Source: Pseudaquabacterium terrae
Lineage (GTDB): Bacteria > Pseudomonadota > Gammaproteobacteria > Burkholderiales > Burkholderiaceae_C
DNA length: 64,000 nucleotides
Assembly: GCF_013266755.1 (NCBI RefSeq)
Contig: NZ_JABRWJ010000010.1
Coordinates: 1-64,000, forward strand
Reading direction: 5' to 3'
Position numbers and translations under genes: made by a program. Of this stretch, positions 1 to 64,000 are shown piece after piece (the first letter of the stretch is position 1; each line of letters begins with the position of its first letter). The notes beneath the pieces are model-generated. The model was not told where the DNA came from and did not search any database. It saw nothing but the letters and a program-made list of their open reading frames with translations.

Positions 1-446
1 CCCGGCCAGCGTGCCCGCCACCGGCTTTGCAGAGACGGGGTGGCGTGCGACGAGAAACCTCTGCGTGACGGGTGTCGGGTTTTCTTCGCGCATCTCCGTG
101 GTTTTGCAAAGCCGGGCGCGGGCTGCGCGGCCCGGGCATTCAGAGATGAGCGTCGAGCAGCGCAGCAGGCGCGGGTCGGCGACCGAAGGGAGCTGGGTCC
201 ACGTGTCTGAGGCCCTGTACTCAGGGCCGAGTTGTGGACCCATCCCGCGTCTGCGAGCAGCGCAGAGCAGTCGGCCCCCCAGGGCCGACCGCCATCTCGC
301 CCGGGCCGTGCAGCCCGCGCCCGGCTTTGCCGCGCCGAACTCCGCAAGCCAACGACATGCCACGACCGCTCAGGGCCGCCAGCGGTCCTTCACGCTGTCC
401 CGTCTTATGGATCTCGGCTCGCAAACAGCGCGGTCGAGCAACTGAC
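1..446. other. Gene-poor region upstream of the nos maturation genes
   Basis: No open frame here looks like a protein: the possible products are short, arginine/proline-rich and carry no recognisable motif. The stretch is dominated by inverted repeats. An 11-bp pair (ccggctttgca at 21-31 and its complement at 105-115) lies left of the 106-330 element described separately. A further hairpin with arms gaccgct and agcggtc lies near 366-389. In other bacteria nosZ or nosR would be expected directly upstream of nosD, so this may be the spacer after such a gene, but nothing here proves it. Confidence 0.6.
106..330. repeat. 225-bp element with 32-bp near-perfect inverted ends
   Basis: The left end (106-137, beginning gcaaagccgggcgcgggctg) is repeated as its reverse complement at 299-330 with 31 of 32 bases matching. 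Inside lie a nested hairpin (arms 194-202 and 234-242, inner arms 211-217 and 222-228, loop tact) and another (270-277 with 282-289). The whole segment could fold into one long branched hairpin. It has no coding capacity. It resembles a miniature inverted-repeat element or a structured RNA leader; I cannot see a clear target-site duplication. Confidence 0.6.
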
Positions 447-878
447 ATGGTCGACCCCCGCATGCCCACCGAGCCCGTCGTGCCCGCCTACCTGCAAGGC
501 GAGCCCGGCGTCTGCGGCTGGCTCTGCGCCGAGGCCTGGGACCACGCGTGGCCGTGGCGCCGCGGGGTCGCCGCGCCGCACCTCGCGCTGCGCGCCGCCG
601 GCATCTCGCTCGCGCTCGGCGCCACGATCGTCTGGGTGCTGGCAGCGCTCGGGCATCTGCGCGCCGGCGCCGTCATCGGCTGGTGGTTCGGCTGGAGCGT
701 CTACGAGGTGCTGATCCGCCTGGGCGCCAAGCGCTACGTGAAAGACGGGCCGTGGTGGGGCCGCCGCTACCGCGTTGCCAACGTGATGGACATGGTCTGC
801 TACGTCGGCTTCAAGAACCTGCTGATCGGCGCCGCGCTGTTCCTGGCGCTGAAGGCGGCCGGCCGCTTCGTCGCATGA
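447..878 (+). CDS. Small nos-cluster membrane protein of unknown function
   Basis: A 143-residue protein with about three hydrophobic segments (roughly residues 50-75, 78-98 and 113-138) and a hydrophilic N terminus rich in Trp and Cys (GVCGWLC). I do not recognise the family with certainty. It precedes nosD and its stop overlaps the nosD start (ATGA), so it is translationally coupled to the nitrous oxide reductase maturation genes and probably acts in the same membrane process. The ATG at 447 is used; an ATG at 462 is an alternative. Upstream in-frame sequence is repeat-like and was excluded. Confidence 0.7.
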   Translation: MVDPRMPTEPVVPAYLQGEPGVCGWLCAEAWDHAWPWRRGVAAPHLALRAAGISLALGATIVWVLAALGHLRAGAVIGWWFGWSVYEVLIRLGAKRYVKDGPWWGRRYRVANVMDMVCYVGFKNLLIGAALFLALKAAGRFVA

Positions 879-2143
879 AGATCCTGTTGGCCCTCATCGC
901 CTGCGTGCTGGCCCCGCTGGCCACGGCCGCGGCACCTGCCGCACCCGCCACGTGGACCGTGCAGCCCGGCGGCTCGATCCAGGCCGCGATCGACCGCGCC
1001 GCGCCGGGCGACATCGTCGAAGTGCAGCGCGGCCGCTATACGGCGAACCTGAAGATCACGAAGCCGCTCATTTTGCGCGGTATCGACCGGCCGACGCTGA
1101 GCGGTGGGCTGCAGGGCGACACGATCCGCATCACCGCGCCCGACGTGATCATCGAGGGCCTGATCGTGCGCGACTCCGGCGCCAGCCTGCTTGAGCAGAA
1201 CGCCGGCATCTATGTCACGCCGGGTTCGCACCGGACGACAGTGCGCCGCTGCGACCTCGTCTACAACCTGTTCGGCCTGTGGATCCAGAAGGCCGACGAC
1301 GTGACGGTGGAGGACAACCTGATCGTCGGCAAGCGCGACCACGCATCGTCGCAGCGCGGCAACGGCGTGCAGCTCTACAACACCGAGCGTGCGCGCATCA
1401 GCGGCAATCGCATCTCGTTCGTGCGCGACGCGCTCTATGTCGACGTCTCGCATCACGCGGTGTTCCGCGGCAACCGGCTGCACCACAGCCGCTACGGCAC
1501 GCACTACATGAATTCCTACCACAACCTGTGGGAGGACAACGACAGCTACCGCAACCGCGGCGGCCTGGCGCTGATGGAGGTGCGCGACCAGATCGTGCGC
1601 AACAACCGCGCTTGGGGCAACAGCGACCACGGCATCATGCTGCGCACGCTGCAGGATTCGGTGATCGAGGGCAACGTCGTCTCCGGCAACGCGCGCGGCT
1701 TCTTCATCTACGACGTCGAGTACGCGCAGCTGCGCGGCAACGTCGTGATCGGCAACCAGGTCGGCGTGCACCTGTCGGCCGGCTCGACGCGCAACGAAGT
1801 CGAGGGCAACGACTTCGTCGGCAACCGCGAGCAGGTGCGCTACGTCGGCGCGCGCGACGAGACCTGGGGCGCCAGGCACGGCAACCACTGGAGCAACTAC
1901 GTCGGCTGGGACCGCGACGGCGACGGCCGCGGCGATGTGCGCTACGAGGCCAACGACGTCGTCGATCGCCTGGTCTGGCGCCACCCGTCGGCGCGGCTGC
2001 TGCTGGCGAGCCCTGCCGTGCAGGCGCTGCGGCTCGTCGCGCAGCAGTTCCCGCTGCTGCGCGTGCCCAGCGTCGTGGATCCCCAACCGCGGCTCGCGCC
2101 GCAGCAGCCGGCGCTGTGGAGCGTTTCGAATGGCGAGCACTGA
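875..2143 (+). CDS. nosD: NosD, periplasmic copper-site maturation protein
   Basis: A 422-residue protein with a Sec signal peptide (residues 1-20, MKILLALIACVLAPLATAAA) followed by a right-handed parallel beta-helix. The many Asn/Gly turns (GNRI, GNRL, GNVV, EGNDF) are typical of NosD/CASH repeats. NosD acts in the periplasm with NosF and NosY to deliver sulfur or otherwise assemble the CuZ centre of nitrous oxide reductase NosZ. The start overlaps the upstream stop by four bases and the end overlaps nosF by 14 bases, showing tight operon organisation. Length matches the family. Confidence 0.95.
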   Translation: MKILLALIACVLAPLATAAAPAAPATWTVQPGGSIQAAIDRAAPGDIVEVQRGRYTANLKITKPLILRGIDRPTLSGGLQGDTIRITAPDVIIEGLIVRDSGASLLEQNAGIYVTPGSHRTTVRRCDLVYNLFGLWIQKADDVTVEDNLIVGKRDHASSQRGNGVQLYNTERARISGNRISFVRDALYVDVSHHAVFRGNRLHHSRYGTHYMNSYHNLWEDNDSYRNRGGLALMEVRDQIVRNNRAWGNSDHGIMLRTLQDSVIEGNVVSGNARGFFIYDVEYAQLRGNVVIGNQVGVHLSAGSTRNEVEGNDFVGNREQVRYVGARDETWGARHGNHWSNYVGWDRDGDGRGDVRYEANDVVDRLVWRHPSARLLLASPAVQALRLVAQQFPLLRVPSVVDPQPRLAPQQPALWSVSNGEH

Positions 2144-3050
2144 ACATCCCGCGCTGGCCCTGGCCGGCGTGACCAAGCACTTCGGCGCCGTGCGCGCCGT
2201 CGATGGCGTCGACCTCGAGGTGCGGCGCGGCGAGCTGTTCGGCCTGATCGGCCACAACGGCGCCGGCAAGAGCACCTTGATCAAGCTGATGCTCGGGCTG
2301 CTGAAGCCGACCGCCGGCACGATCCGCATCCAGGGCGCGCCGGTCGACGGACGCGGCTTCCGCGACGTGCGCCGGCGCATCGGCTGGCTGCCCGAGAACG
2401 TCGTGCTATACGACAACCTGAGCGGCATCGAGACGCTGCGCTACTTCGCGAAGCTCAAGGGTGCCGACGCGGCAGGGTGCGCGCCGCTGCTCGAGCGCGT
2501 GGGCTTGGAGCAGGCCGCCGATCGCCCGGTGCGCGAGTACAGCAAGGGCATGCGCCAGCGGCTGGGCTTCGCGCAGGCGCTGCTGGGTGAGCCGGCGGTG
2601 CTGTTCCTCGACGAGCCGACGACCGGGCTCGACCCGGTCGCGACGCGCGACTTCCACGCCACGCTGGCGACGCTGCGTGAGCAGGGCACGACGGTGGTCA
2701 TCACGTCGCACGTCCTGGCCGAGTTGCAGGAGCGCGTCGACCGGCTCGCGCTGCTGGCCAACGGCCGCGTGCAGGCGCTGGGCAGCGTGCAGGCGCTGCG
2801 CGAGCGCATGGCGCTGCCGCTGCGCGTGACGCTGCGTGCCGCGCCCGCTTCGGTGCCGGCGCTGCAGCGCGCGCTGGCACTGCTGCCGCTGGCCGAAACG
2901 CGCTGGCTGGTCGACGGGCTGCGGGCGCTGTGCCCGCGCCACGCCAAGATGCCGCTGCTGGCGGCCATCGCCGCGGTGCCTGGCGGCGTGGACGACGTGC
3001 AGGTGCACGAGCCCACGCTGGAAGACGTCTATTTCGAGCTCGCGCGATGA
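2130..3050 (+). CDS. nosF: NosF, ABC transporter ATPase for NosZ maturation
   Basis: A 306-residue ABC ATPase. Walker A is GHNGAGKST near residues 44-52, the signature region is YSKGMRQRLG, and Walker B is LFLDEPTTGLD. The C-terminal extension of about 80 residues is usual for NosF. It energises the NosDFY complex in the cytoplasm, working with membrane partner NosY. The chosen ATG at 2130 gives the canonical N terminus (MASTEHPALALAGVTKHFG) and overlaps the nosD end. It is followed immediately by nosY with an ATGA overlap. Confidence 0.95.
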   Translation: MASTEHPALALAGVTKHFGAVRAVDGVDLEVRRGELFGLIGHNGAGKSTLIKLMLGLLKPTAGTIRIQGAPVDGRGFRDVRRRIGWLPENVVLYDNLSGIETLRYFAKLKGADAAGCAPLLERVGLEQAADRPVREYSKGMRQRLGFAQALLGEPAVLFLDEPTTGLDPVATRDFHATLATLREQGTTVVITSHVLAELQERVDRLALLANGRVQALGSVQALRERMALPLRVTLRAAPASVPALQRALALLPLAETRWLVDGLRALCPRHAKMPLLAAIAAVPGGVDDVQVHEPTLEDVYFELAR

Positions 3051-3868
3051 TCGAAGCCCGCCCCGTCCTGATCGTCGCCGCCAAGGAGCTGCGCGACCGG
3101 CTGCGCAACCGCTGGGTGCTGGCGGTGGCGCTCGTCTTCACCGTCTTCGCGCTGGTCATCGCGTACTTCGGCGGCGCGCAACAAGGCGCTGTCGGACTGC
3201 GCTCCACCGAGGCGACGATCGCCAGCCTGGTCAGCCTGGTGATCTACCTGATTCCGCTGATCGCGCTGCTGCTCGGCTTCGATGCCGTCGTCGGCGAAGC
3301 CGAGCGCGGCACGCTCGACCTGGTGCTGGCGATGCCGATCACGCGGCTCGAGCTGCTGCTGGGCAAGTACCTGGGCCTGGCGGCGGCGCTGAGCTTGTCG
3401 ACCTTGTGCGGCTTCGGCCTCGTCGCGCTGATGCTCGGTGCGCAGGCCGGCAAGGCGGCGCTCGAGCCCTACGGCGGCTTCCTCGTCAGCTCGGTGCTGC
3501 TGGGCCTGGTGTTCCTCAGCCTCGCGGTGATGGTCTCGGTGCTGGCCGCCGATCGCGCGCGCGCATCGGGACTGGCCATCGCGCTGTGGTTCTTCTTCGT
3601 GCTGGTGTACGACCTGCTGCTGCTCGGGCTGCTGGTGACGAGCGGCGGCGAAGTCGGCGGCGACGTTTTCCCGTACCTGCTGCTGCTCAATCCCGCGGAC
3701 GTGTTCCGCATCCTCAACGTCTTCTCGCTCGAGGAGGTCAAGAACCTCTACGGGCTCGCCGGCATCGTGCCGGCGCCGCTGGCCAAGCCCTGGCTGATGG
3801 CGCTGGTGATGCTCGGCTGGATCGCGGCGCCGCTGGGCGTCGCCACCTGGAGGTTCCGATCATCATGA
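3047..3868 (+). CDS. nosY: NosY, ABC-2 type permease for NosZ maturation
   Basis: A 273-residue integral membrane protein with about six hydrophobic segments and the ABC-2 layout: an N-terminal cytoplasmic KELRDRLRNRW stretch, then TM1, and the GEAERGTLDLVLAMPITR loop before TM3. It forms the membrane channel of the NosDFY complex that supports CuZ assembly. It begins inside the nosF stop codon and its own stop overlaps the nosL start, so nosDFYL are read as one coupled unit. Confidence 0.95.
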   Translation: MIEARPVLIVAAKELRDRLRNRWVLAVALVFTVFALVIAYFGGAQQGAVGLRSTEATIASLVSLVIYLIPLIALLLGFDAVVGEAERGTLDLVLAMPITRLELLLGKYLGLAAALSLSTLCGFGLVALMLGAQAGKAALEPYGGFLVSSVLLGLVFLSLAVMVSVLAADRARASGLAIALWFFFVLVYDLLLLGLLVTSGGEVGGDVFPYLLLLNPADVFRILNVFSLEEVKNLYGLAGIVPAPLAKPWLMALVMLGWIAAPLGVATWRFRSS

Positions 3869-4386
3869 ACACGCTGCATCGCCGCCACCTGCTGCTGGCC
3901 GGCTGCGCCGCGGTGCTCGCCGGCTGCGGACAGGCCGCCGGCGAGATCGCCGCCATGCCGAAGCCTGTCGACGGCGCCACCGCCTGCGACCTCGACGGCA
4001 TGCTGCTCGCCGACTATCCCGGCCCAAAGGCGCAGGTGCACTACGCCGGCGCCGCCACGCCGGTGTTCTTCTGCGACACCGTCGAGCTCTTCTCGACGCT
4101 GCTGCGGCCCGAGCAGGTGCGCGCGGTGCGCGCCGCCTATGTGCAGGACATGGCGCTCGCCGACTGGGACCAGCCGGCGGGCCACTGGTTCGATGCCAAG
4201 GCGGGCCTCTACGTGGTCGGCAGCAGGCGCCACGGCTCGATGGGACCGACCTTCGCCAGCTTCGCGGCGCTCGACCCGGCGCAGCAGTTCGCCGCGAAGT
4301 GGGGCGGCAAGGTGCTGCGCTATGCCGACATCAAGCCCGAGATGGCCGATCTCTCCGGCGGCGCGCGCCACGACGTGAAGATGTAG
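3865..4386 (+). CDS. nosL: NosL, copper chaperone lipoprotein
   Basis: A 173-residue outer-membrane-type lipoprotein. A twin-Arg-like, hydrophobic N terminus (MNTLHRRHLLLAGC) contains two possible lipobox cysteines (residues 14 and 21). The mature part has the family pattern CDLDGMLLADYPGPKAQVHY and later Met/His residues for Cu(I). NosL passes Cu(I) to NosZ in the periplasm. It is the last gene of the nos run; the next gene lies on the opposite strand 11 bp away. I see no nosX in the window. Confidence 0.95.
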   Translation: MNTLHRRHLLLAGCAAVLAGCGQAAGEIAAMPKPVDGATACDLDGMLLADYPGPKAQVHYAGAATPVFFCDTVELFSTLLRPEQVRAVRAAYVQDMALADWDQPAGHWFDAKAGLYVVGSRRHGSMGPTFASFAALDPAQQFAAKWGGKVLRYADIKPEMADLSGGARHDVKM

Positions 4387-4397
4387 CGCGGCGCGGT

Positions 4398-4955
4398 TCA
4401 GCAGGCCGGCACGCGCTGCGCGCGCCGGCGCGCCGCCATCTCCCGGCCCATGTCCCGCCGCTGCTGGCCCTGCAGCCTTTCGCGCGCCTGTGGATAGATC
4501 AAGGACTCTTCCAGCGCGATGTGGTCGTGCATCAGCGCGTTGAAGACCAGCACGCCGTCGCGCAGGCTGTCGAGCTCGCACCAGGCCTGGCCGCGGGCGA
4601 TCGCCGCGAGATGCGGCGACAGCGCCATCCAGTCCTCATCGAGCCAGAGGTGGTCCTGCTGCAGCCGCAGCACCGCCTGCACCGTTTCGTCGTCGCCGTC
4701 GCTGGCCAGGCGCGGAAAGACATGCCGCTCCTCGTCCACGTGGTGCTGCGGCACGCTGAAGGCGAAGAAGCCGAGCAACTCCGCGGCGATAGCGCGCGCT
4801 TCGGCATCGGTGCCGATCGTGGCCAGCCGCGTGACCAGCGCCGACAGCTTGCCGAGCGCGAACAGGATGCGCCGGTGACAGGCGTCGAGTACGTCGAAGC
4901 CGTCGTCGAAGGCGGCGGATGCCGGTCGGGCGGCGGGGACAGGCACTGCAGACAT
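4398..4955 (-). CDS. Hemerythrin HHE-domain protein
   Basis: A 185-residue soluble helical protein with the hemerythrin-like metal-ligand spacing: H at ACHRRI, HHVDEE, QDHLWLDED, and HDHIALEESLIYP. Such di-iron proteins bind O2 or NO, or repair iron-sulfur centres under nitrosative stress. It is divergent from a CRP-FNR regulator, and the shared 134-bp spacer carries a perfect FNR palindrome (5016-5029), about 61 bp from each start. Expression under low oxygen or NO is therefore likely. The exact ligand or partner cannot be read from sequence. Confidence 0.85.
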   Translation of the reverse strand: MSAVPVPAARPASAAFDDGFDVLDACHRRILFALGKLSALVTRLATIGTDAEARAIAAELLGFFAFSVPQHHVDEERHVFPRLASDGDDETVQAVLRLQQDHLWLDEDWMALSPHLAAIARGQAWCELDSLRDGVLVFNALMHDHIALEESLIYPQARERLQGQQRRDMGREMAARRRAQRVPAC

Positions 4956-5015
4956 GCGCGGGGCTCTCCTGGGCGGACGCTGAAGGCAGCTTCACATGGC
5001 CCGGCACGCGATGCC

Positions 5016-5029
5016 TTGATGGTGATCAA
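5016..5029. promoter_or_regulatory. Perfect FNR/Dnr box TTGATGGTGATCAA
   Basis: TTGAT-GGTG-ATCAA matches the FNR/ANR/DNR consensus in both half-sites. It is centred between the divergent hemerythrin gene (start 4955) and the CRP-FNR regulator (start 5090), about 61 bp from each start codon, and could serve both promoters. Confidence 0.85.
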
Positions 5030-5089
5030 TGCCTGTCGCGGCGTGCGCGCCGAAGATCGGCCGATCGCAGTCACTCGCGGAAGCCGACC

Positions 5090-5866
5090 ATGACATCCCT
5101 CTCTCAAGCCACCGCCGATCCTGCCGATCCTGCGCATGCCACGCTCGCACCTTCCCCCAAGGGCTGGCTCGATGCGCTGAGCGCCGCGGCACCCGATGCA
5201 CCAGCCGACGGCCTGCAGGCCTTGCTGCCGGTGGCCTTGCCGGTGTCGCTGTTCAGGGGCGCGCAATTGCTATCGCGCGAGCAGCCGGCGCAGCGCCACT
5301 GGCTGCTGCTGTCGGGGCAGGTGGCGATGGGCCTGGCCGAACGCGGCCGCATGCAGCAGCAGACGCGCGACGTGCGTCCCGGCCAGTGGATCGACAACGC
5401 CAGCGCCTGGCTGATGGACGGCAGCGGCTACCTGGAGGACGCATTGGTCGAGCAGGACGGGCTCGCCTTGTCCTTCGCGCATGCCGACCTGCTGCGCTGC
5501 GGGCTGCGCCACCCGATGCTGCTGGCGGCCAGCGCCGGATCGCTGGTGCAACGCGTGCAGGCGATGCTCGGTGCCGAGCTGAGCCTGATCCGCCAGAGCG
5601 CGGAGTCGCGTTTCGCGGCCTGGCTGCTGCAGCATGCCGAGGCGCCGGTCACCGGCGGCGTCGCGCGGGTTCCGCAGGTCGTGCTGCGACAGCGCAAGCG
5701 GGCGATCGCCTCGCAGCTCGGCGCGACGCCGGAGACGTTCTCGCGTGTGCTGCGGCAGCTGATCACGCGGGGCGCCGTGCGCGCCCGCGGCTACACGATC
5801 GAGCTGCTCGACCTGACGCTGCTGCACGAGCTGGCGACGGCCGGCGTGCCGCCGCGCCGCGTCTGA
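5090..5866 (+). CDS. CRP-FNR family regulator without iron-sulfur cysteines
   Basis: A 258-residue protein with an N-terminal cyclic-nucleotide-binding-like beta barrel and a C-terminal winged helix. The recognition helix QLGATPETFSRVLRQL keeps the E-x-x-S-R residues that read TTGAT half-sites. It has no CxxC cluster for [4Fe-4S], so it cannot sense oxygen as FNR does; DNR-type NO/haem sensing or redox input is possible but unproven. The ATG at 5090 follows the FNR palindrome. It lies between the nos and cco loci, which suggests control of one or both. Confidence 0.8.
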   Translation: MTSLSQATADPADPAHATLAPSPKGWLDALSAAAPDAPADGLQALLPVALPVSLFRGAQLLSREQPAQRHWLLLSGQVAMGLAERGRMQQQTRDVRPGQWIDNASAWLMDGSGYLEDALVEQDGLALSFAHADLLRCGLRHPMLLAASAGSLVQRVQAMLGAELSLIRQSAESRFAAWLLQHAEAPVTGGVARVPQVVLRQRKRAIASQLGATPETFSRVLRQLITRGAVRARGYTIELLDLTLLHELATAGVPPRRV

Positions 5867-5891
5867 ACGCAGCACCGCCGCACGCCGGACG

Positions 5892-8129
5892 ATGAGCACC
5901 CTGGCCTGGGACGACCCGACGCAGCTCGCGCGCTTCACCCGCTGGTCCGGCGCCGACGCCGCGCGACGCGCCGACTCGACGCTGCTGATCGACGGGATGG
6001 TCTGCGCCGCGTGCTCGGTGCTGATCGAGGACGCGCTGAAGCGGCTGCCCGGCGTCGAGTCGGCCGACGTCAACCCGGCGACGCGGCGCGCGCAGCTGCG
6101 CTGGGATCCGGCGCGCACGCGCGCGTCCGCGCTGGTCGCGGCGATCGAAGGCGCCGGCGACTACCGCGCGCTGCCGGCCCATGCGCTCGACGCCGAGACC
6201 GCGCGCCGGCGCGAATGGCGCGCGATGCTGTGGCGGCTCTTCGTCGCGGGTTTCTGCATGATGCAGGTGATGATGTACGCGACGCCCGCGTACGTCGCCG
6301 GCCCCGAGGGCATCAGCCCCGACATCGCGCGGCTGCTGCAGTGGGCAAGCTGGCTGCTCAGCATTCCGGTGCTGCTGTTCTCGGCCGCGCCGTTCCTGCG
6401 CGGTGCCATCAATCAATTGACGCGGCGCCGGATCGGCATGGACGTGCCGGTGGCGCTGGGCATCGTCGTCACCTTCGCCGCCAGCACCGCGGCGGCTTTC
6501 GATCCCGGCGGCGTGCTCGGCAGCGAGGTGTACTTCGACTCGCTGACGATGTTCGTCTTCTTCCTGCTCGCCGGCCGTGCGCTCGAGCTGCGCGCACGCC
6601 ATGCCAGCGTCGGCCAGCTCGAGGACCTGATGGCGCGGCTGCCCGAGACGGTCGAGCGCATAGCGCCCGATGGCCGCGGCGAGATGATCGCGTTGACCGC
6701 GCTGGTGCACGGCGACACCGTTCGCGTGCGCCCCGGCCAGGCCTTCCCGGGTGACGGGCCGCTGGTCGACGGCAGCACGCTGGTCGACGAGGCGCTGTTG
6801 ACCGGCGAATCGACGCCGCTGCGCCGCAACGCCGGCGACGGGCTGCTGGCCGGCAGCTTCAATGTCAGCGCGCCGGTGCTGCAGCGGCTGCAGACGCTCG
6901 GCGAGGACACGCGTTATGCCCGCATCGTCGCGCTGATGGCGCGCGCCGCGGCCGACCGCCCGCCGCTGGCGCGCGCGGCCGACCGCATCGCGCTGCCGTT
7001 CCTGTGGGGCGTGCTGCTGCTGGCCTGCGGCGGTGCGCTGGCGTGGTGGTGGATCGATCCGGCGCGCAGCGTGTGGGTGGCAGTCTCTGTGCTGATCGTC
7101 ACCTGCCCGTGTGCGCTGTCGCTGGCCACGCCATCGGCGCTGCTGACGGCCGCCGGAACGCTCGCGCGCCGCGGTGTGCTGGTGCAACGCCTGGCCGCGC
7201 TGGAAGCGCTGGCCCGCGCCGACCTCATCGTGTTCGACAAGACGGGCACGCTGACCGAGGACCGCATCGCGCTGAAGCAGGTCCTGCCGGCGCCTGGCTG
7301 GCGCGCCGACACCGCGCTGCAGGCCGCGCTGACACTGGCCAACGGATCGCTGCATCCGGTCTCGCGCGCGATCGTCGATGCGGCAAACCGCGACGGCATC
7401 GAGCCGTCGCCGCTTTCCGACCAGCACGAGACTGCAGGGCAGGGCGTGCAGGGCCGGGATGCCCGCGGCCGCTGCTGGCGTCTCGGTGCGCAGGCCTTCG
7501 CCGGCACCGGCGCATCGGCCGACGACGATGACGATGACGACCACGGTGCCGCGTGGCTGTCGGTCGACGGCGAAGCCGTCGCACGGCTGCAATTCGAAGA
7601 GCGCCTGCGCCCCGATGCGCGAGCCGCGCTCGAGCGCCTGCACGCCGATGGCGTGCGCACGATGCTGCTGAGCGGCGATCGGCCGGCCGCGGCGCAGCGC
7701 GTCGCGTCGGCACTCGGCGTACGCGAGGTACATGCCGGTGCATCGCCGGAAGACAAGCTGCGCATCGTCGCCGCAGCGCAAGGCCAGGGCCATCGGGTCG
7801 CGATGGTCGGCGACGGCATCAACGACGGCCCGGTGCTGGCGCGCGCCGACGTCTCGCTGGCGATGGGCCAGGGCGCGCCGCTGGCGCGCGCGCAGGCCGA
7901 CTTCACGCTGCTGCGCGGCAGCCTGGTCGACCTGGTCGCGACGCGCGCGCTCGCGCAGCGCACGCTGCGCGTGCTGCGCCAGAACCTCGGCTGGGCCGCG
8001 GCCTACAACGCGGTGTGCGTGCCGCTGGCGCTCGCCGGCTGGCTGCCGCCCTGGGCCGCGGGTCTCGGCATGGCCTGCAGCTCGCTCTCCGTCGTGCTCA
8101 ATGCGCAGCGGCTGCGGCGCATCGGCTGA
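5892..8129 (+). CDS. ccoI: CcoI, copper-exporting P1B ATPase for cbb3 assembly
   Basis: A 745-residue P-type ATPase. An N-terminal heavy-metal domain carries GMVCAAC (Cys38, Cys41). The membrane CPC motif is TCPCALSLATP, the phosphorylation site is DKTGTLTED, and the hinge is MVGDGINDGPVLARADV. It pumps Cu(I) across the inner membrane for the CuB centre of cbb3 oxidase. An acidic run of seven consecutive Asp residues (about 7519-7545) sits in the nucleotide-binding domain and is unusual. The gene precedes ccoS and ccoNOQP on the same strand, which distinguishes CcoI from general CopA pumps. Confidence 0.93.
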   Translation: MSTLAWDDPTQLARFTRWSGADAARRADSTLLIDGMVCAACSVLIEDALKRLPGVESADVNPATRRAQLRWDPARTRASALVAAIEGAGDYRALPAHALDAETARRREWRAMLWRLFVAGFCMMQVMMYATPAYVAGPEGISPDIARLLQWASWLLSIPVLLFSAAPFLRGAINQLTRRRIGMDVPVALGIVVTFAASTAAAFDPGGVLGSEVYFDSLTMFVFFLLAGRALELRARHASVGQLEDLMARLPETVERIAPDGRGEMIALTALVHGDTVRVRPGQAFPGDGPLVDGSTLVDEALLTGESTPLRRNAGDGLLAGSFNVSAPVLQRLQTLGEDTRYARIVALMARAAADRPPLARAADRIALPFLWGVLLLACGGALAWWWIDPARSVWVAVSVLIVTCPCALSLATPSALLTAAGTLARRGVLVQRLAALEALARADLIVFDKTGTLTEDRIALKQVLPAPGWRADTALQAALTLANGSLHPVSRAIVDAANRDGIEPSPLSDQHETAGQGVQGRDARGRCWRLGAQAFAGTGASADDDDDDDHGAAWLSVDGEAVARLQFEERLRPDARAALERLHADGVRTMLLSGDRPAAAQRVASALGVREVHAGASPEDKLRIVAAAQGQGHRVAMVGDGINDGPVLARADVSLAMGQGAPLARAQADFTLLRGSLVDLVATRALAQRTLRVLRQNLGWAAAYNAVCVPLALAGWLPPWAAGLGMACSSLSVVLNAQRLRRIG

Positions 8130-8160
8130 CCCCAACCCTTTCAAACGTTAGGCGCCCACG

Positions 8161-8379
8161 ATGGACATCCTGTTCCTGCTCGTCCCGCTGTCGGTGGTCC
8201 TGGTGCTGGCCATCATCGTCGTCTTCGCCTGGGCCTTGCACGGCGGCCAGTTCGACAACCTCGAACGGGAGGGCGAACGCATCCTCTGGGATGGCCCAGT
8301 GAACTTGTCGGACATCGCCTCGAAGCTTGCGCCCGATCAACTCCGCGACCGCCCGGCCCTCGAACAATCGCAGCGCTGA
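8161..8379 (+). CDS. ccoS: CcoS, cbb3 oxidase assembly protein
   Basis: A 72-residue protein with one N-terminal membrane helix ([20 protein letters not shown]) followed by the family signature [21 protein letters not shown]. CcoS is needed for incorporation of haem and copper cofactors into CcoN. It is somewhat longer than typical (50-60 residues) owing to a polar tail. It lies between ccoI and ccoN, 31 bp after ccoI. Confidence 0.93.
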
Positions 8380-8398
8380 AACCTCGAGGTCTTGCCCG

Positions 8399-9853
8399 AT
8401 GAACCACGCCACCGCTTCACCGCTCACGCAGCCCCCTGCGGTCTACGACGACACCGCCGTGCGCCAGTTCACCGTGATGTCGGTGGTCTGGGGCGTCGTC
8501 GGGATGGCCGTCGGCGTGTTCATCGCCGCGCAGCTCGCGTGGCCCGAGCTCAACATGGGCGTCCCGTGGTTGAGCTACGGCCGGCTGCGGCCGCTGCACA
8601 CCAATGCGGTGATCTTCGCCTTCGGCGGCAGCGCGCTGTTCGCGACCAGCTACTACGTCGTGCAGCGCACGAGCCACGTCACGCTGTTCGCGCCGAGGCT
8701 CGCAGCCTTCACGTTCTGGGGCTGGACGGCGGTGATCGTCGCCGCGGCCATCTCGCTGCCGCTGGGCTACACCTCGGGCAAGGAGTACGCCGAGCTCGAA
8801 TGGCCGATCGACATCCTGATCACGCTGGTGTGGGTGTCGTACGCGGTGGTCTTCTTCGGCACCATCGCCACCCGCCGCATCCGCCACATCTTCGTCGCGA
8901 ACTGGTTCTTCGGCGCCTTCATCATCGCCGTCGCGCTGCTGCACCTGGTCAACAGCGCCGCGGTGCCGGCCGGCTTCATGAAGAGCTATTCGGCCTACGC
9001 CGGCGTGCAGGACGCGATGATCCAGTGGTGGTACGGCCACAACGCGGTCGGCTTCTTCCTGACCGCCGGCTTCCTCGGGATGATGTACTACTTCATCCCG
9101 AAGCAGGCCGAGCGCCCGGTGTACTCGTACCGGCTGTCGATCGTGCACTTCTGGGCGCTGATCTTCACCTACATGTGGGCGGGTCCGCACCACCTGCACT
9201 ACACCGCACTGCCCGACTGGGCGCAATCGATCGGCATGCTGTTCTCGCTGATCCTGCTGGCGCCGAGCTGGGGCGGCATGATCAACGGCGTGATGACGCT
9301 GCAGGGCGCGTGGCACAAGCTGCGCGACGACCCGATCCTGAAGTTCCTGATCGTCGCGCTGTCGTTCTACGGCATGTCGACCTTCGAGGGTCCGATGATG
9401 TCGATCAAGACGGTCAACGCGCTGTCGCACTACACCGACTGGACCGTCGGCCACGTGCACTCGGGCGCACTCGGCTGGGTCGGGCTGATCTCGATGGGGA
9501 GCCTCTACTACCTGATCCCGCGCATGTTCGGCCGCAAGCAGATGTTCAGCGTGCGGGCGATCGAGCTGCACTTCTGGGTCGCCACCATCGGCATCGTGCT
9601 GTACATCGCCGCGATGTGGATCGCCGGCGTGATGCAGGGCCTGATGTGGCGCGCGATCAACCCCGACGGCACGCTGGCCTACAGCTTCGTCGAGAGCGTC
9701 AAGGCGACGTTCCCGTTCTATGTCGTGCGCACGATCGGCGGCCTGCTGTACCTGGCCGGCATGCTGATCATGGCCTGGAACACCTGGATGACCGCACGAG
9801 GCCCGCAGCCGGCACGCCAGTCCGAAGCGCCTGCAGCGCTGGCCGGTGCCTGA
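8399..9853 (+). CDS. ccoN: CcoN, catalytic subunit I of cbb3-type cytochrome c oxidase
   Basis: A 484-residue protein with about 12 membrane helices. Conserved haem/copper ligands are visible in [24 protein letters not shown] (Tyr-His region), [16 protein letters not shown] and [11 protein letters not shown]. It reduces O2 to water in the inner membrane with high oxygen affinity. The ATG at 8399 follows ccoS by 19 bp and gives the usual short N-terminal tail. It is the first structural gene of ccoNOQP. No perfect FNR box was found directly upstream. Confidence 0.97.
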
Positions 9854-9889
9854 TTCGTGGCCGCGCCGAATAATCAATAGGAATTCATC

Positions 9890-10513
9890 ATGTCCGATCC
9901 CGGAGCTCCCGCGTTCTCGCACGAACGCATCGAGACCAACAGCGTGCTGATGATCGCGCTGATCATCGTCGTGCTGCTGTTCGGCGGCCTGGTCGAGATC
10001 GTGCCGCTGTTCTTCCAGAAGAGCACGACGCAACCCGTCGCCGGGCTCGAGCCGTACTCGGCGCTGCAGCTGGCCGGCCGCGACGTCTACCTGCGCGAGG
10101 GTTGCTACAACTGCCACTCGCAGATGATCCGCCCGCTGCGCGCCGAGACGATGCGCTACGGGCCGTACTCGGTGGCCGGCGAGTTCGTCTACGACCATCC
10201 GTTCCAGTGGGGCAGCAAGCGCACCGGGCCGGACCTGCACCGCGTCGGCGGCCGCTATTCGGACGAATGGCACCGCGTGCACCTGCTGAACCCGCGCGAC
10301 GTGGTGCCCGAATCGAACATGCCGTCCTACCCGTGGCTGGCGACCGCGGCGGTCGATCCGCAGCAGATGGCGCCGCGCATGAAGGCGCTGCGCATGGTCG
10401 GCGTGCCCTACACCGATGTGCAGATCGGCGGCGCCGCCGATGCCGTCAAGGGCCGCACCGAGCTCGACGCGCTGGTCGCCTACCTTCAGGTGCTGGGCAC
10501 CGCGCGCAAGTAA
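9890..10513 (+). CDS. ccoO: CcoO, mono-haem subunit II of cbb3 oxidase
   Basis: A 207-residue membrane-anchored c-type cytochrome: one N-terminal helix (residues 18-42) and one haem site CYNCH at residues 72-76, within the family motif [14 protein letters not shown]. It passes electrons from CcoP to CcoN on the periplasmic face. Downstream PSYPWL and the late Met residues fit the axial-ligand region. Gap to ccoN is 36 bp with the RBS-like sequence taggaa. Confidence 0.97.
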
Positions 10514-10528
10514 CTCGAGAGGATCGCC

Positions 10529-10672
10529 ATGAACATCGACGTCAATGACCTGCGCTCGGCCGTCACGCTGGTCTCGCTGCTGGTCTTCGCCGGCATCTGC
10601 GCCTGGGCCTGGGCGCGCCGCAACCAGGCCCGCTTCGCCGAAGCGGCGCGGCTGCCGCTGGATTCGGAATAG
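10529..10672 (+). CDS. ccoQ: CcoQ, small cbb3 oxidase subunit
   Basis: A 47-residue protein with one membrane helix (about residues 10-29) and a charged tail. It sits between ccoO and ccoP, where ccoQ/fixQ always lies. It stabilises the CcoN-CcoO-CcoP complex. The sequence starts MNIDVNDLRSAVTLVSLLVF and is preceded by gagagga, a good ribosome site. It was found by position and pattern. Confidence 0.9.
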   Translation: MNIDVNDLRSAVTLVSLLVFAGICAWAWARRNQARFAEAARLPLDSE

Positions 10673-10687
10673 AACGGAGCCCCTGCC

Positions 10688-11587
10688 ATGAGCGATTTCT
10701 TCAACGAGGGCTGGTCGACCTACATCGCGGTGGTCACCGCGGTCAGCATCCTCGCCTGCCTGGTGCTGCTGATCATCGCCGCCCGCACCAAGGCGATGGC
10801 CGCCGACAACACCACCGGCCATGTGTGGGATGAGAACCTGCGCGAGCTGAACAACCCGCTGCCGATGTGGTGGATGGGCCTGTTCGTGCTGACCATCGTC
10901 TTCTCGGCGATCTACCTCGTGTTCTACCCGGGGCTCGGCAGCTTCCAGGGCAGCCTGGGCTGGTCGCAGAAGGCGCAGTACGAGGCCGAGATCCAGCGTG
11001 CGAACCAGGAGCTGGCGCCACTGTATGCGCGCTTCGATGCGATGAGCGTCGAGCAGCTGGCGGCCGACGGCCAGGCGCTGCGCGTCGGCGAACGCCTGTT
11101 CGTCAACAACTGCGCGCAATGCCACGGCTCGGACGCGCGCGGCAGCAAAGGCTTTCCGGACCTGACCGACACCGACTGGCTGTACGGCGGCTCGCCCGAC
11201 GCGATCATCCACACCATCGCCAAGGGACGCATCGGCACGATGCCGCCGATGGCCGCCGCCGTCGGCTCGAGCGACGACGTGCGCAACCTCGCGAACTACG
11301 TGCTCAGCCTGTCCGGCAGCCCGCACAATGAAATCCAGGCCCACCTCGGCCGCTCGAAGTTCACGGCGTGCGCCGCCTGCCACGGCATGAAGGGGCAGGG
11401 CAATCCGGCCCTCGGCGCGCCGAACCTGGCCGACAGGGTCTGGCTGCACGGCTGGGGCGACGAGGCCATCGCCAACATCATCCGCCAGGGCAAGGTCAAC
11501 ACGATGCCGGCGCATGCAGACAAGCTGACGCCGTCGCAGATCCGCGTGCTGGCGGGCTACGTCTGGGGTCAATCTCACCCGCACTGA
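10688..11587 (+). CDS. ccoP: CcoP, di-haem subunit III of cbb3 oxidase
   Basis: A 299-residue protein with two N-terminal membrane helices (about residues 10-32 and 60-80), the FixP signature HVWDENLRELNNPLPMWW, and two haem c sites, CAQCH at 142-146 and CAACH at 228-232. It receives electrons from soluble carriers or the bc1 complex and feeds CcoO. It is followed 20 bp later by ccoG. Confidence 0.97.
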   Translation: MSDFFNEGWSTYIAVVTAVSILACLVLLIIAARTKAMAADNTTGHVWDENLRELNNPLPMWWMGLFVLTIVFSAIYLVFYPGLGSFQGSLGWSQKAQYEAEIQRANQELAPLYARFDAMSVEQLAADGQALRVGERLFVNNCAQCHGSDARGSKGFPDLTDTDWLYGGSPDAIIHTIAKGRIGTMPPMAAAVGSSDDVRNLANYVLSLSGSPHNEIQAHLGRSKFTACAACHGMKGQGNPALGAPNLADRVWLHGWGDEAIANIIRQGKVNTMPAHADKLTPSQIRVLAGYVWGQSHPH

Positions 11588-11607
11588 TCAAGCGTTGGCC
11601 GGTTTCG

Positions 11608-13062
11608 ATGTCTTCCCGCCCCGTGATCCCGATCCAGCCGGTCGCTGCCACCCCTGACGGCAGCGCCGAGCTGATCTCGCTGTTCGAGCGTTCGGCGAAG
11701 ATCTATCCGCGCTCGGTCAGCGGCTGGTTCAACGGCTGGCGCTGGGCCTTCGTGTGGCTGACGCAGGCGATCTTCTACGGGCTGGCGTGGCTGCCGTGGA
11801 ACGGCCGGCAGGCCGTGCTGTTCGACCTCGCAACGCGCCGCTTCTACATCTTCGACCTGGTCCTGTACCCGCAGGACTTCATCTACCTGACCGCGCTGCT
11901 GGTGCTCAGTGCGCTCGGCCTGTTCCTCTTCACCGCCATCGCGGGGCGGTTGTGGTGCGGCTATGCCTGCCCGCAGACCGTCTACACGCAGATCTTCCTG
12001 TGGGTCGAGCAGCGCTTCGAAGGCGACCGCACGGCGCGCATGCGGCGCGATGCCGGCCCGTGGACCTGGGACCGGCTGTGGCGCCGCGGCGGCAAGCACG
12101 CGGCGTGGATCGCGATCGGACTGTGGACCGGCTTCACCTTCGTCGGCTACTTCACGCCGATCCAGCGCCTGGCGGCCGAAGCGACCTCGTTGGCCTTCGG
12201 CCCGTGGGAATGGTTCTGGGTGCTGTTCTACGGCTTCGCCACCTACGGCAATGCCGGCCACATGCGTGAGCAGGTGTGCAAGTACATGTGCCCGTACGCG
12301 CGCTTCCAGAGCGCGATGTTCGATGCCGACACGATGATCGTCAGCTACGACGCGGGCCGCGGCGACCCGCGCGGCGCGCGCTCGCGCAAGGTCGACCCGC
12401 GCGCCAGGGGCCTGGGCGACTGCGTCGACTGCACGCTGTGCGTGCAGGTCTGCCCGACCGGCATCGACATCCGCAACGGCCTGCAGTCGGACTGCATCGG
12501 CTGCGCCGCCTGCATCGACGTCTGCGACGGCGTGATGGACAAGCTCGGTTATGCGCGCGGGCTGATCCGCTACTCCACCGAGAACGGCCTGGCGCAGGGC
12601 TGGACGCGCGCGCAGATGATCCGCCGCGTGCTGCGGCCGCGCGTGCTGATCTACGGCGCGATCCTCGGCGCGATCGGCATCGGCTTCGTCGCCAGCCTGG
12701 TGCTGCGCAGCCCGTTCAAGGTCGACGTGATCCGCGACCGCGGCGCGCTGGCGCGTTTCGTCGACAACGGCCGCGTCGAGAACGTCTATCGGCTGCAGGT
12801 GATGAACAGCACCGAGCGCACGCAGCACTACTCGATCACGGTCGACGGGCTGCCGGGGCTCGCGCTGGCCGGCGCCGCACCGGTCGAGATCGGCCCGGCA
12901 CAGGCGCGCTGGGTGCCGGTGCGCGTGCAGCTGCCGCCGCAGGCTGCGCCGCAGTTCGCCGGCAGCTCGCAGCCGATCACCTTCCACATCGAGCGCCGCG
13001 CGGCCGACGGCGACGCCGCGCGCAGCGTGCACGAGCGCTCGACCTTCCTGGTGCCGCGTTGA
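11608..13062 (+). CDS. ccoG: CcoG, membrane ferredoxin-like cbb3 assembly factor
   Basis: A 484-residue protein with several membrane helices. Its cysteine motifs include CGYACPQTVYTQ, CKYMCPYARFQ, CVDCTLCVQVCPTGIDI and CIGCAACIDVC, the last two forming two [4Fe-4S] sites, and a C-terminal immunoglobulin-like domain follows. CcoG/RdxA reduces Cu(II) for cbb3 copper insertion. The ATG at 11608 gives MSSRPVIPIQPV. It lies directly after ccoP, as in many proteobacteria. Confidence 0.94.
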   Translation: MSSRPVIPIQPVAATPDGSAELISLFERSAKIYPRSVSGWFNGWRWAFVWLTQAIFYGLAWLPWNGRQAVLFDLATRRFYIFDLVLYPQDFIYLTALLVLSALGLFLFTAIAGRLWCGYACPQTVYTQIFLWVEQRFEGDRTARMRRDAGPWTWDRLWRRGGKHAAWIAIGLWTGFTFVGYFTPIQRLAAEATSLAFGPWEWFWVLFYGFATYGNAGHMREQVCKYMCPYARFQSAMFDADTMIVSYDAGRGDPRGARSRKVDPRARGLGDCVDCTLCVQVCPTGIDIRNGLQSDCIGCAACIDVCDGVMDKLGYARGLIRYSTENGLAQGWTRAQMIRRVLRPRVLIYGAILGAIGIGFVASLVLRSPFKVDVIRDRGALARFVDNGRVENVYRLQVMNSTERTQHYSITVDGLPGLALAGAAPVEIGPAQARWVPVRVQLPPQAAPQFAGSSQPITFHIERRAADGDAARSVHERSTFLVPR

Positions 13063-13087
13063 CGGCGCCGATTGCACGAGGTTCACG

Positions 13088-13357
13088 ATGAACACCTCCA
13101 TTCCTTCTCACGGCGCCGCGCCGGTCGCTGCCCCGTCGCGGGCCGGCCGCTGGTGGCAAGAGCCGATGATGTGGCTCGTCGTCGGAGGGCCGCTCGCGGT
13201 GGTCATCGCCGCCAGCGCCACCGCGGCGATCGCGATGCGCGCCGCCGACACCGTCGTGCTGCAGACGCCGGCACCGACCGCGCTGCGTCCCGCCGTGCAG
13301 GCGCGCAACCATGCCGCCGCGCCGCCGCCGGCAACGGACGCGCCAGTCAAGCGTTAG
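13088..13357 (+). CDS. Short FixH/CcoH-like membrane protein
   Basis: An 89-residue protein with one membrane helix (about residues 28-50, MMWLVVGGPLAVVIAASATAAIAM) preceded by WWQEPMMW and followed by an Ala/Pro-rich tail. Position after ccoG and the W-x-x-P-x-x-W pattern before the helix match FixH/CcoH. At 89 residues it lacks most of the periplasmic domain of longer FixH proteins. It probably helps cbb3 assembly or ccoI function; this role is inferred from context. Confidence 0.65.
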   Translation: MNTSIPSHGAAPVAAPSRAGRWWQEPMMWLVVGGPLAVVIAASATAAIAMRAADTVVLQTPAPTALRPAVQARNHAAAPPPATDAPVKR

Positions 13358-13385
13358 AACGACGACAAACGCCGAGGAGACCCCG

Positions 13386-13682
13386 ATGAAGGAACGCGTG
13401 ATGTGGATCGCCTGGCCGGCCTTCCTGACCGCCGGCGCGCTGGAGACGGTGGTCTTTGCGCTGGTCGACCCCGAGGCCCTGCGCGGCTTCGACGGCGAGC
13501 CGCTGGAGCTGTCGCGCTCGGCCGTCTACACGGTCTCGTTCTTCGTCTTCTGGGGCGCGACGATGTTGTCGAGCGCCTTGACGACGCTGCTGTCGGCGTC
13601 ACCGTTCGAGCGCAACCGGTGTCCGCTGCCGGTCGACGGCAGGCCGCAGGCGTGTCCGAAGCCGGTGCCGCGCGGGCGATAG
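13386..13682 (+). CDS. Small two-helix membrane protein at the end of the cco operon
   Basis: A 98-residue protein with two hydrophobic segments (about residues 5-25 and 48-68). The sequence between them reads DPEALRGFDGEPLELSRSAVYTVSFFVFWG. It starts after the RBS-like gaggag, 28 bp behind the fixH-like gene, so it is likely the last gene of the oxidase operon. I do not recognise a characterised function; a role in cbb3 biogenesis is only a guess from position. Confidence 0.65.
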   Translation: MKERVMWIAWPAFLTAGALETVVFALVDPEALRGFDGEPLELSRSAVYTVSFFVFWGATMLSSALTTLLSASPFERNRCPLPVDGRPQACPKPVPRGR

Positions 13683-13752
13683 TCCCGGGTCGGTTCCAGA
13701 TCGCATGGGCCGAAATTCAAGAAAGCTTGCGCCAGGCGATTTCGTAAGCTGT

Positions 13753-13775
13753 TGTCAACACTTATGTTCTTGACA
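13753..13775. promoter_or_regulatory. AT-rich inverted repeat before fic, possible operator
   Basis: TGTCAA (13753-13758) and TTGACA (13770-13775) are complementary arms around an 11-bp AT-rich centre, in a noticeably AT-rich patch (13735-13800) compared with the rest of the window. Position 46-68 bp before the fic start fits a promoter/operator for that gene. Confidence 0.4.
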
Positions 13776-13820
13776 TAGAGTCCAGAATTTGTTGACGGCC
13801 GTCGCAGATGACGGTGACCC

Positions 13821-14981
13821 ATGGCCACGTTTGTCCATCACGATCTGCGCCTGCTCAATCCGAGCTTTGCGTCCCCGCTGCTGGATGTGCTGACCGACCT
13901 GGAACACTTGAGGCGGCTTCAGATCCAGGGAACCACGCCCTGGCCGGTCTTCCTGCAACTGAAGCATGTCTTCCACTTGCTCGAGAGCCTGGCCTCTGCA
14001 CGGATCGAAGGCAATCACACGACCCTGGCCGACTATGTCGACGCCAAGGTGGCCGATGGTACGGGCCGCGGGGATCAGTTGCTCGAAATCGACAACATCG
14101 AGCGCGCGATGCAGCAGATCGAGCAGACCATGCTACCCGGCGAGCCGCTGTCCGAGCATCTGCTGCGCGGTTTGCACGCCACGACCGTCGAGGGCCTCCA
14201 GCGTGAAGGGGACACCACGCCAGGTGCCTACCGAAGAGGGCCGGTGCGCATTGCCCTGGCCACGCACCTGCCGCCCGATGCGATGCGCGTGCCCGAGTAC
14301 ATGCAGGAGTTGGTGAGCTTCGTCAACCGGCCTGACCCGCCCAAGTACGACCTGATGAAAGTGGCATTGGCACATCACCGCTTCGCGTGGGTCCACCCGT
14401 TCGGCAATGGCAACGGAAGAGTCGTGCGTCTGTTCACCTACGCGCTGCTGATCAAGTACGGATTTCAGGTCAGCGCCGCCGGTCGCCTGCTCAATCCGGC
14501 TGCGGTGTTCTGCGCCGACCGCAACCGCTACTACGCCATGCTGTCGGCGGCCGATGCCGGCACGGATGCGGCCCTTGAAGGCTGGTGCACCTATGTGCTC
14601 GCAGGCGTGCGCGACGAGTTGAACAAGGTGAACCGGCTCGCCGACTACCACCACCTGCAGAGCACGGTGCTGCTCCCTGCGGTCACGCACGCGCGGCAGC
14701 GCCAGCTCATCAACCCGCAGGAGGAAGCCGTGCTGGCATCGACGATCAAGTCAGGCGTCGTCAAGGCCGGCGACCTGGAGTCGGCAATGCCCCGGCTCAA
14801 TGCCAATCAGCGCACGTACCAGATCCGCAAGCTCGTGGACGCCGGCATGTTGCAGCCGATCAAGCCGGGCTCGCGGCAGTACTGCATCGGGTTCAGCCAC
14901 AACATGCTGCTTCGCGGCGTGGTGCGAGCGTTGACCGATCAGGGCTTCATTTCTGACGCACTGGCAGGGACGGCGGCCTGA
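13821..14981 (+). CDS. Fic family protein (class II, autoinhibited type)
   Basis: A 386-residue Fido-domain protein. The catalytic motif [12 protein letters not shown] is at residues 192-203 and an N-terminal inhibitory-helix motif SARIEGN (59-65, matching S/T-x3-E-G) lies before it, marking class II Fic. A C-terminal winged-helix-like region follows (about 310-370). Fic enzymes usually transfer AMP from ATP to target-protein hydroxyls. It stands alone between the cco operon and fnr with no antitoxin beside it, and its AT-rich promoter differs from its neighbours, which suggests acquisition by transfer. Confidence 0.88.
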
Positions 14982-15000
14982 TGCGTGCGGGCGGCGCGCG

Positions 15001-15762
15001 TCACACGCCTGGCGCATTCACCAGCCGCCGCAAGCCTTCCTCGTCCAGCACCCGCACCTCCCGCTGCCGCACCGCCAGCAGCCCTTCCTCGTGGAACTTC
15101 GAGAAGGTCCGGCTGACGGTCTCCAGCTTCAGCCCGAGGTAGCTGCCGATCTCCTCGCGCGTCATGCGCAGCACCAGCGCGGTGGGCGAGAAGCCGCGGG
15201 CCTTCAGCCGGCGCGTCAGGTTCAGGATGAAGGTGGCCAGGCGCTCCTCGGCACGCATGCTGCCGAGCAGCAGCATCACGCCGTGGTCGCGCACGATCTC
15301 GCGGCTCATGATCTTGTGGAAGGCCTGCTGCAGCTCGACGAATTCGCGCGACAGCGCTTCGAGCCGGTCGTACGGGATCACGCAGACCTGCGAGTCTTCC
15401 AGCGCGATCGCGTCGCAGGTGTGGCGGTCGTGGCTGATGGCGTCCAGGCCGAGCATCTCGCCGGCCATCTGGAAACCGCTGACCTGGCTCGCACCGTCCT
15501 CGGTCGCGACGCAGGTCTTGAAGAAGCCGGTGCGCACCGCGTACAGCGCGGTGAACGGATCGCCGACGTGGAAGAGCGCGCCGCCGCGGCGCACGCGGCG
15601 GCGGTTGGCCACCAGCGTGTCGAGCCGCTCGACGTCGGCGCTGCGCATGCCCAGCGGCAGGCAAAGCTCGCGCAGGCTGCAGCTGGAACAGGCGACCTTG
15701 AGCTCGTGCATGGGTTCGGTGGAGAGGGTGGCGTGGCAGGGATCGAGCATGAGGCACCTCAA
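15001..15762 (-). CDS. fnr: FNR-type oxygen-sensing regulator
   Basis: A 253-residue CRP-FNR protein with all four [4Fe-4S] ligands in the E. coli FNR arrangement: Cys25, Cys28, Cys34 and Cys127 (SQVCVIPYD). The recognition helix YLGLKLETVSRTFSKF contains E-x-x-S-R for TTGAT. It senses oxygen through cluster loss and controls anaerobic genes. It is divergent from hemN; the 86-bp spacer holds two FNR-like boxes (15771 and 15801), so autoregulation and hemN control are likely. A Met at residue 5 is an alternative start. Confidence 0.93.
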   Translation of the reverse strand: MRCLMLDPCHATLSTEPMHELKVACSSCSLRELCLPLGMRSADVERLDTLVANRRRVRRGGALFHVGDPFTALYAVRTGFFKTCVATEDGASQVSGFQMAGEMLGLDAISHDRHTCDAIALEDSQVCVIPYDRLEALSREFVELQQAFHKIMSREIVRDHGVMLLLGSMRAEERLATFILNLTRRLKARGFSPTALVLRMTREEIGSYLGLKLETVSRTFSKFHEEGLLAVRQREVRVLDEEGLRRLVNAPGV

Positions 15763-15770
15763 CGATGGAA

Positions 15771-15784
15771 TTGATTGTCGTCAG
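15771..15784. promoter_or_regulatory. FNR-like half-conserved box TTGATTGTCGTCAG
   Basis: One perfect TTGAT half-site and a degenerate GTCAG half at the FNR spacing, only 9 bp upstream of the fnr start. A repressor position for fnr autoregulation is plausible. Confidence 0.45.
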
Positions 15785-15800
15785 CATTCATCGCCGGGCT

Positions 15801-15814
15801 TTGCGCTGGATCAA
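15801..15814. promoter_or_regulatory. FNR/FixK-type box TTGCGCTGGATCAA before hemN
   Basis: TTGC-N6-TCAA matches the FixK2/FNR superfamily consensus (TTG[A/C]-N6-[T/G]CAA), with a perfect ATCAA half. It lies 35 bp upstream of the hemN start and 39 bp upstream of fnr. The same arrangement recurs elsewhere in the window. Confidence 0.6.
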
Positions 15815-15848
15815 GCCGTGCGGCGCCCCCCCGGGACAAAGTTGCGGC

Positions 15849-17276
15849 ATGACGACGCTCGCCCCCCAGCCGCCCGTGCGCGGCGACCAACTCGCCCGCT
15901 TCGACGTCGCGGGCCCGCGCTACACGTCCTATCCGACGGCCGACCGCTTCGTCGAGGCCTTCGACGCCGCGGCCTATCGCCGCGCGCTGCAGGACCGCAC
16001 CGGCGCGGGACGCGCGATCGGCGCGCTGGGCGCCAGCGCCGGCACGCGGGCGCCGCTGTCGGTCTACGTGCACATCCCGTTCTGCGAGTCGCTGTGCTAT
16101 TACTGCGCCTGCAACAAGGTCATCACGAAGCACCACGAGCGCGCCGCCGAGTACCTCGATGCGCTGGAGCGCGAGATCGCACTGCACACCGCGGTGCTCG
16201 GCGCGGCGACCTCGGTGTCGCAGCTGCACTTCGGCGGCGGCTCGCCGACCTTCCTGACCGATGCCGAGCTGGCGCGGCTGATGGCGGCGCTGCGCGGCGG
16301 ATTCCGGCTGCTGCCGGATGCCGAGCTGTCGATCGAGGTCGATCCGCGCACCGTGACGCCTGAGCGCCTGCAGCACCTGGCCGCGCTCGGCTTCAACCGG
16401 CTGAGCTTCGGCGTGCAGGATTTCGACCCCGACGTGCAGAAGGCCGTGCACCGCGTGCAGCCCTACGAGTCGGTGCTCGCGCTGATGGCCTCGGCACGGC
16501 GCATCGGCTTCCAGTCGATCAACGTCGACCTGATCTACGGCCTGCCGAAGCAGACACCGGAATCGTTCCAGCGCACGCTGGCGCAGGTGCGCACGCTGCG
16601 GCCCGACCGCATCGCGCTGTATGCCTACGCGCACCTGCCCGAGCGCTTCAAGCCGCAGCGCCGCATCGTCTGCGCCGACCTGCCCGCGCCCGCGCACAAG
16701 ATCGCGATGCTCGCCGCGGCGATCGATGCGCTGGGCGCCGAGGGCTACGACTACATTGGCATGGACCACTTCGCGCTGCGCGACGATGCGCTCGCGGTGG
16801 CCAAGCGGCAGGGCCGGCTGCACCGCAACTTCCAGGGCTACAGCACGCAGCCGGATTGCGACCTGCTCGGGCTGGGGGTGTCGGCGATCGGCAAGGTCGG
16901 TGCCAGCTACAGCCAGAACGCGAAGACGCTGCCGGAGTACTACGACGCGCTGCGCAACGGCGTGTTCCCGGTGGTACGCGGGCTCGCGCTGGAGCGCGAC
17001 GACCTGATCCGCCGCGCGGTGATCATGGCCGTGATGTGCCAGGGCCGCGTCGACTACGAATCGATCGATGCCGCGCACCTGGTGCGCTTCGCCGACTACT
17101 TCGCGCCCGAGCTCGAACGGCTGCGCTCGCTCGCCGAGCAGGGCCTCGTCGAGCTGGAGGACGACGGCCTGCAGGTCACGCCGCTCGGCTGGTACTTCGT
17201 GCGCGCGGTGGCGATGGTCTTCGACAAGCCGCTGCAGGCCGAACGCTGCCGCGCGCGCTTCTCGCGCATCGTCTAG
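15849..17276 (+). CDS. hemN: Oxygen-independent coproporphyrinogen III oxidase HemN
   Basis: A 475-residue radical SAM enzyme with the HemN cluster motif FCESLCYYCACNK (C-x3-C-x2-C-x-C), the SAM-binding HFGGGSPTFL segment, and the C-terminal HemN domain. It decarboxylates coproporphyrinogen III to protoporphyrinogen IX without oxygen, supplying haem for cbb3 and denitrification. The ATG at 15849 gives the standard N terminus (RFDVAGPRYTSYPTADRF). A FixK/FNR-type box lies 35 bp upstream. Length matches E. coli HemN. Confidence 0.96.
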   Translation: MTTLAPQPPVRGDQLARFDVAGPRYTSYPTADRFVEAFDAAAYRRALQDRTGAGRAIGALGASAGTRAPLSVYVHIPFCESLCYYCACNKVITKHHERAAEYLDALEREIALHTAVLGAATSVSQLHFGGGSPTFLTDAELARLMAALRGGFRLLPDAELSIEVDPRTVTPERLQHLAALGFNRLSFGVQDFDPDVQKAVHRVQPYESVLALMASARRIGFQSINVDLIYGLPKQTPESFQRTLAQVRTLRPDRIALYAYAHLPERFKPQRRIVCADLPAPAHKIAMLAAAIDALGAEGYDYIGMDHFALRDDALAVAKRQGRLHRNFQGYSTQPDCDLLGLGVSAIGKVGASYSQNAKTLPEYYDALRNGVFPVVRGLALERDDLIRRAVIMAVMCQGRVDYESIDAAHLVRFADYFAPELERLRSLAEQGLVELEDDGLQVTPLGWYFVRAVAMVFDKPLQAERCRARFSRIV

Positions 17277-17292
17277 CCGCCTCGGATCGCCC

Positions 17293-17979
17293 ATGGTCTT
17301 CGGGCTGCTGATCAGCGCGCTGCTGATGGGCCTGGCCGGCGCGCCGCACTGCATTGCGATGTGCGGCGCGGCCAGCGCCGGCATCGGCTGCACGCGCCAG
17401 CGGCTGTGGGCCTTCCAGGCCGCCCGCATCGCGGGTTATGCGCTGCTCGGCGCGGCGGCGGCCTCGTCGGCCGCGTTGCTGGGCTGGGGTGCAGACCGCA
17501 TCGGCCTGCTGAAGCCGTTCTGGGCGATGCTGCATGTGGCGTTGGTCGCGCTGGGCATCAGCCTGCTGTGGCGCGGACGCCAACCCGCGGCGCTGGACCG
17601 CCTGGCGCAGCGCGCCTGGCAGGGCTTGAGGCTGCGCACCCTGGGCTGGGACGACGGCTCGGTGCGCGGACCGCTGCTGGCCAGCGGCATCGCCGGGCTG
17701 CTCTGGGCGCTGCTGCCGTGCGGCCTGCTGTATTCGGCGCTGATGCTGGCCTCGCTGAGCCCCGCGCCGTGGCACGGCGCGGCGGTAATGGCCAGTTTCG
17801 GCCTGGGTTCCGGGCTCGGCCTGCAGCTCGGTGCACGGCTGTTGCAGCGCTGGTGGCGGCCGAAGGCCGGTGCCGACAGCCGCTGGGGCGTGCGCCTGGC
17901 CGGTGCCGCGGTGGCCGGCGCATCGGCGTGGGCATTGGGCCACGGGCTGTGGCAGGACGTCGCGCGGCTGGTCTGCTGA
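17293..17979 (+). CDS. SafE/TauE-like membrane protein (cbb3-associated type)
   Basis: A 228-residue protein with about six membrane helices. The motif GAPHCIAMCGA near the N terminus and LPCGLLYSAL later are typical of the sulfite exporter TauE/SafE-like family found next to cco and hemN genes in betaproteobacteria. The paired Cys/Met/His residues could handle copper, as suggested for CcoH/CopZ-linked relatives. It follows hemN by 16 bp and is probably cotranscribed with it. The substrate is not known. Confidence 0.75.
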   Translation: MVFGLLISALLMGLAGAPHCIAMCGAASAGIGCTRQRLWAFQAARIAGYALLGAAAASSAALLGWGADRIGLLKPFWAMLHVALVALGISLLWRGRQPAALDRLAQRAWQGLRLRTLGWDDGSVRGPLLASGIAGLLWALLPCGLLYSALMLASLSPAPWHGAAVMASFGLGSGLGLQLGARLLQRWWRPKAGADSRWGVRLAGAAVAGASAWALGHGLWQDVARLVC

Positions 17980-17982
17980 CTG

Positions 17983-17997
17983 GCGCCGCCGCGGCGC
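17983..17997. terminator. Possible short hairpin between convergent genes
   Basis: gcgccg and cggcgc pair around a 3-bp loop in the 29-bp space between two convergent genes, followed by gttt. It could act in both directions, but the T tract is poor. Confidence 0.3.
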
Positions 17998-18008
17998 GGC
18001 GTTTGGAC

Positions 18009-18593
18009 TCAGCGCGCCGGACCGAGCCCCAGCGGTGCCGGTACCAGCGCGACGATGCGCGAGAACAGCTGCTCGTACGCGGCTTCCGGCGCGCAGCCGG
18101 TCAGCGGGTCGCGGTTGGCTTCGAAGGCCTCGTCGACATCGGCCCAGTCCTCGGGCGTCAACACGCGCTCGGCCAGCGGCAGCACTTCGCGCTCTTCCAG
18201 CGCCATGTGCGAGCGATAGAAGTCGACGTATTGCGCGGCGGCCTGCTCGAAGGCCTCGCGCCGCGATTCGCCCATCATCTCGAAGGCCAGCAGGCGATGC
18301 TCCAGCTCGCGAATGCGCGCCTCGCCGCGCGCGTGGTCCTCGTCGAGGCGATCCAGCAGCTCGCGCGCCAGCGGCGTGCGCGCGCGCAGCTTCGGAAACA
18401 ACAGCTCGGTCTCCTTGCGGTGGTGGCGCTGCTCCGGAAACTCGTCGAGGTAGAACAGCATCGCGCGCAGCGCGCCGAAGTCCGGCAGGCTCTTGTCGCG
18501 GCGATGCTGTGCCAGCAGCAGCAGCACCGAGCTCAGCATGGCCGCGAGGGCCTGGTGCTCGTCGCGGATGATGCGTGTCGCGGCGTGAGTCAT
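18009..18593 (-). CDS. Hemerythrin HHE-domain protein
   Basis: A 194-residue helical protein with hemerythrin-like ligands: DEHQAL, RHHRKETELLFP, DEDHARGE, and SHMALEEREVLP. It probably binds oxygen or NO through a di-iron site. It starts within the stop of the upstream universal stress gene (ATGA overlap), so the two are one transcription unit. This is the second hemerythrin-like gene in the window; both have a nearby FNR/FixK-type box. Confidence 0.85.
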   Translation of the reverse strand: MTHAATRIIRDEHQALAAMLSSVLLLLAQHRRDKSLPDFGALRAMLFYLDEFPEQRHHRKETELLFPKLRARTPLARELLDRLDEDHARGEARIRELEHRLLAFEMMGESRREAFEQAAAQYVDFYRSHMALEEREVLPLAERVLTPEDWADVDEAFEANRDPLTGCAPEAAYEQLFSRIVALVPAPLGLGPAR

Positions 18594-19099
18594 GCGATGC
18601 TCCTGTGGGCCGGGGGGCGACCTGCGGTCGCGGTCTCGGCGACCGTGCCCGCCGCCGGCGGCACCAGCATCACCGGCACCGGGCTGCGCCGCGCGACGCC
18701 TTCGGCAACGCTGCCGATCACTGCGCGCGCCAGGCCGCGGCGTCCGTGTGTTCCCAGCACGATCAGCTCGCAGTGTTCCTTGCTCGCGATGTCGACGATG
18801 GTGTCGGGGAGGTCGAGCACGGCAAAGGCCACCCTGCTCGCCGCCGTGACGCCGGCCTGCGCGGCCTGCTGCACGGCGGCGGCGAGCATCGCGGCGGGCA
18901 CGTTCGCGCGGGCTTCCTGCTCCTGGGCGAGCAGCTCGTAGCTCGCGAACTCGCGCATCGTCGGAAAGTCGTCGATGACGTGCAGCAGCAGGATCGAGGA
19001 GGGGTGCGCCGTGGCCAGGCGGATGGCTTGCTGCAGTCCACGTTCGGCCGTGGCGCTGCCGTCGAGCGGCACGAGGATGTGTCGGAACATGTGAGCCAC
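18590..19099 (-). CDS. Universal stress protein (UspA family)
   Basis: A 169-residue protein with the Usp fold: N-terminal HILVPLDGS and the ATP-binding pattern VLGTHGRRGLARAVIGSVAEGVARRSPVPVMLV. It probably binds ATP and dimerises. It is coupled to the hemerythrin gene. A start at Met4 (19090) is equally possible. A FixK/FNR-type box is about 61 bp upstream. Confidence 0.88.
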   Translation of the reverse strand: MAHMFRHILVPLDGSATAERGLQQAIRLATAHPSSILLLHVIDDFPTMREFASYELLAQEQEARANVPAAMLAAAVQQAAQAGVTAASRVAFAVLDLPDTIVDIASKEHCELIVLGTHGRRGLARAVIGSVAEGVARRSPVPVMLVPPAAGTVAETATAGRPPAHRSIA

Positions 19100-19159
19100 T
19101 CCTTCGATGGGCTGCTGAAGTCGTCAAGGCCAGTCTAGAAAGCGCCGGCGCGCGCGGCC

Positions 19160-19173
19160 TTGCGCTGCATCAA
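19160..19173. promoter_or_regulatory. FNR/FixK-type box TTGCGCTGCATCAA
   Basis: TTGC-N6-TCAA. It lies between divergent genes, 61 bp before the universal stress gene (minus strand) and 34 bp before the P-type ATPase (plus strand). It may be read by FNR or by one of the cluster-free paralogues. Confidence 0.6.
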
Positions 19174-19206
19174 CTCCGCTCCGGGGCCGTCGGGCAACCT
19201 GCGGGC

Positions 19207-21672
19207 ATGGACCATGCCTCGCGCCCGCCACCCGACCCTGGCCCGCACGGCCTCGACGCCGCCGCCGTGATCGCGCGTCGCCGCGCCGACGGTCCGAACC
19301 GCCTGCCGCAGCCGGACCGGCGCGGCCTGCTGCGCATCGCTGCCAGCGCCTTCGCGCAGCCGATGTTCCTGCTCCTGCTCGCGGCCGCCGGGGTCTATGC
19401 GCTGGTCGGCGCGTTCACCGATGCGCTGCTGTTGCTCGCGTCGGTGCTGGTGGTCGGCGCGCTGGCGGCATGGCAGGAGCACCGCAGCGAGCGTGTGCTG
19501 CGTGCGCTGGAGGATCTGTCGAGCCCGCGCTGCCGCGTCGTGCGCTCGGGGCGCACCGAGATGATCGCCAGCGAGGACCTGGTGTGTGGCGACCGCCTGC
19601 TGGTGGCCGAAGGCGACCGCCTGGCCGCTGACGCGCTGCTCATCGGCGGCAGCGGCCTGGGGGTCGACGAGTCGCTGCTGAGCGGTGAATCGGCGCCGGT
19701 CGCCAAACATCCGAATGGAGCGGCCGACGCCGCGGCAGCGGCCGACGCCGCGCGGCTGCACGCCGGCAGCCTGGTGGTGCAGGGCGAAGGCGTGGCCGTT
19801 GTCAGCGCCACCGGCGAGCGCACCACGCTCGGCCGCATCGGCGGGTCGCTGGCCCAGCTGAAGCCGAACCCCAGCCGGCTGCAGCGCGAGCTGAAGCGCC
19901 TGGTGCAGATCGTCGCGCTGGCCGCCGTCGTGACCTGCCTCGTCGCCGGCGCGCTGTATGCCGCACGCGACGGCTCGTGGACCGCCGGGCTGCTGGTCGG
20001 GCTGACGCTGGCGATGTCGCTGGTGCCGGAGGAGTTCGCGGTGGTCTGGACGGTGATGCTCGCGCTCGGCGCGTGGCGGCTCGCGAAGGCACAGGTGCTG
20101 ACACGCCAGGCGCAGGCCATCGAGGCGCTCGGCACCGTCAGCGTGCTGTGCGTCGACAAGACCGGCACGCTGACGCACAACCGCATGACGCTGCAGCGCC
20201 TGCACGATGGTGCGCAGGAGGCCGCGCCCGCAGAGCTGCTGCCCGGGCCAGGGCCGCTGCGCACGCTGCTGGACCATGCGGCGCTGGCCTGCGCGCCGAG
20301 CAGCATCGAGCCGATGGACCAGGCGATCGCCGCGGCCGGCGCTGCAGCGCCGCCGCACTGGCGTGCGCAGCGCTACCACGGCACGGCCGTCGGCCGCCCC
20401 TATGTCGAGCGGCAGTGGCGCGACGCCACGGGCCGCTCGGTCGGCGCGATCAAGGGCGCGCCCGAAGCGGTGCTCGCGCTCTGTGCCGAGGCGCCGCTTC
20501 GGCGGGCCGCGCTGCAAGAGGCGGCGCGCGCGATGAGCGAGCGCGGCCTGCGCGTGCTGGCGGTCGCCCGGGCGAACGACGCATCCGATGCCGCGTCGGG
20601 CGCGTGGCGCTGCGTCGGCCTGCTCGGCTTCGAGGACCCGTTGCGCGCCGAGGTGCCGCAAGCGATCGCCGAATGCCGCTCGGCCGGCATGCGGGTGATC
20701 ATGATCACCGGCGACGCGCCCGCCACGGCGAGCTCGATCGCCGCCCAGGCCGGCCTGTCCAGCGCCATCGTGATGACCGGCGCGCAGCTCGCCGCGCTGG
20801 ACGAGACGCAGCTGCGCCGCGCGCTGCGCGACTGCAACGTCTTCGCGCGCATCGAGCCGGCGCAGAAGCTGCGCATCGTGCGCGCGCTGCAGGCCGAGGG
20901 CGCAGTCGTCGCGATGACCGGCGACGGCGTCAACGATGCGCCGGCGCTGCGCGCGGCCGACGTCGGCGTCGCGATGGGCCGGCGCGGCACCGACGTCGCG
21001 CGCGAGGCCGCGGCGCTGGTGCTGCTGGACGACAACTTCGCGTCGCTGGTGCAGGGCGTCGCTGCGGGCCGGCGCATCTTCGTGAACCTGCGCAAGGCGC
21101 TCGGCTACCTGTTCGCGGTGCACGTGCCGATCGTCGGCGTGGCGCTGATCCCGCTGCTGGGCGGCGGCGCGCCGCTGCTGCTGCCGCTGCACGTCGTGCT
21201 GCTGGAGCTGATCATCGACCCGGCCTGCTCGCTGGTCTTCGAGGCCGAGCCGGCGCAGCACGACCTGATGCGCGTGCCGCCGCGGCCGGCCGGAGCGCGG
21301 CTGTTCGAGCCGCGCGCGGTGGCGCAGGCGCTGATGGCGGGCGGCATCGGATTCGCGGGTGTCGCCGCGGTGTACGCCGTGGCCGCCGCGGCGGGCGCGA
21401 CGACGGAGGTGTTGCGCCTGCTGTGCCTGGCGTCGATCGTCGTCGGCAACCTGTTGCTGCTGCGCTGGTTCCGCGGCATCCGCGGCCAACGCGACACGAC
21501 CAACCCGGTGTTTCACGGCCTGGTCGCCGCTGTCGGCGTGGTGCTGGTGGTGTTGCTGCTGCTGCCCGGTGCACCGGGACTGCTGGGCTGGCCGCCGCGG
21601 CTGGATCCGGCATGGGCGTTGCTGCCTGCGGTGCCCGCTGCGTGGTTCGCGCTGCGCGCGTGGCGGCGTTGA
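19207..21672 (+). CDS. P2-type cation-transporting ATPase
   Basis: An 821-residue P-type ATPase with the N-terminal cation ATPase domain (GLDAAAVIARRRADGPNRLP), phosphorylation site VDKTGTLTHNRM, hinge MTGDGVNDAPALRAADVG and the membrane ion motif SLVPEEFAVV (P-E-E) of Ca2+/Mg2+-like P2 pumps rather than CPx metal pumps. Several C-terminal helices follow. The transported ion (Ca2+, Mg2+ or Mn2+) cannot be decided by eye. It sits in a stress island with a FixK/FNR-type box 34 bp upstream. Confidence 0.88.
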   Translation: MDHASRPPPDPGPHGLDAAAVIARRRADGPNRLPQPDRRGLLRIAASAFAQPMFLLLLAAAGVYALVGAFTDALLLLASVLVVGALAAWQEHRSERVLRALEDLSSPRCRVVRSGRTEMIASEDLVCGDRLLVAEGDRLAADALLIGGSGLGVDESLLSGESAPVAKHPNGAADAAAAADAARLHAGSLVVQGEGVAVVSATGERTTLGRIGGSLAQLKPNPSRLQRELKRLVQIVALAAVVTCLVAGALYAARDGSWTAGLLVGLTLAMSLVPEEFAVVWTVMLALGAWRLAKAQVLTRQAQAIEALGTVSVLCVDKTGTLTHNRMTLQRLHDGAQEAAPAELLPGPGPLRTLLDHAALACAPSSIEPMDQAIAAAGAAAPPHWRAQRYHGTAVGRPYVERQWRDATGRSVGAIKGAPEAVLALCAEAPLRRAALQEAARAMSERGLRVLAVARANDASDAASGAWRCVGLLGFEDPLRAEVPQAIAECRSAGMRVIMITGDAPATASSIAAQAGLSSAIVMTGAQLAALDETQLRRALRDCNVFARIEPAQKLRIVRALQAEGAVVAMTGDGVNDAPALRAADVGVAMGRRGTDVAREAAALVLLDDNFASLVQGVAAGRRIFVNLRKALGYLFAVHVPIVGVALIPLLGGGAPLLLPLHVVLLELIIDPACSLVFEAEPAQHDLMRVPPRPAGARLFEPRAVAQALMAGGIGFAGVAAVYAVAAAAGATTEVLRLLCLASIVVGNLLLLRWFRGIRGQRDTTNPVFHGLVAAVGVVLVVLLLLPGAPGLLGWPPRLDPAWALLPAVPAAWFALRAWRR

Positions 21673-21685
21673 GGCAGCAGCCTTC

Positions 21686-21699
21686 TTGATCTGGCGCAT
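21686..21699. promoter_or_regulatory. FNR/FixK-like box TTGATCTGGCGCAT
   Basis: Perfect TTGAT half-site with an imperfect second half (CGCAT instead of CGCAA), 63 bp before the universal stress gene at 21762. The spacing equals that of the boxes before the other stress genes. Confidence 0.5.
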
Positions 21700-21761
21700 C
21701 GCAGTTGCGCCACGCGCTGCCTACAGTGGCTTGTCGCGATCCGAATTGCGAGGAGCCCGAG

Positions 21762-22205
21762 ATGTATTCGAACCTGCTGGTGCCCATCGACGGCGGTGCG
21801 CTGTCCGACAAGGCCATCGCCGGCAGCATCGCGCTGGCGCAACAGCTCGGCGCGGCGATCACCGGCTTCGTCGCCGAGCCCTCTCTGCCGCTGCCGGCCG
21901 TCGGCCGCCCGGCCCACCTCGTCGAGCGCGAGCTGGCGCTGCACGACGATCGAACGGCCTCACATGCGCATGACCTGCTCGGCCGCTTCGAGCGCTGCGC
22001 GCGCGATGCCGGCGTGCGCTTCAGCGGCCATCACGTGCAGTCGGCCTTCGTCGACACTGCGATCCTGGATGCCGCGCGGGAGCACGGCTGCGACCTGATC
22101 GTGATGACCACGCATCGGCGCGGCCTGCTCGGCGAGCTGCTGCACGGCGCGTGCACCAAGGCCGTGCTGGCGCGCAGCCCGGTGCCGCTGCTGGTGCTGC
22201 ATTGA
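21762..22205 (+). CDS. Universal stress protein (UspA family)
   Basis: A 147-residue Usp protein: start MYSNLLVPIDGG, ATP-loop pattern MTTHRRGLLGELLHGACTKAVLARSPVPLLVLH at the C terminus. The ribosome site gaggag is well placed before the ATG at 21762. It has its own FixK-like box and so is probably transcribed separately from the ATPase. Confidence 0.9.
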   Translation: MYSNLLVPIDGGALSDKAIAGSIALAQQLGAAITGFVAEPSLPLPAVGRPAHLVERELALHDDRTASHAHDLLGRFERCARDAGVRFSGHHVQSAFVDTAILDAAREHGCDLIVMTTHRRGLLGELLHGACTKAVLARSPVPLLVLH

Positions 22206-22254
22206 GGCAGATTTCTTGCCCGGCCGAGGCCCGCGGCCGCCGGCCGCGCCTGGC

Positions 22255-22268
22255 TTGACCCAGCGCAA
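22255..22268. promoter_or_regulatory. FixK-type box TTGACCCAGCGCAA
   Basis: TTGA-N6-GCAA, 60 bp upstream of the universal stress gene at 22328. It is nearly identical in sequence to the box at 26755. Confidence 0.6.
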
Positions 22269-22327
22269 GGCCGCCAGCCGGGGCAGCGATCACGATGGCG
22301 GCCTGACAGTCCGGAAAGGGAACCGCC

Positions 22328-22750
22328 ATGAAGATCCTGCTCGCCGTCGACGGCAGCCCGACCACGACGCGCATGCTCGCCTACATCGCTGCGCACGACG
22401 AGCTGCTCGGCGCCGGACACCAGTTCACCGCGCTGACCGTGGTGCCCGCGGTGCCGCCGGGCGCCGCGACCTGGATCGACAGCGCCGTTCTGCAAGGCTG
22501 GTACGACGAACAGGCGCAGCGCGTGCTCTCTCCCGTGTGCAAGTTCGCCGCGCAGAAGGATTGGCATCTCGAGCCGCGCCATGCCGTCGGCCATGCCGGC
22601 GAGATGGTCGCGGCGATCGCTCAGGAGGGCGGCTTCGACCTGATCGTGATGGGCACGCACGGCCATTCGGCAATCGGCAACGTCGTGCTCGGGTCGGCCG
22701 CCACGCGGGTGCTCGCCGGCACGCGCATCCCCGTGCTGTTAGTGCACTGA
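22328..22750 (+). CDS. Universal stress protein (UspA family)
   Basis: A 140-residue Usp protein, MKILLAVDGSPTTTRML at the start and VMGTHGHSAIGNVVLGSAATRVLAGTRIPVLLVH at the end, the full ATP-binding signature (G-x2-G-x9-G-S/T). It is the third Usp gene within 4 kb. The RBS-like sequence gaaaggg precedes the ATG. Confidence 0.92.
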   Translation: MKILLAVDGSPTTTRMLAYIAAHDELLGAGHQFTALTVVPAVPPGAATWIDSAVLQGWYDEQAQRVLSPVCKFAAQKDWHLEPRHAVGHAGEMVAAIAQEGGFDLIVMGTHGHSAIGNVVLGSAATRVLAGTRIPVLLVH

Positions 22751-22776
22751 ACCGTCGCCAGCAGCGACGACGCTCG

Positions 22777-25458
22777 TTACGTTGCCGGTGGCAGCGGCAG
22801 CTCGGCGACGTAGCGCAGCGCGTCGCCGCCCTGGGCCGCGCTGCCCGCCGCGGGTTTCATGCCGATCGACTGCGCGAGGCCGCGCATCGCGGTGTTCTCG
22901 CGCAGGACATGCGCGACCAGCCGCTGCGTGCCGTGGCCGCTCAGATAGCGCGTCATCTTCCCCAACAGCAGCCGGCCCAGGCCGCGCTGGTGCAGCCCCG
23001 ATCGCACGATCAGCGCGAACTCGGCCTCGACGTTGTCGGGGTCGCACACCGCATGCACCACGCCGAGCAGCGCGCCCGCATCGTCGCCGTCCGCCGCTTC
23101 GGCGACGAAGGCCATCTCGCGCGCGTAGTCGATCTGCACCAGGCGTGCCAGCTCGGTGCGCGGCAGCTCGCGCCGGCTGCTGAAAAAGCGCAGCCGCAGA
23201 TCCTCGGGCGGCTGCGCGGCGAAGAACTCGCGCTGGCGCGTCTCGTCCTCGGGGCGCACCGGCCGCAGCCGCAGGCGCCGGCCGTGCCAGTCGACCTCTT
23301 CGATCAGCTCGGCCGGGTAGGGCAGGATCGCGAAGTGCGCACGTCCGCCGGGCCGATGGCGCGCGAGCACGATGCGCGCATCGAGCGCGATCACGCCCTG
23401 CTCGTCGGCGAGCAGCGGGTTGATGTCGAGCTCGGCGATCTCGGGCACGTCGGCGAGCAGGCGCGCCAGCGCGATCGGCACGTCGGCGAGCGGATCCATC
23501 GCCACCGGCGGGCGGTCGCGGTAGCCGGCGAGCAGCCGGGCGATGCGCGTGCGGCCGATCAGCTCGCGCGCCAGCGGGCGGTTCAGCGGCGGCAGCGCGA
23601 TCGCGCGGTCGGCCAGCACCTCCACCGCGGTGCCGCCGGCGCCGAACAGCAGCACCGGGCCGAACACCGGATCGATCGAGGTGCCGACGATCAGCTCGTG
23701 GGCATGCGGCCGGCGCAGCATCGGCTGCAGCGTGAAGCCGTCGATGCGCGCGTCGGGGCGCGCAGCGCGCGCGCGCTCGAGCATCGCATGGGCCGCGCTG
23801 CGCAGTGCGACGGCATCGGCGATGTCGAGCGCGACGCCGCCGACATCGGACTTGTGGCTGATGTCGCGTGAGCGGATCTTCAGCACCACGGGATAGCCGA
23901 TGTCTGCCGCCGCGCCCTCCAGCGTTTCGGGGTCGGGCCCGAGCGCCTGTGTCGGCACGACCGGAATGCCGCAGGCGGCGAGCACGGCCTTGGCCTCGTC
24001 CTCGGCCAGCAGTTCGCGGCCGTCGGCGAGCGCGTGGTCGATGATCCGGCGCACGGCGGCCAGGTCGGCCGCCGGACCGTCGGCGCCCAGCGGCGGCGCC
24101 TCGGTCAGCAGCGCCTGGTTGCGGCGATAGGTGTCGAGCATGCCGAAGGCGTGCACGGCATCCTCCGGCGTCGGATAGTTCGCGATGCCGGCGTCCTCGA
24201 AGATGCGGCGCGCCTCGGCGACCGCCGCATCGCCGAGCCAGCAGGCCATCACGCGGCCCGGCGCGCGCCGCGCGATCGGGGCGCAGGCGCGCGCGATGTC
24301 GGCGCTGCGCACGATCGCCGTCGGTGCGTGCATGAACAGCACGGCTCCCGCCTGCGGGTCGCCGAGCAGCGCCTGCAGCGCCGCGGTGTAGCGCTCGACC
24401 GGCGCGTCGCCGATCAGGTCGACCGGGTTCTGGCGCGACCAGTTCGCCGGCAGCGTTTGATCGAGAAGGCTGCGCACTTCAGGCGATAGCGGCGCGAGCT
24501 TCACGCCGGCCAGCGCGGCCGCATCGGCCGCCATCACGCCGGCACCGCCGCCGTTGGTCATCACCGTCAGCGCGGCGTCGCGGTTGCCGCCGAAGCGCGC
24601 CAGCGTCTCGGCGGCGATGAACAGCTCGGCCAGCGTCTGCACGCGCAGCAGGCCGGCGCGGCGGATCGCGGCGTCGATCACCGCATCGGCGCCGGCCAGC
24701 GCGCCGGTGTGCGACGCCGCCGCCGCGACGCCCGCGCCGGCGCGGCCGGCCTTGACGATGATCACCGGCTTGTTGCGCGCCGCAGCGCGCGCGGCCGACA
24801 TGAACTTGCGCGCCTCGCCGATCGATTCGGCATACAGCAGGATCGCCCGCGTGCGCACGTCGCTGGCCAGGTAGTCGAGCAGGTCGCCGAAGTCGACGTC
24901 GGCATGCTCGCCCAGCGACACCATGGTCGACAGGCCGATGCGACGCGAGCGCGCCCAGTCGAGCACCGCCGTGACCAGCGCGCCCGATTGCGAGACGAAG
25001 GCGACCTCGCCCGGCAGCGCATCGGTGTGCGCGAAGCTGGCGTTGAGGCCGGCATGCGGCGCCAGCAGGCCGATGCAGTTGGGGCCGAGGATGCGCAGCA
25101 GGTACGGCCGCGCGGCATCGAGCATCGCCTGCTTCTGCGCCGCATCGAGCCCGGCGCTCATCACGATCGCGGCACGCGTGCCGCGCTGGGCCAGCTCGGC
25201 GATCAGCCCGGGCACGGTCGCGGGCGGCGTGCAGATCAGCGCCAGATCGGGGGCCTGCGGCAGCGCGGCCACGTTCGGGAAGACAGGCTCGCCGTCGAGC
25301 CGCGCGAGCCGCGGATTGACGGCGTGGACCGGCCCGGCGAACGCGCCGCCGCGCAGGTTGCGCCACACCGTCGCGCCGACGCTGCCGCTGCGGTCGCTGG
25401 CGCCGATGACCGCGATCGATGTCGGGGACAGCAGCTTGTCGAGATGGCGGATGCTCAT
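22777..25458 (-). CDS. PatZ-like ADP-forming acyl-CoA synthetase fused to GNAT acetyltransferase
   Basis: An 893-residue fusion. Order: CoA-binding domain (about 1-130, VIGASDRSGSVG), succinyl-CoA-ligase-like domains with likely catalytic His250 in ASHTGALAGADAV, ATP-grasp domain (about 480-690), then a C-terminal GNAT domain (about 725-893, with RGLGRLLLGKM for acetyl-CoA). The layout and length match E. coli PatZ/Pka, a protein lysine acetyltransferase that inactivates acetyl-CoA synthetase. Whether the synthetase half is active is unclear. It converges on the Usp gene with only 26 bp between. Confidence 0.88.
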   Translation of the reverse strand: MSIRHLDKLLSPTSIAVIGASDRSGSVGATVWRNLRGGAFAGPVHAVNPRLARLDGEPVFPNVAALPQAPDLALICTPPATVPGLIAELAQRGTRAAIVMSAGLDAAQKQAMLDAARPYLLRILGPNCIGLLAPHAGLNASFAHTDALPGEVAFVSQSGALVTAVLDWARSRRIGLSTMVSLGEHADVDFGDLLDYLASDVRTRAILLYAESIGEARKFMSAARAAARNKPVIIVKAGRAGAGVAAAASHTGALAGADAVIDAAIRRAGLLRVQTLAELFIAAETLARFGGNRDAALTVMTNGGGAGVMAADAAALAGVKLAPLSPEVRSLLDQTLPANWSRQNPVDLIGDAPVERYTAALQALLGDPQAGAVLFMHAPTAIVRSADIARACAPIARRAPGRVMACWLGDAAVAEARRIFEDAGIANYPTPEDAVHAFGMLDTYRRNQALLTEAPPLGADGPAADLAAVRRIIDHALADGRELLAEDEAKAVLAACGIPVVPTQALGPDPETLEGAAADIGYPVVLKIRSRDISHKSDVGGVALDIADAVALRSAAHAMLERARAARPDARIDGFTLQPMLRRPHAHELIVGTSIDPVFGPVLLFGAGGTAVEVLADRAIALPPLNRPLARELIGRTRIARLLAGYRDRPPVAMDPLADVPIALARLLADVPEIAELDINPLLADEQGVIALDARIVLARHRPGGRAHFAILPYPAELIEEVDWHGRRLRLRPVRPEDETRQREFFAAQPPEDLRLRFFSSRRELPRTELARLVQIDYAREMAFVAEAADGDDAGALLGVVHAVCDPDNVEAEFALIVRSGLHQRGLGRLLLGKMTRYLSGHGTQRLVAHVLRENTAMRGLAQSIGMKPAAGSAAQGGDALRYVAELPLPPAT

Positions 25459-25518
25459 GGCGGGCAGCGATGGATGCGACAGCGCAGCCTAACGGCAATC
25501 CGCTGCGGCGGCGGTCGG

Positions 25519-26661
25519 TTACGCCTGGCGGGCCAGCAGCGCCCAGTGGTTGTCCGGCAGCATCGGCTTGGGCCACGCGAGCATGCGTGGCTTGCGCGTC
25601 GGGTGCCAGAAGGCGATACCCCGGGCCGAACCGATCAGCACGGCCGGCACGCCGTCGAGCGGCAGCGACGCCAGCGCGCACGCCTCGATGAGCTCGGCGA
25701 CCTTGGTCATCGTGCGCGCGGCGCGAGGATGCCACCAGAGCCCGCGCGCGGCCTTCTGGCCGCTGAGGATGAAGCCGCCCATGGGCCCGAGCGCGATGTC
25801 GCCGACATAACCGGCGGCCTGGGCATCGGCGCTCGGCATGCTCAGCTCGGCGCCGCGCCACAGGGCCAGCACCGGCGCCTCGCGCCGGCGGCTCGGATCG
25901 TCGTGTTCGGCCTGCAGGCCGACGCCGAGCACGCGCTTGCCGTCCGCCTGCTGCGACCACGCCAGGTGCCGGATGCTCAGCCGCTGGTCCTGCAGGCGCC
26001 ATTGCCCGAGCACCTCGGTCGAATCCGGGTCGATGTGCGCGAGCGACGGCCGCATGCGGTCCAGGTCGATCTTGCGGCCATCCTCGGCGCGCAGGATGCC
26101 GCCGTTGGCGATGAAGACATTGCCGTCATCGTCGAGCAGGCACTGGTGCGCATCGAAGCCGGCGCTCAGGAACTGGTGGATGCGGTGCAGGTTGCGCACG
26201 TCTCGAACGCTGACCCACGACATGCCGGTCGGCGAGCTCGTCTCGGTGGTGAAGAGCCACTGGCCGTCGTGGCTGAGCGTCACGTGGCCGTTGAAGGTGC
26301 GCCCCGGAAACTCCTGTCCGGTGATCACCCGCGCGACCACGCGGCCCTCGGCATCGCAGCGCAGCAGCCAGTGGCCCGGCCGCGTCGCCACCGCGACGAA
26401 GCCGCCGTCGGGCAGCGCGACCACGCCGTGCACCCGGCCCGGCGCGGGCAGGTCGGCCAGCAGCCGGACCTGCTCCTTCGCCCAGTCGACCTCGATGATG
26501 CCGACGCGGTCCGCGGCTTCGCCGGCGGCGGCCTCGCTGCGCCACCCGGCGGCGAGGCGGATGGCCGGCGGCGGCGACTCGGCCGCCGCAGCGGCGTCGA
26601 GCCAGGGCCCGGCGAGGGCGAGGGAGGCGAGGGGCAGCAGGTCGCGACGGCGCAGGGGCAT
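25519..26661 (-). CDS. DUF1513-type beta-propeller periplasmic protein
   Basis: A 380-residue protein with a twin-arginine-like signal (MPLRRRDLLPLASLALAG, cleavage about residue 25). A repeated beta-propeller body follows with segments such as GVVALPDGGFVAVATRP, GHVTLSHDGQWLFTTE and HQCLLDDDGNVFIANGG. This matches the DUF1513 family, often found with iron-uptake (imelysin/EfeO-like) genes, but no such partner is present here. The start at 26661 is chosen because the signal begins there; longer in-frame sequence upstream is not protein-like. Confidence 0.75.
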   Translation of the reverse strand: MPLRRRDLLPLASLALAGPWLDAAAAAESPPPAIRLAAGWRSEAAAGEAADRVGIIEVDWAKEQVRLLADLPAPGRVHGVVALPDGGFVAVATRPGHWLLRCDAEGRVVARVITGQEFPGRTFNGHVTLSHDGQWLFTTETSSPTGMSWVSVRDVRNLHRIHQFLSAGFDAHQCLLDDDGNVFIANGGILRAEDGRKIDLDRMRPSLAHIDPDSTEVLGQWRLQDQRLSIRHLAWSQQADGKRVLGVGLQAEHDDPSRRREAPVLALWRGAELSMPSADAQAAGYVGDIALGPMGGFILSGQKAARGLWWHPRAARTMTKVAELIEACALASLPLDGVPAVLIGSARGIAFWHPTRKPRMLAWPKPMLPDNHWALLARQA

Positions 26662-26754
26662 CGGGTGGGTACGGCAGTCAGGGCGTGGCGCCGATTGTTG
26701 GCCGCGGCCGCCGCGCCCTGCCTTGTTCCGCCTCAACGACGGCATGCCGCGGCG

Positions 26755-26768
26755 TTGACGCAGCGCAA
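26755..26768. promoter_or_regulatory. FixK-type box TTGACGCAGCGCAA
   Basis: TTGA-N6-GCAA in the 261-bp divergent spacer, 94 bp from the DUF1513 gene and 155 bp from the CRP-FNR regulator. No other convincing element is seen in this spacer. Confidence 0.5.
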
Positions 26769-26922
26769 GCGCTGGCCTTGACAGTCGGGCGCGCCGTTAC
26801 CCAGCGGATACCGACCATTCACACAGCGTTGCCGAGCGACATCGGGCGTTGTTCGGCCATTGCCGGATCCTTCCTACGATGACTTCCATCGCAGAACACG
26901 CACCCCGACCGGAGCCCCGACC

Positions 26923-27732
26923 ATGCTGACCACCGCCCTCGCCACCGCCGCCAGCCACCAGAACGCCGTGATCGGCCAGGCCACGCTGCAATCGCTGCAG
27001 CGCGACGAGGCGCCGCGTGCGCCGGTGGCGCCGCGCCGCGAGGTCTTCGACGCCGCGCCGATCGCCGCGATGCTGCAGCAGCTGAACGACGCGCTGCAGC
27101 CGCAGCGCCGCATCGTGCACGCCGGCGATCGCATCTGCCAGGCCGGCACCAGCTTCGGCGCGCTCTACGTGCTCAATTCCGGCGTCGCCAAGGTCGTCAA
27201 CCTTGCCGCCGACGGCCGCGAGCAGGTGGTCGGCCTGAAGTTCCGCGGCGACTGGCTCGGCTTCGACGGCATCGCGCAGGGCTGCTACGCCTGCGACGCC
27301 ATCGCGCTGGACACCGGCGAAGTCTGGGTGATCCGCTACGAGGCGCTGCTGGCCGCCTGCGCGGCCCGGCCCGCGCTGCTGGCGCTGCTGCACGGCGCGA
27401 TGAGCCGCGAGATCGCCGGCGACCGCGATTCGATGATGTCGGTCTGCACGCTGCCGGCCGATGCGCGCGTCGCCGACTTCCTGCGCCATTGGGCCGAAGC
27501 GCTGGCGCAGCGCGGCCTGCGCACCGACCAGATCACGCTGCGCATGACACGTGCCGAGATCGGCAACTTCCTCGGCATGACGCTCGAGACGGTGAGCCGC
27601 GCGCTGTCGCGCCTGGCGCGCGAAGGCCTGATCATCTTCGCCGAGAAGGGCCGCCGCGACGTGCGGATCCCGGAAGTCACCGGCCTCGTGGCCTTCGTGC
27701 AGAGCTTCCTGGCGACCGGCACGGTGCAGTGA
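26923..27732 (+). CDS. CRP-FNR family regulator, FixK/Dnr-like (no Fe-S cysteines)
   Basis: A 269-residue CRP-FNR protein. The effector domain aligns with FNR (SFGALYVLNSGVAKVVNL, GDWLGFDGIA) but the N-terminal CxxC cluster is absent and the position of the fourth FNR ligand is not Cys (GEVWVIRYE). The recognition helix FLGMTLETVSRALSRL has E-x-x-S-R and should read TTGAT/TTGAC half-sites. It is therefore a cluster-free paralogue, a candidate reader of the TTGAY-N4-CGCAA boxes near stress genes. Its stop lies inside the first copy of a 74-bp tandem repeat. Confidence 0.85.
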   Translation: MLTTALATAASHQNAVIGQATLQSLQRDEAPRAPVAPRREVFDAAPIAAMLQQLNDALQPQRRIVHAGDRICQAGTSFGALYVLNSGVAKVVNLAADGREQVVGLKFRGDWLGFDGIAQGCYACDAIALDTGEVWVIRYEALLAACAARPALLALLHGAMSREIAGDRDSMMSVCTLPADARVADFLRHWAEALAQRGLRTDQITLRMTRAEIGNFLGMTLETVSRALSRLAREGLIIFAEKGRRDVRIPEVTGLVAFVQSFLATGTVQ

Positions 27733-27876
27733 GCACCGCACGGCCGTTCCGAAGGTGCTCGCTCCCCCCTGGGGGGAAGGCCCGCAGGGCCAAGGGGGCC
27801 ACGTGAGCACCGCACGGCCGTTCCGAAGGTGCTCGCTCCCCCCTGGGGGGAAGGCCCGCAGGGCCAAGGGGGCCAC
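27729..27876. repeat. Two perfect tandem copies of a 74-bp repeat
   Basis: Copies at 27729-27802 and 27803-27876 are identical by eye; a third copy begins (gtgagc) and diverges. Each holds a C-run/G-run hairpin (cccccctgggggg) and ggcccgcagggcc. The first copy supplies the stop codon of the regulator gene; the last gtg serves as the likely original start of the decayed gene that follows. Similar G/C-run mosaics occur between genes in many Burkholderiales, and a relative lies at 41516. Confidence 0.9.
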
Positions 27877-28243
27877 GTGAGCGCCTCAGACGATCGTTTG
27901 ATGAAGGCGAAGCGCATCCTGCTGATCCAGGGCCATCCCGATCCTGCCGGCCAGCACTACGCGCATGCGCTCGCCGCCGCCTACGCCGAAGGCGCGCGCG
28001 ACGGCGGCCACGAAGTGCGCACGCTCGACATGGCGGCGCTCGACTTTCCGCTTGGGCATGCCGGCGCTGGTCTATCGCTGGGTCTACCGCGCGCACAGCG
28101 TCAAGGCGCTGGAGCGCAACATCCTCGGCTTCGTCGGCATCGCGCCGATCCACGAGACGCTGATCGGCATGGTCGAAGGCAAGGACAGCGCGCGGCGGCG
28201 CTGGCTGGGACGGCTGCGCGAGCTGGGCGTCGCCGCAGGCTGA
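27877..28243 (+). pseudogene. Decayed NAD(P)H-dependent flavodoxin-fold oxidoreductase
   Basis: The first part (GTG 27877 or ATG 27901 to about 28053) encodes a flavodoxin-fold start, MKAKRILLIQGHPDPAGQHY, ending at DMAALDFPL. The second part, in another frame from about 28055, encodes the family C terminus, MPALVYRWVYRAHSVKALER and IAPIHETLIGMVEG. About 90 central residues, including much of the FMN site, are missing, so this is an internal deletion plus frame change, not a simple frameshift. The gene is surely inactive. It follows directly on the 74-bp tandem repeat. Confidence 0.8.
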
Positions 28244-28265
28244 GAACGCCGCCTGCGGCGGGCCG

Positions 28266-29102
28266 CTACTTCGGCGCGTTCAGCATGCAGGAGATGCTGG
28301 CGGTGAGCGCCCCGGCGGGCGTGAACTCGGCTTTCAGCGTTCCGCCTTGCGCGAACGAGATCGTCGGGTTGGCCATCACCTGCATCTTCGCCGACCTCGA
28401 GTCACCCGCGTTGCTCACCATCAGGATGAAGTTGCCGAAGGACCCGCTCTTCGTGAAGTTCACGCTCGAGTAGGTGGGTCCCACCGAACCGGACTTGCCG
28501 TCGGACGACAGCGTGAGGGCGCCGTCGTCGGCGATGTCGAGCCGGCACGTCTTCGCAGTGTCGAAGGTCTGCGCGCCGGTCAGGTTTCCGACCATGCAGG
28601 CATGGAAGCCGGGCGCAGTGGAGGCCACGACGTCCGGGCACTGCCCGAGGATCGTTGCCGTCAGTGGCCGGTCCTTTCCCGTGGCAGGCGCCGTGACGTA
28701 GCTCGTGATGGCGCCCAGCGACATCACTTCCGTCCCGAACGGCCCACCGAGCGCGAACACGCCGTTGCCGATCACGGCCAGGTGGATGCCGGTCTCCGGG
28801 TAGTAGCGGTAGGACCAGCCCTCGAACGTGCGCGTCGACTGCTTGCTCGGAAAGTACGCGGCATACGCCGATTCGGCCAGGGCGTAGAGCTGCGTCGCAA
28901 GGTCGGCGGAGTAGCTGCCGGCCGCCGCGGCCAGGGCCCGCTGCCGCCCCGAGGGCGAACCGGCATGCGCCGCGGCCGCGGCAGCCAGTGCCTGCACGGC
29001 CTTCGGCTGCGCGGCGCTCTCGTTGACATCCGCTTCGCCACCGCCGCATCCGGCGATGAAGACGCTGGCCGCAATCGCGGCAATGACTGAGTGCTTGTGC
29101 AT
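28266..29102 (-). CDS. Uncharacterised secreted lipoprotein
   Basis: A 278-residue protein with a lipoprotein signal (HSVIAAIAASVFIAGCGGG, Cys19 in the lipobox). An Ala-rich linker (about 30-65) and a globular part containing WSYRYYPETGIHLAVIGNGVFALGG follow. That WxYRYYPxTG pattern resembles short domains seen in many burkholderial surface lipoproteins of unknown role. Four further Cys could pair in disulfides. It converges on the decayed flavoprotein gene and has no obvious partner. I do not recognise a function. Confidence 0.75.
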   Translation of the reverse strand: MHKHSVIAAIAASVFIAGCGGGEADVNESAAQPKAVQALAAAAAAHAGSPSGRQRALAAAAGSYSADLATQLYALAESAYAAYFPSKQSTRTFEGWSYRYYPETGIHLAVIGNGVFALGGPFGTEVMSLGAITSYVTAPATGKDRPLTATILGQCPDVVASTAPGFHACMVGNLTGAQTFDTAKTCRLDIADDGALTLSSDGKSGSVGPTYSSVNFTKSGSFGNFILMVSNAGDSRSAKMQVMANPTISFAQGGTLKAEFTPAGALTASISCMLNAPK

Positions 29103-29440
29103 CGATCGTCCTCCCTGACGATGGTGATCAAGTCCGGACCCGGGGTCCGGGCCGGAAGGTTCGCGCCTTCAGCGCAATGGGCGCGCATTCTCTTCATCCG
29201 CCTGTGTCTCCCCAACCCCCTAACCTGAATGCTCCATCGTGTGACACCTGTGCCAGCACCATCGGTTGCGGCACGCGTCCGCGGCGCTCGAAACGCGGGT
29301 TAGACCTGAGGCCGCAGGCCCGATCCGGCCCGGCGGCACGATGGCACGGCGATTGCGGTTGAGACATCGAACCGCCTCGGCAAGGACTGACGTCGAGCGG
29401 TGTGTTCGTCCAACCGTTCGCCACCCCGCAGGAGACCTCC
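29103..29440. other. Intergenic region with sigma-54 promoter
   Basis: A 338-bp spacer between the divergent lipoprotein gene and the aldehyde dehydrogenase gene. It holds the sigma-54 promoter at 29342-29356. About 85 bp further upstream a small odd palindrome, gtgtgacac (29248-29256), lies in the range where an activator site is expected. No gene is seen here. Confidence 0.6.
29342..29356 (+). promoter_or_regulatory. Sigma-54 promoter TGGCACGGCGATTGC
   Basis: Matches the -24/-12 consensus TGGCACG-N4-TTGC exactly, with GG at 29343-29344 and GC at 29355-29356. The start site would be near 29368, giving a leader of about 70 nt before the aldehyde dehydrogenase ATG (29441). Confidence 0.85.
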
Positions 29441-30961
<1,521 letters not shown>

Positions 30962-30972
30962 AAGGAGCGGCC

Positions 30973-32727
30973 ATGCAACCGAAGCTCTCGATACTCTTCT
31001 GCGCCGCTGCGCTGGCCTCGGCGGCAGCGCACGCCGTGGTCACCGACTCGATGATCCAGGCCGAGGCCACCGCCGGCGGCAACGTGCTGACCTGGGGCCT
31101 GAACACGCAGGGCCAGCGCTATTCGCCGCTCAAGCAGGTCAACGTGTCCACCGTGTCGCGGCTGGTGCCGGCCTGGGCCTTCTCGTTCGGCGGCGAGAAG
31201 CAGCGCGGCCAGGAATCGCAGCCGGTGATCCACGACGGCAAGATGTTCGTCACCGCGTCGTACTCGCGACTCTTTGCGCTGGACGCAGCCACCGGCAAGA
31301 AGCTGTGGAAGTACGAGCACCGCCTGCCCGACGGCATCATGCCGTGCTGCGACGTCATCAACCGCGGCGCGGCGCTGTACGACAAGCTGGTGATCTTCGC
31401 GACGCTCGATGCGCAACTCGTCGCGCTGGACCAGGACACCGGCAGCGTCGTGTGGAAGGAGAAGATCGACGATTACAAGGCGGGTTATTCGGCCACCGCC
31501 GCGCCGATCATCGCCAACGGCCTGGTGCTCACCGGCGTCTCGGGCGGCGAGTTCGGCGTGGTCGGCCGCGTCGAGGCGCGCAATGCGAAGACGGGTCAGC
31601 TGGTGTGGTCGCGCCCGACCGTCGAAGGCCACATGGGCTACACCTACGACCCGGACGGCAATTCGAAGGAAAACGGCCTCTCGGGCACGACCAACCAGAC
31701 CTGGCCCGGCGACCTGTGGAAGACCGGCGGCGCCGCCACCTGGCTCGGCGGCACCTACGATGCCAAGACCGGCCTGGCCTACTTCGGCACCGGCAACCCG
31801 GCGCCGTGGAACAGCCACCTGCGCAAGGGCGACAACCTGTTCTCGTGCTCGACGGTCGCGATCGACGTCAAGACCGGCCAGATCAAGTGGCACTACCAGA
31901 ACACGCCGAACGACGGCTGGGACTTCGACGGCGTCAACGAGTTCGTCACCTTCGACATGGACGGCCGGCGCGTCGGCGGCAAGGCCGACCGCAACGGCTT
32001 CTTCTACGTGAACGACGCGGCCACCGGCCAGTTGCTGAACGCGTTTCCGTTCGTCAGGAAGATCACCTGGGCCAGCAGCATCGACCTGAAGACCGGCAAG
32101 CCGAACTTCATCGATGCCAACCGGCCCGGCGACCCCACCGCCAGCAGCGACGGCAAGAAGGGCGCGGCCATCGTATCGGCGCCGAGCTTCCTCGGCGGCA
32201 AGAACCAGATGCCAATGGCCTACAGCCCGGACACGAAGCTGTTCTACGTGCCGGCCAACGAGTGGGCGATGGAGATCTGGAATGAGCCCATCGCCTACAA
32301 GAAGGGCGCGGCCTACCTCGGCGCCGGCTTCACGATCAAGACGCTGCACGAGGACCACATCGGCGCGCTGCGAGCGGTCGATCCGAAGAGCGGCAAGATC
32401 GTCTGGGAGGTGAAGAACGGCGCGCCGCTGTGGGGCGGCGTGCTGACCACCGGCGGCAACCTGGTGTTCTGGGGCACGCCCGAGGGTTACCTGAAGGCCG
32501 CCGACGCGCGCACGGGCAAGGTGGTCTGGGAATTCCAGACCGGCTCCGGCGTCGTCGCGCCGCCGGTGACCTGGATGCAGGGCGGCGAGCAGTACATCAG
32601 CGTCGTGTCCGGCTGGGGTGGCGCGGTGCCGCTGTGGGGCGGCGAGGTGGCCAAGAAGGTCAACTACCTCGAGCAGGGCGGCATGGTGTGGGTGTTCAAG
32701 CTGCCGAAGGCGGGGGGCAAGTCGTGA
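30973..32727 (+). CDS. PQQ-dependent alcohol dehydrogenase with lanthanide-type Asp pair
   Basis: A 584-residue periplasmic quinoprotein with a Sec signal (1-21), an eight-bladed propeller, and the adjacent-Cys disulfide (Cys125-Cys126). Metal/PQQ ligands in the family order are Glu193 (GGEFG), Asn275 (GTGNPAPWN) and catalytic Asp317 in [11 protein letters not shown]. Asp319, two residues after the catalytic Asp, is the extra acid that marks lanthanide-dependent XoxF/PedH enzymes; calcium-type MxaF has Ala there. It oxidises an alcohol to an aldehyde and reduces a periplasmic carrier. The substrate cannot be read. It starts 12 bp after the ALDH gene. Confidence 0.9.
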
Positions 32728-33047
32728 GCGGCGCGGCATCGCGGCGCGTTTTCCTAATGCGCGCAGTGAGCGTCAGCGGCGCCGCGCTGGCCGCGCCGGC
32801 GCTGTCGCCGGCCGCGCCGGCGCGCGTCGACGAGGCCGACGAGACCGCCGTCGCGCTCGGCTACAAGCACGACACGGCGAAGGTCGACCGCCAGCGCTAT
32901 CCGAAGCACAGCCCGGCGCAGAACTGCGCCAACTGCAGCTTCTTCCAGGGCGCCGCCAACGACCCCTGGGGCGGCTGCGCGATGTTCGGCCGCAAGCACA
33001 TCGCGGCGGCGGGGTGGTGCAACGCGTGGGCGAAGAAGCCGGGTTGA
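32724..33047 (+). CDS. High-potential iron-sulfur protein (HiPIP)
   Basis: A 107-residue protein with a twin-arginine signal ([21 protein letters not shown]). The HiPIP cluster ligands are Cys68, Cys71, Cys85 and Cys99 (C-x2-C-x13-C-x13-C; CANCSFF, GGC, GWCNAW). HiPIPs carry single electrons in the periplasm to oxidases. The GTG start overlaps the dehydrogenase stop (GTGA), so it is coupled to the PQQ enzyme and may be one of its electron acceptors or feed cbb3. The residues before the RR motif support the GTG start. Confidence 0.92.
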
Positions 33048-33066
33048 GCGCCGCCGCGGCGGATGC

Positions 33067-33080
33067 AGTGCATTTGCACT
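33067..33080. promoter_or_regulatory. Small palindrome before toxin-antitoxin genes
   Basis: AGTGCA-TT-TGCACT, arms of 6 bp, 13 bp before the antitoxin start. The position suits an operator for autoregulation by the ribbon-helix-helix antitoxin. Confidence 0.5.
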
Positions 33081-33092
33081 ACACTGCCGCAG

Positions 33093-33368
33093 ATGAAGAC
33101 CGCCGTCATCCCGCAAGTCCGCGTCGAGCCGGAGTTGCGCGCTGAGCTCGATGCCGTGCTCAGCGCGAATGAAACGCTCAGCGAATTCGTCGAAGAGGCC
33201 GTGCGTCGCGCGGTCGAGCATCGACGCGTGCAGGCCGCGTTCCTGGCCCACGGGGAGGCAGCATGGCTGGAGTTCCAGCGCACGGGGAGAGCCGTCAACG
33301 CCGATGAGGTTCTGGGCAAGCTGCAGGCGCGGCTCGATGAGCGGCGCCGTCAGCTGCGGCAGCGGTGA
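33093..33368 (+). CDS. Ribbon-helix-helix antitoxin (ParD/CopG-like)
   Basis: A 91-residue protein. The N-terminal ribbon-helix-helix (VIPQVRVEPELRAELDAVLSANETLSEFVEEAVRRAVEHR) is followed by a toxin-binding tail. It overlaps the downstream toxin start (GTGA), the usual type II arrangement, and a palindrome lies just upstream. It should bind its own promoter and neutralise the toxin. Confidence 0.82.
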   Translation: MKTAVIPQVRVEPELRAELDAVLSANETLSEFVEEAVRRAVEHRRVQAAFLAHGEAAWLEFQRTGRAVNADEVLGKLQARLDERRRQLRQR

Positions 33369-33685
33369 GCTTTCGAGTCCGGTTCGCACCCGCCGCCGCT
33401 GAGGATCTGGTCAGGCTCTTCGACTACCTGCTCGAACGCGCCGAGACGATCGAGGACCTCGACCGCGCCGAAGGCGTGATCGGCGCCCTGAGGCAGGCCA
33501 TCTACGCGCAGCTGGCGGTGACGCCTTTCAGCTTCCGGAAGGCCGGCGACGGCAGTCGCTCGACGCGGCGTGAGCTGATCGTGCCGTCGGGATCCACCGG
33601 CTACGTCGCGCTGTACGAGATCACCGGTCCTCGCGACGTTCTCGTGCTGGCGGTGCGTCACCAACTGGAGCAGGACTATCACTGA
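33365..33685 (+). CDS. RelE/ParE-family toxin
   Basis: A 106-residue protein with the ParE/RelE fold pattern: FRVRFAPAAAEDLVRLFDYL at the start, and a C-terminal strand VLVLAVRHQLEQDYH. Starts with GTG inside the antitoxin stop codon. ParE members inhibit DNA gyrase and RelE members cut mRNA; the sequence ending VRHQ..DY favours ParE type. The pair stands alone between the HiPIP gene and the PQQ operon. Confidence 0.82.
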   Translation: MSFRVRFAPAAAEDLVRLFDYLLERAETIEDLDRAEGVIGALRQAIYAQLAVTPFSFRKAGDGSRSTRRELIVPSGSTGYVALYEITGPRDVLVLAVRHQLEQDYH

Positions 33686-33718
33686 ACGCGCGCTCAGGTC
33701 CTTCGCTTGCCGTGCCGC

Positions 33719-34675
33719 TCAATCAGCGGCCGGCCGCAGCCCCAGCCGCTCCACCACCCGCCGCTCGGCGGCGAAGGCCTCGCGCATGCTGCGCCCGTAG
33801 TCGGCGCTGCCGAGGTAGGCCGGTTCCTGGTCGAACTTCGCCAACTCGGCGACATGCGGCGGATCGAACAGCGCGGTCTTGAAGGCGTCGTGCAGCGCCT
33901 GCACCACCGCCGGTGCCAGGCCGCGCGGGCCGGCCAGGCCGTAGGGCGACATCGCGACGATGCCGTGGCCCAGTTCGGCCAGCGTCGGCACGCCGGGCCA
34001 GCGCCGAGCGCGGGCGGCACCGGTCATCGCCAGCAGGCGCAGGCGGCCCGAGTCGACGAAGGGCGCGAAGCCGGTGGCACCGACGCCGACCATCACCTGG
34101 CCGGAGGCCACCGCGAGCATCTGCTCGGCGGTGCCCTTGTACGGCACATGGATGGTGCTCAGGTGATGACGCGTGAACAGCTCGTCCAGCACCAGGTGCG
34201 GCGTGGTGCCGACGCCGTTGGTGGCGATGCTCAAGGCACCGGGGTGCGCGGCCGCGAAGGCGAGCAGATCGTCGATGCAACGCCAGGGTGCGCTCGCCGG
34301 CACCAGCACGCCGAAGCTGACGCCGCTCAACTGCAGGATCGGCGTCGTGTCGCGAATCGGATCCCAGGACAGCTTGTGCAGGTGCGGCGCACGGAACACC
34401 GGCTGCGGCATCTGCGCGATCGTGTGGCCGTCGGGCGCCGCCTGCTGCAGCACCGGCATCACCAGCGTGCCGCCGGCGCCGCCGCGGTTCTCGACCAGCA
34501 CCTTCTGGCCGAGCAGGCGGCCGGCCAGTTCGGCCAGCAGGCGCAGCGTCTGGTCGGTGGCGCCGCCGGCTGCCCACGGCACCCACAAGCTGACGGGGCG
34601 CTGCGGAAAGGCCTCGGCGCGCGCGCCGAGCCACGGCGCCGCGGCGGCGGTGAGCACGGCACGGCGGCTGATCAT
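33719..34675 (-). CDS. Bug/TctC-family periplasmic binding protein
   Basis: A 318-residue protein with a signal peptide (MISRRAVLTAAAAPWLGARAEA). The tripartite tricarboxylate receptor signatures are VPWAAGGATDQTLRLLAE, VENRGGAGGTL and VPYKGTAEQMLA. Bug proteins bind small carboxylates. No TctA/TctB membrane partner is nearby. It is the last cistron of the pqq operon, its start overlapping the permease stop (ATGA), which links it to PQQ alcohol metabolism, perhaps binding the acid product or an inducer. Confidence 0.85.
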   Translation of the reverse strand: MISRRAVLTAAAAPWLGARAEAFPQRPVSLWVPWAAGGATDQTLRLLAELAGRLLGQKVLVENRGGAGGTLVMPVLQQAAPDGHTIAQMPQPVFRAPHLHKLSWDPIRDTTPILQLSGVSFGVLVPASAPWRCIDDLLAFAAAHPGALSIATNGVGTTPHLVLDELFTRHHLSTIHVPYKGTAEQMLAVASGQVMVGVGATGFAPFVDSGRLRLLAMTGAARARRWPGVPTLAELGHGIVAMSPYGLAGPRGLAPAVVQALHDAFKTALFDPPHVAELAKFDQEPAYLGSADYGRSMREAFAAERRVVERLGLRPAAD

Positions 34676-35487
34676 GCGCCGCCCCGCTGCGCCGCGGCGC
34701 CGAAGCGCCTGGCATCGTAGCCCCGGCAGGCGAGCACGAAGCACAGCGCCAGCGTGCCCAGCACGACCCACGGCGCGAGGCCGGGGTCCTTGCCGTAGAG
34801 CGCGAAGCGGATCCACTCGACCGCATGCGTGAACGGGTTCCACTGCGCCGCGCGCCAGACCCACAGCGCGCCGCACTCCTCGAGCTTCCACAGCGGATAC
34901 AGCGCCGTCGACAGGAAGTACATCGGGAAGATGACGAAGTTCATCGTGCCGGCGAAGTTCTCGAGCTGCCGCACGTGCACCGACAACAGCAGCCCGAGCG
35001 CGCCCAGCATCAGCGCGCCGGCCAGCGTGGCGGCCAGGGCATGCAGCAGCGCCGCGGGCTGCAGCGGCAGCACGGTGCCGAGCAGCGCGCCGACGCCAAC
35101 GAAGGCCAGCGCCTGCGCCAGGCTCAGCACGGCGGTTGCCAGCAGCTTGGCCAGCAGCAGCCACGGCCGCGGCAGCGGCGCGGTGAGCAGCAGCCGCATC
35201 AGCCCCATCTCGCGGTCGTAGACCATCGCCAGCGACGACTGCAGGCCGTTGAACAGCAGCACCATGCCGATCAGCCCCGGCGCGATGTACAGCTCGTAGG
35301 GGATGTAGGTGTCATAGGGCTCGACGATCGCGACGCCGAAGACGCTGCGAAAGCCCGCCGCGAACACCGCCAGCCACAGCACCGGGCGCAGCAGCGCGGC
35401 GAGCAGCCGGCCGTGTTGCCGCAGCGAGCGCAACAGCTCGCGCTGCACGATCGCGCGCAGGGCCAGCAGCGCATGGGCGGAGCGCAT
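34672..35487 (-). CDS. ABC-2 permease of the PQQ-alcohol dehydrogenase system
   Basis: A 271-residue membrane protein with six hydrophobic segments and ABC-2 features (REMGLMRLLLTAPLPRPWLLLAKLLA). It resembles the PedC-type permeases found with PQQ alcohol dehydrogenases. It pairs with the ATPase at 37611-38336. Direction (export) is inferred from ABC-2 type. ATG 35487 is used; a GTG one codon upstream overlaps the previous stop. Confidence 0.87.
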   Translation of the reverse strand: MRSAHALLALRAIVQRELLRSLRQHGRLLAALLRPVLWLAVFAAGFRSVFGVAIVEPYDTYIPYELYIAPGLIGMVLLFNGLQSSLAMVYDREMGLMRLLLTAPLPRPWLLLAKLLATAVLSLAQALAFVGVGALLGTVLPLQPAALLHALAATLAGALMLGALGLLLSVHVRQLENFAGTMNFVIFPMYFLSTALYPLWKLEECGALWVWRAAQWNPFTHAVEWIRFALYGKDPGLAPWVVLGTLALCFVLACRGYDARRFGAAAQRGGA

Positions 35488-36656
35488 CACAGGCCCGCCT
35501 TGCAGGCCGACTCGGCGGCATCGCTGCCGAGCGTGTCGAGCACGTTGACCGGGTGCAGCACGCCGTCGACCGGCGCGCTGCCGAGCACCGCGAGGCCGTC
35601 GCTCAGCAGCAGCGGCTGGCGCAGCTGGCGGTCCCAGGCGCGAAAGCCCAGGCGCACGCCCTTGAAGCCGTCGAGCGCGAAGTCGCTGCGCTGCAGGGCT
35701 CTCAGCACCTGCGCGGCGTTCGGCGCCACGGGCTGCTCGAGCGCCGCCTGCAGGATCGCCTTGGCGGCGATGTATCCGGCCCAGTCGTGGCCGGTCATCG
35801 GCCGCCGCGCGGCGCGCATGAAGCGGCGCGCCAGCTGGGGTGATCCATAGCGCTCGAAATGAGCGGCCCAGGGGACGGCGACCAACCCGGCATCGCCGAC
35901 CACCGGCCGCGGCAGCACGGTGTTATAGGGCAGGCCGCGGGCGAACTCGCCGTCGCTGTCGACCACCCAGACGGCGTCGTAGTCGCCGCCGGCGGCGCTG
36001 GTCAGCAGCCGCGGGTTGGCGAGCTCGCGTTCGCGCGGGTCCGCCGAGCGCCTGAAGGCCCGGGTGGCGATCAGCTTCAGGCCATGGCGCTTCAGGGCCG
36101 CCTGCGCCAGCGCGAGGCGCTGAGCATCGTCGTCACCCGGGCCGTGCAGCAGCAGCACGCGGCTCCAGCGCCGCGCCAGCAGTGCCTGCGCCAGCGCATC
36201 GGCGCGCATGCGCTCGCTCGGCAGCGTGTGGAAGAGCTGCGGCGCGCAGCCTTGCTGCCGCAGGGCCTCGTCGCCGGCGCCGGCGTTCAGCAGCGCCGGT
36301 GTCGCAGCGGCCTTCAGTGCAGCGATCCACGCCGTCGGCAGGTCGAGCACGACGCCCAGCGCGCCGGCGCGGGCCAGTTGCTGCAGCAGCGCGGTGGCCT
36401 CGTCGGCACTGCGCGCGGCGTGCACGTCGATCACGATCCGCAGCTTCGCGGCATCGAGCGCGAAGCGGCTTTCGTCGATCGCCAGCTCGACCGCCGCCTG
36501 CAGCGATCCGCCGGGGTGGCCCGGGTAGGCCTGCTCGATCCGCGCCGGCGCGAGCCGCTCGTCGTCGGCGCGTTGCAGCACGCCCAGCGTCAGCGTGGCG
36601 GCGGCGACCGGACCGGCCAGCAGCAGTGCCAGCGCGGCGAGCAACGACTTAGTCAT
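35487..36656 (-). CDS. ABC-type periplasmic binding protein of the PQQ-ADH system
   Basis: A 389-residue protein with a Sec signal (MTKSLLAALALLLAGPVAAA). The fold resembles leucine/amide-binding proteins: LTLGVLQRADDERLAPARIEQ, ALLQQLARAGALGVVLDLP. Homologues form a set found only with PQQ alcohol dehydrogenase clusters. A binding protein next to an ABC-2 exporter is unusual, so it may sense or present the substrate rather than import it. It overlaps its neighbours at both ends. Confidence 0.85.
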   Translation of the reverse strand: MTKSLLAALALLLAGPVAAATLTLGVLQRADDERLAPARIEQAYPGHPGGSLQAAVELAIDESRFALDAAKLRIVIDVHAARSADEATALLQQLARAGALGVVLDLPTAWIAALKAAATPALLNAGAGDEALRQQGCAPQLFHTLPSERMRADALAQALLARRWSRVLLLHGPGDDDAQRLALAQAALKRHGLKLIATRAFRRSADPRERELANPRLLTSAAGGDYDAVWVVDSDGEFARGLPYNTVLPRPVVGDAGLVAVPWAAHFERYGSPQLARRFMRAARRPMTGHDWAGYIAAKAILQAALEQPVAPNAAQVLRALQRSDFALDGFKGVRLGFRAWDRQLRQPLLLSDGLAVLGSAPVDGVLHPVNVLDTLGSDAAESACKAGL

Positions 36657-37614
36657 CGATCACCACCGTGTGCGGCACGCGGCCGACCGGCACCGTCTTC
36701 AACGCCTTCGCCGCGGCGGTGTCGACCACCGTCATGTCGTCGGACAGGCCATTGACGACGAACAGCCGCGAGCCGTCGCGGTTGAGGCCCAGGCCCCAGG
36801 CGCGTTTGCCGACCAGCACCTGCTGCGTGACCCGGCGGCTGGCGACATCGACGAAGGCGACGTGGTTCGCGCGGCCCAGGCCGACGTACATCGTGCGGCC
36901 GTCGCGCGACAGCACCATGCCGACCGGCGTGATGTCGTCGGCGCGCAGGCCCTTCAGCGCGAAGTCGACGGTGGCCAGCACCGTCAGTCCGGCCGTCGAG
37001 ACGATGCTGACGCTGCTGCCGAGCTCGTTCGTCACCCACAGCTCGCTGCCGTCGGCGTTGAACGCGAAGCGGCGCGGGCGCTTGCCGACGGGGATGTTGC
37101 GCAGCACCTGCAGCGTCGCCGCGTCGACCACGTGCACCATGTTCGCGACTTCCGAGGTCACGTAGATGCGCCGGCCGTCGGCCGAGACCTTCACGCCCTC
37201 GGGCTCCTTGGCCAGCGGCACGCTGGCGCGCTGCCGGCGTGCGACGAGGTCGAAGACGTTCAGCGCGCCGTCGTCCTCGGCCGAGACGTAGGCGGTGCGG
37301 CCGTCGGGCGAGACGTCGAAGAGCTCGGGGTCGTCGCCGAGGGGCATGCTGCCGACCGAGCGCCGGGTCGCCAGGTCGATGATGTCGGCGCGGCCGGATT
37401 CGCTGCAGGCGACCATCAGCTGCCTATCGCCCGGCAGCCGCTGCAGATGGCGCGGGCGGCGGCAGGTCGGGATGCTGCCGACCACCGCCAGCGTCTGCAG
37501 GTCGACCAGCGTGATCGCGTGATCCTTCTCGCTCGAGACGTAGGCCAGGCCGCTGCCGGCGGCATGGACGCTCATCATGGATGTCAGCAGCGACAGCAGC
37601 AGCAAGGTTTTCAT
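36649..37614 (-). CDS. PQQ-catabolism-associated beta-propeller protein
   Basis: A 321-residue protein with a signal peptide (MKTLLLLSLLTSMMSVHA). Seven YVTN-like repeats follow (AYVSSEKDHAITLVDL, AYVSAEDDGALNVFDL, IYVTSEVANMVHVVDA, LWVTNELGSSVSIVS and others). It belongs to the propeller family found with PQQ dehydrogenases and their ABC genes. It is a probable periplasmic scaffold or sensor. The start at 37614 overlaps the ABC ATPase stop (ATGA), and upstream in-frame residues are low-complexity. Confidence 0.88.
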   Translation of the reverse strand: MKTLLLLSLLTSMMSVHAAGSGLAYVSSEKDHAITLVDLQTLAVVGSIPTCRRPRHLQRLPGDRQLMVACSESGRADIIDLATRRSVGSMPLGDDPELFDVSPDGRTAYVSAEDDGALNVFDLVARRQRASVPLAKEPEGVKVSADGRRIYVTSEVANMVHVVDAATLQVLRNIPVGKRPRRFAFNADGSELWVTNELGSSVSIVSTAGLTVLATVDFALKGLRADDITPVGMVLSRDGRTMYVGLGRANHVAFVDVASRRVTQQVLVGKRAWGLGLNRDGSRLFVVNGLSDDMTVVDTAAAKALKTVPVGRVPHTVVIDD

Positions 37615-38336
37615 GGCGACTCCGGTCGCGTGGCGTGAATGAAGGCGGCCTCGAGCGTCGGGCCACCGAGGGTTTCGGTGACCTGCGCCGGCGTGCCATC
37701 GGCCAGCAATCGGCCGTGGTGCAGCACCAGGACGCGGTCGGCGCCGTCGGCTTCGGCCACCAGGTGCGTGGCCCACAGCACGGTGACGGCGCGCTGGCGC
37801 ACCTCGTCGTGCAGCGCAGCGAGCAGGTCGCGGCGCGAGCGGGGGTCGAGGCCGACGCTGGCCTCGTCCATCAGCAGCAGGCGCGGCCGGTGCAGCAGCG
37901 CACGCACCAGCTCCACCTTGCGGCGATTGCCGCCGGAGAGCTCGCGCACGCGGCGGCCGAGCTCGGCACTCAGGCCGAAGCGCGCCGAGTCGGTCGCGAT
38001 GCGCTCAGCCGCCAGCGCGCGCGGCAGGCCCTGCAGGTCGGCATGGAACTGCAGGTTGCGCGCGACGCTCAGGTCGAGGTCGAGCGAGGGCTGCTGGAAG
38101 ACGACGCCGATCTGCGCCAGCGCCTGTCGCGGATCGTGGCGCATCGAGTGGCCGGCGATCTGAAACTCGCCCTCGTCGGCAGCGAAGAGGCCGGTGAGCA
38201 CCTGGAACAGCGTCGACTTGCCGGCGCCGTTCGGCCCGAGCAGCACCGCGAAGCAGCCGGGCGCGATGTGCAGGTCCAGCGCGTCCAGCGCGACGCGGCT
38301 GCCGTAGCGCTGCGTCAGCCCGCGCAGCCTCAGCAT
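37611..38336 (-). CDS. ABC ATPase of the PQQ-alcohol dehydrogenase system
   Basis: A 241-residue ABC ATPase: Walker A GPNGAGKST, signature LSGGNRRKVELVRAL, Walker B LLLMDEASVGLDPRSR. It drives the ABC-2 permease encoded two genes downstream. The ATG at 38336 gives the standard beginning MLRLRGLTQRYGSRVAL and overlaps the end of pqqE by 7 bases. Confidence 0.9.
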   Translation of the reverse strand: MLRLRGLTQRYGSRVALDALDLHIAPGCFAVLLGPNGAGKSTLFQVLTGLFAADEGEFQIAGHSMRHDPRQALAQIGVVFQQPSLDLDLSVARNLQFHADLQGLPRALAAERIATDSARFGLSAELGRRVRELSGGNRRKVELVRALLHRPRLLLMDEASVGLDPRSRRDLLAALHDEVRQRAVTVLWATHLVAEADGADRVLVLHHGRLLADGTPAQVTETLGGPTLEAAFIHATRPESP

Positions 38337-39523
38337 GGCGCGGCTCCGGTCTTGCCGAGCGCGTGCGAGTTCTCGTCGCAGCGATAGACGAGCCCCGCCT
38401 GCTGCGCGGCGCCGGGCACGAAGCGCAGCGGCTGCGGCGCAACCGCGCCGCTCGCGCATGCCCGTTCGGCATCGGCTCCCGCCAGCATCGCGTCAATGCG
38501 GCCGCGCTGCGGGCTCTTCGGGCACACCGGATCGGTGGCCGCGGCGTCGCCGGTCACCAGGAAGGCCTGGCAGCGGCAGCCGCCGAAGTCGTGGCCGCGT
38601 TCGTCGCAGCTGCCGCAGGTGGACGACATCCAGGCCTGGCCGCGGTAACGCTGGAAGCCGTCGCTGTGAAACCAGGCCTCGCGCACCGACTGCTCGCGCA
38701 GATTCGGAAACGCAATGCCCGGCAGCATGCGCGCGCTGTGGCAGGGCAGCGCGGTGCCATCGGGCGCGACCACCATGAACACGGCGCCCCAGCCGGCCAT
38801 GCAGGGCTTCGGCTTGGCGTCGGCATAGTCCGGCGAGACCCAGATCACCTTCATGCGGCCGTCGAGCCGGGCGCGCTGCGCGATGACGACGCCTTCAGCC
38901 TCGCGCAGCTCGTGCACCGTGGGCATCAGGGCCGTGCGGTTCAGCCAGGCCCAGCCGTAGTACTGCGTGTTGGCGAGCTCGAGGTAGTCGGCGCCGAAGG
39001 CCTCGGCCATCTGGATGATGCGGCCGACGTGCGGCAGGTTGTAGCGGTGCATCACGCAGTTCAGCACCATCGGATAACCGAGCGACTTGATGATGCCGGC
39101 GACGCGGGCCTTCAGCTCGAACGTGCGGCTGGAGCTGAGGAAGTCGTTCAGCTCGCGCGTCGAGTCCTGGAACGAGAGCTGGATGTGGTCGAGGCCGGCG
39201 GCCTTCAGCGCCTTCGCGCGCGCTTCGGTGAGGCCGACGCCGGAGGTGATCAGGTTGGTGTAGAAGCCGAGCCCGCGCGCATGGGCGACCAGTTCTTCGA
39301 GGTCGTCACGCAGCAGCGGCTCGCCGCCGGAGAACCCCAGCTGCACCGCGCCCAGCGCACGCGCCTCGCTGAAGATGCGCTTCCAGTCGGCGGTGTCGAG
39401 CTCCTGCCGATGCTGCGCATAGTCGATCGGGTTCGAGCAGAACACGCAGTGCAGCGGGCAGCGGTAGGTCAGCTCGGCCAGCAGCCACAACGGTGGCCGG
39501 GTCGCGGCGGCGGCGGTGCGCAT
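38330..39523 (-). CDS. pqqE: PqqE, PqqA peptide cyclase (radical SAM)
   Basis: A 397-residue radical SAM protein. The SAM cluster motif is CPLHCVFC near residue 22, GFSGGEPLLRDDL follows, and C-terminal SPASM cysteines include the CGSC-DERGHDFGGCRC region. It forms the carbon-carbon bond between Glu and Tyr of PqqA, the first step of PQQ synthesis, with PqqD as peptide chaperone. ATG 39523 is chosen. It follows pqqD by 10 bp. Confidence 0.95.
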   Translation of the reverse strand: MRTAAAATRPPLWLLAELTYRCPLHCVFCSNPIDYAQHRQELDTADWKRIFSEARALGAVQLGFSGGEPLLRDDLEELVAHARGLGFYTNLITSGVGLTEARAKALKAAGLDHIQLSFQDSTRELNDFLSSSRTFELKARVAGIIKSLGYPMVLNCVMHRYNLPHVGRIIQMAEAFGADYLELANTQYYGWAWLNRTALMPTVHELREAEGVVIAQRARLDGRMKVIWVSPDYADAKPKPCMAGWGAVFMVVAPDGTALPCHSARMLPGIAFPNLREQSVREAWFHSDGFQRYRGQAWMSSTCGSCDERGHDFGGCRCQAFLVTGDAAATDPVCPKSPQRGRIDAMLAGADAERACASGAVAPQPLRFVPGAAQQAGLVYRCDENSHALGKTGAAPC

Positions 39524-39533
39524 GACCCGGTGC

Positions 39534-39797
39534 CTACTGCAGCCAGCCGCGCTGCCGCGCCTCGTCGATGAAGGTGCAGACGTCGTCGCGCAGCGCGGCC
39601 TGCGCAAAGGCCTGCTCGAGTTCGTCGACGATCTGCTCGACCGAGCGCCGGCCGTCGCAGCGGCGCAGGATCTCGGCGGCCGGCGTGTTCAGCTTGACCA
39701 TGCCCTCGGGATACAGCAGCACCCAGCAGTCCTGCGCCGGCTCGAACTGCAGCCGGAACATCGCGGCCACGGCCGGTCTTGTTTGCAATGCGCTCAT
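39534..39797 (-). CDS. pqqD: PqqD, PqqA-binding chaperone
   Basis: An 87-residue RRE-type protein: [36 protein letters not shown], with the typical LYPEG-x-x-x-LN turn. It binds PqqA and presents it to PqqE. The start overlaps the pqqC stop (ATGA). It is slightly shorter than many PqqD proteins but complete. Confidence 0.93.
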
Positions 39798-40561
39798 GGC
39801 CGCGACTCCGCCGGCAGGTCATCGGGATAGGCGTGCGCGATCGTGTCGAGCATCGACCACAGGATGTCGAGCTTGAAGTCGAGGATCGATATCGCGCGCT
39901 CCTGGCGTGCGCGCGTGCTGCACCAGCGCCGCGCGACCTCCAGGCCGTGCTCGACGTCGCGCGTCGCGAGCGGGATGCGGCTGCGGAAATAGGCCAGGCC
40001 ATCGGGCTCGATCCACGGGTACAGCCGCGGCCAGTGGGCCAGCCGGTCGGCATGGATCTTCGGCGCGAACATCTCGGTCAGCGACGAGATCGCCGCTTCC
40101 TCCCAGGGAGCCGAGCGCGCGAAGTTGACGTAGGCGTCGACCGCGAAGCGCACGCCGGCGCGCACGTGGCGGTGCGACCACAGGTCCTCGCGCGACAGGC
40201 CGACTGCCGTGCCGAGCCGGCTCCAGGCTTCGATGCCGCCGGCGTTGTTGCCGTCGAAATCGCCGCGGCCGTCGTGGTCGAGGATGCGTTCCATCCAGCG
40301 CCGGCGTTCGGCGCGGTCATGGCAGTTGGCCAGCACGGCCGCGTCCTTCAGCGGGATGTTGACCTGGTAGTAGAAGCGGTTCGCGACCCACGCCCGCACC
40401 TGGAACGGCTGCAGCTCGCCGCGGTTCAGGCGCTGGTTGAACGGGTGGTGGATGTGGTAGCGCGGTTCGCGCTCGCGCAGCCGGGCCTCGAAGGCCTCGG
40501 CGCTCCACGGCTCGCGCGGGTCGGCCGCAGGCGGTGCGCTGCCGAAGGTGGTTTGGTTCAC
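39794..40561 (-). CDS. pqqC: PqqC, pyrroloquinoline-quinone synthase
   Basis: A 255-residue haem-oxygenase-like helical protein: [35 protein letters not shown], and a conserved [19 protein letters not shown]. It performs the final eight-electron oxidation and ring closure of AHQQ to PQQ using O2. It overlaps both pqqB and pqqD by four bases. Confidence 0.95.
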
Positions 40562-41490
40562 AGCAGGATCTCCATGCCATCGTGGGCGACTTCGATGCCT
40601 GACGCATGAAGTACGCGGCGCTGCTCACTCGATTGATCGAGGATCGGGTTGCTGTTGTTGATGTGGATCAGCACCTTGCGCTGCGCCGGCAGCGCGCCGA
40701 TCAGCTCGGCCATGCCGGTGCGCGTGTCGCTGCACTGCTGCGGCAGGTGGCCCATCTCGCGCGCGGTCTTGGCGCTCAGCCCGGCGTCGCGCATCTCGCA
40801 CTCCTGCCAGAAGGTGCCGTCGACCAGCAGGCAGTCGGCACGGCGCATCCACTGCAGCTCTTGCTCGCCGACGTCGGCCAGCCCGGGCGCGTAGAACAGG
40901 CGCTGGCCGGTGGCGAGATCCTCGATCAGCAGCGCGATGTTGTCGCCTGTCACCTGCTCGCGCCGGTGCGGCGAATAGGGCGGCGCCATGCCGGGAATGG
41001 CGATCGCGGTGAAGCGCAGCGTGTCGAAGCCGGCGATCGCGAACTCGGCGCTCGTCTGGTGGCCCGCCACCGGCAGCATGTGCCAGCGCGTGCCGCAGTA
41101 GTGCTGCAGCACGTTGATCAGCGGCAGGCCGGTCGTCAGGTCCTCGAAGACGCAGGGCGTCGCGTAGAGCTTGATGCGCGGGCCTTCACGCAGGCTCAAC
41201 AGGCCGGTGACGTGGTCGATCTGCGCGTCCATCAGCACGACGGCCTTGATCGGCGTGTCGCGCAGGCCGCTGCGCGGGCGCAGCTGCGGCTGGCTGCGGA
41301 TCTGCTGCCCGATGTCGGGCGAGGCATTCAGCAGCACCCAGGACTGCCCGTCTTGCGACACGGCGATCGAGCTTTGCGTTCGGGCCGACGCATCGACCTC
41401 GCCCTGCCGCTGGCCGGCGCAGAGCCGGCAATTGCAGTTCCATTGCGGGAAGCCGCCACCGGCGCCCGAACCCAGCACGAGGACTTTCAT
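40558..41490 (-). CDS. pqqB: PqqB, PQQ biosynthesis metallo-beta-lactamase-fold hydroxylase
   Basis: A 310-residue protein. The N-terminal [21 protein letters not shown] with Cys pairs for zinc, and the late sequence [22 protein letters not shown], are diagnostic of PqqB. It hydroxylates the Glu-Tyr-derived intermediate. It is separated from pqqA by 102 bp, which hold a repeat hairpin (41516-41567). Confidence 0.95.
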
Positions 41491-41515
41491 GACAGTGCCG
41501 CCCGGCCGCCCGAAG

Positions 41516-41567
41516 GCACTGACGCCCCCTCGGGGGGCAGCGAACGCAGTGAGCTTGGGGGCTTCAT
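41516..41567. repeat. G/C-run hairpin repeat between pqqA and pqqB
   Basis: gccccc-tc-gggggc forms a strong hairpin, followed by cagcgaacgcagtgagcttggggg. It belongs to the same general class as the 74-bp repeat at 27729. In the pqq operon it lies after the pqqA stop on the transcribed strand and could stabilise or attenuate the pqqA transcript relative to pqqB. Confidence 0.65.
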
Positions 41568-41592
41568 GCTGGAGCGGTGCCGGTGGCTCGGG

Positions 41593-41667
41593 TCAGCGGT
41601 TCGAGATGTACATCGTGATCTCGAAACCGAAGCGCAGGTCTTCGAAGGCGGGCTGGGTCCAGAACAT
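41593..41667 (-). CDS. pqqA: PqqA, PQQ precursor peptide
   Basis: A 24-residue peptide starting [20 protein letters not shown]. Glu16 and Tyr20 (E-x3-Y) are the residues cross-linked to make PQQ. An AGGAGA ribosome site precedes the ATG by about 5 bases. Start 41667, stop TGA at 41593-41595. It is the first gene of the pqq operon, about 65 nt behind the sigma-54 start site. Confidence 0.95.
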
Positions 41668-41743
41668 GGTGGTCTCCTGAGGGGTTGCGGCGGTGGTGAC
41701 GTTCCCGGCGTGGCGACAAGCCGCGCCGGGCAGACGTCATTGC

Positions 41744-41757
41744 GCAAGTCGCGTGCC
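41744..41757 (-). promoter_or_regulatory. Sigma-54 promoter GGCACGCGACTTGC for pqqA
   Basis: Read on the minus strand this matches GGCACG-N4-TTGC exactly with the 12-bp GG-to-GC spacing. The only deviation is C instead of T before the GG. The start site would be near 41732. Confidence 0.8.
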
Positions 41758-41798
41758 GGCTGCACGCGGGCTCAGGAGACAAGGAATTCGGGGTTTTT

Positions 41799-41825
41799 GG
41801 AGCAACACCCGCTGCGGGTTGCTCC
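41799..41825. promoter_or_regulatory. Inverted repeat upstream of the pqqA promoter
   Basis: ggagcaac-a-cccgc-t-gcggg-ttgctcc: 7-bp outer arms and 5-bp inner arms with minor bulges. It lies about 42-68 bp upstream of the -24 element. The position allows a binding site for the sigma-54 activator or an RNA hairpin after the activator gene. There is no T tract on the needed side for a terminator. Confidence 0.45.
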
Positions 41826-41851
41826 AGCGCGGGACAGCGGCGTCAGGCAGT

Positions 41852-41873
41852 GGCACAGGGAATTCCCTGTGCC
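41852..41873. promoter_or_regulatory. Perfect 22-bp palindrome next to the activator gene
   Basis: Arms ggcacagggaa and ttccctgtgcc pair without any mismatch or spacer. It begins 8 bp after the stop of the sigma-54 activator gene and 95 bp upstream of the pqqA -24 element. It could be an activator site for pqqA, or an intrinsic 3-prime hairpin of the activator mRNA. Confidence 0.5.
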
Positions 41874-41880
41874 GTTGGCT

Positions 41881-43956
<2,076 letters not shown>

Positions 43957-44061
43957 CGTCGCTTCCTGTTCTCCTGCCGTGGCAGGTTGTCTCCGTCCAA
44001 ACCCTGTGCCGATGCGCAGCGAGCGGATCGGTGGAGGGTGCCTCGGACTCGGCGTGTTGTG

Positions 44062-44075
44062 TTGATCTGGCGCAA
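44062..44075. promoter_or_regulatory. FNR/FixK-type box TTGATCTGGCGCAA
   Basis: Full TTGA-N6-GCAA match in the divergent spacer, 106 bp before the activator gene and 107 bp before pedF. It suggests oxygen input on the alcohol regulon through the activator gene. Confidence 0.55.
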
Positions 44076-44124
44076 GTCCGGCACCTGCCAAGCGATTTGT
44101 GTACCCGGCTGCAGCACCGGTGCG

Positions 44125-44139
44125 TGGCACGCGCTTTGC
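44125..44139 (+). promoter_or_regulatory. Sigma-54 promoter TGGCACGCGCTTTGC for pedF
   Basis: Exact match to TGGCACG-N4-TTGC with 12-bp spacing. The predicted start is near 44151, about 31 nt before the cytochrome gene. Confidence 0.85.
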
Positions 44140-44181
44140 GGTCGGGCCCATCGTCCAACCCCAGCTTGACGGAGACCTGAC

Positions 44182-44697
44182 ATGCCGCGCCCCCGCACTT
44201 CTTCACCCCTTTCTTCTTTGACCAGGGCCGCCCGCGCCGCCGGCGCGCTCGCCGCGCTGGCGCTGTGTGCCGCCGCCTGGGCCCACGGCGACGTGACGCC
44301 GCAGGCCGTCGACACCAGCGCGCTGCCCAAGCTGGGCGACAGCTGGCGCGCCGAGAACCCGTACCGCGCCAGCGAGGCGGCGGTGCGCGTCGGCAGCTCG
44401 GCCTACAACCAGAACTGTGCGCGCTGCCACGGGCTGGAGGCGATCTCCGGCGGCATCGCGCCCGACCTGCGCAAGCTCGACGACGAGTGCGCGCCGATGA
44501 AGGACGGCGCGCGCCGCCAGGCCTGTGTCACCGAGATCGACGACTACTTCGCGACCACGGTGCGGCGCGGCCGCGTGCGCAACGGCGCGGTCTACATGCC
44601 GCCGTTCGAGGGCGTGATGAACCAGGAGGCCGTGTGGGCGATCAAGGCCTACCTGGAGACGCGGCGCGAGAAGCCGCTCCAGGCGGCGCAGAAGTGA
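44182..44697 (+). CDS. pedF: Cytochrome c-550 PedF
   Basis: A 171-residue periplasmic c-type cytochrome with a signal peptide (about 1-34) and one haem site CARCH at 79-83 in [20 protein letters not shown] likely Met ligand lies in [11 protein letters not shown], and two extra Cys ([17 protein letters not shown]) may form a disulfide. The sequence matches the PedF cytochrome that accepts electrons from PQQ alcohol dehydrogenases. It is divergent from the activator gene and coupled to the next gene (GTGA). Confidence 0.93.
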
Positions 44698-45539
44698 GCG
44701 CGCTGATCACGACGCGGCGCGCTTGCCTGCGCCGGCTCGGCGCGGCGGCCGTAGCCGGCCTCGCACCGCTGGCGCTGTCGGCCACGCCGCTGGAGCGCGT
44801 GCGCGAGCGCGGCGTGCTGAAGGTCGGCCTGTACCACGGCATGCCGCCGTTCCATGTCGACGGTCAGGGCATCGATGTCGCGCTGGCCGGTGCGCTGGCC
44901 GCGGCGCTCGGCGTCAAGGCGGCGCTGCTGCCCTTCCATGCCGACGACAACATGAACGATGACCTGCGCAACATGGTCTGGCGCGGCCACTACCTCGGCT
45001 ACGGCCCGGCCGACGTGCTGCTGCACGTGCCGGTCGAGCGGCCGCTGATGGAGGCCAATCCGCAGGTGAGCATCGTTGCGCCTTACTGTCGTGAGCACGT
45101 GGCGATTGCGCGGCGGATCGACGACGTGCCGCGACTCGACACGCTGGCGCCACTGGCCGGGCTGCCGGTGGCGGTGCCGGGCCGTTCGCTCGCCGGCTGG
45201 CTGCTGATCGGCGCCGATGGCGGCGCCTACCGGCAGCAGTTGAGCACGCAATGGACCGACGGCGCCGCGGCCGCGCGCGCGCTGCAGCGCGGCGACGTGC
45301 CGGTGGCCTCCGGCCTCGCGTCCGAGCTCGAATCGGTGCTGCGCGGCGATGCGCGCTTCGCGATCGAGCCGCTGCCGTCGCCACGCGCGCCGCGTGGCGG
45401 CTGGGCGGTCGGCATGGCGGTGCGGCGCGATGCCGGCGCGCTGGCGCAGGCGCTGCAGGGCGCGGTGAATGCGTTGGTGGCCAGCGGCGAGCTGCAGCAG
45501 TTCTTCGCGCGCGCGAACGTCGGCTGGCAGGCGGGCTGA
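44694..45539 (+). CDS. MoxJ-like binding protein of quinoprotein dehydrogenase systems
   Basis: A 281-residue protein of the amino-acid-binding (SBP family 3) fold with an N-terminal signal (TTRRACLRRLGAAAVAGLAPLALS). VRERGVLKVGLYHGMPPFHVDGQGIDVALAGALA follows. MoxJ/XoxJ relatives bind or activate the PQQ dehydrogenase apoenzyme. The GTG start overlaps the pedF stop. No permease of the matching type lies beside it, which also favours a maturation role. Confidence 0.87.
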   Translation: MSALITTRRACLRRLGAAAVAGLAPLALSATPLERVRERGVLKVGLYHGMPPFHVDGQGIDVALAGALAAALGVKAALLPFHADDNMNDDLRNMVWRGHYLGYGPADVLLHVPVERPLMEANPQVSIVAPYCREHVAIARRIDDVPRLDTLAPLAGLPVAVPGRSLAGWLLIGADGGAYRQQLSTQWTDGAAAARALQRGDVPVASGLASELESVLRGDARFAIEPLPSPRAPRGGWAVGMAVRRDAGALAQALQGAVNALVASGELQQFFARANVGWQAG

Positions 45540-45551
45540 CGAAGGTCTGCG

Positions 45552-45797
45552 CTAACGCTTGCGGCCGACCTTGACCGCGCGGGCAGCGCCCGCCTTCGAT
45601 CGAGCGGCTTTCGACGGGGCGGGCTTGTCTTCCTCGCCGCTCGGCACGTAGGCGGCGCCGTGCTGCGCCAGGTAGTCGCGAATCATCTGGCGCACGACCT
45701 GCGACGGCGTCAGGTCGAGCTGCGCGCACAGACGCTCGAAGGCCGCCTTCTTGTTCGGGTCGATCAGCAGCGTCAACCGCGCGGTCTTGAGCTCCAT
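45552..45797 (-). CDS. Ribbon-helix-helix protein with basic tail
   Basis: An 81-residue protein. The first half (MELKTARLTLLIDPNKKAAFERLCAQLDLTPSQVVRQMIRDYL) is a ribbon-helix-helix DNA-binding fold. The last 25 residues are Lys/Arg/Ala-rich and likely contact DNA. No toxin partner is adjacent. The ATG at 45797 is chosen because family similarity begins there. Confidence 0.75.
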   Translation of the reverse strand: MELKTARLTLLIDPNKKAAFERLCAQLDLTPSQVVRQMIRDYLAQHGAAYVPSGEEDKPAPSKAARSKAGAARAVKVGRKR

Positions 45798-45877
45798 GGA
45801 TCCTCGGGATGGCAACGTGATGGTCACGCGATGCACATCGTACCCGTCGCGAAACGGGCCTCGCGCGGGCGCTTCGC

Positions 45878-46633
45878 TCAAGCTTGCCGATCCTTCAGCG
45901 CGCGGCCGACCAGCGCAAACGCCGCCTGCAGCTGGCCGGCCCCCGCCCGGTCGAGGCCGGCGGGGCGGCGCGCGACGCTGCCGGGCACGGCATCCAGCGC
46001 ATGGCCCTTGCACGCAAAGACGATGCTGTTGCTCGAATCGCCGTCGTCGACGACCAGGATCGCCCCGTCGAAGCTGCGGCCGATGCGCTCGACCAGCGTG
46101 TCGTAGTGGCGGTGGCCGTAGTGCAGGTTGACGACGAGCATGCCGCCGGGTTGCAGCATCTCCCGGCAGTCGTCGTAGAAACGCTGCGTGCACAGCCGTG
46201 CAGGCTGCCCGCTGCTGTCGAAGCCGTCGACCAGCAGCGCGTCGCAGCGGGTCGAACGGTAGCGCACGAACTGCGCGCCGTCGCCGTGGATCACGCGAAA
46301 GCGATGGTCGTCCGCCGGCACGTGGAACTCATCCCGCAACGCGATCACGTGCGGATTGATCTCCACGACCTGGATGCGCGTGCCGGGCAGGTAGCGGTGG
46401 CAGAACTTGGCCATGGACCCGCCGCCGAGGCCGATCATCGCGATCTGCCGCGGGTCCGGCTGGAACAGCAGGAAGCCCATCATCGTGCGCGTGTACTCGA
46501 GGTCGAGCGCGGTCGGATCGTCGAGCTTCATGCGGCTCTGGATCTCGCAGATCGAGAAGTGCAGCGCCTTCGACGTCAAGCCTTCGTGGACGAAGGGCCT
46601 GACGTGGTCCGCATGGTCGAGGTTGTCGGGCAT
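45878..46633 (-). CDS. Spermidine synthase-like methyltransferase-fold protein
   Basis: A 251-residue protein with the SpeE-type nucleotide-binding loop (IAMIGLGGGSMAKFCHRYLPG), acidic strand VVEINPHVIAL and a DALLVDGFDSSG loop. The N-terminal half lacks the full tetramerisation region of true spermidine synthases. Polyamine or other aminopropyl transfer is possible; the substrate is not certain. It stands between an RHH gene and an OmpA-like lipoprotein on the same strand. Confidence 0.78.
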   Translation of the reverse strand: MPDNLDHADHVRPFVHEGLTSKALHFSICEIQSRMKLDDPTALDLEYTRTMMGFLLFQPDPRQIAMIGLGGGSMAKFCHRYLPGTRIQVVEINPHVIALRDEFHVPADDHRFRVIHGDGAQFVRYRSTRCDALLVDGFDSSGQPARLCTQRFYDDCREMLQPGGMLVVNLHYGHRHYDTLVERIGRSFDGAILVVDDGDSSNSIVFACKGHALDAVPGSVARRPAGLDRAGAGQLQAAFALVGRALKDRQA

Positions 46634-46660
46634 CGCAAACCGGGCGTTGCGCAGCCGGCC

Positions 46661-47191
46661 TCAGCGCTTGACCTGATGAACCTCGGCGCGCCGGTTCCTG
46701 GCCCACGCGGCATCGTCGTGGCCGGTGGCCGCCGGCCTTTCCTTGCCGAAGCTCACCGCCTCCATCGACGCCTCCGAGGCTCCCTGCAGCTGCAGCGTCT
46801 TCAGCACGGTCTCGGCGCGCCGCTGCCCGAGGGCGAGGTTGTATTCGCGCCCGCCGCGTTCGTCGCAATGGCCTTCGATGCGGGCCTTGGCCGCGCGGTT
46901 CGCCGCCAGATGGCGGGCGTGGGCTTCGAGCAGCGGCTTGTCCTGGTCGCGGATCGACGCGCTGTCGAACTCGAAGTAGACCGTGCGTTCGGTCGGCGCC
47001 TGCGCATCGCGTTGCGCCGTTGCAGGCGGCACCCTGACGACGGGGTCACTGCTGGTGTGCGGCCCGGGGGGCGCCGGCCGGCTGGCCGTGCCGGGCCGGG
47101 CCTCCGTGCCGAGGGGTGCCTCGGTCAGCGGGGTCGAGCTGCAGCCTGCGGCCAGCACCGCGGCCAGCACGATGGCGGATCTGATCATCAT
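46661..47191 (-). CDS. OmpA/Pal-like peptidoglycan-associated lipoprotein
   Basis: A 176-residue lipoprotein with lipobox VLAAGCSS (Cys about residue 17). A Pro-rich linker is followed by an OmpA-like domain with VYFEFDSASIRDQDKPLLEAHARHL and IEGHCDERGGREYNLALGQRRAETV. It binds peptidoglycan and anchors the outer membrane. It is not in a tol cluster, so probably a second Pal-like protein. Two adjacent Met codons are possible starts (47191 or 47188). Confidence 0.85.
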   Translation of the reverse strand: MMIRSAIVLAAVLAAGCSSTPLTEAPLGTEARPGTASRPAPPGPHTSSDPVVRVPPATAQRDAQAPTERTVYFEFDSASIRDQDKPLLEAHARHLAANRAAKARIEGHCDERGGREYNLALGQRRAETVLKTLQLQGASEASMEAVSFGKERPAATGHDDAAWARNRRAEVHQVKR

Positions 47192-47322
47192 GAAATGTCT
47201 CCTCTGCGGTCGTCGAAGCAATGGACATCGTAGTCAAACGCAGTGTGCATGACATTAACATACCGCCACGGAGATCCCGTCGTGCAGGCGGGCTTCCTCC
47301 GCCCGAGGAGCGAGCGCCGACC

Positions 47323-48069
47323 ATGCCGATCAACTACGCCCGCCTGCTGACCGGCGCCGACCGCACCGCGGAAGCGAACGAACACCTGGGCTACGCGCTG
47401 GCGTTCGTCGCGGGGGCGACCAACGCCGGTGGGTTCCTGGCGGTTCACCAGTACACGTCGCACATGACCGGCATCGTCTCGTCGATGGCGGACGGCGTGG
47501 TGCTGGGGTCGATGGACGTCGTGCTGTCCGGGTTCGGCGGCCTGCTGTCCTTCGTGCTGGGCGCCATGACGTCCGCGATGCTGATCAACTACGCGCGGCG
47601 CCGGCGCCTGTCCAGCGCCTACGCACTGCCGCTGCTGCTGGAGGCGGTGTTGCTGCTGTGCTTCGGCATGGCGGGCGGCGCGCTGCAGTACCTGCATGCC
47701 GTCTTCGTTCCGGCGACGGTGATGCTGCTGTGCTTCATCATGGGTCTGCAGAACGCGGCGATCTCGAAGATCTCGCGGTCCGAGATCCGCACCACGCACA
47801 TCACCGGCACGATCACCGACATCGGCATCGAATGCGGCAGGCTGCTGTACTGGAACCATCCCGCAACGCAGGGGCCTCGCGTGCTCGCCAACCGCAGGCG
47901 GCTTCGTTTGCTGGTCTGGCTGGCGATCAGCTTCTTCGTCGGCGGACTGCTCGGCGCCGTCGGATTCCGCCACGCCGGTTACCTGTGCACCGTGCCCTTG
48001 GCCGTGATGCTGCTCACGCTGGCCGCCGTGCCTGCGTTCGACGACCTGCGCAAGGTCCGCGGCGGCTGA
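47323..48069 (+). CDS. DUF1275 (YoaK-like) membrane protein
   Basis: A 248-residue integral membrane protein with about six helices and the family features ALAFVAGATNAGGFLAVHQYTSHMTG and GLQNAAISKISRSEIRTTHITGTITDIG. Function unknown; the family is widespread. The ATG at 47323 follows gaggag. A longer in-frame start at 47221 would add 34 non-conserved residues. Confidence 0.8.
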   Translation: MPINYARLLTGADRTAEANEHLGYALAFVAGATNAGGFLAVHQYTSHMTGIVSSMADGVVLGSMDVVLSGFGGLLSFVLGAMTSAMLINYARRRRLSSAYALPLLLEAVLLLCFGMAGGALQYLHAVFVPATVMLLCFIMGLQNAAISKISRSEIRTTHITGTITDIGIECGRLLYWNHPATQGPRVLANRRRLRLLVWLAISFFVGGLLGAVGFRHAGYLCTVPLAVMLLTLAAVPAFDDLRKVRGG

Positions 48070-48105
48070 GCAGCGCCAACGCGGCGAAACAAATTCAGCC
48101 CGAGC

Positions 48106-48119
48106 CTGACCTGGGTCAA
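48106..48119. promoter_or_regulatory. FNR-like box CTGACCTGGGTCAA before nrdD
   Basis: cTGAC-CTGG-GTCAA, two half-sites each one base from consensus, about 97 bp before nrdD and 33 bp upstream of the first NrdR box. Confidence 0.5.
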
Positions 48120-48151
48120 ACGGGTCGCCTGCCGCTCTCCGCGCACTGTCA

Positions 48152-48167
48152 ACACTACATATAGTGT
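48152..48167. promoter_or_regulatory. NrdR box 1 ACACTACATATAGTGT
   Basis: Near-perfect match to the NrdR-box palindrome (ACACWATATATWGTGT). It is paired with box 2, 31 bp downstream start to start, i.e. about three helical turns. Confidence 0.9.
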
Positions 48168-48182
48168 CCGTCACTCGTTCGG

Positions 48183-48198
48183 ACACTACATCTAGCGC
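48183..48198. promoter_or_regulatory. NrdR box 2 ACACTACATCTAGCGC
   Basis: More degenerate second NrdR box, left arm identical to box 1. It ends 17 bp before the nrdD start. The pair indicates repression by NrdR when dNTP/ATP levels are adequate. Confidence 0.8.
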
Positions 48199-48215
48199 AC
48201 AAGGCGCCAATCGCA

Positions 48216-49976
48216 ATGAACCCCACTGACCTCCCGACCCGCGTCATCAAGGGCGACGGCACACCGCAGCAGCACCGCGCGGTCGACGTCGAGGCGTCGA
48301 TGAACGAGTACCTGCAGCAGCGGGACTGGCGCGTCAACGCCAACGCGAACCAGGGCTACTCGCTCGGCGGCCTGATCCTCAACGTGTCCGGCAAGGTCAC
48401 CGCGAACTACTGGCTCGACCACGTCTACCCGCCCGAAATCGGCCAGGCCCACCGCGATGCCGACTTCCACATCCACGACCTCGACATGCTGAGCGGCTAC
48501 TGCGCCGGCTGGTCCTTGCGCACGCTGCTGCACGAAGGCCTGAACGGCGTGCCGGGCAAGGTGGAAGCGGGGCCGCCGAAGCACTTGTCGAGCGCCGTCG
48601 GGCAGATCGTCAACTTCCTCGGCACGCTGCAGAACGAGTGGGCCGGTGCGCAGGCCTTCTCGTCCTTCGACACCTACCTCGCGCCGTTCGTGCGCAAGGA
48701 TGCGCTCGACTACCGCCAGGTGCGCCAGTGCATCCAGGAGCTGGTCTACAACCTCAACGTGCCCTCGCGCTGGGGCACGCAGACGCCGTTCACCAACCTG
48801 ACTTTCGACTGGGTGTGCCCCGAAGACCTGCGCGAGCAGGTGCCGGTGATCGGCGGCGTCGAGATGCCGTTCAGCTATGGCGAGCTGCAGGCCGAGATGG
48901 ACCTGATCAACCGCGCCTACATCGACGTGATGACGGCCGGCGATGCGAAGGGCCGGGTGTTCACGTTCCCGATCCCGACCTACAACATCACGAAGGACTT
49001 CGACTGGCACGGGGCCAACGCCGACGCGCTGTTCGAGATGACCGCGCGCTACGGGCTGCCGTACTTCCAGAACTTCGTCAATTCCGAGCTGCAGCCGAAC
49101 ATGGTGCGCTCGATGTGCTGCCGGCTGCAGCTGGACGTGCGCGAGCTCCTGAAGCGCGGCAACGGCCTGTTCGGCTCGGCGGAGCAGACCGGCTCGCTCG
49201 GCGTCGTCACGGTCAACTGCGCGCGGCTGGGCCACCTGCACGCCGGCGACGAGCCTGCGCTGCTGCAGCGGCTGGACCGGCTGCTCGAGCTCGGCAAGCA
49301 GAGCCTCGAGATCAAGCGCAAGGTGATCCAGCGCCACATGGACGCGGGGCTGTTCCCGTACACCAGGCGCTACCTCGGCACGCTGCGCAACCACTTCTCG
49401 ACGCTGGGCGTCAACGGCCTCAACGAGATGGTGCGCAACTTCACGCGCGACGAGCACGACATCACGAGCGAATTCGGCCATGCCTTCGCCGTTCGCCTGC
49501 TCGACCGCATCCGCCAGCGCATGCGCGATTTCCAGGAAGAGACCGGCCACCTGTACAACCTGGAGGCCACGCCGGCCGAGGGTACGACCTACCGTTTCGC
49601 GAAGGAGGACCGGCGGCGCTTCGCCGGCATCCTGCAGGCCGGCACGCCCGAGCAGCCGTACTACACCAACTCGAGCCAGCTGCCGGTCGGCTTCACCGAC
49701 GACCCGTTCGAGGCGCTCGAGCGCCAGGACGAGCTGCAGCGCAAGTACACCGGCGGCACGGTGCTGCACCTGTACATGAGCGAGCCGCTGAGCAGCGCCG
49801 ACGCCTGCCGCCGCCTCGTGCAGCGTGCGCTGTCGCGGTTCCGGCTGCCGTACATCACCGTCACGCCGACCTTCTCGATCTGCCCGACCCACGGCTACCT
49901 GAGCGGCAAGCACGAGTTCTGTCCCCGATGCGACGAGGAACGCCTCGCGCGCAAGCAACAACGCGCGGCGGCCTGA
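48216..49976 (+). CDS. nrdD: Anaerobic ribonucleotide reductase large part, lacking its glycyl radical tail
   Basis: A 586-residue class III RNR body: DADFHIHDLDMLSGYCAGWSL, VRSMCCRLQLDVREL and a C-terminal metal site (CPTHGY then CPRC, C-x2-H plus C-x2-C). No ATP-cone precedes it. The chain stops soon after the zinc site, just where RVxGY should follow; that motif is in the next gene. It reduces ribonucleotides without oxygen once the radical is formed by NrdG. Two NrdR boxes lie upstream. Confidence 0.92.
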   Translation: MNPTDLPTRVIKGDGTPQQHRAVDVEASMNEYLQQRDWRVNANANQGYSLGGLILNVSGKVTANYWLDHVYPPEIGQAHRDADFHIHDLDMLSGYCAGWSLRTLLHEGLNGVPGKVEAGPPKHLSSAVGQIVNFLGTLQNEWAGAQAFSSFDTYLAPFVRKDALDYRQVRQCIQELVYNLNVPSRWGTQTPFTNLTFDWVCPEDLREQVPVIGGVEMPFSYGELQAEMDLINRAYIDVMTAGDAKGRVFTFPIPTYNITKDFDWHGANADALFEMTARYGLPYFQNFVNSELQPNMVRSMCCRLQLDVRELLKRGNGLFGSAEQTGSLGVVTVNCARLGHLHAGDEPALLQRLDRLLELGKQSLEIKRKVIQRHMDAGLFPYTRRYLGTLRNHFSTLGVNGLNEMVRNFTRDEHDITSEFGHAFAVRLLDRIRQRMRDFQEETGHLYNLEATPAEGTTYRFAKEDRRRFAGILQAGTPEQPYYTNSSQLPVGFTDDPFEALERQDELQRKYTGGTVLHLYMSEPLSSADACRRLVQRALSRFRLPYITVTPTFSICPTHGYLSGKHEFCPRCDEERLARKQQRAAA

Positions 49977-50008
49977 CCCCTTCCACTTCAACCGGAGCTT
50001 TCGACCCC

Positions 50009-50218
50009 ATGAACACCACGCTCGACACGCCGAACACCGTCACGACCACCGCGTCCATCGCGCTCGACGACGACGAACGCCAGCGCTGCGAGGTCTGGAC
50101 GCGCGTGATGGGCTATCACCGGCCCGTCTCGTCCTTCAACACCGGCAAGAAGGGCGAGTTCAACGAACGGCGCTGCTTCGAGGAGCGGCGCTGCGATGGC
50201 GAGTCGGCAGCCGCCTGA
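50009..50218 (+). CDS. Separate glycyl radical domain of class III RNR
   Basis: A 69-residue protein: CEVWTRVMGYHRPVSSFNTG with Gly35 in RVMGY, the glycyl radical site of NrdD, then KKGEFNERRCFEERRC. This is the C-terminal end missing from the large protein. It is not a sequencing frameshift of the usual kind. The large part ends with its own stop, 32 bp with a ribosome-site-like ggag intervene, and the small gene has its own ATG plus a 20-residue non-conserved N terminus. It should associate with NrdD and be activated by NrdG, whose gene overlaps its end. Confidence 0.9.
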   Translation: MNTTLDTPNTVTTTASIALDDDERQRCEVWTRVMGYHRPVSSFNTGKKGEFNERRCFEERRCDGESAAA

Positions 50219-50933
50219 GCCGCGGCCCGCGCAGCTGAAGGTCGGCGGGCTGACGCCGTTCACGAGCATCGACTATCCAGGCAAGCTGTCGGCGGTGGTC
50301 TTTGTCCAGGGTTGCCCGTGGCGCTGCGTGTATTGCCATAACCCGCATCTGCAGCGGCGCGAAGGGGGTGACGAGGGCCGGTCATGGCCCGACGTCCTCG
50401 GGCTGCTGAAACGCCGCGTCGGACTGGTCGACGCCGTCGTCTTCAGCGGCGGCGAGCCGACCATCGATCCGCAGCTCGGCACGGCGATGGCCGATGTGCG
50501 GGCACTGGGCTTCAGCGTTGGCCTGCACACCGCGGGCATCTATCCGCGGCGACTGGCGGAGGTGCTGGATCGGGTCGACTGGATCGGCTTCGACGTGAAG
50601 GCGCCTTTGTCCGAGGCGGCACTGCATGACGGCATCGCCAGCGTCGCGGGCAGCTCGAAGGCCGTGGCGGAGAGTCTGTCGATGGTGCTGCGCAGCGGCG
50701 TCGAGCTGGAGTGCCGGACGACGGCGCATCCGGGCGTGCTCTCGGAAGCTGATCTGCTGGTGCTCGCGCAGCAGCTGGCAGCGCTCGGCGTGCGTCGTTA
50801 TGCGCTTCAGATCGCGCGGGCGGTTCCCGGCAGCCCGCATCGGCCCGAGCCGACAACCGCTGCATACCCGTCGACGGACACCCTCTCAGGGCTCCAGCGC
50901 GCGTTTGCGCACTTCAGCGTGCGGCGCAGCTGA
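50196..50933 (+). CDS. nrdG: Anaerobic RNR-activating protein NrdG-like radical SAM enzyme
   Basis: A 245-residue radical SAM protein. The cluster motif is CPWRCVYCHNP (C-x3-C-x2-C), and VVFSGGEPTIDP follows for SAM binding. It abstracts hydrogen from the glycine of the RNR radical domain. It resembles the longer NrdG proteins rather than the 154-residue E. coli form. It overlaps the radical-domain gene by 23 bp, so the two are coupled. Confidence 0.9.
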   Translation: MASRQPPEPRPAQLKVGGLTPFTSIDYPGKLSAVVFVQGCPWRCVYCHNPHLQRREGGDEGRSWPDVLGLLKRRVGLVDAVVFSGGEPTIDPQLGTAMADVRALGFSVGLHTAGIYPRRLAEVLDRVDWIGFDVKAPLSEAALHDGIASVAGSSKAVAESLSMVLRSGVELECRTTAHPGVLSEADLLVLAQQLAALGVRRYALQIARAVPGSPHRPEPTTAAYPSTDTLSGLQRAFAHFSVRRS

Positions 50934-50946
50934 TGCTGCGTGGCGA

Positions 50947-51480
50947 TCAGGACATCGCCGTCAGCAAGACCGCCTGCAGAATGAATCGCCGCGCGTCCGC
51001 CGCGCAGAGGCCGCCTTCGAGACGCGTCGCCAGGCCTGCGAGCGGATGATGCGGCGAACCGATGCCGTCGAAGACCGGCACGCCGGCCGACTGCGCGACC
51101 TGGCGGACGACATCGGCCGGGGTCCCGGCGATGTCCACCGCGTCGTACAGCAGCCCGAGCATGCGCGCCGTGTCCGCGATGTCCGCCGCCGAGCTGGCCG
51201 ATGTCAGGCTGGGGCGAACATGCGCCACCTGGGCGCCCAGCGCGGTCGCCGCCTGCCGCAGCAGCCGGGCGTCGGCATCGTCGGGCCGGGCGCTGACGAG
51301 CCCGATGTTCTTGCCCCGCAGAACCGGAGCGAGCGGACCGTGCTTCGCTGCACGCACCAGTTCGTTCGCCCGGGCCAGGACCACACTCAGGTCGGCGGCG
51401 GAGAGGGTCCTCTCTGCAGCCGAAGTGGCGGGCTGGGCGATGGCGTCCATGGCGGGGTCCTGCGCGGGCTTTCGTTTCAC
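50947..51480 (-). CDS. Ornithine carbamoyltransferase-like N-domain protein
   Basis: A 177-residue protein resembling the carbamoyl-phosphate-binding half of OTCase/ATCase: LRGKNIGLVSARPDDADARLLRQAATALGAQVAHVRP, and PVFDGIGSPHHPLAGLATRLEGG. The second domain of a real transcarbamylase is absent, and the S-T-R-T motif is not intact. It is probably not an active OTCase. It sits behind an FNR box (51515-51528). Start at 51480 or 51450 (Met11). Confidence 0.65.
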   Translation of the reverse strand: MKRKPAQDPAMDAIAQPATSAAERTLSAADLSVVLARANELVRAAKHGPLAPVLRGKNIGLVSARPDDADARLLRQAATALGAQVAHVRPSLTSASSAADIADTARMLGLLYDAVDIAGTPADVVRQVAQSAGVPVFDGIGSPHHPLAGLATRLEGGLCAADARRFILQAVLLTAMS

Positions 51481-51514
51481 GGAGCAAGGCTATCGGTGCG
51501 AACCGGCCGCGCTG

Positions 51515-51528
51515 TTGATGGTCGTCAA
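51515..51528. promoter_or_regulatory. FNR box TTGATGGTCGTCAA
   Basis: TTGAT-GGTC-GTCAA, one mismatch to the FNR consensus, 35 bp before the OTCase-like gene on the minus strand. Confidence 0.7.
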
Positions 51529-51551
51529 AGCAGCGGTGACGTCGAGCGGCC

Positions 51552-51959
51552 TCAGACGAAGTGCATCGTCTCGCCCTTGGCGGACAGCGCGAGGAACGCG
51601 TCCACCGCGCCGCTGCGAACGCGCTCGACCATCGTCGTCAGCGCACCCTCGACGGCACGCGGGGCCGGTGGCGCACCATCCCGGCCGCCCAGACCGGCGG
51701 CGAACACGACGGTCCAAGGGGGGCCGACATCGCGCGATTCGGCCACCAGCGCATCGAACGTGGTCAGCTCATCCAGCGACTTCTCGACGCACATCAGCGG
51801 TGTCAGCTCGCCGCCGACACCGGCCTCGAAGCGGGCGCGCTGCTCGGCCGTGGCATCGGGCGGCAGCTCGGCACGGGCGAAGACGAACAGCAGCACCTGC
51901 GGATCGGGCTGCGCGCGGGCGGCCGACAGCAACTGCTCGAAGGGGGTGGGATCGCTCAT
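51552..51959 (-). CDS. Small uncharacterised protein often labelled RNR alpha-like
   Basis: A 135-residue acidic soluble protein: LLSAARAQPDPQVLLFVFARAELPPDATAEQRARFEAGVGGELTPLMCVEKSLDEL, then PPWTVVFAAGLGG. Similar small burkholderial proteins have sometimes been annotated as ribonucleotide reductase subunit alpha, but no RNR motif is visible. Genes around it (nrdD, nrdG, OTCase-like, DUF2249) suggest anaerobic use. A FixK-like box is 35 bp upstream. Function unknown. Confidence 0.65.
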   Translation of the reverse strand: MSDPTPFEQLLSAARAQPDPQVLLFVFARAELPPDATAEQRARFEAGVGGELTPLMCVEKSLDELTTFDALVAESRDVGPPWTVVFAAGLGGRDGAPPAPRAVEGALTTMVERVRSGAVDAFLALSAKGETMHFV

Positions 51960-51993
51960 CTGGGGATCGTCGCTGCAGCAGCGCCGCCGCGGC

Positions 51994-52007
51994 TTGCGCT
52001 GCATCAT
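51994..52007. promoter_or_regulatory. FNR/FixK-like box TTGCGCTGCATCAT
   Basis: Differs by one base from the box at 19160 and lies 35 bp before the gene starting at 51959, the same spacing as the boxes before hemN and the P2 ATPase. Confidence 0.5.
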
Positions 52008-52047
52008 GCGCGGGACCGGCGTTTCGCCGCGGCCGCGAGCTGGGCGC

Positions 52048-52332
52048 CTACGAGCAGCAGCATTCGCAGCCGCAGCCGTCCGCCCGGGTCGGCTTGATGC
52101 GCATGATGCGCACGCGCCAGGCCTGCGGGCCGCGCTGGAGGGTGTCCCAGCCGAAGCCGCCCGGGTGGCGCTCCTGGAACTGGTGGAAGAGCGTTTCCGG
52201 GTCCTGCTCGATGACCAGCTCCATCGTCTGGCCGGACTCGAGCAGCCGGTAGGTATTGAAGACCAGCGCGTGCCGGTCGCGCACGGGGATCTCGCGCAGG
52301 TCGATCTTGGTTCCGTAGGTGGCGAGGGCCAT
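52048..52332 (-). CDS. DUF2249-like small protein with Cys-rich tail
   Basis: A 94-residue protein: IDLREIPVRDRHALVFNTYRLLESGQTMELVIEQDPETLFHQF matches the DUF2249 (TusA-like fold) family, often seen with denitrification and hemerythrin genes. The C terminus ends in CGCECCCS, five Cys that could bind metal or sulfur. The ATG at 52332 is chosen. A sulfur- or copper-carrier role is possible but unproven. Confidence 0.75.
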   Translation of the reverse strand: MALATYGTKIDLREIPVRDRHALVFNTYRLLESGQTMELVIEQDPETLFHQFQERHPGGFGWDTLQRGPQAWRVRIMRIKPTRADGCGCECCCS

Positions 52333-52518
52333 GAGGGAGGGCTCCAGTCGAAGGGTGGTGTGAAGTCGGGGACAACCCGGATGGTGAGAACCGCTGCCTT
52401 CTCGCGCATTGAGGGCGCGCAAGGAGTCGTCAGATGCCGGCCGGCGGGGGCTCGGCGGCAGGCATTCGTGTCCCACAGCGGACAGGGGCGGCGCGGCTCG
52501 TCCGGCGACGATGGCCGC

Positions 52519-53760
52519 ATGGACTTCACGCATTCCCCTCGCGCCCTCGAGCTCAGGCAGCGGCTGCGGCGCTTCATGGACGACCTGGTGATTCCGTCGT
52601 TGCCGGACTGGCAGCGCTACGCGGACGAGGGCGTCTATCCGCTCGACGTGCTCGAGCCCCTGAAGCAGCAGGCGCGCGAAGCGGGCTTGTGGAACCTGTT
52701 CCTGCCATCGCTGCGCGAGGACCAGCCCGGCACGCGAACGAGCCATCTCGACTACGCGCCGCTCGCCGAAGTGATGGGCCGCCTGCCGTGGGCGGCCGAG
52801 GTCTTCAACTGCAATGCGCCGGACTCGGGGAACATCGAGCTGCTGCAGCTGTTCGCCTCACCCGAGCAGCGCACGCGCTGGCTGCAGCCGCTGCTCGACG
52901 GCACGATGCGCTCCTGCTTTGCGATGAGCGAGCCCGACGTCGGTTCCTCGGACCCGAGCCAGATCGCCACGACGATGCGCGTCGACGGCGATGAGCTGCT
53001 GATCAACGGACGCAAATGGTTCACGACCGGCGCCGCCCACCCGCTGTGCCAGGTCGCGCTGGTGATGGTCCTCGACCTGACGGTGCCCGACGGCAGCGGC
53101 CGCCACGGCCGGCACTCGATCGTCGCGGTGCCGATGGATGCGGCGGGCCTGGTGGTCGAGCGCAACATTCCGGTGATGGACCACCAGGCCCTCGAAGGGC
53201 ACTGCGAGCTGGTGTTCAGGAACGTGCGCGTGCCGAAGAGCCATCTGCTGGGCGACCACGGGGGCGGCTTCGCGATGGCGCAGGCACGCCTCGGACCCGG
53301 TCGCGTGCACCACGCGATGCGCAGCATCGGGCAGTGCGAGCTGGCGCTGGAGCTGATGTGCGAACGCGCGCTCGAGCGCCGCGCCTTCGGCTGCCGCGTC
53401 GGCGACTTCGCCAACGTCCAGGACTGGATCGCGCACTCACGCCTGGAGATCGACCAGGCGCGGCTGCTCGTGCTTCACGCCGCCTGGCGCCTCGACAGCG
53501 AAGGGCTGGCCGCGTCGCGCATCGATGTTGCGGCGATCAAGGTGGTCACCGCACAACTGCAGACGCGGGTCGTCGACCGCGCGATGCAGGTCTTCGGCGC
53601 GATGGGGCTGACGCCGGACACGCCGCTGGCGCGGATGTGGAGCTGGGGCCGGGCGCTGCGCTTCATGGATGGGCCCGACGAAGTGCATCTGCGTTCCGTT
53701 GCCAGGCACGAGCTGCAGCGTGCGAAGGGGCGGGCTCCAGCCGGCGGCGCAGCGCCTTGA
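52519..53760 (+). CDS. Acyl-CoA dehydrogenase
   Basis: A 413-residue flavoprotein with ACAD signatures: CFAMSEPDVGSSDPSQIATT (FAD/substrate site), HCELVFRNVRVPKSHLLGD, and C-terminal QVFGAMGLTPDTPLARMWSWGRALRFMDGPDEVH. Size and sequence fit the longer ACAD10/11-like bacterial group with branched or unusual substrates. It oxidises an acyl-CoA and passes electrons to ETF. It converges on a gene fragment at its 3-prime end. Confidence 0.88.
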   Translation: MDFTHSPRALELRQRLRRFMDDLVIPSLPDWQRYADEGVYPLDVLEPLKQQAREAGLWNLFLPSLREDQPGTRTSHLDYAPLAEVMGRLPWAAEVFNCNAPDSGNIELLQLFASPEQRTRWLQPLLDGTMRSCFAMSEPDVGSSDPSQIATTMRVDGDELLINGRKWFTTGAAHPLCQVALVMVLDLTVPDGSGRHGRHSIVAVPMDAAGLVVERNIPVMDHQALEGHCELVFRNVRVPKSHLLGDHGGGFAMAQARLGPGRVHHAMRSIGQCELALELMCERALERRAFGCRVGDFANVQDWIAHSRLEIDQARLLVLHAAWRLDSEGLAASRIDVAAIKVVTAQLQTRVVDRAMQVFGAMGLTPDTPLARMWSWGRALRFMDGPDEVHLRSVARHELQRAKGRAPAGGAAP

Positions 53761-53881
53761 TCGGCAGCGCGAGCTTCAGCAGCGCCAGGCCGAAGAGCAG
53801 CGTGCACCACCACAGCGTGTTGATCAGCAGCAGCACGGAGGCGATCACGCCGCGCATCAGCGGCAGCACATTCATCGTCAT
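53663..53881 (-). pseudogene. N-terminal remnant of a PlsC-like acyltransferase
   Basis: The 72-codon frame begins MTMNVLPLMRGVIASVLLLINTLWWCTLLFGLALLKLALPIKALRRRL, the membrane-anchored start typical of 1-acyl-glycerol-3-phosphate acyltransferases in betaproteobacteria. After about residue 48 the resemblance ends and the frame runs antisense into the acyl-CoA dehydrogenase gene. The catalytic HxxxxD part is missing, so it is a truncated copy, or less likely a small membrane protein. Confidence 0.5.
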
Positions 53882-54297
53882 GGCCACAGCGGCCCGATGG
53901 CGTCGATCGTGTTCTTCAGCACCAGCGCCATTTCGGTGTCGCCCTCCATCACGAGCTGGCGTTCGAAGAACAGCCGGTCGGCATCGTCCTGGGCGGCCAG
54001 CAGGCGCCAGAACGCCGGCGCGGCGGCTGCAATCCGCAGCGCCGCGGGCTGCGCGGTGGAGCAGACGCTGAATCCGCGGCGGCCGAGCTCGAGCTTGAGC
54101 GTCAGGCCGAGGTCGGTGACGTCGACGGCCACCACCTTGTTGGAGAGCGCCTCGCGCGCGTCGGAAGGCAGTTTCGGCAGCAGCAGCCGATCGAGTGCCG
54201 TCGCCAGCAGCAACGCCGGCGGATGCATCGGCAGGCGCGCCAGCACCGGGCGCAGTCGCGCGGCGAGTTCGAAGCCGAGCGGCAGGCGCGCAATCAT
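53878..54297 (-). CDS. ubiT: UbiT, SCP2-domain accessory factor of anaerobic ubiquinone synthesis
   Basis: A 139-residue protein with an SCP2-like lipid-binding domain: LELGRRGFSVCSTAQPAALRIAAAAPAFWRLLAAQDDADRLFFERQLVMEGDTEMALVLKN. In E. coli UbiT works with UbiU and UbiV, whose genes lie directly upstream here. It carries prenylated quinone intermediates. The start overlaps the ubiV stop. Confidence 0.9.
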   Translation of the reverse strand: MIARLPLGFELAARLRPVLARLPMHPPALLLATALDRLLLPKLPSDAREALSNKVVAVDVTDLGLTLKLELGRRGFSVCSTAQPAALRIAAAAPAFWRLLAAQDDADRLFFERQLVMEGDTEMALVLKNTIDAIGPLWP

Positions 54298-55226
54298 GGC
54301 CGCTGCACCCGCTCGATGCCGGCGCGCGCGGCGGCGAAGCCGTTGACCAGGCCGCCCGGCGGCGCGAGCGCATTCAAGGCCAGCAAGGCCTCGTCGGCAT
54401 TGCCGCCGCGGTTCATCACCCGCTCGAAGGCCTCGACGGCCTCGATGAAGTGCTGCGATGTCGGCGACAGCCGCAGCCGCGACACGCCCGCCGCGAGCAA
54501 CTCCGTGCGTTCGGTGATCAGGCACTGCAGCCCGGCCGACTGGGTCTGGATGCCGTTCAGCACCAGGAAGGGCCGGCCATCGGCGGTCGACAGCAGCAGC
54601 CCGTCGTCGTCGTCGCGGCAGCGGAACTCGCACTGGTCCTTGCTCAGCCGATGGTGCCGCGCGGTGAAGCAGCGCGCCGAGAAGGCCAGCGGCAAACGGC
54701 CGTAGGCGAAGACCTCGGTCGGCAGCGTGCGCTCGTCGGCATGCACGCCGGCGACCGCCGCCAGCGACAGCTCGACCGGTGCGACCCAGCGCACAGCCCC
54801 CAGACGAACGTATTCGCGCAGCGCCGGCTTGCTGTAAACATTGATGTGCGGGCCGAGGATGAAGGAGGCCTTCATCTCGACCAGCACGTTCAGCGCCGAT
54901 GCGTCACCGGCCTCGACGATGAACTCGGGCTCTTCCGCAATGCGCCGCAGCACGCGGACATCGGCCTCCGATTCGATCAGGACTTGCGTCGCGATGATCA
55001 CTTCCTTGCCGGTGGCACGCAGGTCGCGGGCGAGCGCGAGCCAGTCCGGGGTCTTCATCTCGTGCCGGCGCGAGCACACGACCTCGCCGAGCACGATCGA
55101 ATCGACGCTCGATTCGGCCACGCGCGCATAGAAGCTCAACAATTCCGACCGCGACCAGTGGTACTGGACCGGGCCGACCGTGAGCTGGAAATCGCGGACC
55201 GGCGGGCCCGCCTGGTGGGTCTTCAT
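54294..55226 (-). CDS. ubiV: UbiV, peptidase U32-family hydroxylation factor
   Basis: A 310-residue U32-family protein with four Fe-S ligand Cys at 51, 186, 199 and 203 (CX3C at the end), in the order seen in E. coli UbiV. It forms a complex with UbiU for oxygen-independent ring hydroxylation in ubiquinone synthesis. The ATG at 55226 overlaps the ubiU stop; an in-frame ATG 6 bp upstream is an alternative. Confidence 0.92.
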   Translation of the reverse strand: MKTHQAGPPVRDFQLTVGPVQYHWSRSELLSFYARVAESSVDSIVLGEVVCSRRHEMKTPDWLALARDLRATGKEVIIATQVLIESEADVRVLRRIAEEPEFIVEAGDASALNVLVEMKASFILGPHINVYSKPALREYVRLGAVRWVAPVELSLAAVAGVHADERTLPTEVFAYGRLPLAFSARCFTARHHRLSKDQCEFRCRDDDDGLLLSTADGRPFLVLNGIQTQSAGLQCLITERTELLAAGVSRLRLSPTSQHFIEAVEAFERVMNRGGNADEALLALNALAPPGGLVNGFAAARAGIERVQRP

Positions 55227-56236
55227 CGCCATGGCCGGTCGTAGGCTCCGAGCGTGTGTTGTTGACCCTCGGCCAGGTGGGCGAGGGTCGTCGTCCATGC
55301 GGGCTCGACGCGAAAGCGCCGCCCGTCCGCGGCCGCGGAGTCGATGGCCTGGCGCCAGACCCGCGTGACCTGCTCGACGTAGGCCGGGCTGCGCTGGCGG
55401 CCCTCGATCTTGATCGCCTTCACGCCGATGCGGATCAGTTCGGGCAGGATGGCCAGCGTGTTCAGGCTGGTCGGCTCCTCGAGCGCATAGTCGCGCGCGC
55501 CGTCGACATCGAAGCGGCCTTTGCACAACGTCGGGTAGCCGCGCGCTTCGGTCGGCGCATAGCGGTCGATCAGCAGCCCATTGAGGCGGGCTTCGACGCC
55601 CTCCGCGCTCTCGGTCCAGCGCACCGCCGACGGCGGCGAGCAGACGCCGGCGTTGTTCGGCGACTGGCCGGTCGCATAGGACGATAGCGCGCAGCGGCCT
55701 TCGACCATCACGCACAGGCTGCCGAAGCCGACGACCTCGATGTCGACCGGCGTCTGCTCGAGCACCTTGGCCACCTGCGACAAGGTGAGCACGCGCGGCA
55801 GCACCGCGCGCTGGATGCCGTAGTGGCGCTGGTAGAACGCGATGGCCTCGTGGCTGGTCGCGGAGGCCTGCACCGACAGGTGCAGCCGCAGGCCCGGGTG
55901 GTTGTCGCGTGCATAGGCCATCACCGCGATGTCGGCGACGATCAGCGCGTCGGCGCCCAGCTCGACGGCTGCATCGACGGCGCGGGTCCAGGTATCGACC
56001 TGGCGCGCGTCGGCATAGGTGTTCAGCGCCATCAGCACCTGGCGGCCGCGGGCGTGTGCATAGGCGATGCCTTCGCGCAACTGGGCGTCGTCGAAATTCA
56101 GACCGGCGAAATTGCGCGCATTGGTCGCATTGCGCAGGCCGAGGTAAACGGCGTCGGCGCCGGCGTCGATGGCCAGCTTCAGGGCGCGCAGCGAACCGGC
56201 GGGGCACACCAGCTCGGGCGCTCGTGGACTTTGCAT
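55223..56236 (-). CDS. ubiU: UbiU, peptidase U32-family hydroxylation factor
   Basis: A 337-residue U32 protein: ELVCPAGSLRALKLAIDAGADAVYLGLRN at the start, and the U32 signature with C-x6-C (GSLCVMVEGRC), then GVCSPP and LCKGRF, four [4Fe-4S] ligands. It partners UbiV. The ATG at 56236 fits the family N terminus; the frame upstream overlaps nothing conserved. ubiU-ubiV-ubiT are one coupled operon on the minus strand. Confidence 0.92.
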   Translation of the reverse strand: MQSPRAPELVCPAGSLRALKLAIDAGADAVYLGLRNATNARNFAGLNFDDAQLREGIAYAHARGRQVLMALNTYADARQVDTWTRAVDAAVELGADALIVADIAVMAYARDNHPGLRLHLSVQASATSHEAIAFYQRHYGIQRAVLPRVLTLSQVAKVLEQTPVDIEVVGFGSLCVMVEGRCALSSYATGQSPNNAGVCSPPSAVRWTESAEGVEARLNGLLIDRYAPTEARGYPTLCKGRFDVDGARDYALEEPTSLNTLAILPELIRIGVKAIKIEGRQRSPAYVEQVTRVWRQAIDSAAADGRRFRVEPAWTTTLAHLAEGQQHTLGAYDRPWR

Positions 56237-56270
56237 GTGAGGTTGTGTTTGTCGTTGAAGCGGAGGGAAG

Positions 56271-57548
56271 TCAGCCCGGTCGGCCATCCGGGCGGGGCGT
56301 GCCGTACCAGTGGCCGTAGCGGGCGCCCCAGGCCAGGCAGACGCCGGCCCAGCCGACCGCCGCGGCGGCGATCAGCGCGACGCTCCAGGCGGCGGAAGCC
56401 TCGCGCAGCACTGCGGCCACCAGGCGCGCGACGATGGCCAGCTGCAGCACCCAGAACAGCCGCCAGACGAAGTCGTCGGCGGCCAGCGTGCGGCCGCCGT
56501 GGCCGCAGCTGACGCGGGTGACCATCGCGAACATCGTCGAGCCGAGGAAGCCCATCGTGTAGGCGTGCAGCGGCGCGAGCCCGAGCAAGGCCGGTGCGCC
56601 GCCGGCAGCAGCCACCGCGTGCGACACGCCGCTCAGCAGCAGGCCGATGCCGAGCCAGGTGAAGCCGAGGTGCAGCATCGCCAGCAGCCGCACGCGCAGG
56701 CTCTGCACCAGGCCCCAGCGCACAGCAAGCGCAAGCAGGCCGATGCCGGTCAGCCCCTCGGCGGCGGCGCGGCCGATCTGCAGGCTGTGCGGCGCAATGG
56801 TCGCGACGGCATCGAGGGCCGCAAACGCCGCCTCGAGCGCGAACACCGCGACGAAGCACCACAGCAGCCACAGCGGCCGCCAGGCGTCCAGCGACGGCAC
56901 CGCGGCGGCCGAGAAGAACGGAATCATCCGGTGCGCCACCGTCGCGAACACCAGCCCGACGAAGCCCCACAGCGCTGCGTGCGTGGCGCCGTGGACCAGC
57001 GGGGGGTCGCCCATTGCGACGCCGGCCGCGGCGACGGCCAGCGCGATCAGACCGAACACGCAGCCGACGGCCACGACGGTCGGGTGCACGCGATCGGCCA
57101 CTCTGCTGGCCGCCCACATCGAGAGGTAGCGTCGGATCACGCCGGCCCAGCCGAACACGACCGCGCCGAGGCCGATCGCACCCACCGACTGGCCGAAGAC
57201 CGGATCGCGCCCGTGGATCGCGAGCATGAAGACCATCCAGCCGACGACCTGCGCCGCCAGCGGCGCGAGCAGGTCCCTGGCCGCAGCGGCCGGCCGCCCC
57301 AGCCACTTCGGGCCCGCGGTGAACAGAAAGCCGATGAAGTACAGCGGCATGAAGCCGAAGGTCATCAGCAGGCTGTGGGCGGTGGCCGGGGCCATGGCCC
57401 AGTGCATGGCGACCCCTTCGCCGCCGGCCAGGTTCACCATCGCCCACCACAGGCTGATGAGCATCAGCATCCAGGTCGCGGCGGCGAACGCCAGGCGATG
57501 CGGCGCGTCGAACAGCCGGTTGAAGCGCCAGCCGGTGTCAGGGCGCAT
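56271..57548 (-). CDS. nnrS: NnrS family membrane protein
   Basis: A 425-residue protein with about 12 membrane helices and NnrS features: RLFDAPHRLAFAAATWMLML, HWAMAPATAHSLLMTFGFMPLYFIGFLFTAGPKWLG, and LHAYTMGFLGSTMFAMVTRVSCGHGGR. NnrS is a haem- and copper-containing protein linked to NO resistance during denitrification. It overlaps the nitronate monooxygenase gene by 11 bp and precedes ubiU, so these genes probably share a transcript. Confidence 0.93.
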   Translation of the reverse strand: MRPDTGWRFNRLFDAPHRLAFAAATWMLMLISLWWAMVNLAGGEGVAMHWAMAPATAHSLLMTFGFMPLYFIGFLFTAGPKWLGRPAAAARDLLAPLAAQVVGWMVFMLAIHGRDPVFGQSVGAIGLGAVVFGWAGVIRRYLSMWAASRVADRVHPTVVAVGCVFGLIALAVAAAGVAMGDPPLVHGATHAALWGFVGLVFATVAHRMIPFFSAAAVPSLDAWRPLWLLWCFVAVFALEAAFAALDAVATIAPHSLQIGRAAAEGLTGIGLLALAVRWGLVQSLRVRLLAMLHLGFTWLGIGLLLSGVSHAVAAAGGAPALLGLAPLHAYTMGFLGSTMFAMVTRVSCGHGGRTLAADDFVWRLFWVLQLAIVARLVAAVLREASAAWSVALIAAAAVGWAGVCLAWGARYGHWYGTPRPDGRPG

Positions 57549-58764
57549 GGCAGAGCAACTGCGGCTCAGGCGCCACCGCGACGGCATCGCCGCCGAGCAA
57601 ACGCATCAGCAGCTCGCGCACGCTGCGGATCTGCGCGCCGAAGGGCAGCGCGCCGCGGCCGGTGAAGAACAGGCCGCGCTTGACGTCGCCCTTCAGCGCG
57701 GCGGCCAGTTGCTGGTCGATGCAGAACTGCCCCCAGCCGACCTTGCCGTCGCGCAGGCCGCATTGCGCGAGGCAGTCGAAGGCCTTGGTGCAACGCTGCT
57801 TGACCTGCGCGACGGCCTGCAGCCGCGGCTCGGCGCGCAGGTAGGCCTTCAGCCACGGCGTCGCGACCGCCCGCGCCGGCAGGCCGGCGACGCTGACGAA
57901 CTCGATCTTGTCCTCTTCGCGCGCCTCGGCGAGCACGCGCTTGAACTCCGGGTGCGCATCGCACTCGGTGGTCACCGCGAACGGCGTGCCCAGCTGCACC
58001 GCCGAGGCGCCGAGCGCGACGACGCGCTTCACGTCGTCGAAACTGCGGATGCCGCCGGCCGCGATGATCGGCGTGTGCTTCTCGATGCCGGCCGCGCGCA
58101 GCACCGCGAGCGTCTCCGGAATCACGCGCTCGAACTCGAAGCGCGGGTCGTTCAGGTCCTCGACGCGCGCTGCGCCCAGATGACCACCGGCCAGGCGCGG
58201 ATGCTCGAGCACCACGGCGTCGGGCATGCGCTTCTTGCGTTCCCATTTGCGCAGCACCAGTTGCACGCCGCGCGCATCCGACAGGATCGGCACCAGCGCG
58301 GTTGTCGGGTGGTCGGACGCCAGGTCCGGCAGGTCCAGCGGCAGCCCCGCGCCGACGACGATCGCGTCGATGCCGGCTTGCAGCGAGCGCTTGACGTAGG
58401 CGACATAGTCGCTGACGGCGCGCATCACGTTCATCGCCAGCAAGCCGCGGCCCTGCGACAGCCGGCGCGCCGCATGCACCTCCCGCTCCAGCGCCTCCAG
58501 GTTGGCCGCATCGATCGCGGCCTTCGCGGCGGGTCCGACGCCGAGGCCACGCGTGCGCTCCATCAGGTCGGGATGGTGCCGTCGCAGGTCCACCGACGAC
58601 AGCGTGCCGACCGCCCCTTCAGCCGCGACACTGCCGGCCAGGCGATGCGCGGACACGCCCACGCCCATGCCGCCCTGCAGGATCGGCAGCAGCGTGCGGC
58701 CGCACAGCAACAGGGGTTTGAGGCCACTGCGCTCGAGCAGGGTCGCGAGGTCGGGGGGGATCAC
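57538..58764 (-). CDS. Nitronate monooxygenase-like flavoprotein
   Basis: A 408-residue FMN-dependent TIM-barrel protein: LLPILQGGMGVGVSAHRLAGSVAAEGAVGTLSS, IVVGAGLPLDLPDL, GGHLGA, and IIAAGGIRSFDDVKRVVALGASAVQLGTPF for phosphate binding. Members oxidise nitronates or act as enoyl reductase-like enzymes. Several Cys near the C terminus (RCTKAFDCLAQC) are unusual for NMOs and could bind a cluster. An FNR-like box lies 60 bp upstream. Confidence 0.83.
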   Translation of the reverse strand: MIPPDLATLLERSGLKPLLLCGRTLLPILQGGMGVGVSAHRLAGSVAAEGAVGTLSSVDLRRHHPDLMERTRGLGVGPAAKAAIDAANLEALEREVHAARRLSQGRGLLAMNVMRAVSDYVAYVKRSLQAGIDAIVVGAGLPLDLPDLASDHPTTALVPILSDARGVQLVLRKWERKKRMPDAVVLEHPRLAGGHLGAARVEDLNDPRFEFERVIPETLAVLRAAGIEKHTPIIAAGGIRSFDDVKRVVALGASAVQLGTPFAVTTECDAHPEFKRVLAEAREEDKIEFVSVAGLPARAVATPWLKAYLRAEPRLQAVAQVKQRCTKAFDCLAQCGLRDGKVGWGQFCIDQQLAAALKGDVKRGLFFTGRGALPFGAQIRSVRELLMRLLGGDAVAVAPEPQLLCHAP

Positions 58765-59096
58765 GGATGAGTCGCTCGATCGGGAGGATCGAGGGACTCT
58801 AGGGGTGTGGGGGCGCGGTGTCCCTGATGCAGGTCAAGGCCGGGTGGGGGGCTCATGGCGTTGACGTGTGCCGGCCGACTGTTGAGTTTGGCGCGCGTTG
58901 TCGACGAATCGAATTGGGCTGACGCACTGCTGGAAGGTGGTGTGCGAGCGGCAGGTCGTGAGCGTCACGTCGCAGCTCGCTCCTTCAGCTTCTGACATGC
59001 GGAAGAAGTTGCGCGATGTGTTGCGGAGCAGAAGTACCCAACCGGCCAGGCAACGGCTTCGATCAGCTTTGCGATGAAGGTGAGTGCGCGCGGCCC
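58765..59096. other. Intergenic region with FNR-like box
   Basis: 332 bp. It contains CTGATGCAGGTCAA at 58824-58837, described separately. A frame of 88 codons on the minus strand (58834-59100) has no family resemblance and an odd composition, so it is not called as a gene. The stretch is less GC-rich than its surroundings. Confidence 0.5.
58824..58837. promoter_or_regulatory. FNR-like box CTGATGCAGGTCAA
   Basis: cTGAT-GCAG-GTCAA, 60 bp upstream of the nitronate monooxygenase start, the spacing seen for other boxes. It probably controls the NMO-nnrS-ubiUVT unit. Confidence 0.55.
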
Positions 59097-60071
59097 TCAT
59101 TGAATCACCCGGTCTGCGCGCTTGAGCACCTCTGGCGGAATCGTCACGCCAATCTCGCGAGCTATGCTTAAGTTGACGACAAGTTCTTGGCGTATGACAA
59201 CCTCAACCGGCAGGTCGGCTGGCTTTGCCCCTTTGAGAATCCTGTCCACGTAGGTCGCCATGCGCCGCGACACCTCGACGAGACTGGTTCCAAACTCGAT
59301 CAGCCCTCCTGCGCCTGACGAGGAAAACAATGTAGGCAGCCGATGCTTCGCTGCCATCTCGGCAATGCGTCTGCGATGAATGGCGGTAGCGGGCTGTGCC
59401 AGTACCAGGAGAGCACCAGCGCTCTCTTTCCTGATGGCCTGGAAAACGTCCTCCAGATCGGGGCTGGCCCCAGCGATCTTGAGGCTCTGTGGCTGTAGAC
59501 CCAATGCGCGCGCCTGCTCTTCATGGCCCTGCGAGTCCCGAAGCGCCTGGTCCCCGAGGAGAGCCACGCGTGCCAACCCAGGCAACACCTCCTTCAGCAG
59601 TTCGAGCTTCTTCCTGGCCTCCTGCGGGTCAAAGGTGGTGAGTCCGGTCAGGTTGCCGCCAGGCCGCTCCAGACTCGCGACCAAACCATTCGCAACGGGA
59701 TCGATGACCACTTCGAAGACGACGGGAATCGTCGTCGTTGCACTCTTCGCCGCCCGGACTGCCACCGCACCGACTCCGACAATGATGTCCACCCGGAGAC
59801 GGACCATTTCGGCTGCCAAGGCGGGAAGCTGGTCGAGCTGCCCTCCCGCCCAGCGCGTTTCGATGATGACGTCGCGGCCGTCGACGTAGCCGTGTGCGGC
59901 AAGGCTCTGACGGAATGTCTGCAACAAGGGATCGGGCGCCGCGAGCGTGGGAGCGGGGCCAGCGCCGAGAAACCCGAGCGTGATCTTTTCGGACTGCTGG
60001 GCCACTGCCACGACAGGCAGGAGGATCGTTCCGGCGACCAGGATCCTGAGCATGATCTCTCTGTGCTTCAT
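59097..60071 (-). CDS. Orphan ABC substrate-binding protein (TrpX/YnjB-like)
   Basis: A 324-residue protein with a signal peptide (MKHREIMLRILVAGTILLPVVAVAQ) and the ABC_sub_bind fold: LLQTFRQSLAAHGYVDGRDVIIETRWAGGQLDQLPALAAEMV, IPVVFEVVIDPVANGLVASLERPGGNLTGLT. No permease or ATPase is adjacent. Codon use and base composition look less GC-biased than neighbours, which may point to transfer. Its ligand is unknown. Confidence 0.82.
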   Translation of the reverse strand: MKHREIMLRILVAGTILLPVVAVAQQSEKITLGFLGAGPAPTLAAPDPLLQTFRQSLAAHGYVDGRDVIIETRWAGGQLDQLPALAAEMVRLRVDIIVGVGAVAVRAAKSATTTIPVVFEVVIDPVANGLVASLERPGGNLTGLTTFDPQEARKKLELLKEVLPGLARVALLGDQALRDSQGHEEQARALGLQPQSLKIAGASPDLEDVFQAIRKESAGALLVLAQPATAIHRRRIAEMAAKHRLPTLFSSSGAGGLIEFGTSLVEVSRRMATYVDRILKGAKPADLPVEVVIRQELVVNLSIAREIGVTIPPEVLKRADRVIQ

Positions 60072-60256
60072 CGCTCCACTCCTCTATGTCCTCTGCTTGA
60101 CGCGCCGCCGCCCGGGGGTCTAACGCCTAATGTGCATTGACAGACACCGAGGCGCCCAGCCGCAGGCTCCGGGCGCTCATGTGTCAACCGGTCGCAACGA
60201 GGCCGCAGCTTACGCCGCCCGGCGCGCGACCGTCCAGACGCAACCGGCCTCAGCCA

Positions 60257-60710
60257 CCCGCCAGCACCACCCCCGGCCCGAACGCCTCATCAATCTCATT
60301 GAAGACCGCCGAGTCCCCATTCAGCGCGAACGGCCCGTCCCCACTGTGCTCGGCTTCGGATGCCGGCACGAACGCACCGCGCTTCAAGTCGAAGACGTGC
60401 ACCTCGCCGTCTTCGATCAGTGCCAGCCGTGCAGCGCGAGCTCGCCGCGCTCGACGCGCCGGCGCACCATCGGATAGTCCATCAGCCGTTCCAGCTGCAG
60501 CACGATGGCGCGCTGTTCGGTGCGGCACAGTGATTCGGGCGTCGGGCAGACGGGCAGGGCGGCTTCGCGTGCCAGATCGAACCAGGCGCCCAGGTTCACG
60601 GCCTCGGAGGACAGGTCTTCGTACAGCGCCTTGATCGCGCCGCAGTGGCTGTGGCCGCAGACGACGATGTGCTTGACGTGCAGGTTCAGCACCGCGACTT
60701 CGATCGCGGC
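60257..60710 (-). pseudogene. Broken partial copy of the carbonic anhydrase gene
   Basis: 454 bp about 95 percent identical (about 20 differences by eye) to 61376-61833 of the intact carbonic anhydrase. It lacks the first 90 or so codons, so the zinc ligands Cys41 and Asp43 are missing, and has a 4-bp deletion near 60418 (atcagtgcc against atcacgtaatgcc) that shifts the frame. It starts at codon LNLHVKHIVVCGHSHCGA and ends at the same stop region. It is clearly a duplicated, decayed 3-prime fragment. Confidence 0.9.
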
Positions 60711-60738
60711 ATTCGTGACGAAGAGGGATGGATCTAGA

Positions 60739-61005
60739 TCAGGCGTCGGCGGCTTCGAACTGAGCTACCGCAACGCTTCGCGGCTTTGCGACAGACTTGC
60801 GCAGCGCTTTGATCCGTTCGATTTCGTGCATCGTTTGCGCAGTGAAATACGATTCGCCGCAACTCGGGCAGGACCACATCGGAATTCGCTCGACGACCAG
60901 CAGGTCCGATCCCTTGCCATAACTGCGTGTGACGTACTTCAACTGGACTTTGGTGCCGCCGCAGAAGGTGCAGGTGGTCTCAACTGACGTAGATGGTGAT
61001 GACAA
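60739..61005 (-). CDS. YgiT-type zinc-finger protein (MqsA-N-like)
   Basis: About 88 residues with two zinc-knuckle pairs, CTFCGG and CPSCGES, and the tail YFTAQTMHEIERIKALRKSV. Such proteins accompany DUF4258 or MqsR-like toxins as antitoxin-type partners. No ATG is available in frame near the domain start. TTG at 61005 is the likely start, overlapping the end of the DUF4258 gene. The start is uncertain. Confidence 0.75.
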   Translation of the reverse strand: MSSPSTSVETTCTFCGGTKVQLKYVTRSYGKGSDLLVVERIPMWSCPSCGESYFTAQTMHEIERIKALRKSVAKPRSVAVAQFEAADA

Positions 61006-61261
61006 TGAGCTTGCCGCTCGGGCCGACCTTGGCGACGACTTCGCCGGCTGCGCCTTCGAGCGTGACGCCTTGGATGATGTACTTGGTTTCGCGGGTCGTG
61101 CGGTCGCGCTGACGCTCGATGATTTGACCCGTGAGGATGATGTTCTCGAGGTCGAGGATGGTGAGGTTGTCATCTTCAAGTTCGTCCGCGGCGTGAGTTG
61201 AAACGACGTAGCTGAGCGTACGAATCAGATGGCGAAGCTGGGCGATCGACACCTGGGTCAT
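60980..61261 (-). CDS. DUF4258 toxin-like protein
   Basis: A 93-residue protein: IRTLSYVVSTHAADELEDDNLTILDLENIILTGQIIERQRDRTTRETKYIIQGVTLEG, the DUF4258 pattern (a RelE-like small fold with H-x6-DD). It overlaps the downstream zinc-finger gene. Pairs of this type are probable toxin-antitoxin or regulatory modules. It lies between the two carbonic anhydrase copies. Confidence 0.78.
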   Translation of the reverse strand: MTQVSIAQLRHLIRTLSYVVSTHAADELEDDNLTILDLENIILTGQIIERQRDRTTRETKYIIQGVTLEGAAGEVVAKVGPSGKLIVITIYVS

Positions 61262-61359
61262 GGCCTAGTGTAGCGACCCTGCGGTCGGCGCTGTTCTCCC
61301 CGACGCCTGGCGAATGGCACCTCTGCGAGGACGGATCGATCAGCCGCCAGATGCTTGAT

Positions 61360-62085
61360 TTACGTGCCTGCGCCGCCCGCCAGCACCACCCCCGGCCCGA
61401 ACGCCTCATCAATCTCATTGAAGACCGCCGAGTCCCCATTCAGCGCGAACGGACCATCCCCACTGTGCTCGGCTTCGGAGGCCGGCACGAACGCGCCGCG
61501 CTTCAGGTCGAAGACATGCACCTCGCCGTCCTCGATCACGTAATGCCAGCCGTGCAGCGCGAGCTCGCCGCGCTCGACGCGGCGGCGCACCATCGGGTAG
61601 TCCATCAGCCGTTCCAGCTGCAGCACGATGGCGCGCTGTTCGGTGCGGCGCAGTGATTCGGGCGTCGGGCAGACGGGCAGGGCGGCTTCGCGGGCCAGCT
61701 CGAGCCAGGCGCCCAGGTTCACGGCCTCGGGGGACAGGTCCTCGTACAGCGCCTTCATCGCGCCGCAGTGGCTGTGGCCGCAGACGACGATGTGCTTGAC
61801 GTGCAGGTTCAGCACGGCGAATTCGATCGCGGCGGCGGTGCCGTGCATGCCGCCATCCGCGGTCCCGCAGCATGGCGGGACCAGTGCACCGACATTGCGC
61901 ACGATGAACAGCTCGCCCGGTCCGGCGCCGGTCAGCAGGTAGGGTACGAGGCGCGAATCGGAGCAGCCGATGAAGAGGGTCGTCGGATGCTGGCCGTGTT
62001 CGACCAGATCCTGGAAGTGCAGGCGGTGTTCGGGAAAGGTGTCGGTGTGGAAGCGCCGCAGTCGCGTCAGCAGCAGGTCGTCCAT
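61360..62085 (-). CDS. Beta-class carbonic anhydrase
   Basis: A 241-residue protein with zinc ligands Cys41, Asp43 (CSDSRL), His104 and Cys107 (GHSHCGA), plus the hydrophobic core FIVRNVGALVPP. It interconverts CO2 and bicarbonate. It is nine bp downstream of the isomerase gene at the end of the nar operon and may be cotranscribed. The 3-prime part is duplicated at 60257-60710. Confidence 0.93.
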   Translation of the reverse strand: MDDLLLTRLRRFHTDTFPEHRLHFQDLVEHGQHPTTLFIGCSDSRLVPYLLTGAGPGELFIVRNVGALVPPCCGTADGGMHGTAAAIEFAVLNLHVKHIVVCGHSHCGAMKALYEDLSPEAVNLGAWLELAREAALPVCPTPESLRRTEQRAIVLQLERLMDYPMVRRRVERGELALHGWHYVIEDGEVHVFDLKRGAFVPASEAEHSGDGPFALNGDSAVFNEIDEAFGPGVVLAGGAGT

Positions 62086-62094
62086 GGTCGCCGG

Positions 62095-62850
62095 CTATTG
62101 CACCAGCGGGCTGTCCGCGGCCTGCAGGTCGACGCCGTCGATCCTCGACTGGCCGGCGAGCAGCTGCAGGTACTGGCGCAAGGCATTCGCCCAGGCCTGC
62201 TGGCGCAGCGTGGCTGCGATGCTGCGCTCCACCTCCTCGAAGCCCGCCTGCACGCCGGTCTCGCGTTGGCTGACCTCGACGATGTGGAAGCCGAAGCGGC
62301 TGTGCACCAGGCGCGGCAGGATGCCCACCGTCTGCTGGCCGAAGACCTCGCGCGCGAACTCGCTCACGCAGTCGTCGCGCGTCACCCAGCCGAGATCGCC
62401 GCCGTCGGCGCCGGTGGGGCAGTTCGACCAGCGCTTCGCGAGGGTCCGAAAGACGTCGCTGTCCGGGTCGGCACAGCGCAGCTCGAGCAGCAGGGCTTCG
62501 GCGCGTTTGCGCAATGCGTTGACGTCGATGCCTTCGGTGACCGCGACCAGCACGTGCCGCAGCCGCAGCCGCTCGCCGCGCGCAAAGCGGGCCGGGTTGG
62601 CGTCGAAGATGCGGCGGCAGGCCGCTTCGGTCGGCTCGGGGACCACCAGGGCCTGCTCGAGCAGCGACTCGATCGCGTGCTCGGTGGTTCCCGTCAGTCC
62701 GCGGCGCGTGGCTTCCTGGCGCAGCAGCTCGGTGCACGCGCGTTGCCGCAACGCATCGGGGGACAGGCGCTCGCCGGGCTCGTGCAGCGCCACGCCGTTG
62801 ACCGTGGCGATGGCGGCCGCTGGCGCTTCGATGTCGAGGACGTCGGGCAT
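62095..62850 (-). CDS. Peptidyl-prolyl isomerase (parvulin/NifM-like)
   Basis: A 251-residue protein with a parvulin domain: RLRHVLVAVTEGIDVNALRKRAEALL, CPTGADGGDLGWVTRDDCVSEFAREVF, and SRFGFHIVEVSQRE. There is no signal peptide, so it acts in the cytoplasm, as do NifM-like PPIases. Genes of this type often end narGHJI operons in betaproteobacteria and may aid folding of the nitrate reductase. It lies 12 bp after narI. Confidence 0.88.
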   Translation of the reverse strand: MPDVLDIEAPAAAIATVNGVALHEPGERLSPDALRQRACTELLRQEATRRGLTGTTEHAIESLLEQALVVPEPTEAACRRIFDANPARFARGERLRLRHVLVAVTEGIDVNALRKRAEALLLELRCADPDSDVFRTLAKRWSNCPTGADGGDLGWVTRDDCVSEFAREVFGQQTVGILPRLVHSRFGFHIVEVSQRETGVQAGFEEVERSIAATLRQQAWANALRQYLQLLAGQSRIDGVDLQAADSPLVQ

Positions 62851-62862
62851 GGTGACACTCCT

Positions 62863-63684
62863 TCAGGCTTGCGCGCGCTGGCCGACGGCCTGCTGCGCGC
62901 GGGGCGGCGTCGCGCTGGACGCCGACGGGATCGGCGCCCCGTGTCCGGCGATATGACGCTGCGGCGCGAGGTGGCCCTGCGGCAGGTTCAGCCGCCGGCT
63001 GCGCACCATCTGGTACGGGCGGAAGACGTAGGCCAGCGTGCCGAAGCCGCTCCACACATGCACCAGCCGCGTGAAGGGGAAGACCAGGAAGAGGCTCATG
63101 CCGAGCACCATGTGGGCCTTGAACACCCAGCCGGCATCGGCCAGCAGCTCGACGCCGCCGGCGCGGAAGGTCACGATGCGCTGCGCCCATTCGGCCAGCT
63201 TCATCATCATGCCGCCGTCCAGGTGGCTCGCCGACAGCGGGATCGTCGCCAGGCCGAGCGCGAACTGCGCCCACAGCAGCAGCAGCAGCACGATGTCGCT
63301 GGTCTTCGACGTGGCGCGGATGCGCGGGTCGGTGAGGCGCCGGTGCAGCAGGATGCTCAGACCCACGAAGCCGAGCACGCCGAAGAGGCCGCCGGAGATC
63401 ATCGCCACCAGCTGTTTCGTGCCGGCGCCGATGAAGGGCTCGTACACGACGTGCGGCGTCAGCATGCCGACGGTGTGCCCGACCATCAGGAACAGGATGC
63501 CGACATGGAAGAGGTTGCTGCCCCAGCGCAGGCTGCCGGAACGCAGCAGCTGCGACGAGTCGCTCTTCCAGGTGTACTGGTCGCGGTCGAAGCGGATCAG
63601 GCTGCCGAGTAAAAAGATGGTCAGGCAGATGTACGGGTAGACGCCGAACAGCAGCGTATCGAGCCAGGGCGTGGCGGCGTTCAT
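62863..63684 (-). CDS. narI: NarI, cytochrome b gamma subunit of nitrate reductase
   Basis: A 273-residue membrane protein with five helices: YPYICLTIFLLGSLIRFDRDQYTWKSDSSQ, the haem-b His in FHVGILFLMVGHTVG and KAHMVLGMSLFLVFPFTRLVHVWSG. It anchors NarGH and takes electrons from quinol. The extra 45-residue polar tail is longer than usual. The start overlaps the narJ stop (ATGA). Confidence 0.95.
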   Translation of the reverse strand: MNAATPWLDTLLFGVYPYICLTIFLLGSLIRFDRDQYTWKSDSSQLLRSGSLRWGSNLFHVGILFLMVGHTVGMLTPHVVYEPFIGAGTKQLVAMISGGLFGVLGFVGLSILLHRRLTDPRIRATSKTSDIVLLLLLWAQFALGLATIPLSASHLDGGMMMKLAEWAQRIVTFRAGGVELLADAGWVFKAHMVLGMSLFLVFPFTRLVHVWSGFGTLAYVFRPYQMVRSRRLNLPQGHLAPQRHIAGHGAPIPSASSATPPRAQQAVGQRAQA

Positions 63685-64000
63685 GCCGATGCTCCTTGCG
63701 AAGTGGTGGTATTGGCCTTCGTCGAACGGACGATCTGGATCGGTTGCGGCGTTCCGGGACTGGCCTGGCCGCGCGAGCTGCAGCCGTCGAAGGCCGGGGG
63801 CTCGGCCCAGGCCTGGTCCATGTCCTCGTCGGGTACCACCGGCACCGCCTGCACCTTCTGGCCGGCCAGCTCCAGCACCGCGGCGATCACCGACGCGTAC
63901 GGGTTCTCGCGCTCGCGCAGCGCGCTGAACACGGCGTTCAGGATGTGCGCCATCTCGCCGAGGAACTCGCGCGCCACGCGCTCGGGCTGGGTCGATGCGA
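63681..64000 (-). CDS. narJ: NarJ, nitrate reductase chaperone (partial)
   Basis: The C-terminal part of NarJ (about 106 codons in view), reading ERVAREFLGEMAHILNAVFSALRERENPYASVIAAVLELAG and a polar tail. NarJ inserts the molybdenum cofactor into NarG before membrane docking. The gene runs off the window edge, so narG and narH should lie beyond 64000. Confidence 0.9.
   Translation of the reverse strand, partial: ASTQPERVAREFLGEMAHILNAVFSALRERENPYASVIAAVLELAGQKVQAVPVVPDEDMDQAWAEPPAFDGCSSRGQASPGTPQPIQIVRSTKANTTTSQGASA

Follow-up and report, generated by a model that had tools for sequence, protein, structure and literature searches.

A probable two-chain class III ribonucleotide reductase with its glycyl radical site on a separate small protein

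The nrdD locus of Pseudaquabacterium terrae

The window examined here (the whole stretch of 64,000 nucleotides from Pseudaquabacterium terrae) carries a class III ribonucleotide reductase (RNR) locus in which a large nrdD gene is followed by a small gene encoding the glycyl radical loop and then by the activase gene nrdG. The features are as follows:

48152..48167, + strand: NrdR-box-like palindrome 1, ACACTACATATAGTGT, 0 mismatches to the search pattern
48183..48198, + strand: NrdR-box-like site 2, 31 nt downstream of site 1, 2 mismatches
48216..49976, + strand: nrdD large chain, 586 aa, with the RNR barrel, Cys96, the finger-loop Cys pair and the zinc site
49881..49931, + strand: zinc-site-like motif CPTHGYLSGKHEFCPRC at the end of the large chain, recognised from sequence
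49932..49973, + strand: charged C-terminal tail DEERLARKQQRAAA of the large chain, recognised by sequence comparison
49994..49997, + strand: possible ribosome-binding site GGAG of the small gene, predicted from sequence
50009..50218, + strand: glycyl radical chain gene, 69 aa, with the codon of the radical Gly35 at 50111-50113
50196..50933, + strand: nrdG activase, NrdG2 type, radical SAM, CPWRCVYC (TIGR02495)

The large chain contains the RNR/GRE barrel of the NRDD family and matches positions 2-531 of 562 in PF13597 and 94-657 of 684 in NF006126/PRK08270. Its cysteines include Cys96 in YCAGW and Cys301/302 in MCCR (finger loop), and the zinc-site residues are C556/H559/C569/C572; we take the roles of these cysteines and of the zinc site from established knowledge of NrdD. 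Columns C533, C546 and C549 are invariant in alignment A2, and H536 is nearly so. The MCCR motif, present here as SMCCR, is given as a mark of NrdDh4 (RNRdb2) in the accessible text of PMC4493059. No ATP-cone match was found in this NrdD, whose profile match begins at position 94 of 684, and the chain probably has no ATP-cone. The open reading frame ends ...FSICPTHGYLSGKHEFCPRCDEERLARKQQRAAA*, with the stop directly after the zinc site and charged tail, and the 586-aa sequence bears out a sequence-only reading of this DNA in which the large subunit was said to stop past the zinc site. Tails similar to this one follow the zinc site in split chains; in the 20 fused viral chains displayed, the radical loop follows directly. 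No radical glycine motif was found in the large chain, and the barrel and the radical glycine do not lie on one polypeptide.

The small gene starts at its own ATG, 32 nt past the nrdD stop and in a different reading frame, and encodes RVMGY with the glycine as residue 35. Its match to PF13597 covers profile positions 531-561 (E 4.4e-8), and the matches of the two chains abut on that profile (2-531, then 531-561). Against the NCBIfam NrdD models it matches the last 30-odd positions, with scores under the whole-protein cut-offs, and the whole genome (8.04 Mb, 56 contigs) contains no NRDD match beyond the window's two. The downstream nrdG scores 191.7 bits against TIGR02495 (cut-off 131.15), and its start at 50196 gives a 23-nt overlap with the small gene. 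The locus therefore encodes a glycyl radical motif with a radical-SAM activase NrdG adjacent, as expected of a class III RNR, and the earlier description of RVMGY and Gly35 on a distinct gene with its own ATG, overlapping nrdG, agrees with the open reading frames and the PF13597 matches. That description also gave the small chain a 'leader peptide', for which we see no support: over 30 small genes pN/pS is 1.05 in the lead-in and 0.26 in the core, so that the N-terminal stretch is poorly conserved, and no signal or leader character was seen in it. The core is under purifying selection. With the radical site on a distinct and conserved gene, the radical, if the enzyme works, would have to arise on the small chain and reach the active-site Cys of the large one within a complex.

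For the two upstream sites, the search pattern was based on what we take to be the NrdR-box consensus and was written after the sequence had been seen, and its chance expectation of 0.04 is no independent test.

Spread and origin of the split

In a sample of the bacterial family, 32 of 200 genomes (the window's own included) match the large chain. Thirty loci were fetched, namely the window's own (L003) and 29 others; G126, with a distant NrdD of 25% identity, and G003, with fragments, were left out. The small gene is apart from the large ORF in all 29 relatives read. Open frames in most of these relatives are longer than the window's, at about 680 aa or more, while those of L027 and L031 are short (593 and 598 aa), and the large ORF of L011 contains an additional in-frame TAG. 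Across the phylum, 67 of 397 genomes have an NRDD match; 17 of these were read as the split type, namely G377 and 16 genomes showing two separate matches each, and the majority of the rest are one-chain types. The order sample gave a match in 128 of 399 genomes and, among the matches listed, about 104, counting the window's genome, show either a large-chain match ending at roughly profile position 528-540 or a stop ahead of the loop.

When named genomes were scanned with an alignment of 20 small chains as query, at least 582 stretches were returned, at least 578 of them relatives. The best 80 comprise 71 split loci, nine radical-domain genes without a large chain nearby and no fused genes, in a ranking that favours split-type loops and so gives no estimate of how frequent fusion is. 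The same split thus recurs at other nrdD loci, which the sequence-only reading had proposed to search. Its view of the split as real holds, while its framing of it as one genome's peculiarity was too narrow: in a large NrdD clade the split is the normal condition. Several small genes in PLSDB records are already named nrdD, in the style of the NCBI pipeline, with no remark on the split.

Two of the loci read have further features. In Azospira sp. I09 plasmid pAZI09 (L040, 1-6007), genes for class I alpha, split nrdD, the small radical protein, nrdG and class I beta form one run. The large chain of Thiocystis minor (L260, 3289-4218, - strand) is interrupted in frame by a 310-aa insert that contains a LAGLIDADG domain and also partially matches a long B12-dependent RNR model; the insert is probably an intein.

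The loci read comprise 130 labelled split, 54 fused and seven in which the radical domain was not found, with the window and some genomes counted twice. After thinning, 37 split and 42 fused rows entered a quick tree, in which one 42-row clade (support 99) unites 36 split rows with six fused rows. Of the fused rows, one comes from an Actinomyces plasmid, one from an Acidithiobacillus plasmid and one from G515, and three form a lineage of the window's order. The labels must have changed at least six times, five of these changes being forced by starred branches; the tree comes from a quick search with many open forks and long-branch warnings, and such counts do not separate gain from loss. The simplest reading, which the tree suggests with the direction of change beyond its proof, is that one old split was followed by re-fusions in four groups. 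On viral contig L311 a large chain is followed about 1.4 kb downstream by a radical domain of the fused type; this is apparently a second split, independent of the main clade.

Stand-alone radical domains in cells and viruses

We compared 300 genomes of the order with the small-chain alignment and obtained 88 matches, seven of them weak and to other NrdD types. Among the 81 strong matches three are fused and one (G784) has no large chain in its bin. Only one radical-domain copy was found in 76 of these 81 genomes and two or three in the other five, counts that may miss copies since no more than 20 first-look candidates per genome entered the scoring. A second set, biased because 10 of its 12 loci were picked for orphan or second copies, derives from 11 genomes, 10 of which combine a large chain with at least two radical domains (five in Thiocystis minor).

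The surroundings of the extra copies are of several kinds. The gene order endolysin - GRD - spanin (Rz-like) is found in two prophage-like regions (L255, 1979-2989; L257, 3135-4281), and a prophage-like region of another cellular genome (L263) has a radical domain with an endolysin gene and an ORF that clusters with phage integrase. By eye, the neighbours in L230, in L239 and around the second copy of L236 look like ordinary chromosomal genes. The two radical-domain genes of L236 (1691-1903, - strand; 5971-6177, + strand) are separated by about 4 kb and lie on opposite strands, one in the nrd operon and the other before an ORF that resembles clpB by eye. Allochromatium vinosum plasmid pALVIN01 (L037, 3992-4201) carries a radical-domain gene annotated nrdD, with neither a large chain nor NrdG within 4 kb. 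In L258 (1517-3924, - strand) and L215 (1-2580) the radical-domain gene lies beside NrdG or an NrdG fragment and a radical SAM protein, B12-binding according to Pfam in L258 and by eye in L215; no large chain was found near either gene.

Searching IMG/VR with the window's small chain found 76 viral contigs. Whole-contig searches (50 + 26) matched the end of NRDD only in 74 and also a large chain in G592, with no match in one; these contigs may be fragments, none is a record at least 90% complete, and a large chain missing from a contig need not be missing from the virus. NrdG2 was sought in 50 of the 76 and gave a weak match in G592 only, with none in the 49 radical-domain-only contigs searched. 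A scan of large chains in IMG/VR gave 83 stretches, 80 of which were kept; of those with a full-length core, 44 received the label fused and 14 the label split, so whole class III RNRs occur in viruses too.

Neighbouring genes were scanned against PHROGs in nine of the 75 viral contigs in which no large chain was found. In eight of the nine they are phage-type genes that match families of named function, among them terminase, portal, minor head, DNA polymerase and tail, and the three proteins of L154 gave no PHROGs match. Ten further neighbour proteins divide into six of named function, one of unknown function and three with nothing. The radical-domain gene itself lies after portal (L112), between portal and minor head (L157), before minor head (L162) or near replication genes (L106, L119). 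All 10 small chains scanned match phrog_4132, listed as of unknown function, and the radical chains of L112 and L157 have Cys-rich N-terminal parts.

The viral orphan domains resemble cellular split chains in their loops. MGY is present in 74 of the 74 orphans read (59 distinct cores) and the lead-in R[QT]xxE in 73; the corresponding counts are 126 and 124 for 127 cellular split chains, one and none for 53 fused viral domains, and 15 and three for 19 viral domains labelled split. By both motifs the viral orphans belong to the cellular split type, and they would suit hosts that have a split NrdD. The window's small chain had no tblastn match at 1e-3 among 50,697 phage records, and looser searches with the chain of the viral L120 and with that of the prophage-like region L263 returned ANMV-1, records annotated or read as NrdD, and weak, chance-like matches; ANMV-1 apart, the stand-alone viral genes are thus known only from IMG/VR contigs and prophage-like regions.

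What these copies do can be read in several ways. The extra stand-alone copies of some genomes and of viral contigs probably have the same function in trans. The sequence-only reading had suggested that a separate radical chain may allow cheap replacement of oxygen-cleaved radical domains, as GrcA does for pyruvate formate-lyase; the extra copies and the viral contigs with the radical domain only lend this idea indirect support. A bolder hypothesis, to which we give somewhat less than even odds, is that some cells keep spares and that phages and prophages carry the cartridge alone, by which they could sustain or restart the host's anaerobic RNR during infection without bringing the enzyme or its activase. 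A replaceable part is not needed to account for a stable split. The split may reflect neutral gene fission that left an obligate two-chain enzyme in which exchange of the radical chain brings no advantage, and we give this possibility appreciable if minority weight: a single copy is the rule among the strong-match genomes (76/81), and most split rows fall in one old clade that drift could have fixed, with four inner groups apparently re-fused. It sits less easily with the extra copies, in 5/81 genomes of the even sample and in 10/11 of the biased one (mostly genomes chosen as orphan-holding), and with the 74 viral contigs that have the radical domain only. It is rather unlikely that the viral domains compete with the host's small chain, tie up NrdG or are cargo without effect. 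Their positions in L112, L157, L162, L255, L257, L106 and L119 are those of ordinary phage cargo, and no NrdG2 match was found in 49/49 radical-domain-only contigs searched, as such a role would allow; however, the Gly-aromatic loop is intact in 74/74 orphans, which a decoy would not obviously need, and R[QT]xxE is shared with the cellular split chains (73/74 and 124/127) and with 0/53 fused viral domains.

A probable radical subunit acting in trans

A single joined chain could in principle still be made in vivo by programmed frameshifting or stop read-through, and both ORFs share a frame in 36 of 129 split operons (a few duplicates included). In the other 93 the frames differ. Over all 129, the small cores are distributed 59/36/34 over the three frames relative to the large stop, every one has an ATG upstream, and the stop-to-ATG gap ranges from -13 to 357 nt (median 37 nt). 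The two genes are about 9.5 kb apart in G451 and on different contigs in G701; G787, also with its genes on different contigs, was left out because the small gene is at a contig edge. Sites resembling ribosome-binding sites occur in 127 of the 129 operons, by a loose pattern without a control, and carry no evidential weight. We reject frameshifting and read-through as highly improbable on the three frame relations, the universal ATG and the distant genes of G451 and G701. Nothing in the window was found to favour sequencing error or a decaying pseudogene, and with the identical split in independent genomes and a core pN/pS of 0.26 we reject these as having a negligible chance. Given 29/29 relatives, 71/80 named loci and all three frames in 129 operons, it is very unlikely that resequencing would join the genes in one frame, the outcome that the sequence-only reading had named as its refutation.

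We conclude with considerable confidence that the locus encodes a two-chain class III RNR, with barrel, Cys and zinc site on the large chain and a radical subunit that acts in trans; taken separately, the two-chain architecture is very likely and the mechanism in trans is likely. To our knowledge, the radical lies on the catalytic chain in every class III RNR characterised so far. In the model that we propose, the large chain supplies the barrel, the thiyl-radical cysteine and the zinc site, and the 69-aa chain contributes its glycyl radical loop and C-terminal tail. NrdG would generate the radical at Gly35 of this small chain, which is modelled to dock in the mouth of the barrel at the site of the C-terminal loop of a one-chain NrdD, and the radical would then pass to the finger-loop Cys. 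The chain that oxygen would cleave is small and separate, and hence may be replaceable while the large chain is kept. According to the profiles, and to an AlphaFold model of a read-through relative, the small chain lies at the radical-loop position of one-chain NrdD; the input joined the two genes by reading through a stop codon, and of the 36 rows in its alignment 20 were naturally fused chains, which builds in part of the docking from the start. Around the Cys pair the finger loop is poorly modelled (blocks 271-300, pLDDT 59, 51, 36), and the model accordingly lends no support to a Gly-Cys contact. For annotation, an nrdD that lacks the small gene would presumably encode an inactive enzyme. 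The natural two-chain form makes loop docking, access of NrdG and exchange of oxygen-cleaved loops directly testable.

A 1999 paper on nrdDG of Alcaligenes eutrophus (C. necator) pHG1 reportedly described an NrdD of 76.2 kDa and may also have assigned a role to Gly650. The small gene of C. necator H16 is E6A55_RS33455, with 66 aa. The computed mass of the pHG1 large chain alone is 76.19 kDa, and its residue 650 (L033, 4721-4723) is the Gly of CPTHGYL in the zinc site; if Gly650 was taken as the radical site, that assignment would need review. The Cupriavidus metallidurans genome paper, in its accessible part, gives NrdDG as Rmet_5137 + Rmet_5139, omitting the number between. The split is undescribed in the accessible portions of the RNR-family and phage-RNR literature (PMC9669993, PMC9531940, PMC4493059, PMC3019208, PMC3653736), and split nrdD in phages is treated there as interrupted or fragmented genes (PMC3653736, as far as its text is available). 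No account was found in the wider literature that we covered, which excludes most subscription papers, and one may therefore exist.

Among known enzymes, the one-chain NrdDh of Thermotoga maritima (4coi/4u3e; NrdDh4 of RNRdb2) shares with the window's enzyme the barrel, finger-loop Cys pair, zinc site, radical loop and NrdG. The window's enzyme departs from it in having a separate polypeptide for the radical loop; its large chain has a charged tail and its small chain an ERQ-type lead-in. An RNR in two chains is also known from NrdJa/NrdJb of Pseudomonas aeruginosa (PMC4520616, PMC9669993, in the parts accessible), but that split RNR is a class II, cobalamin enzyme. The ANMV-1 virus protein AJP62049.1, annotated anaerobic ribonucleoside triphosphate reductase, is likewise a stand-alone NrdD C-terminus, whereas it has 144 aa, is rich in Cys in its N-terminal part and has a loop resembling those of fused chains; the available text of PMC4372165 counts it as an oxygen-sensitive RNR. 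The window's small chain, L100, L112, L040 and the ANMV-1 chain gave no Pfam match to the Gly_radical model, and all matched NRDD.

A further parallel is with GrcA/YfiD of E. coli and Y06I of phage T4, which are small stand-alone glycyl radical proteins, one of them phage-borne, that rescue oxygen-cleaved pyruvate formate-lyase (PFL) and are described in the accessible part of PMC8683613 as the sole validated spare parts, with others possible. In contrast to GrcA/YfiD, the window's chain is homologous to the end of NrdD and its partner normally has no loop of its own, whereas PFL has its own, cleaved loop. With its single-copy genomes, multi-copy genomes and viral versions, the split family is a concrete spare-part candidate beyond PFL and, if this reading is true, would be the first glycyl radical enzyme spare-part system besides pyruvate formate-lyase.
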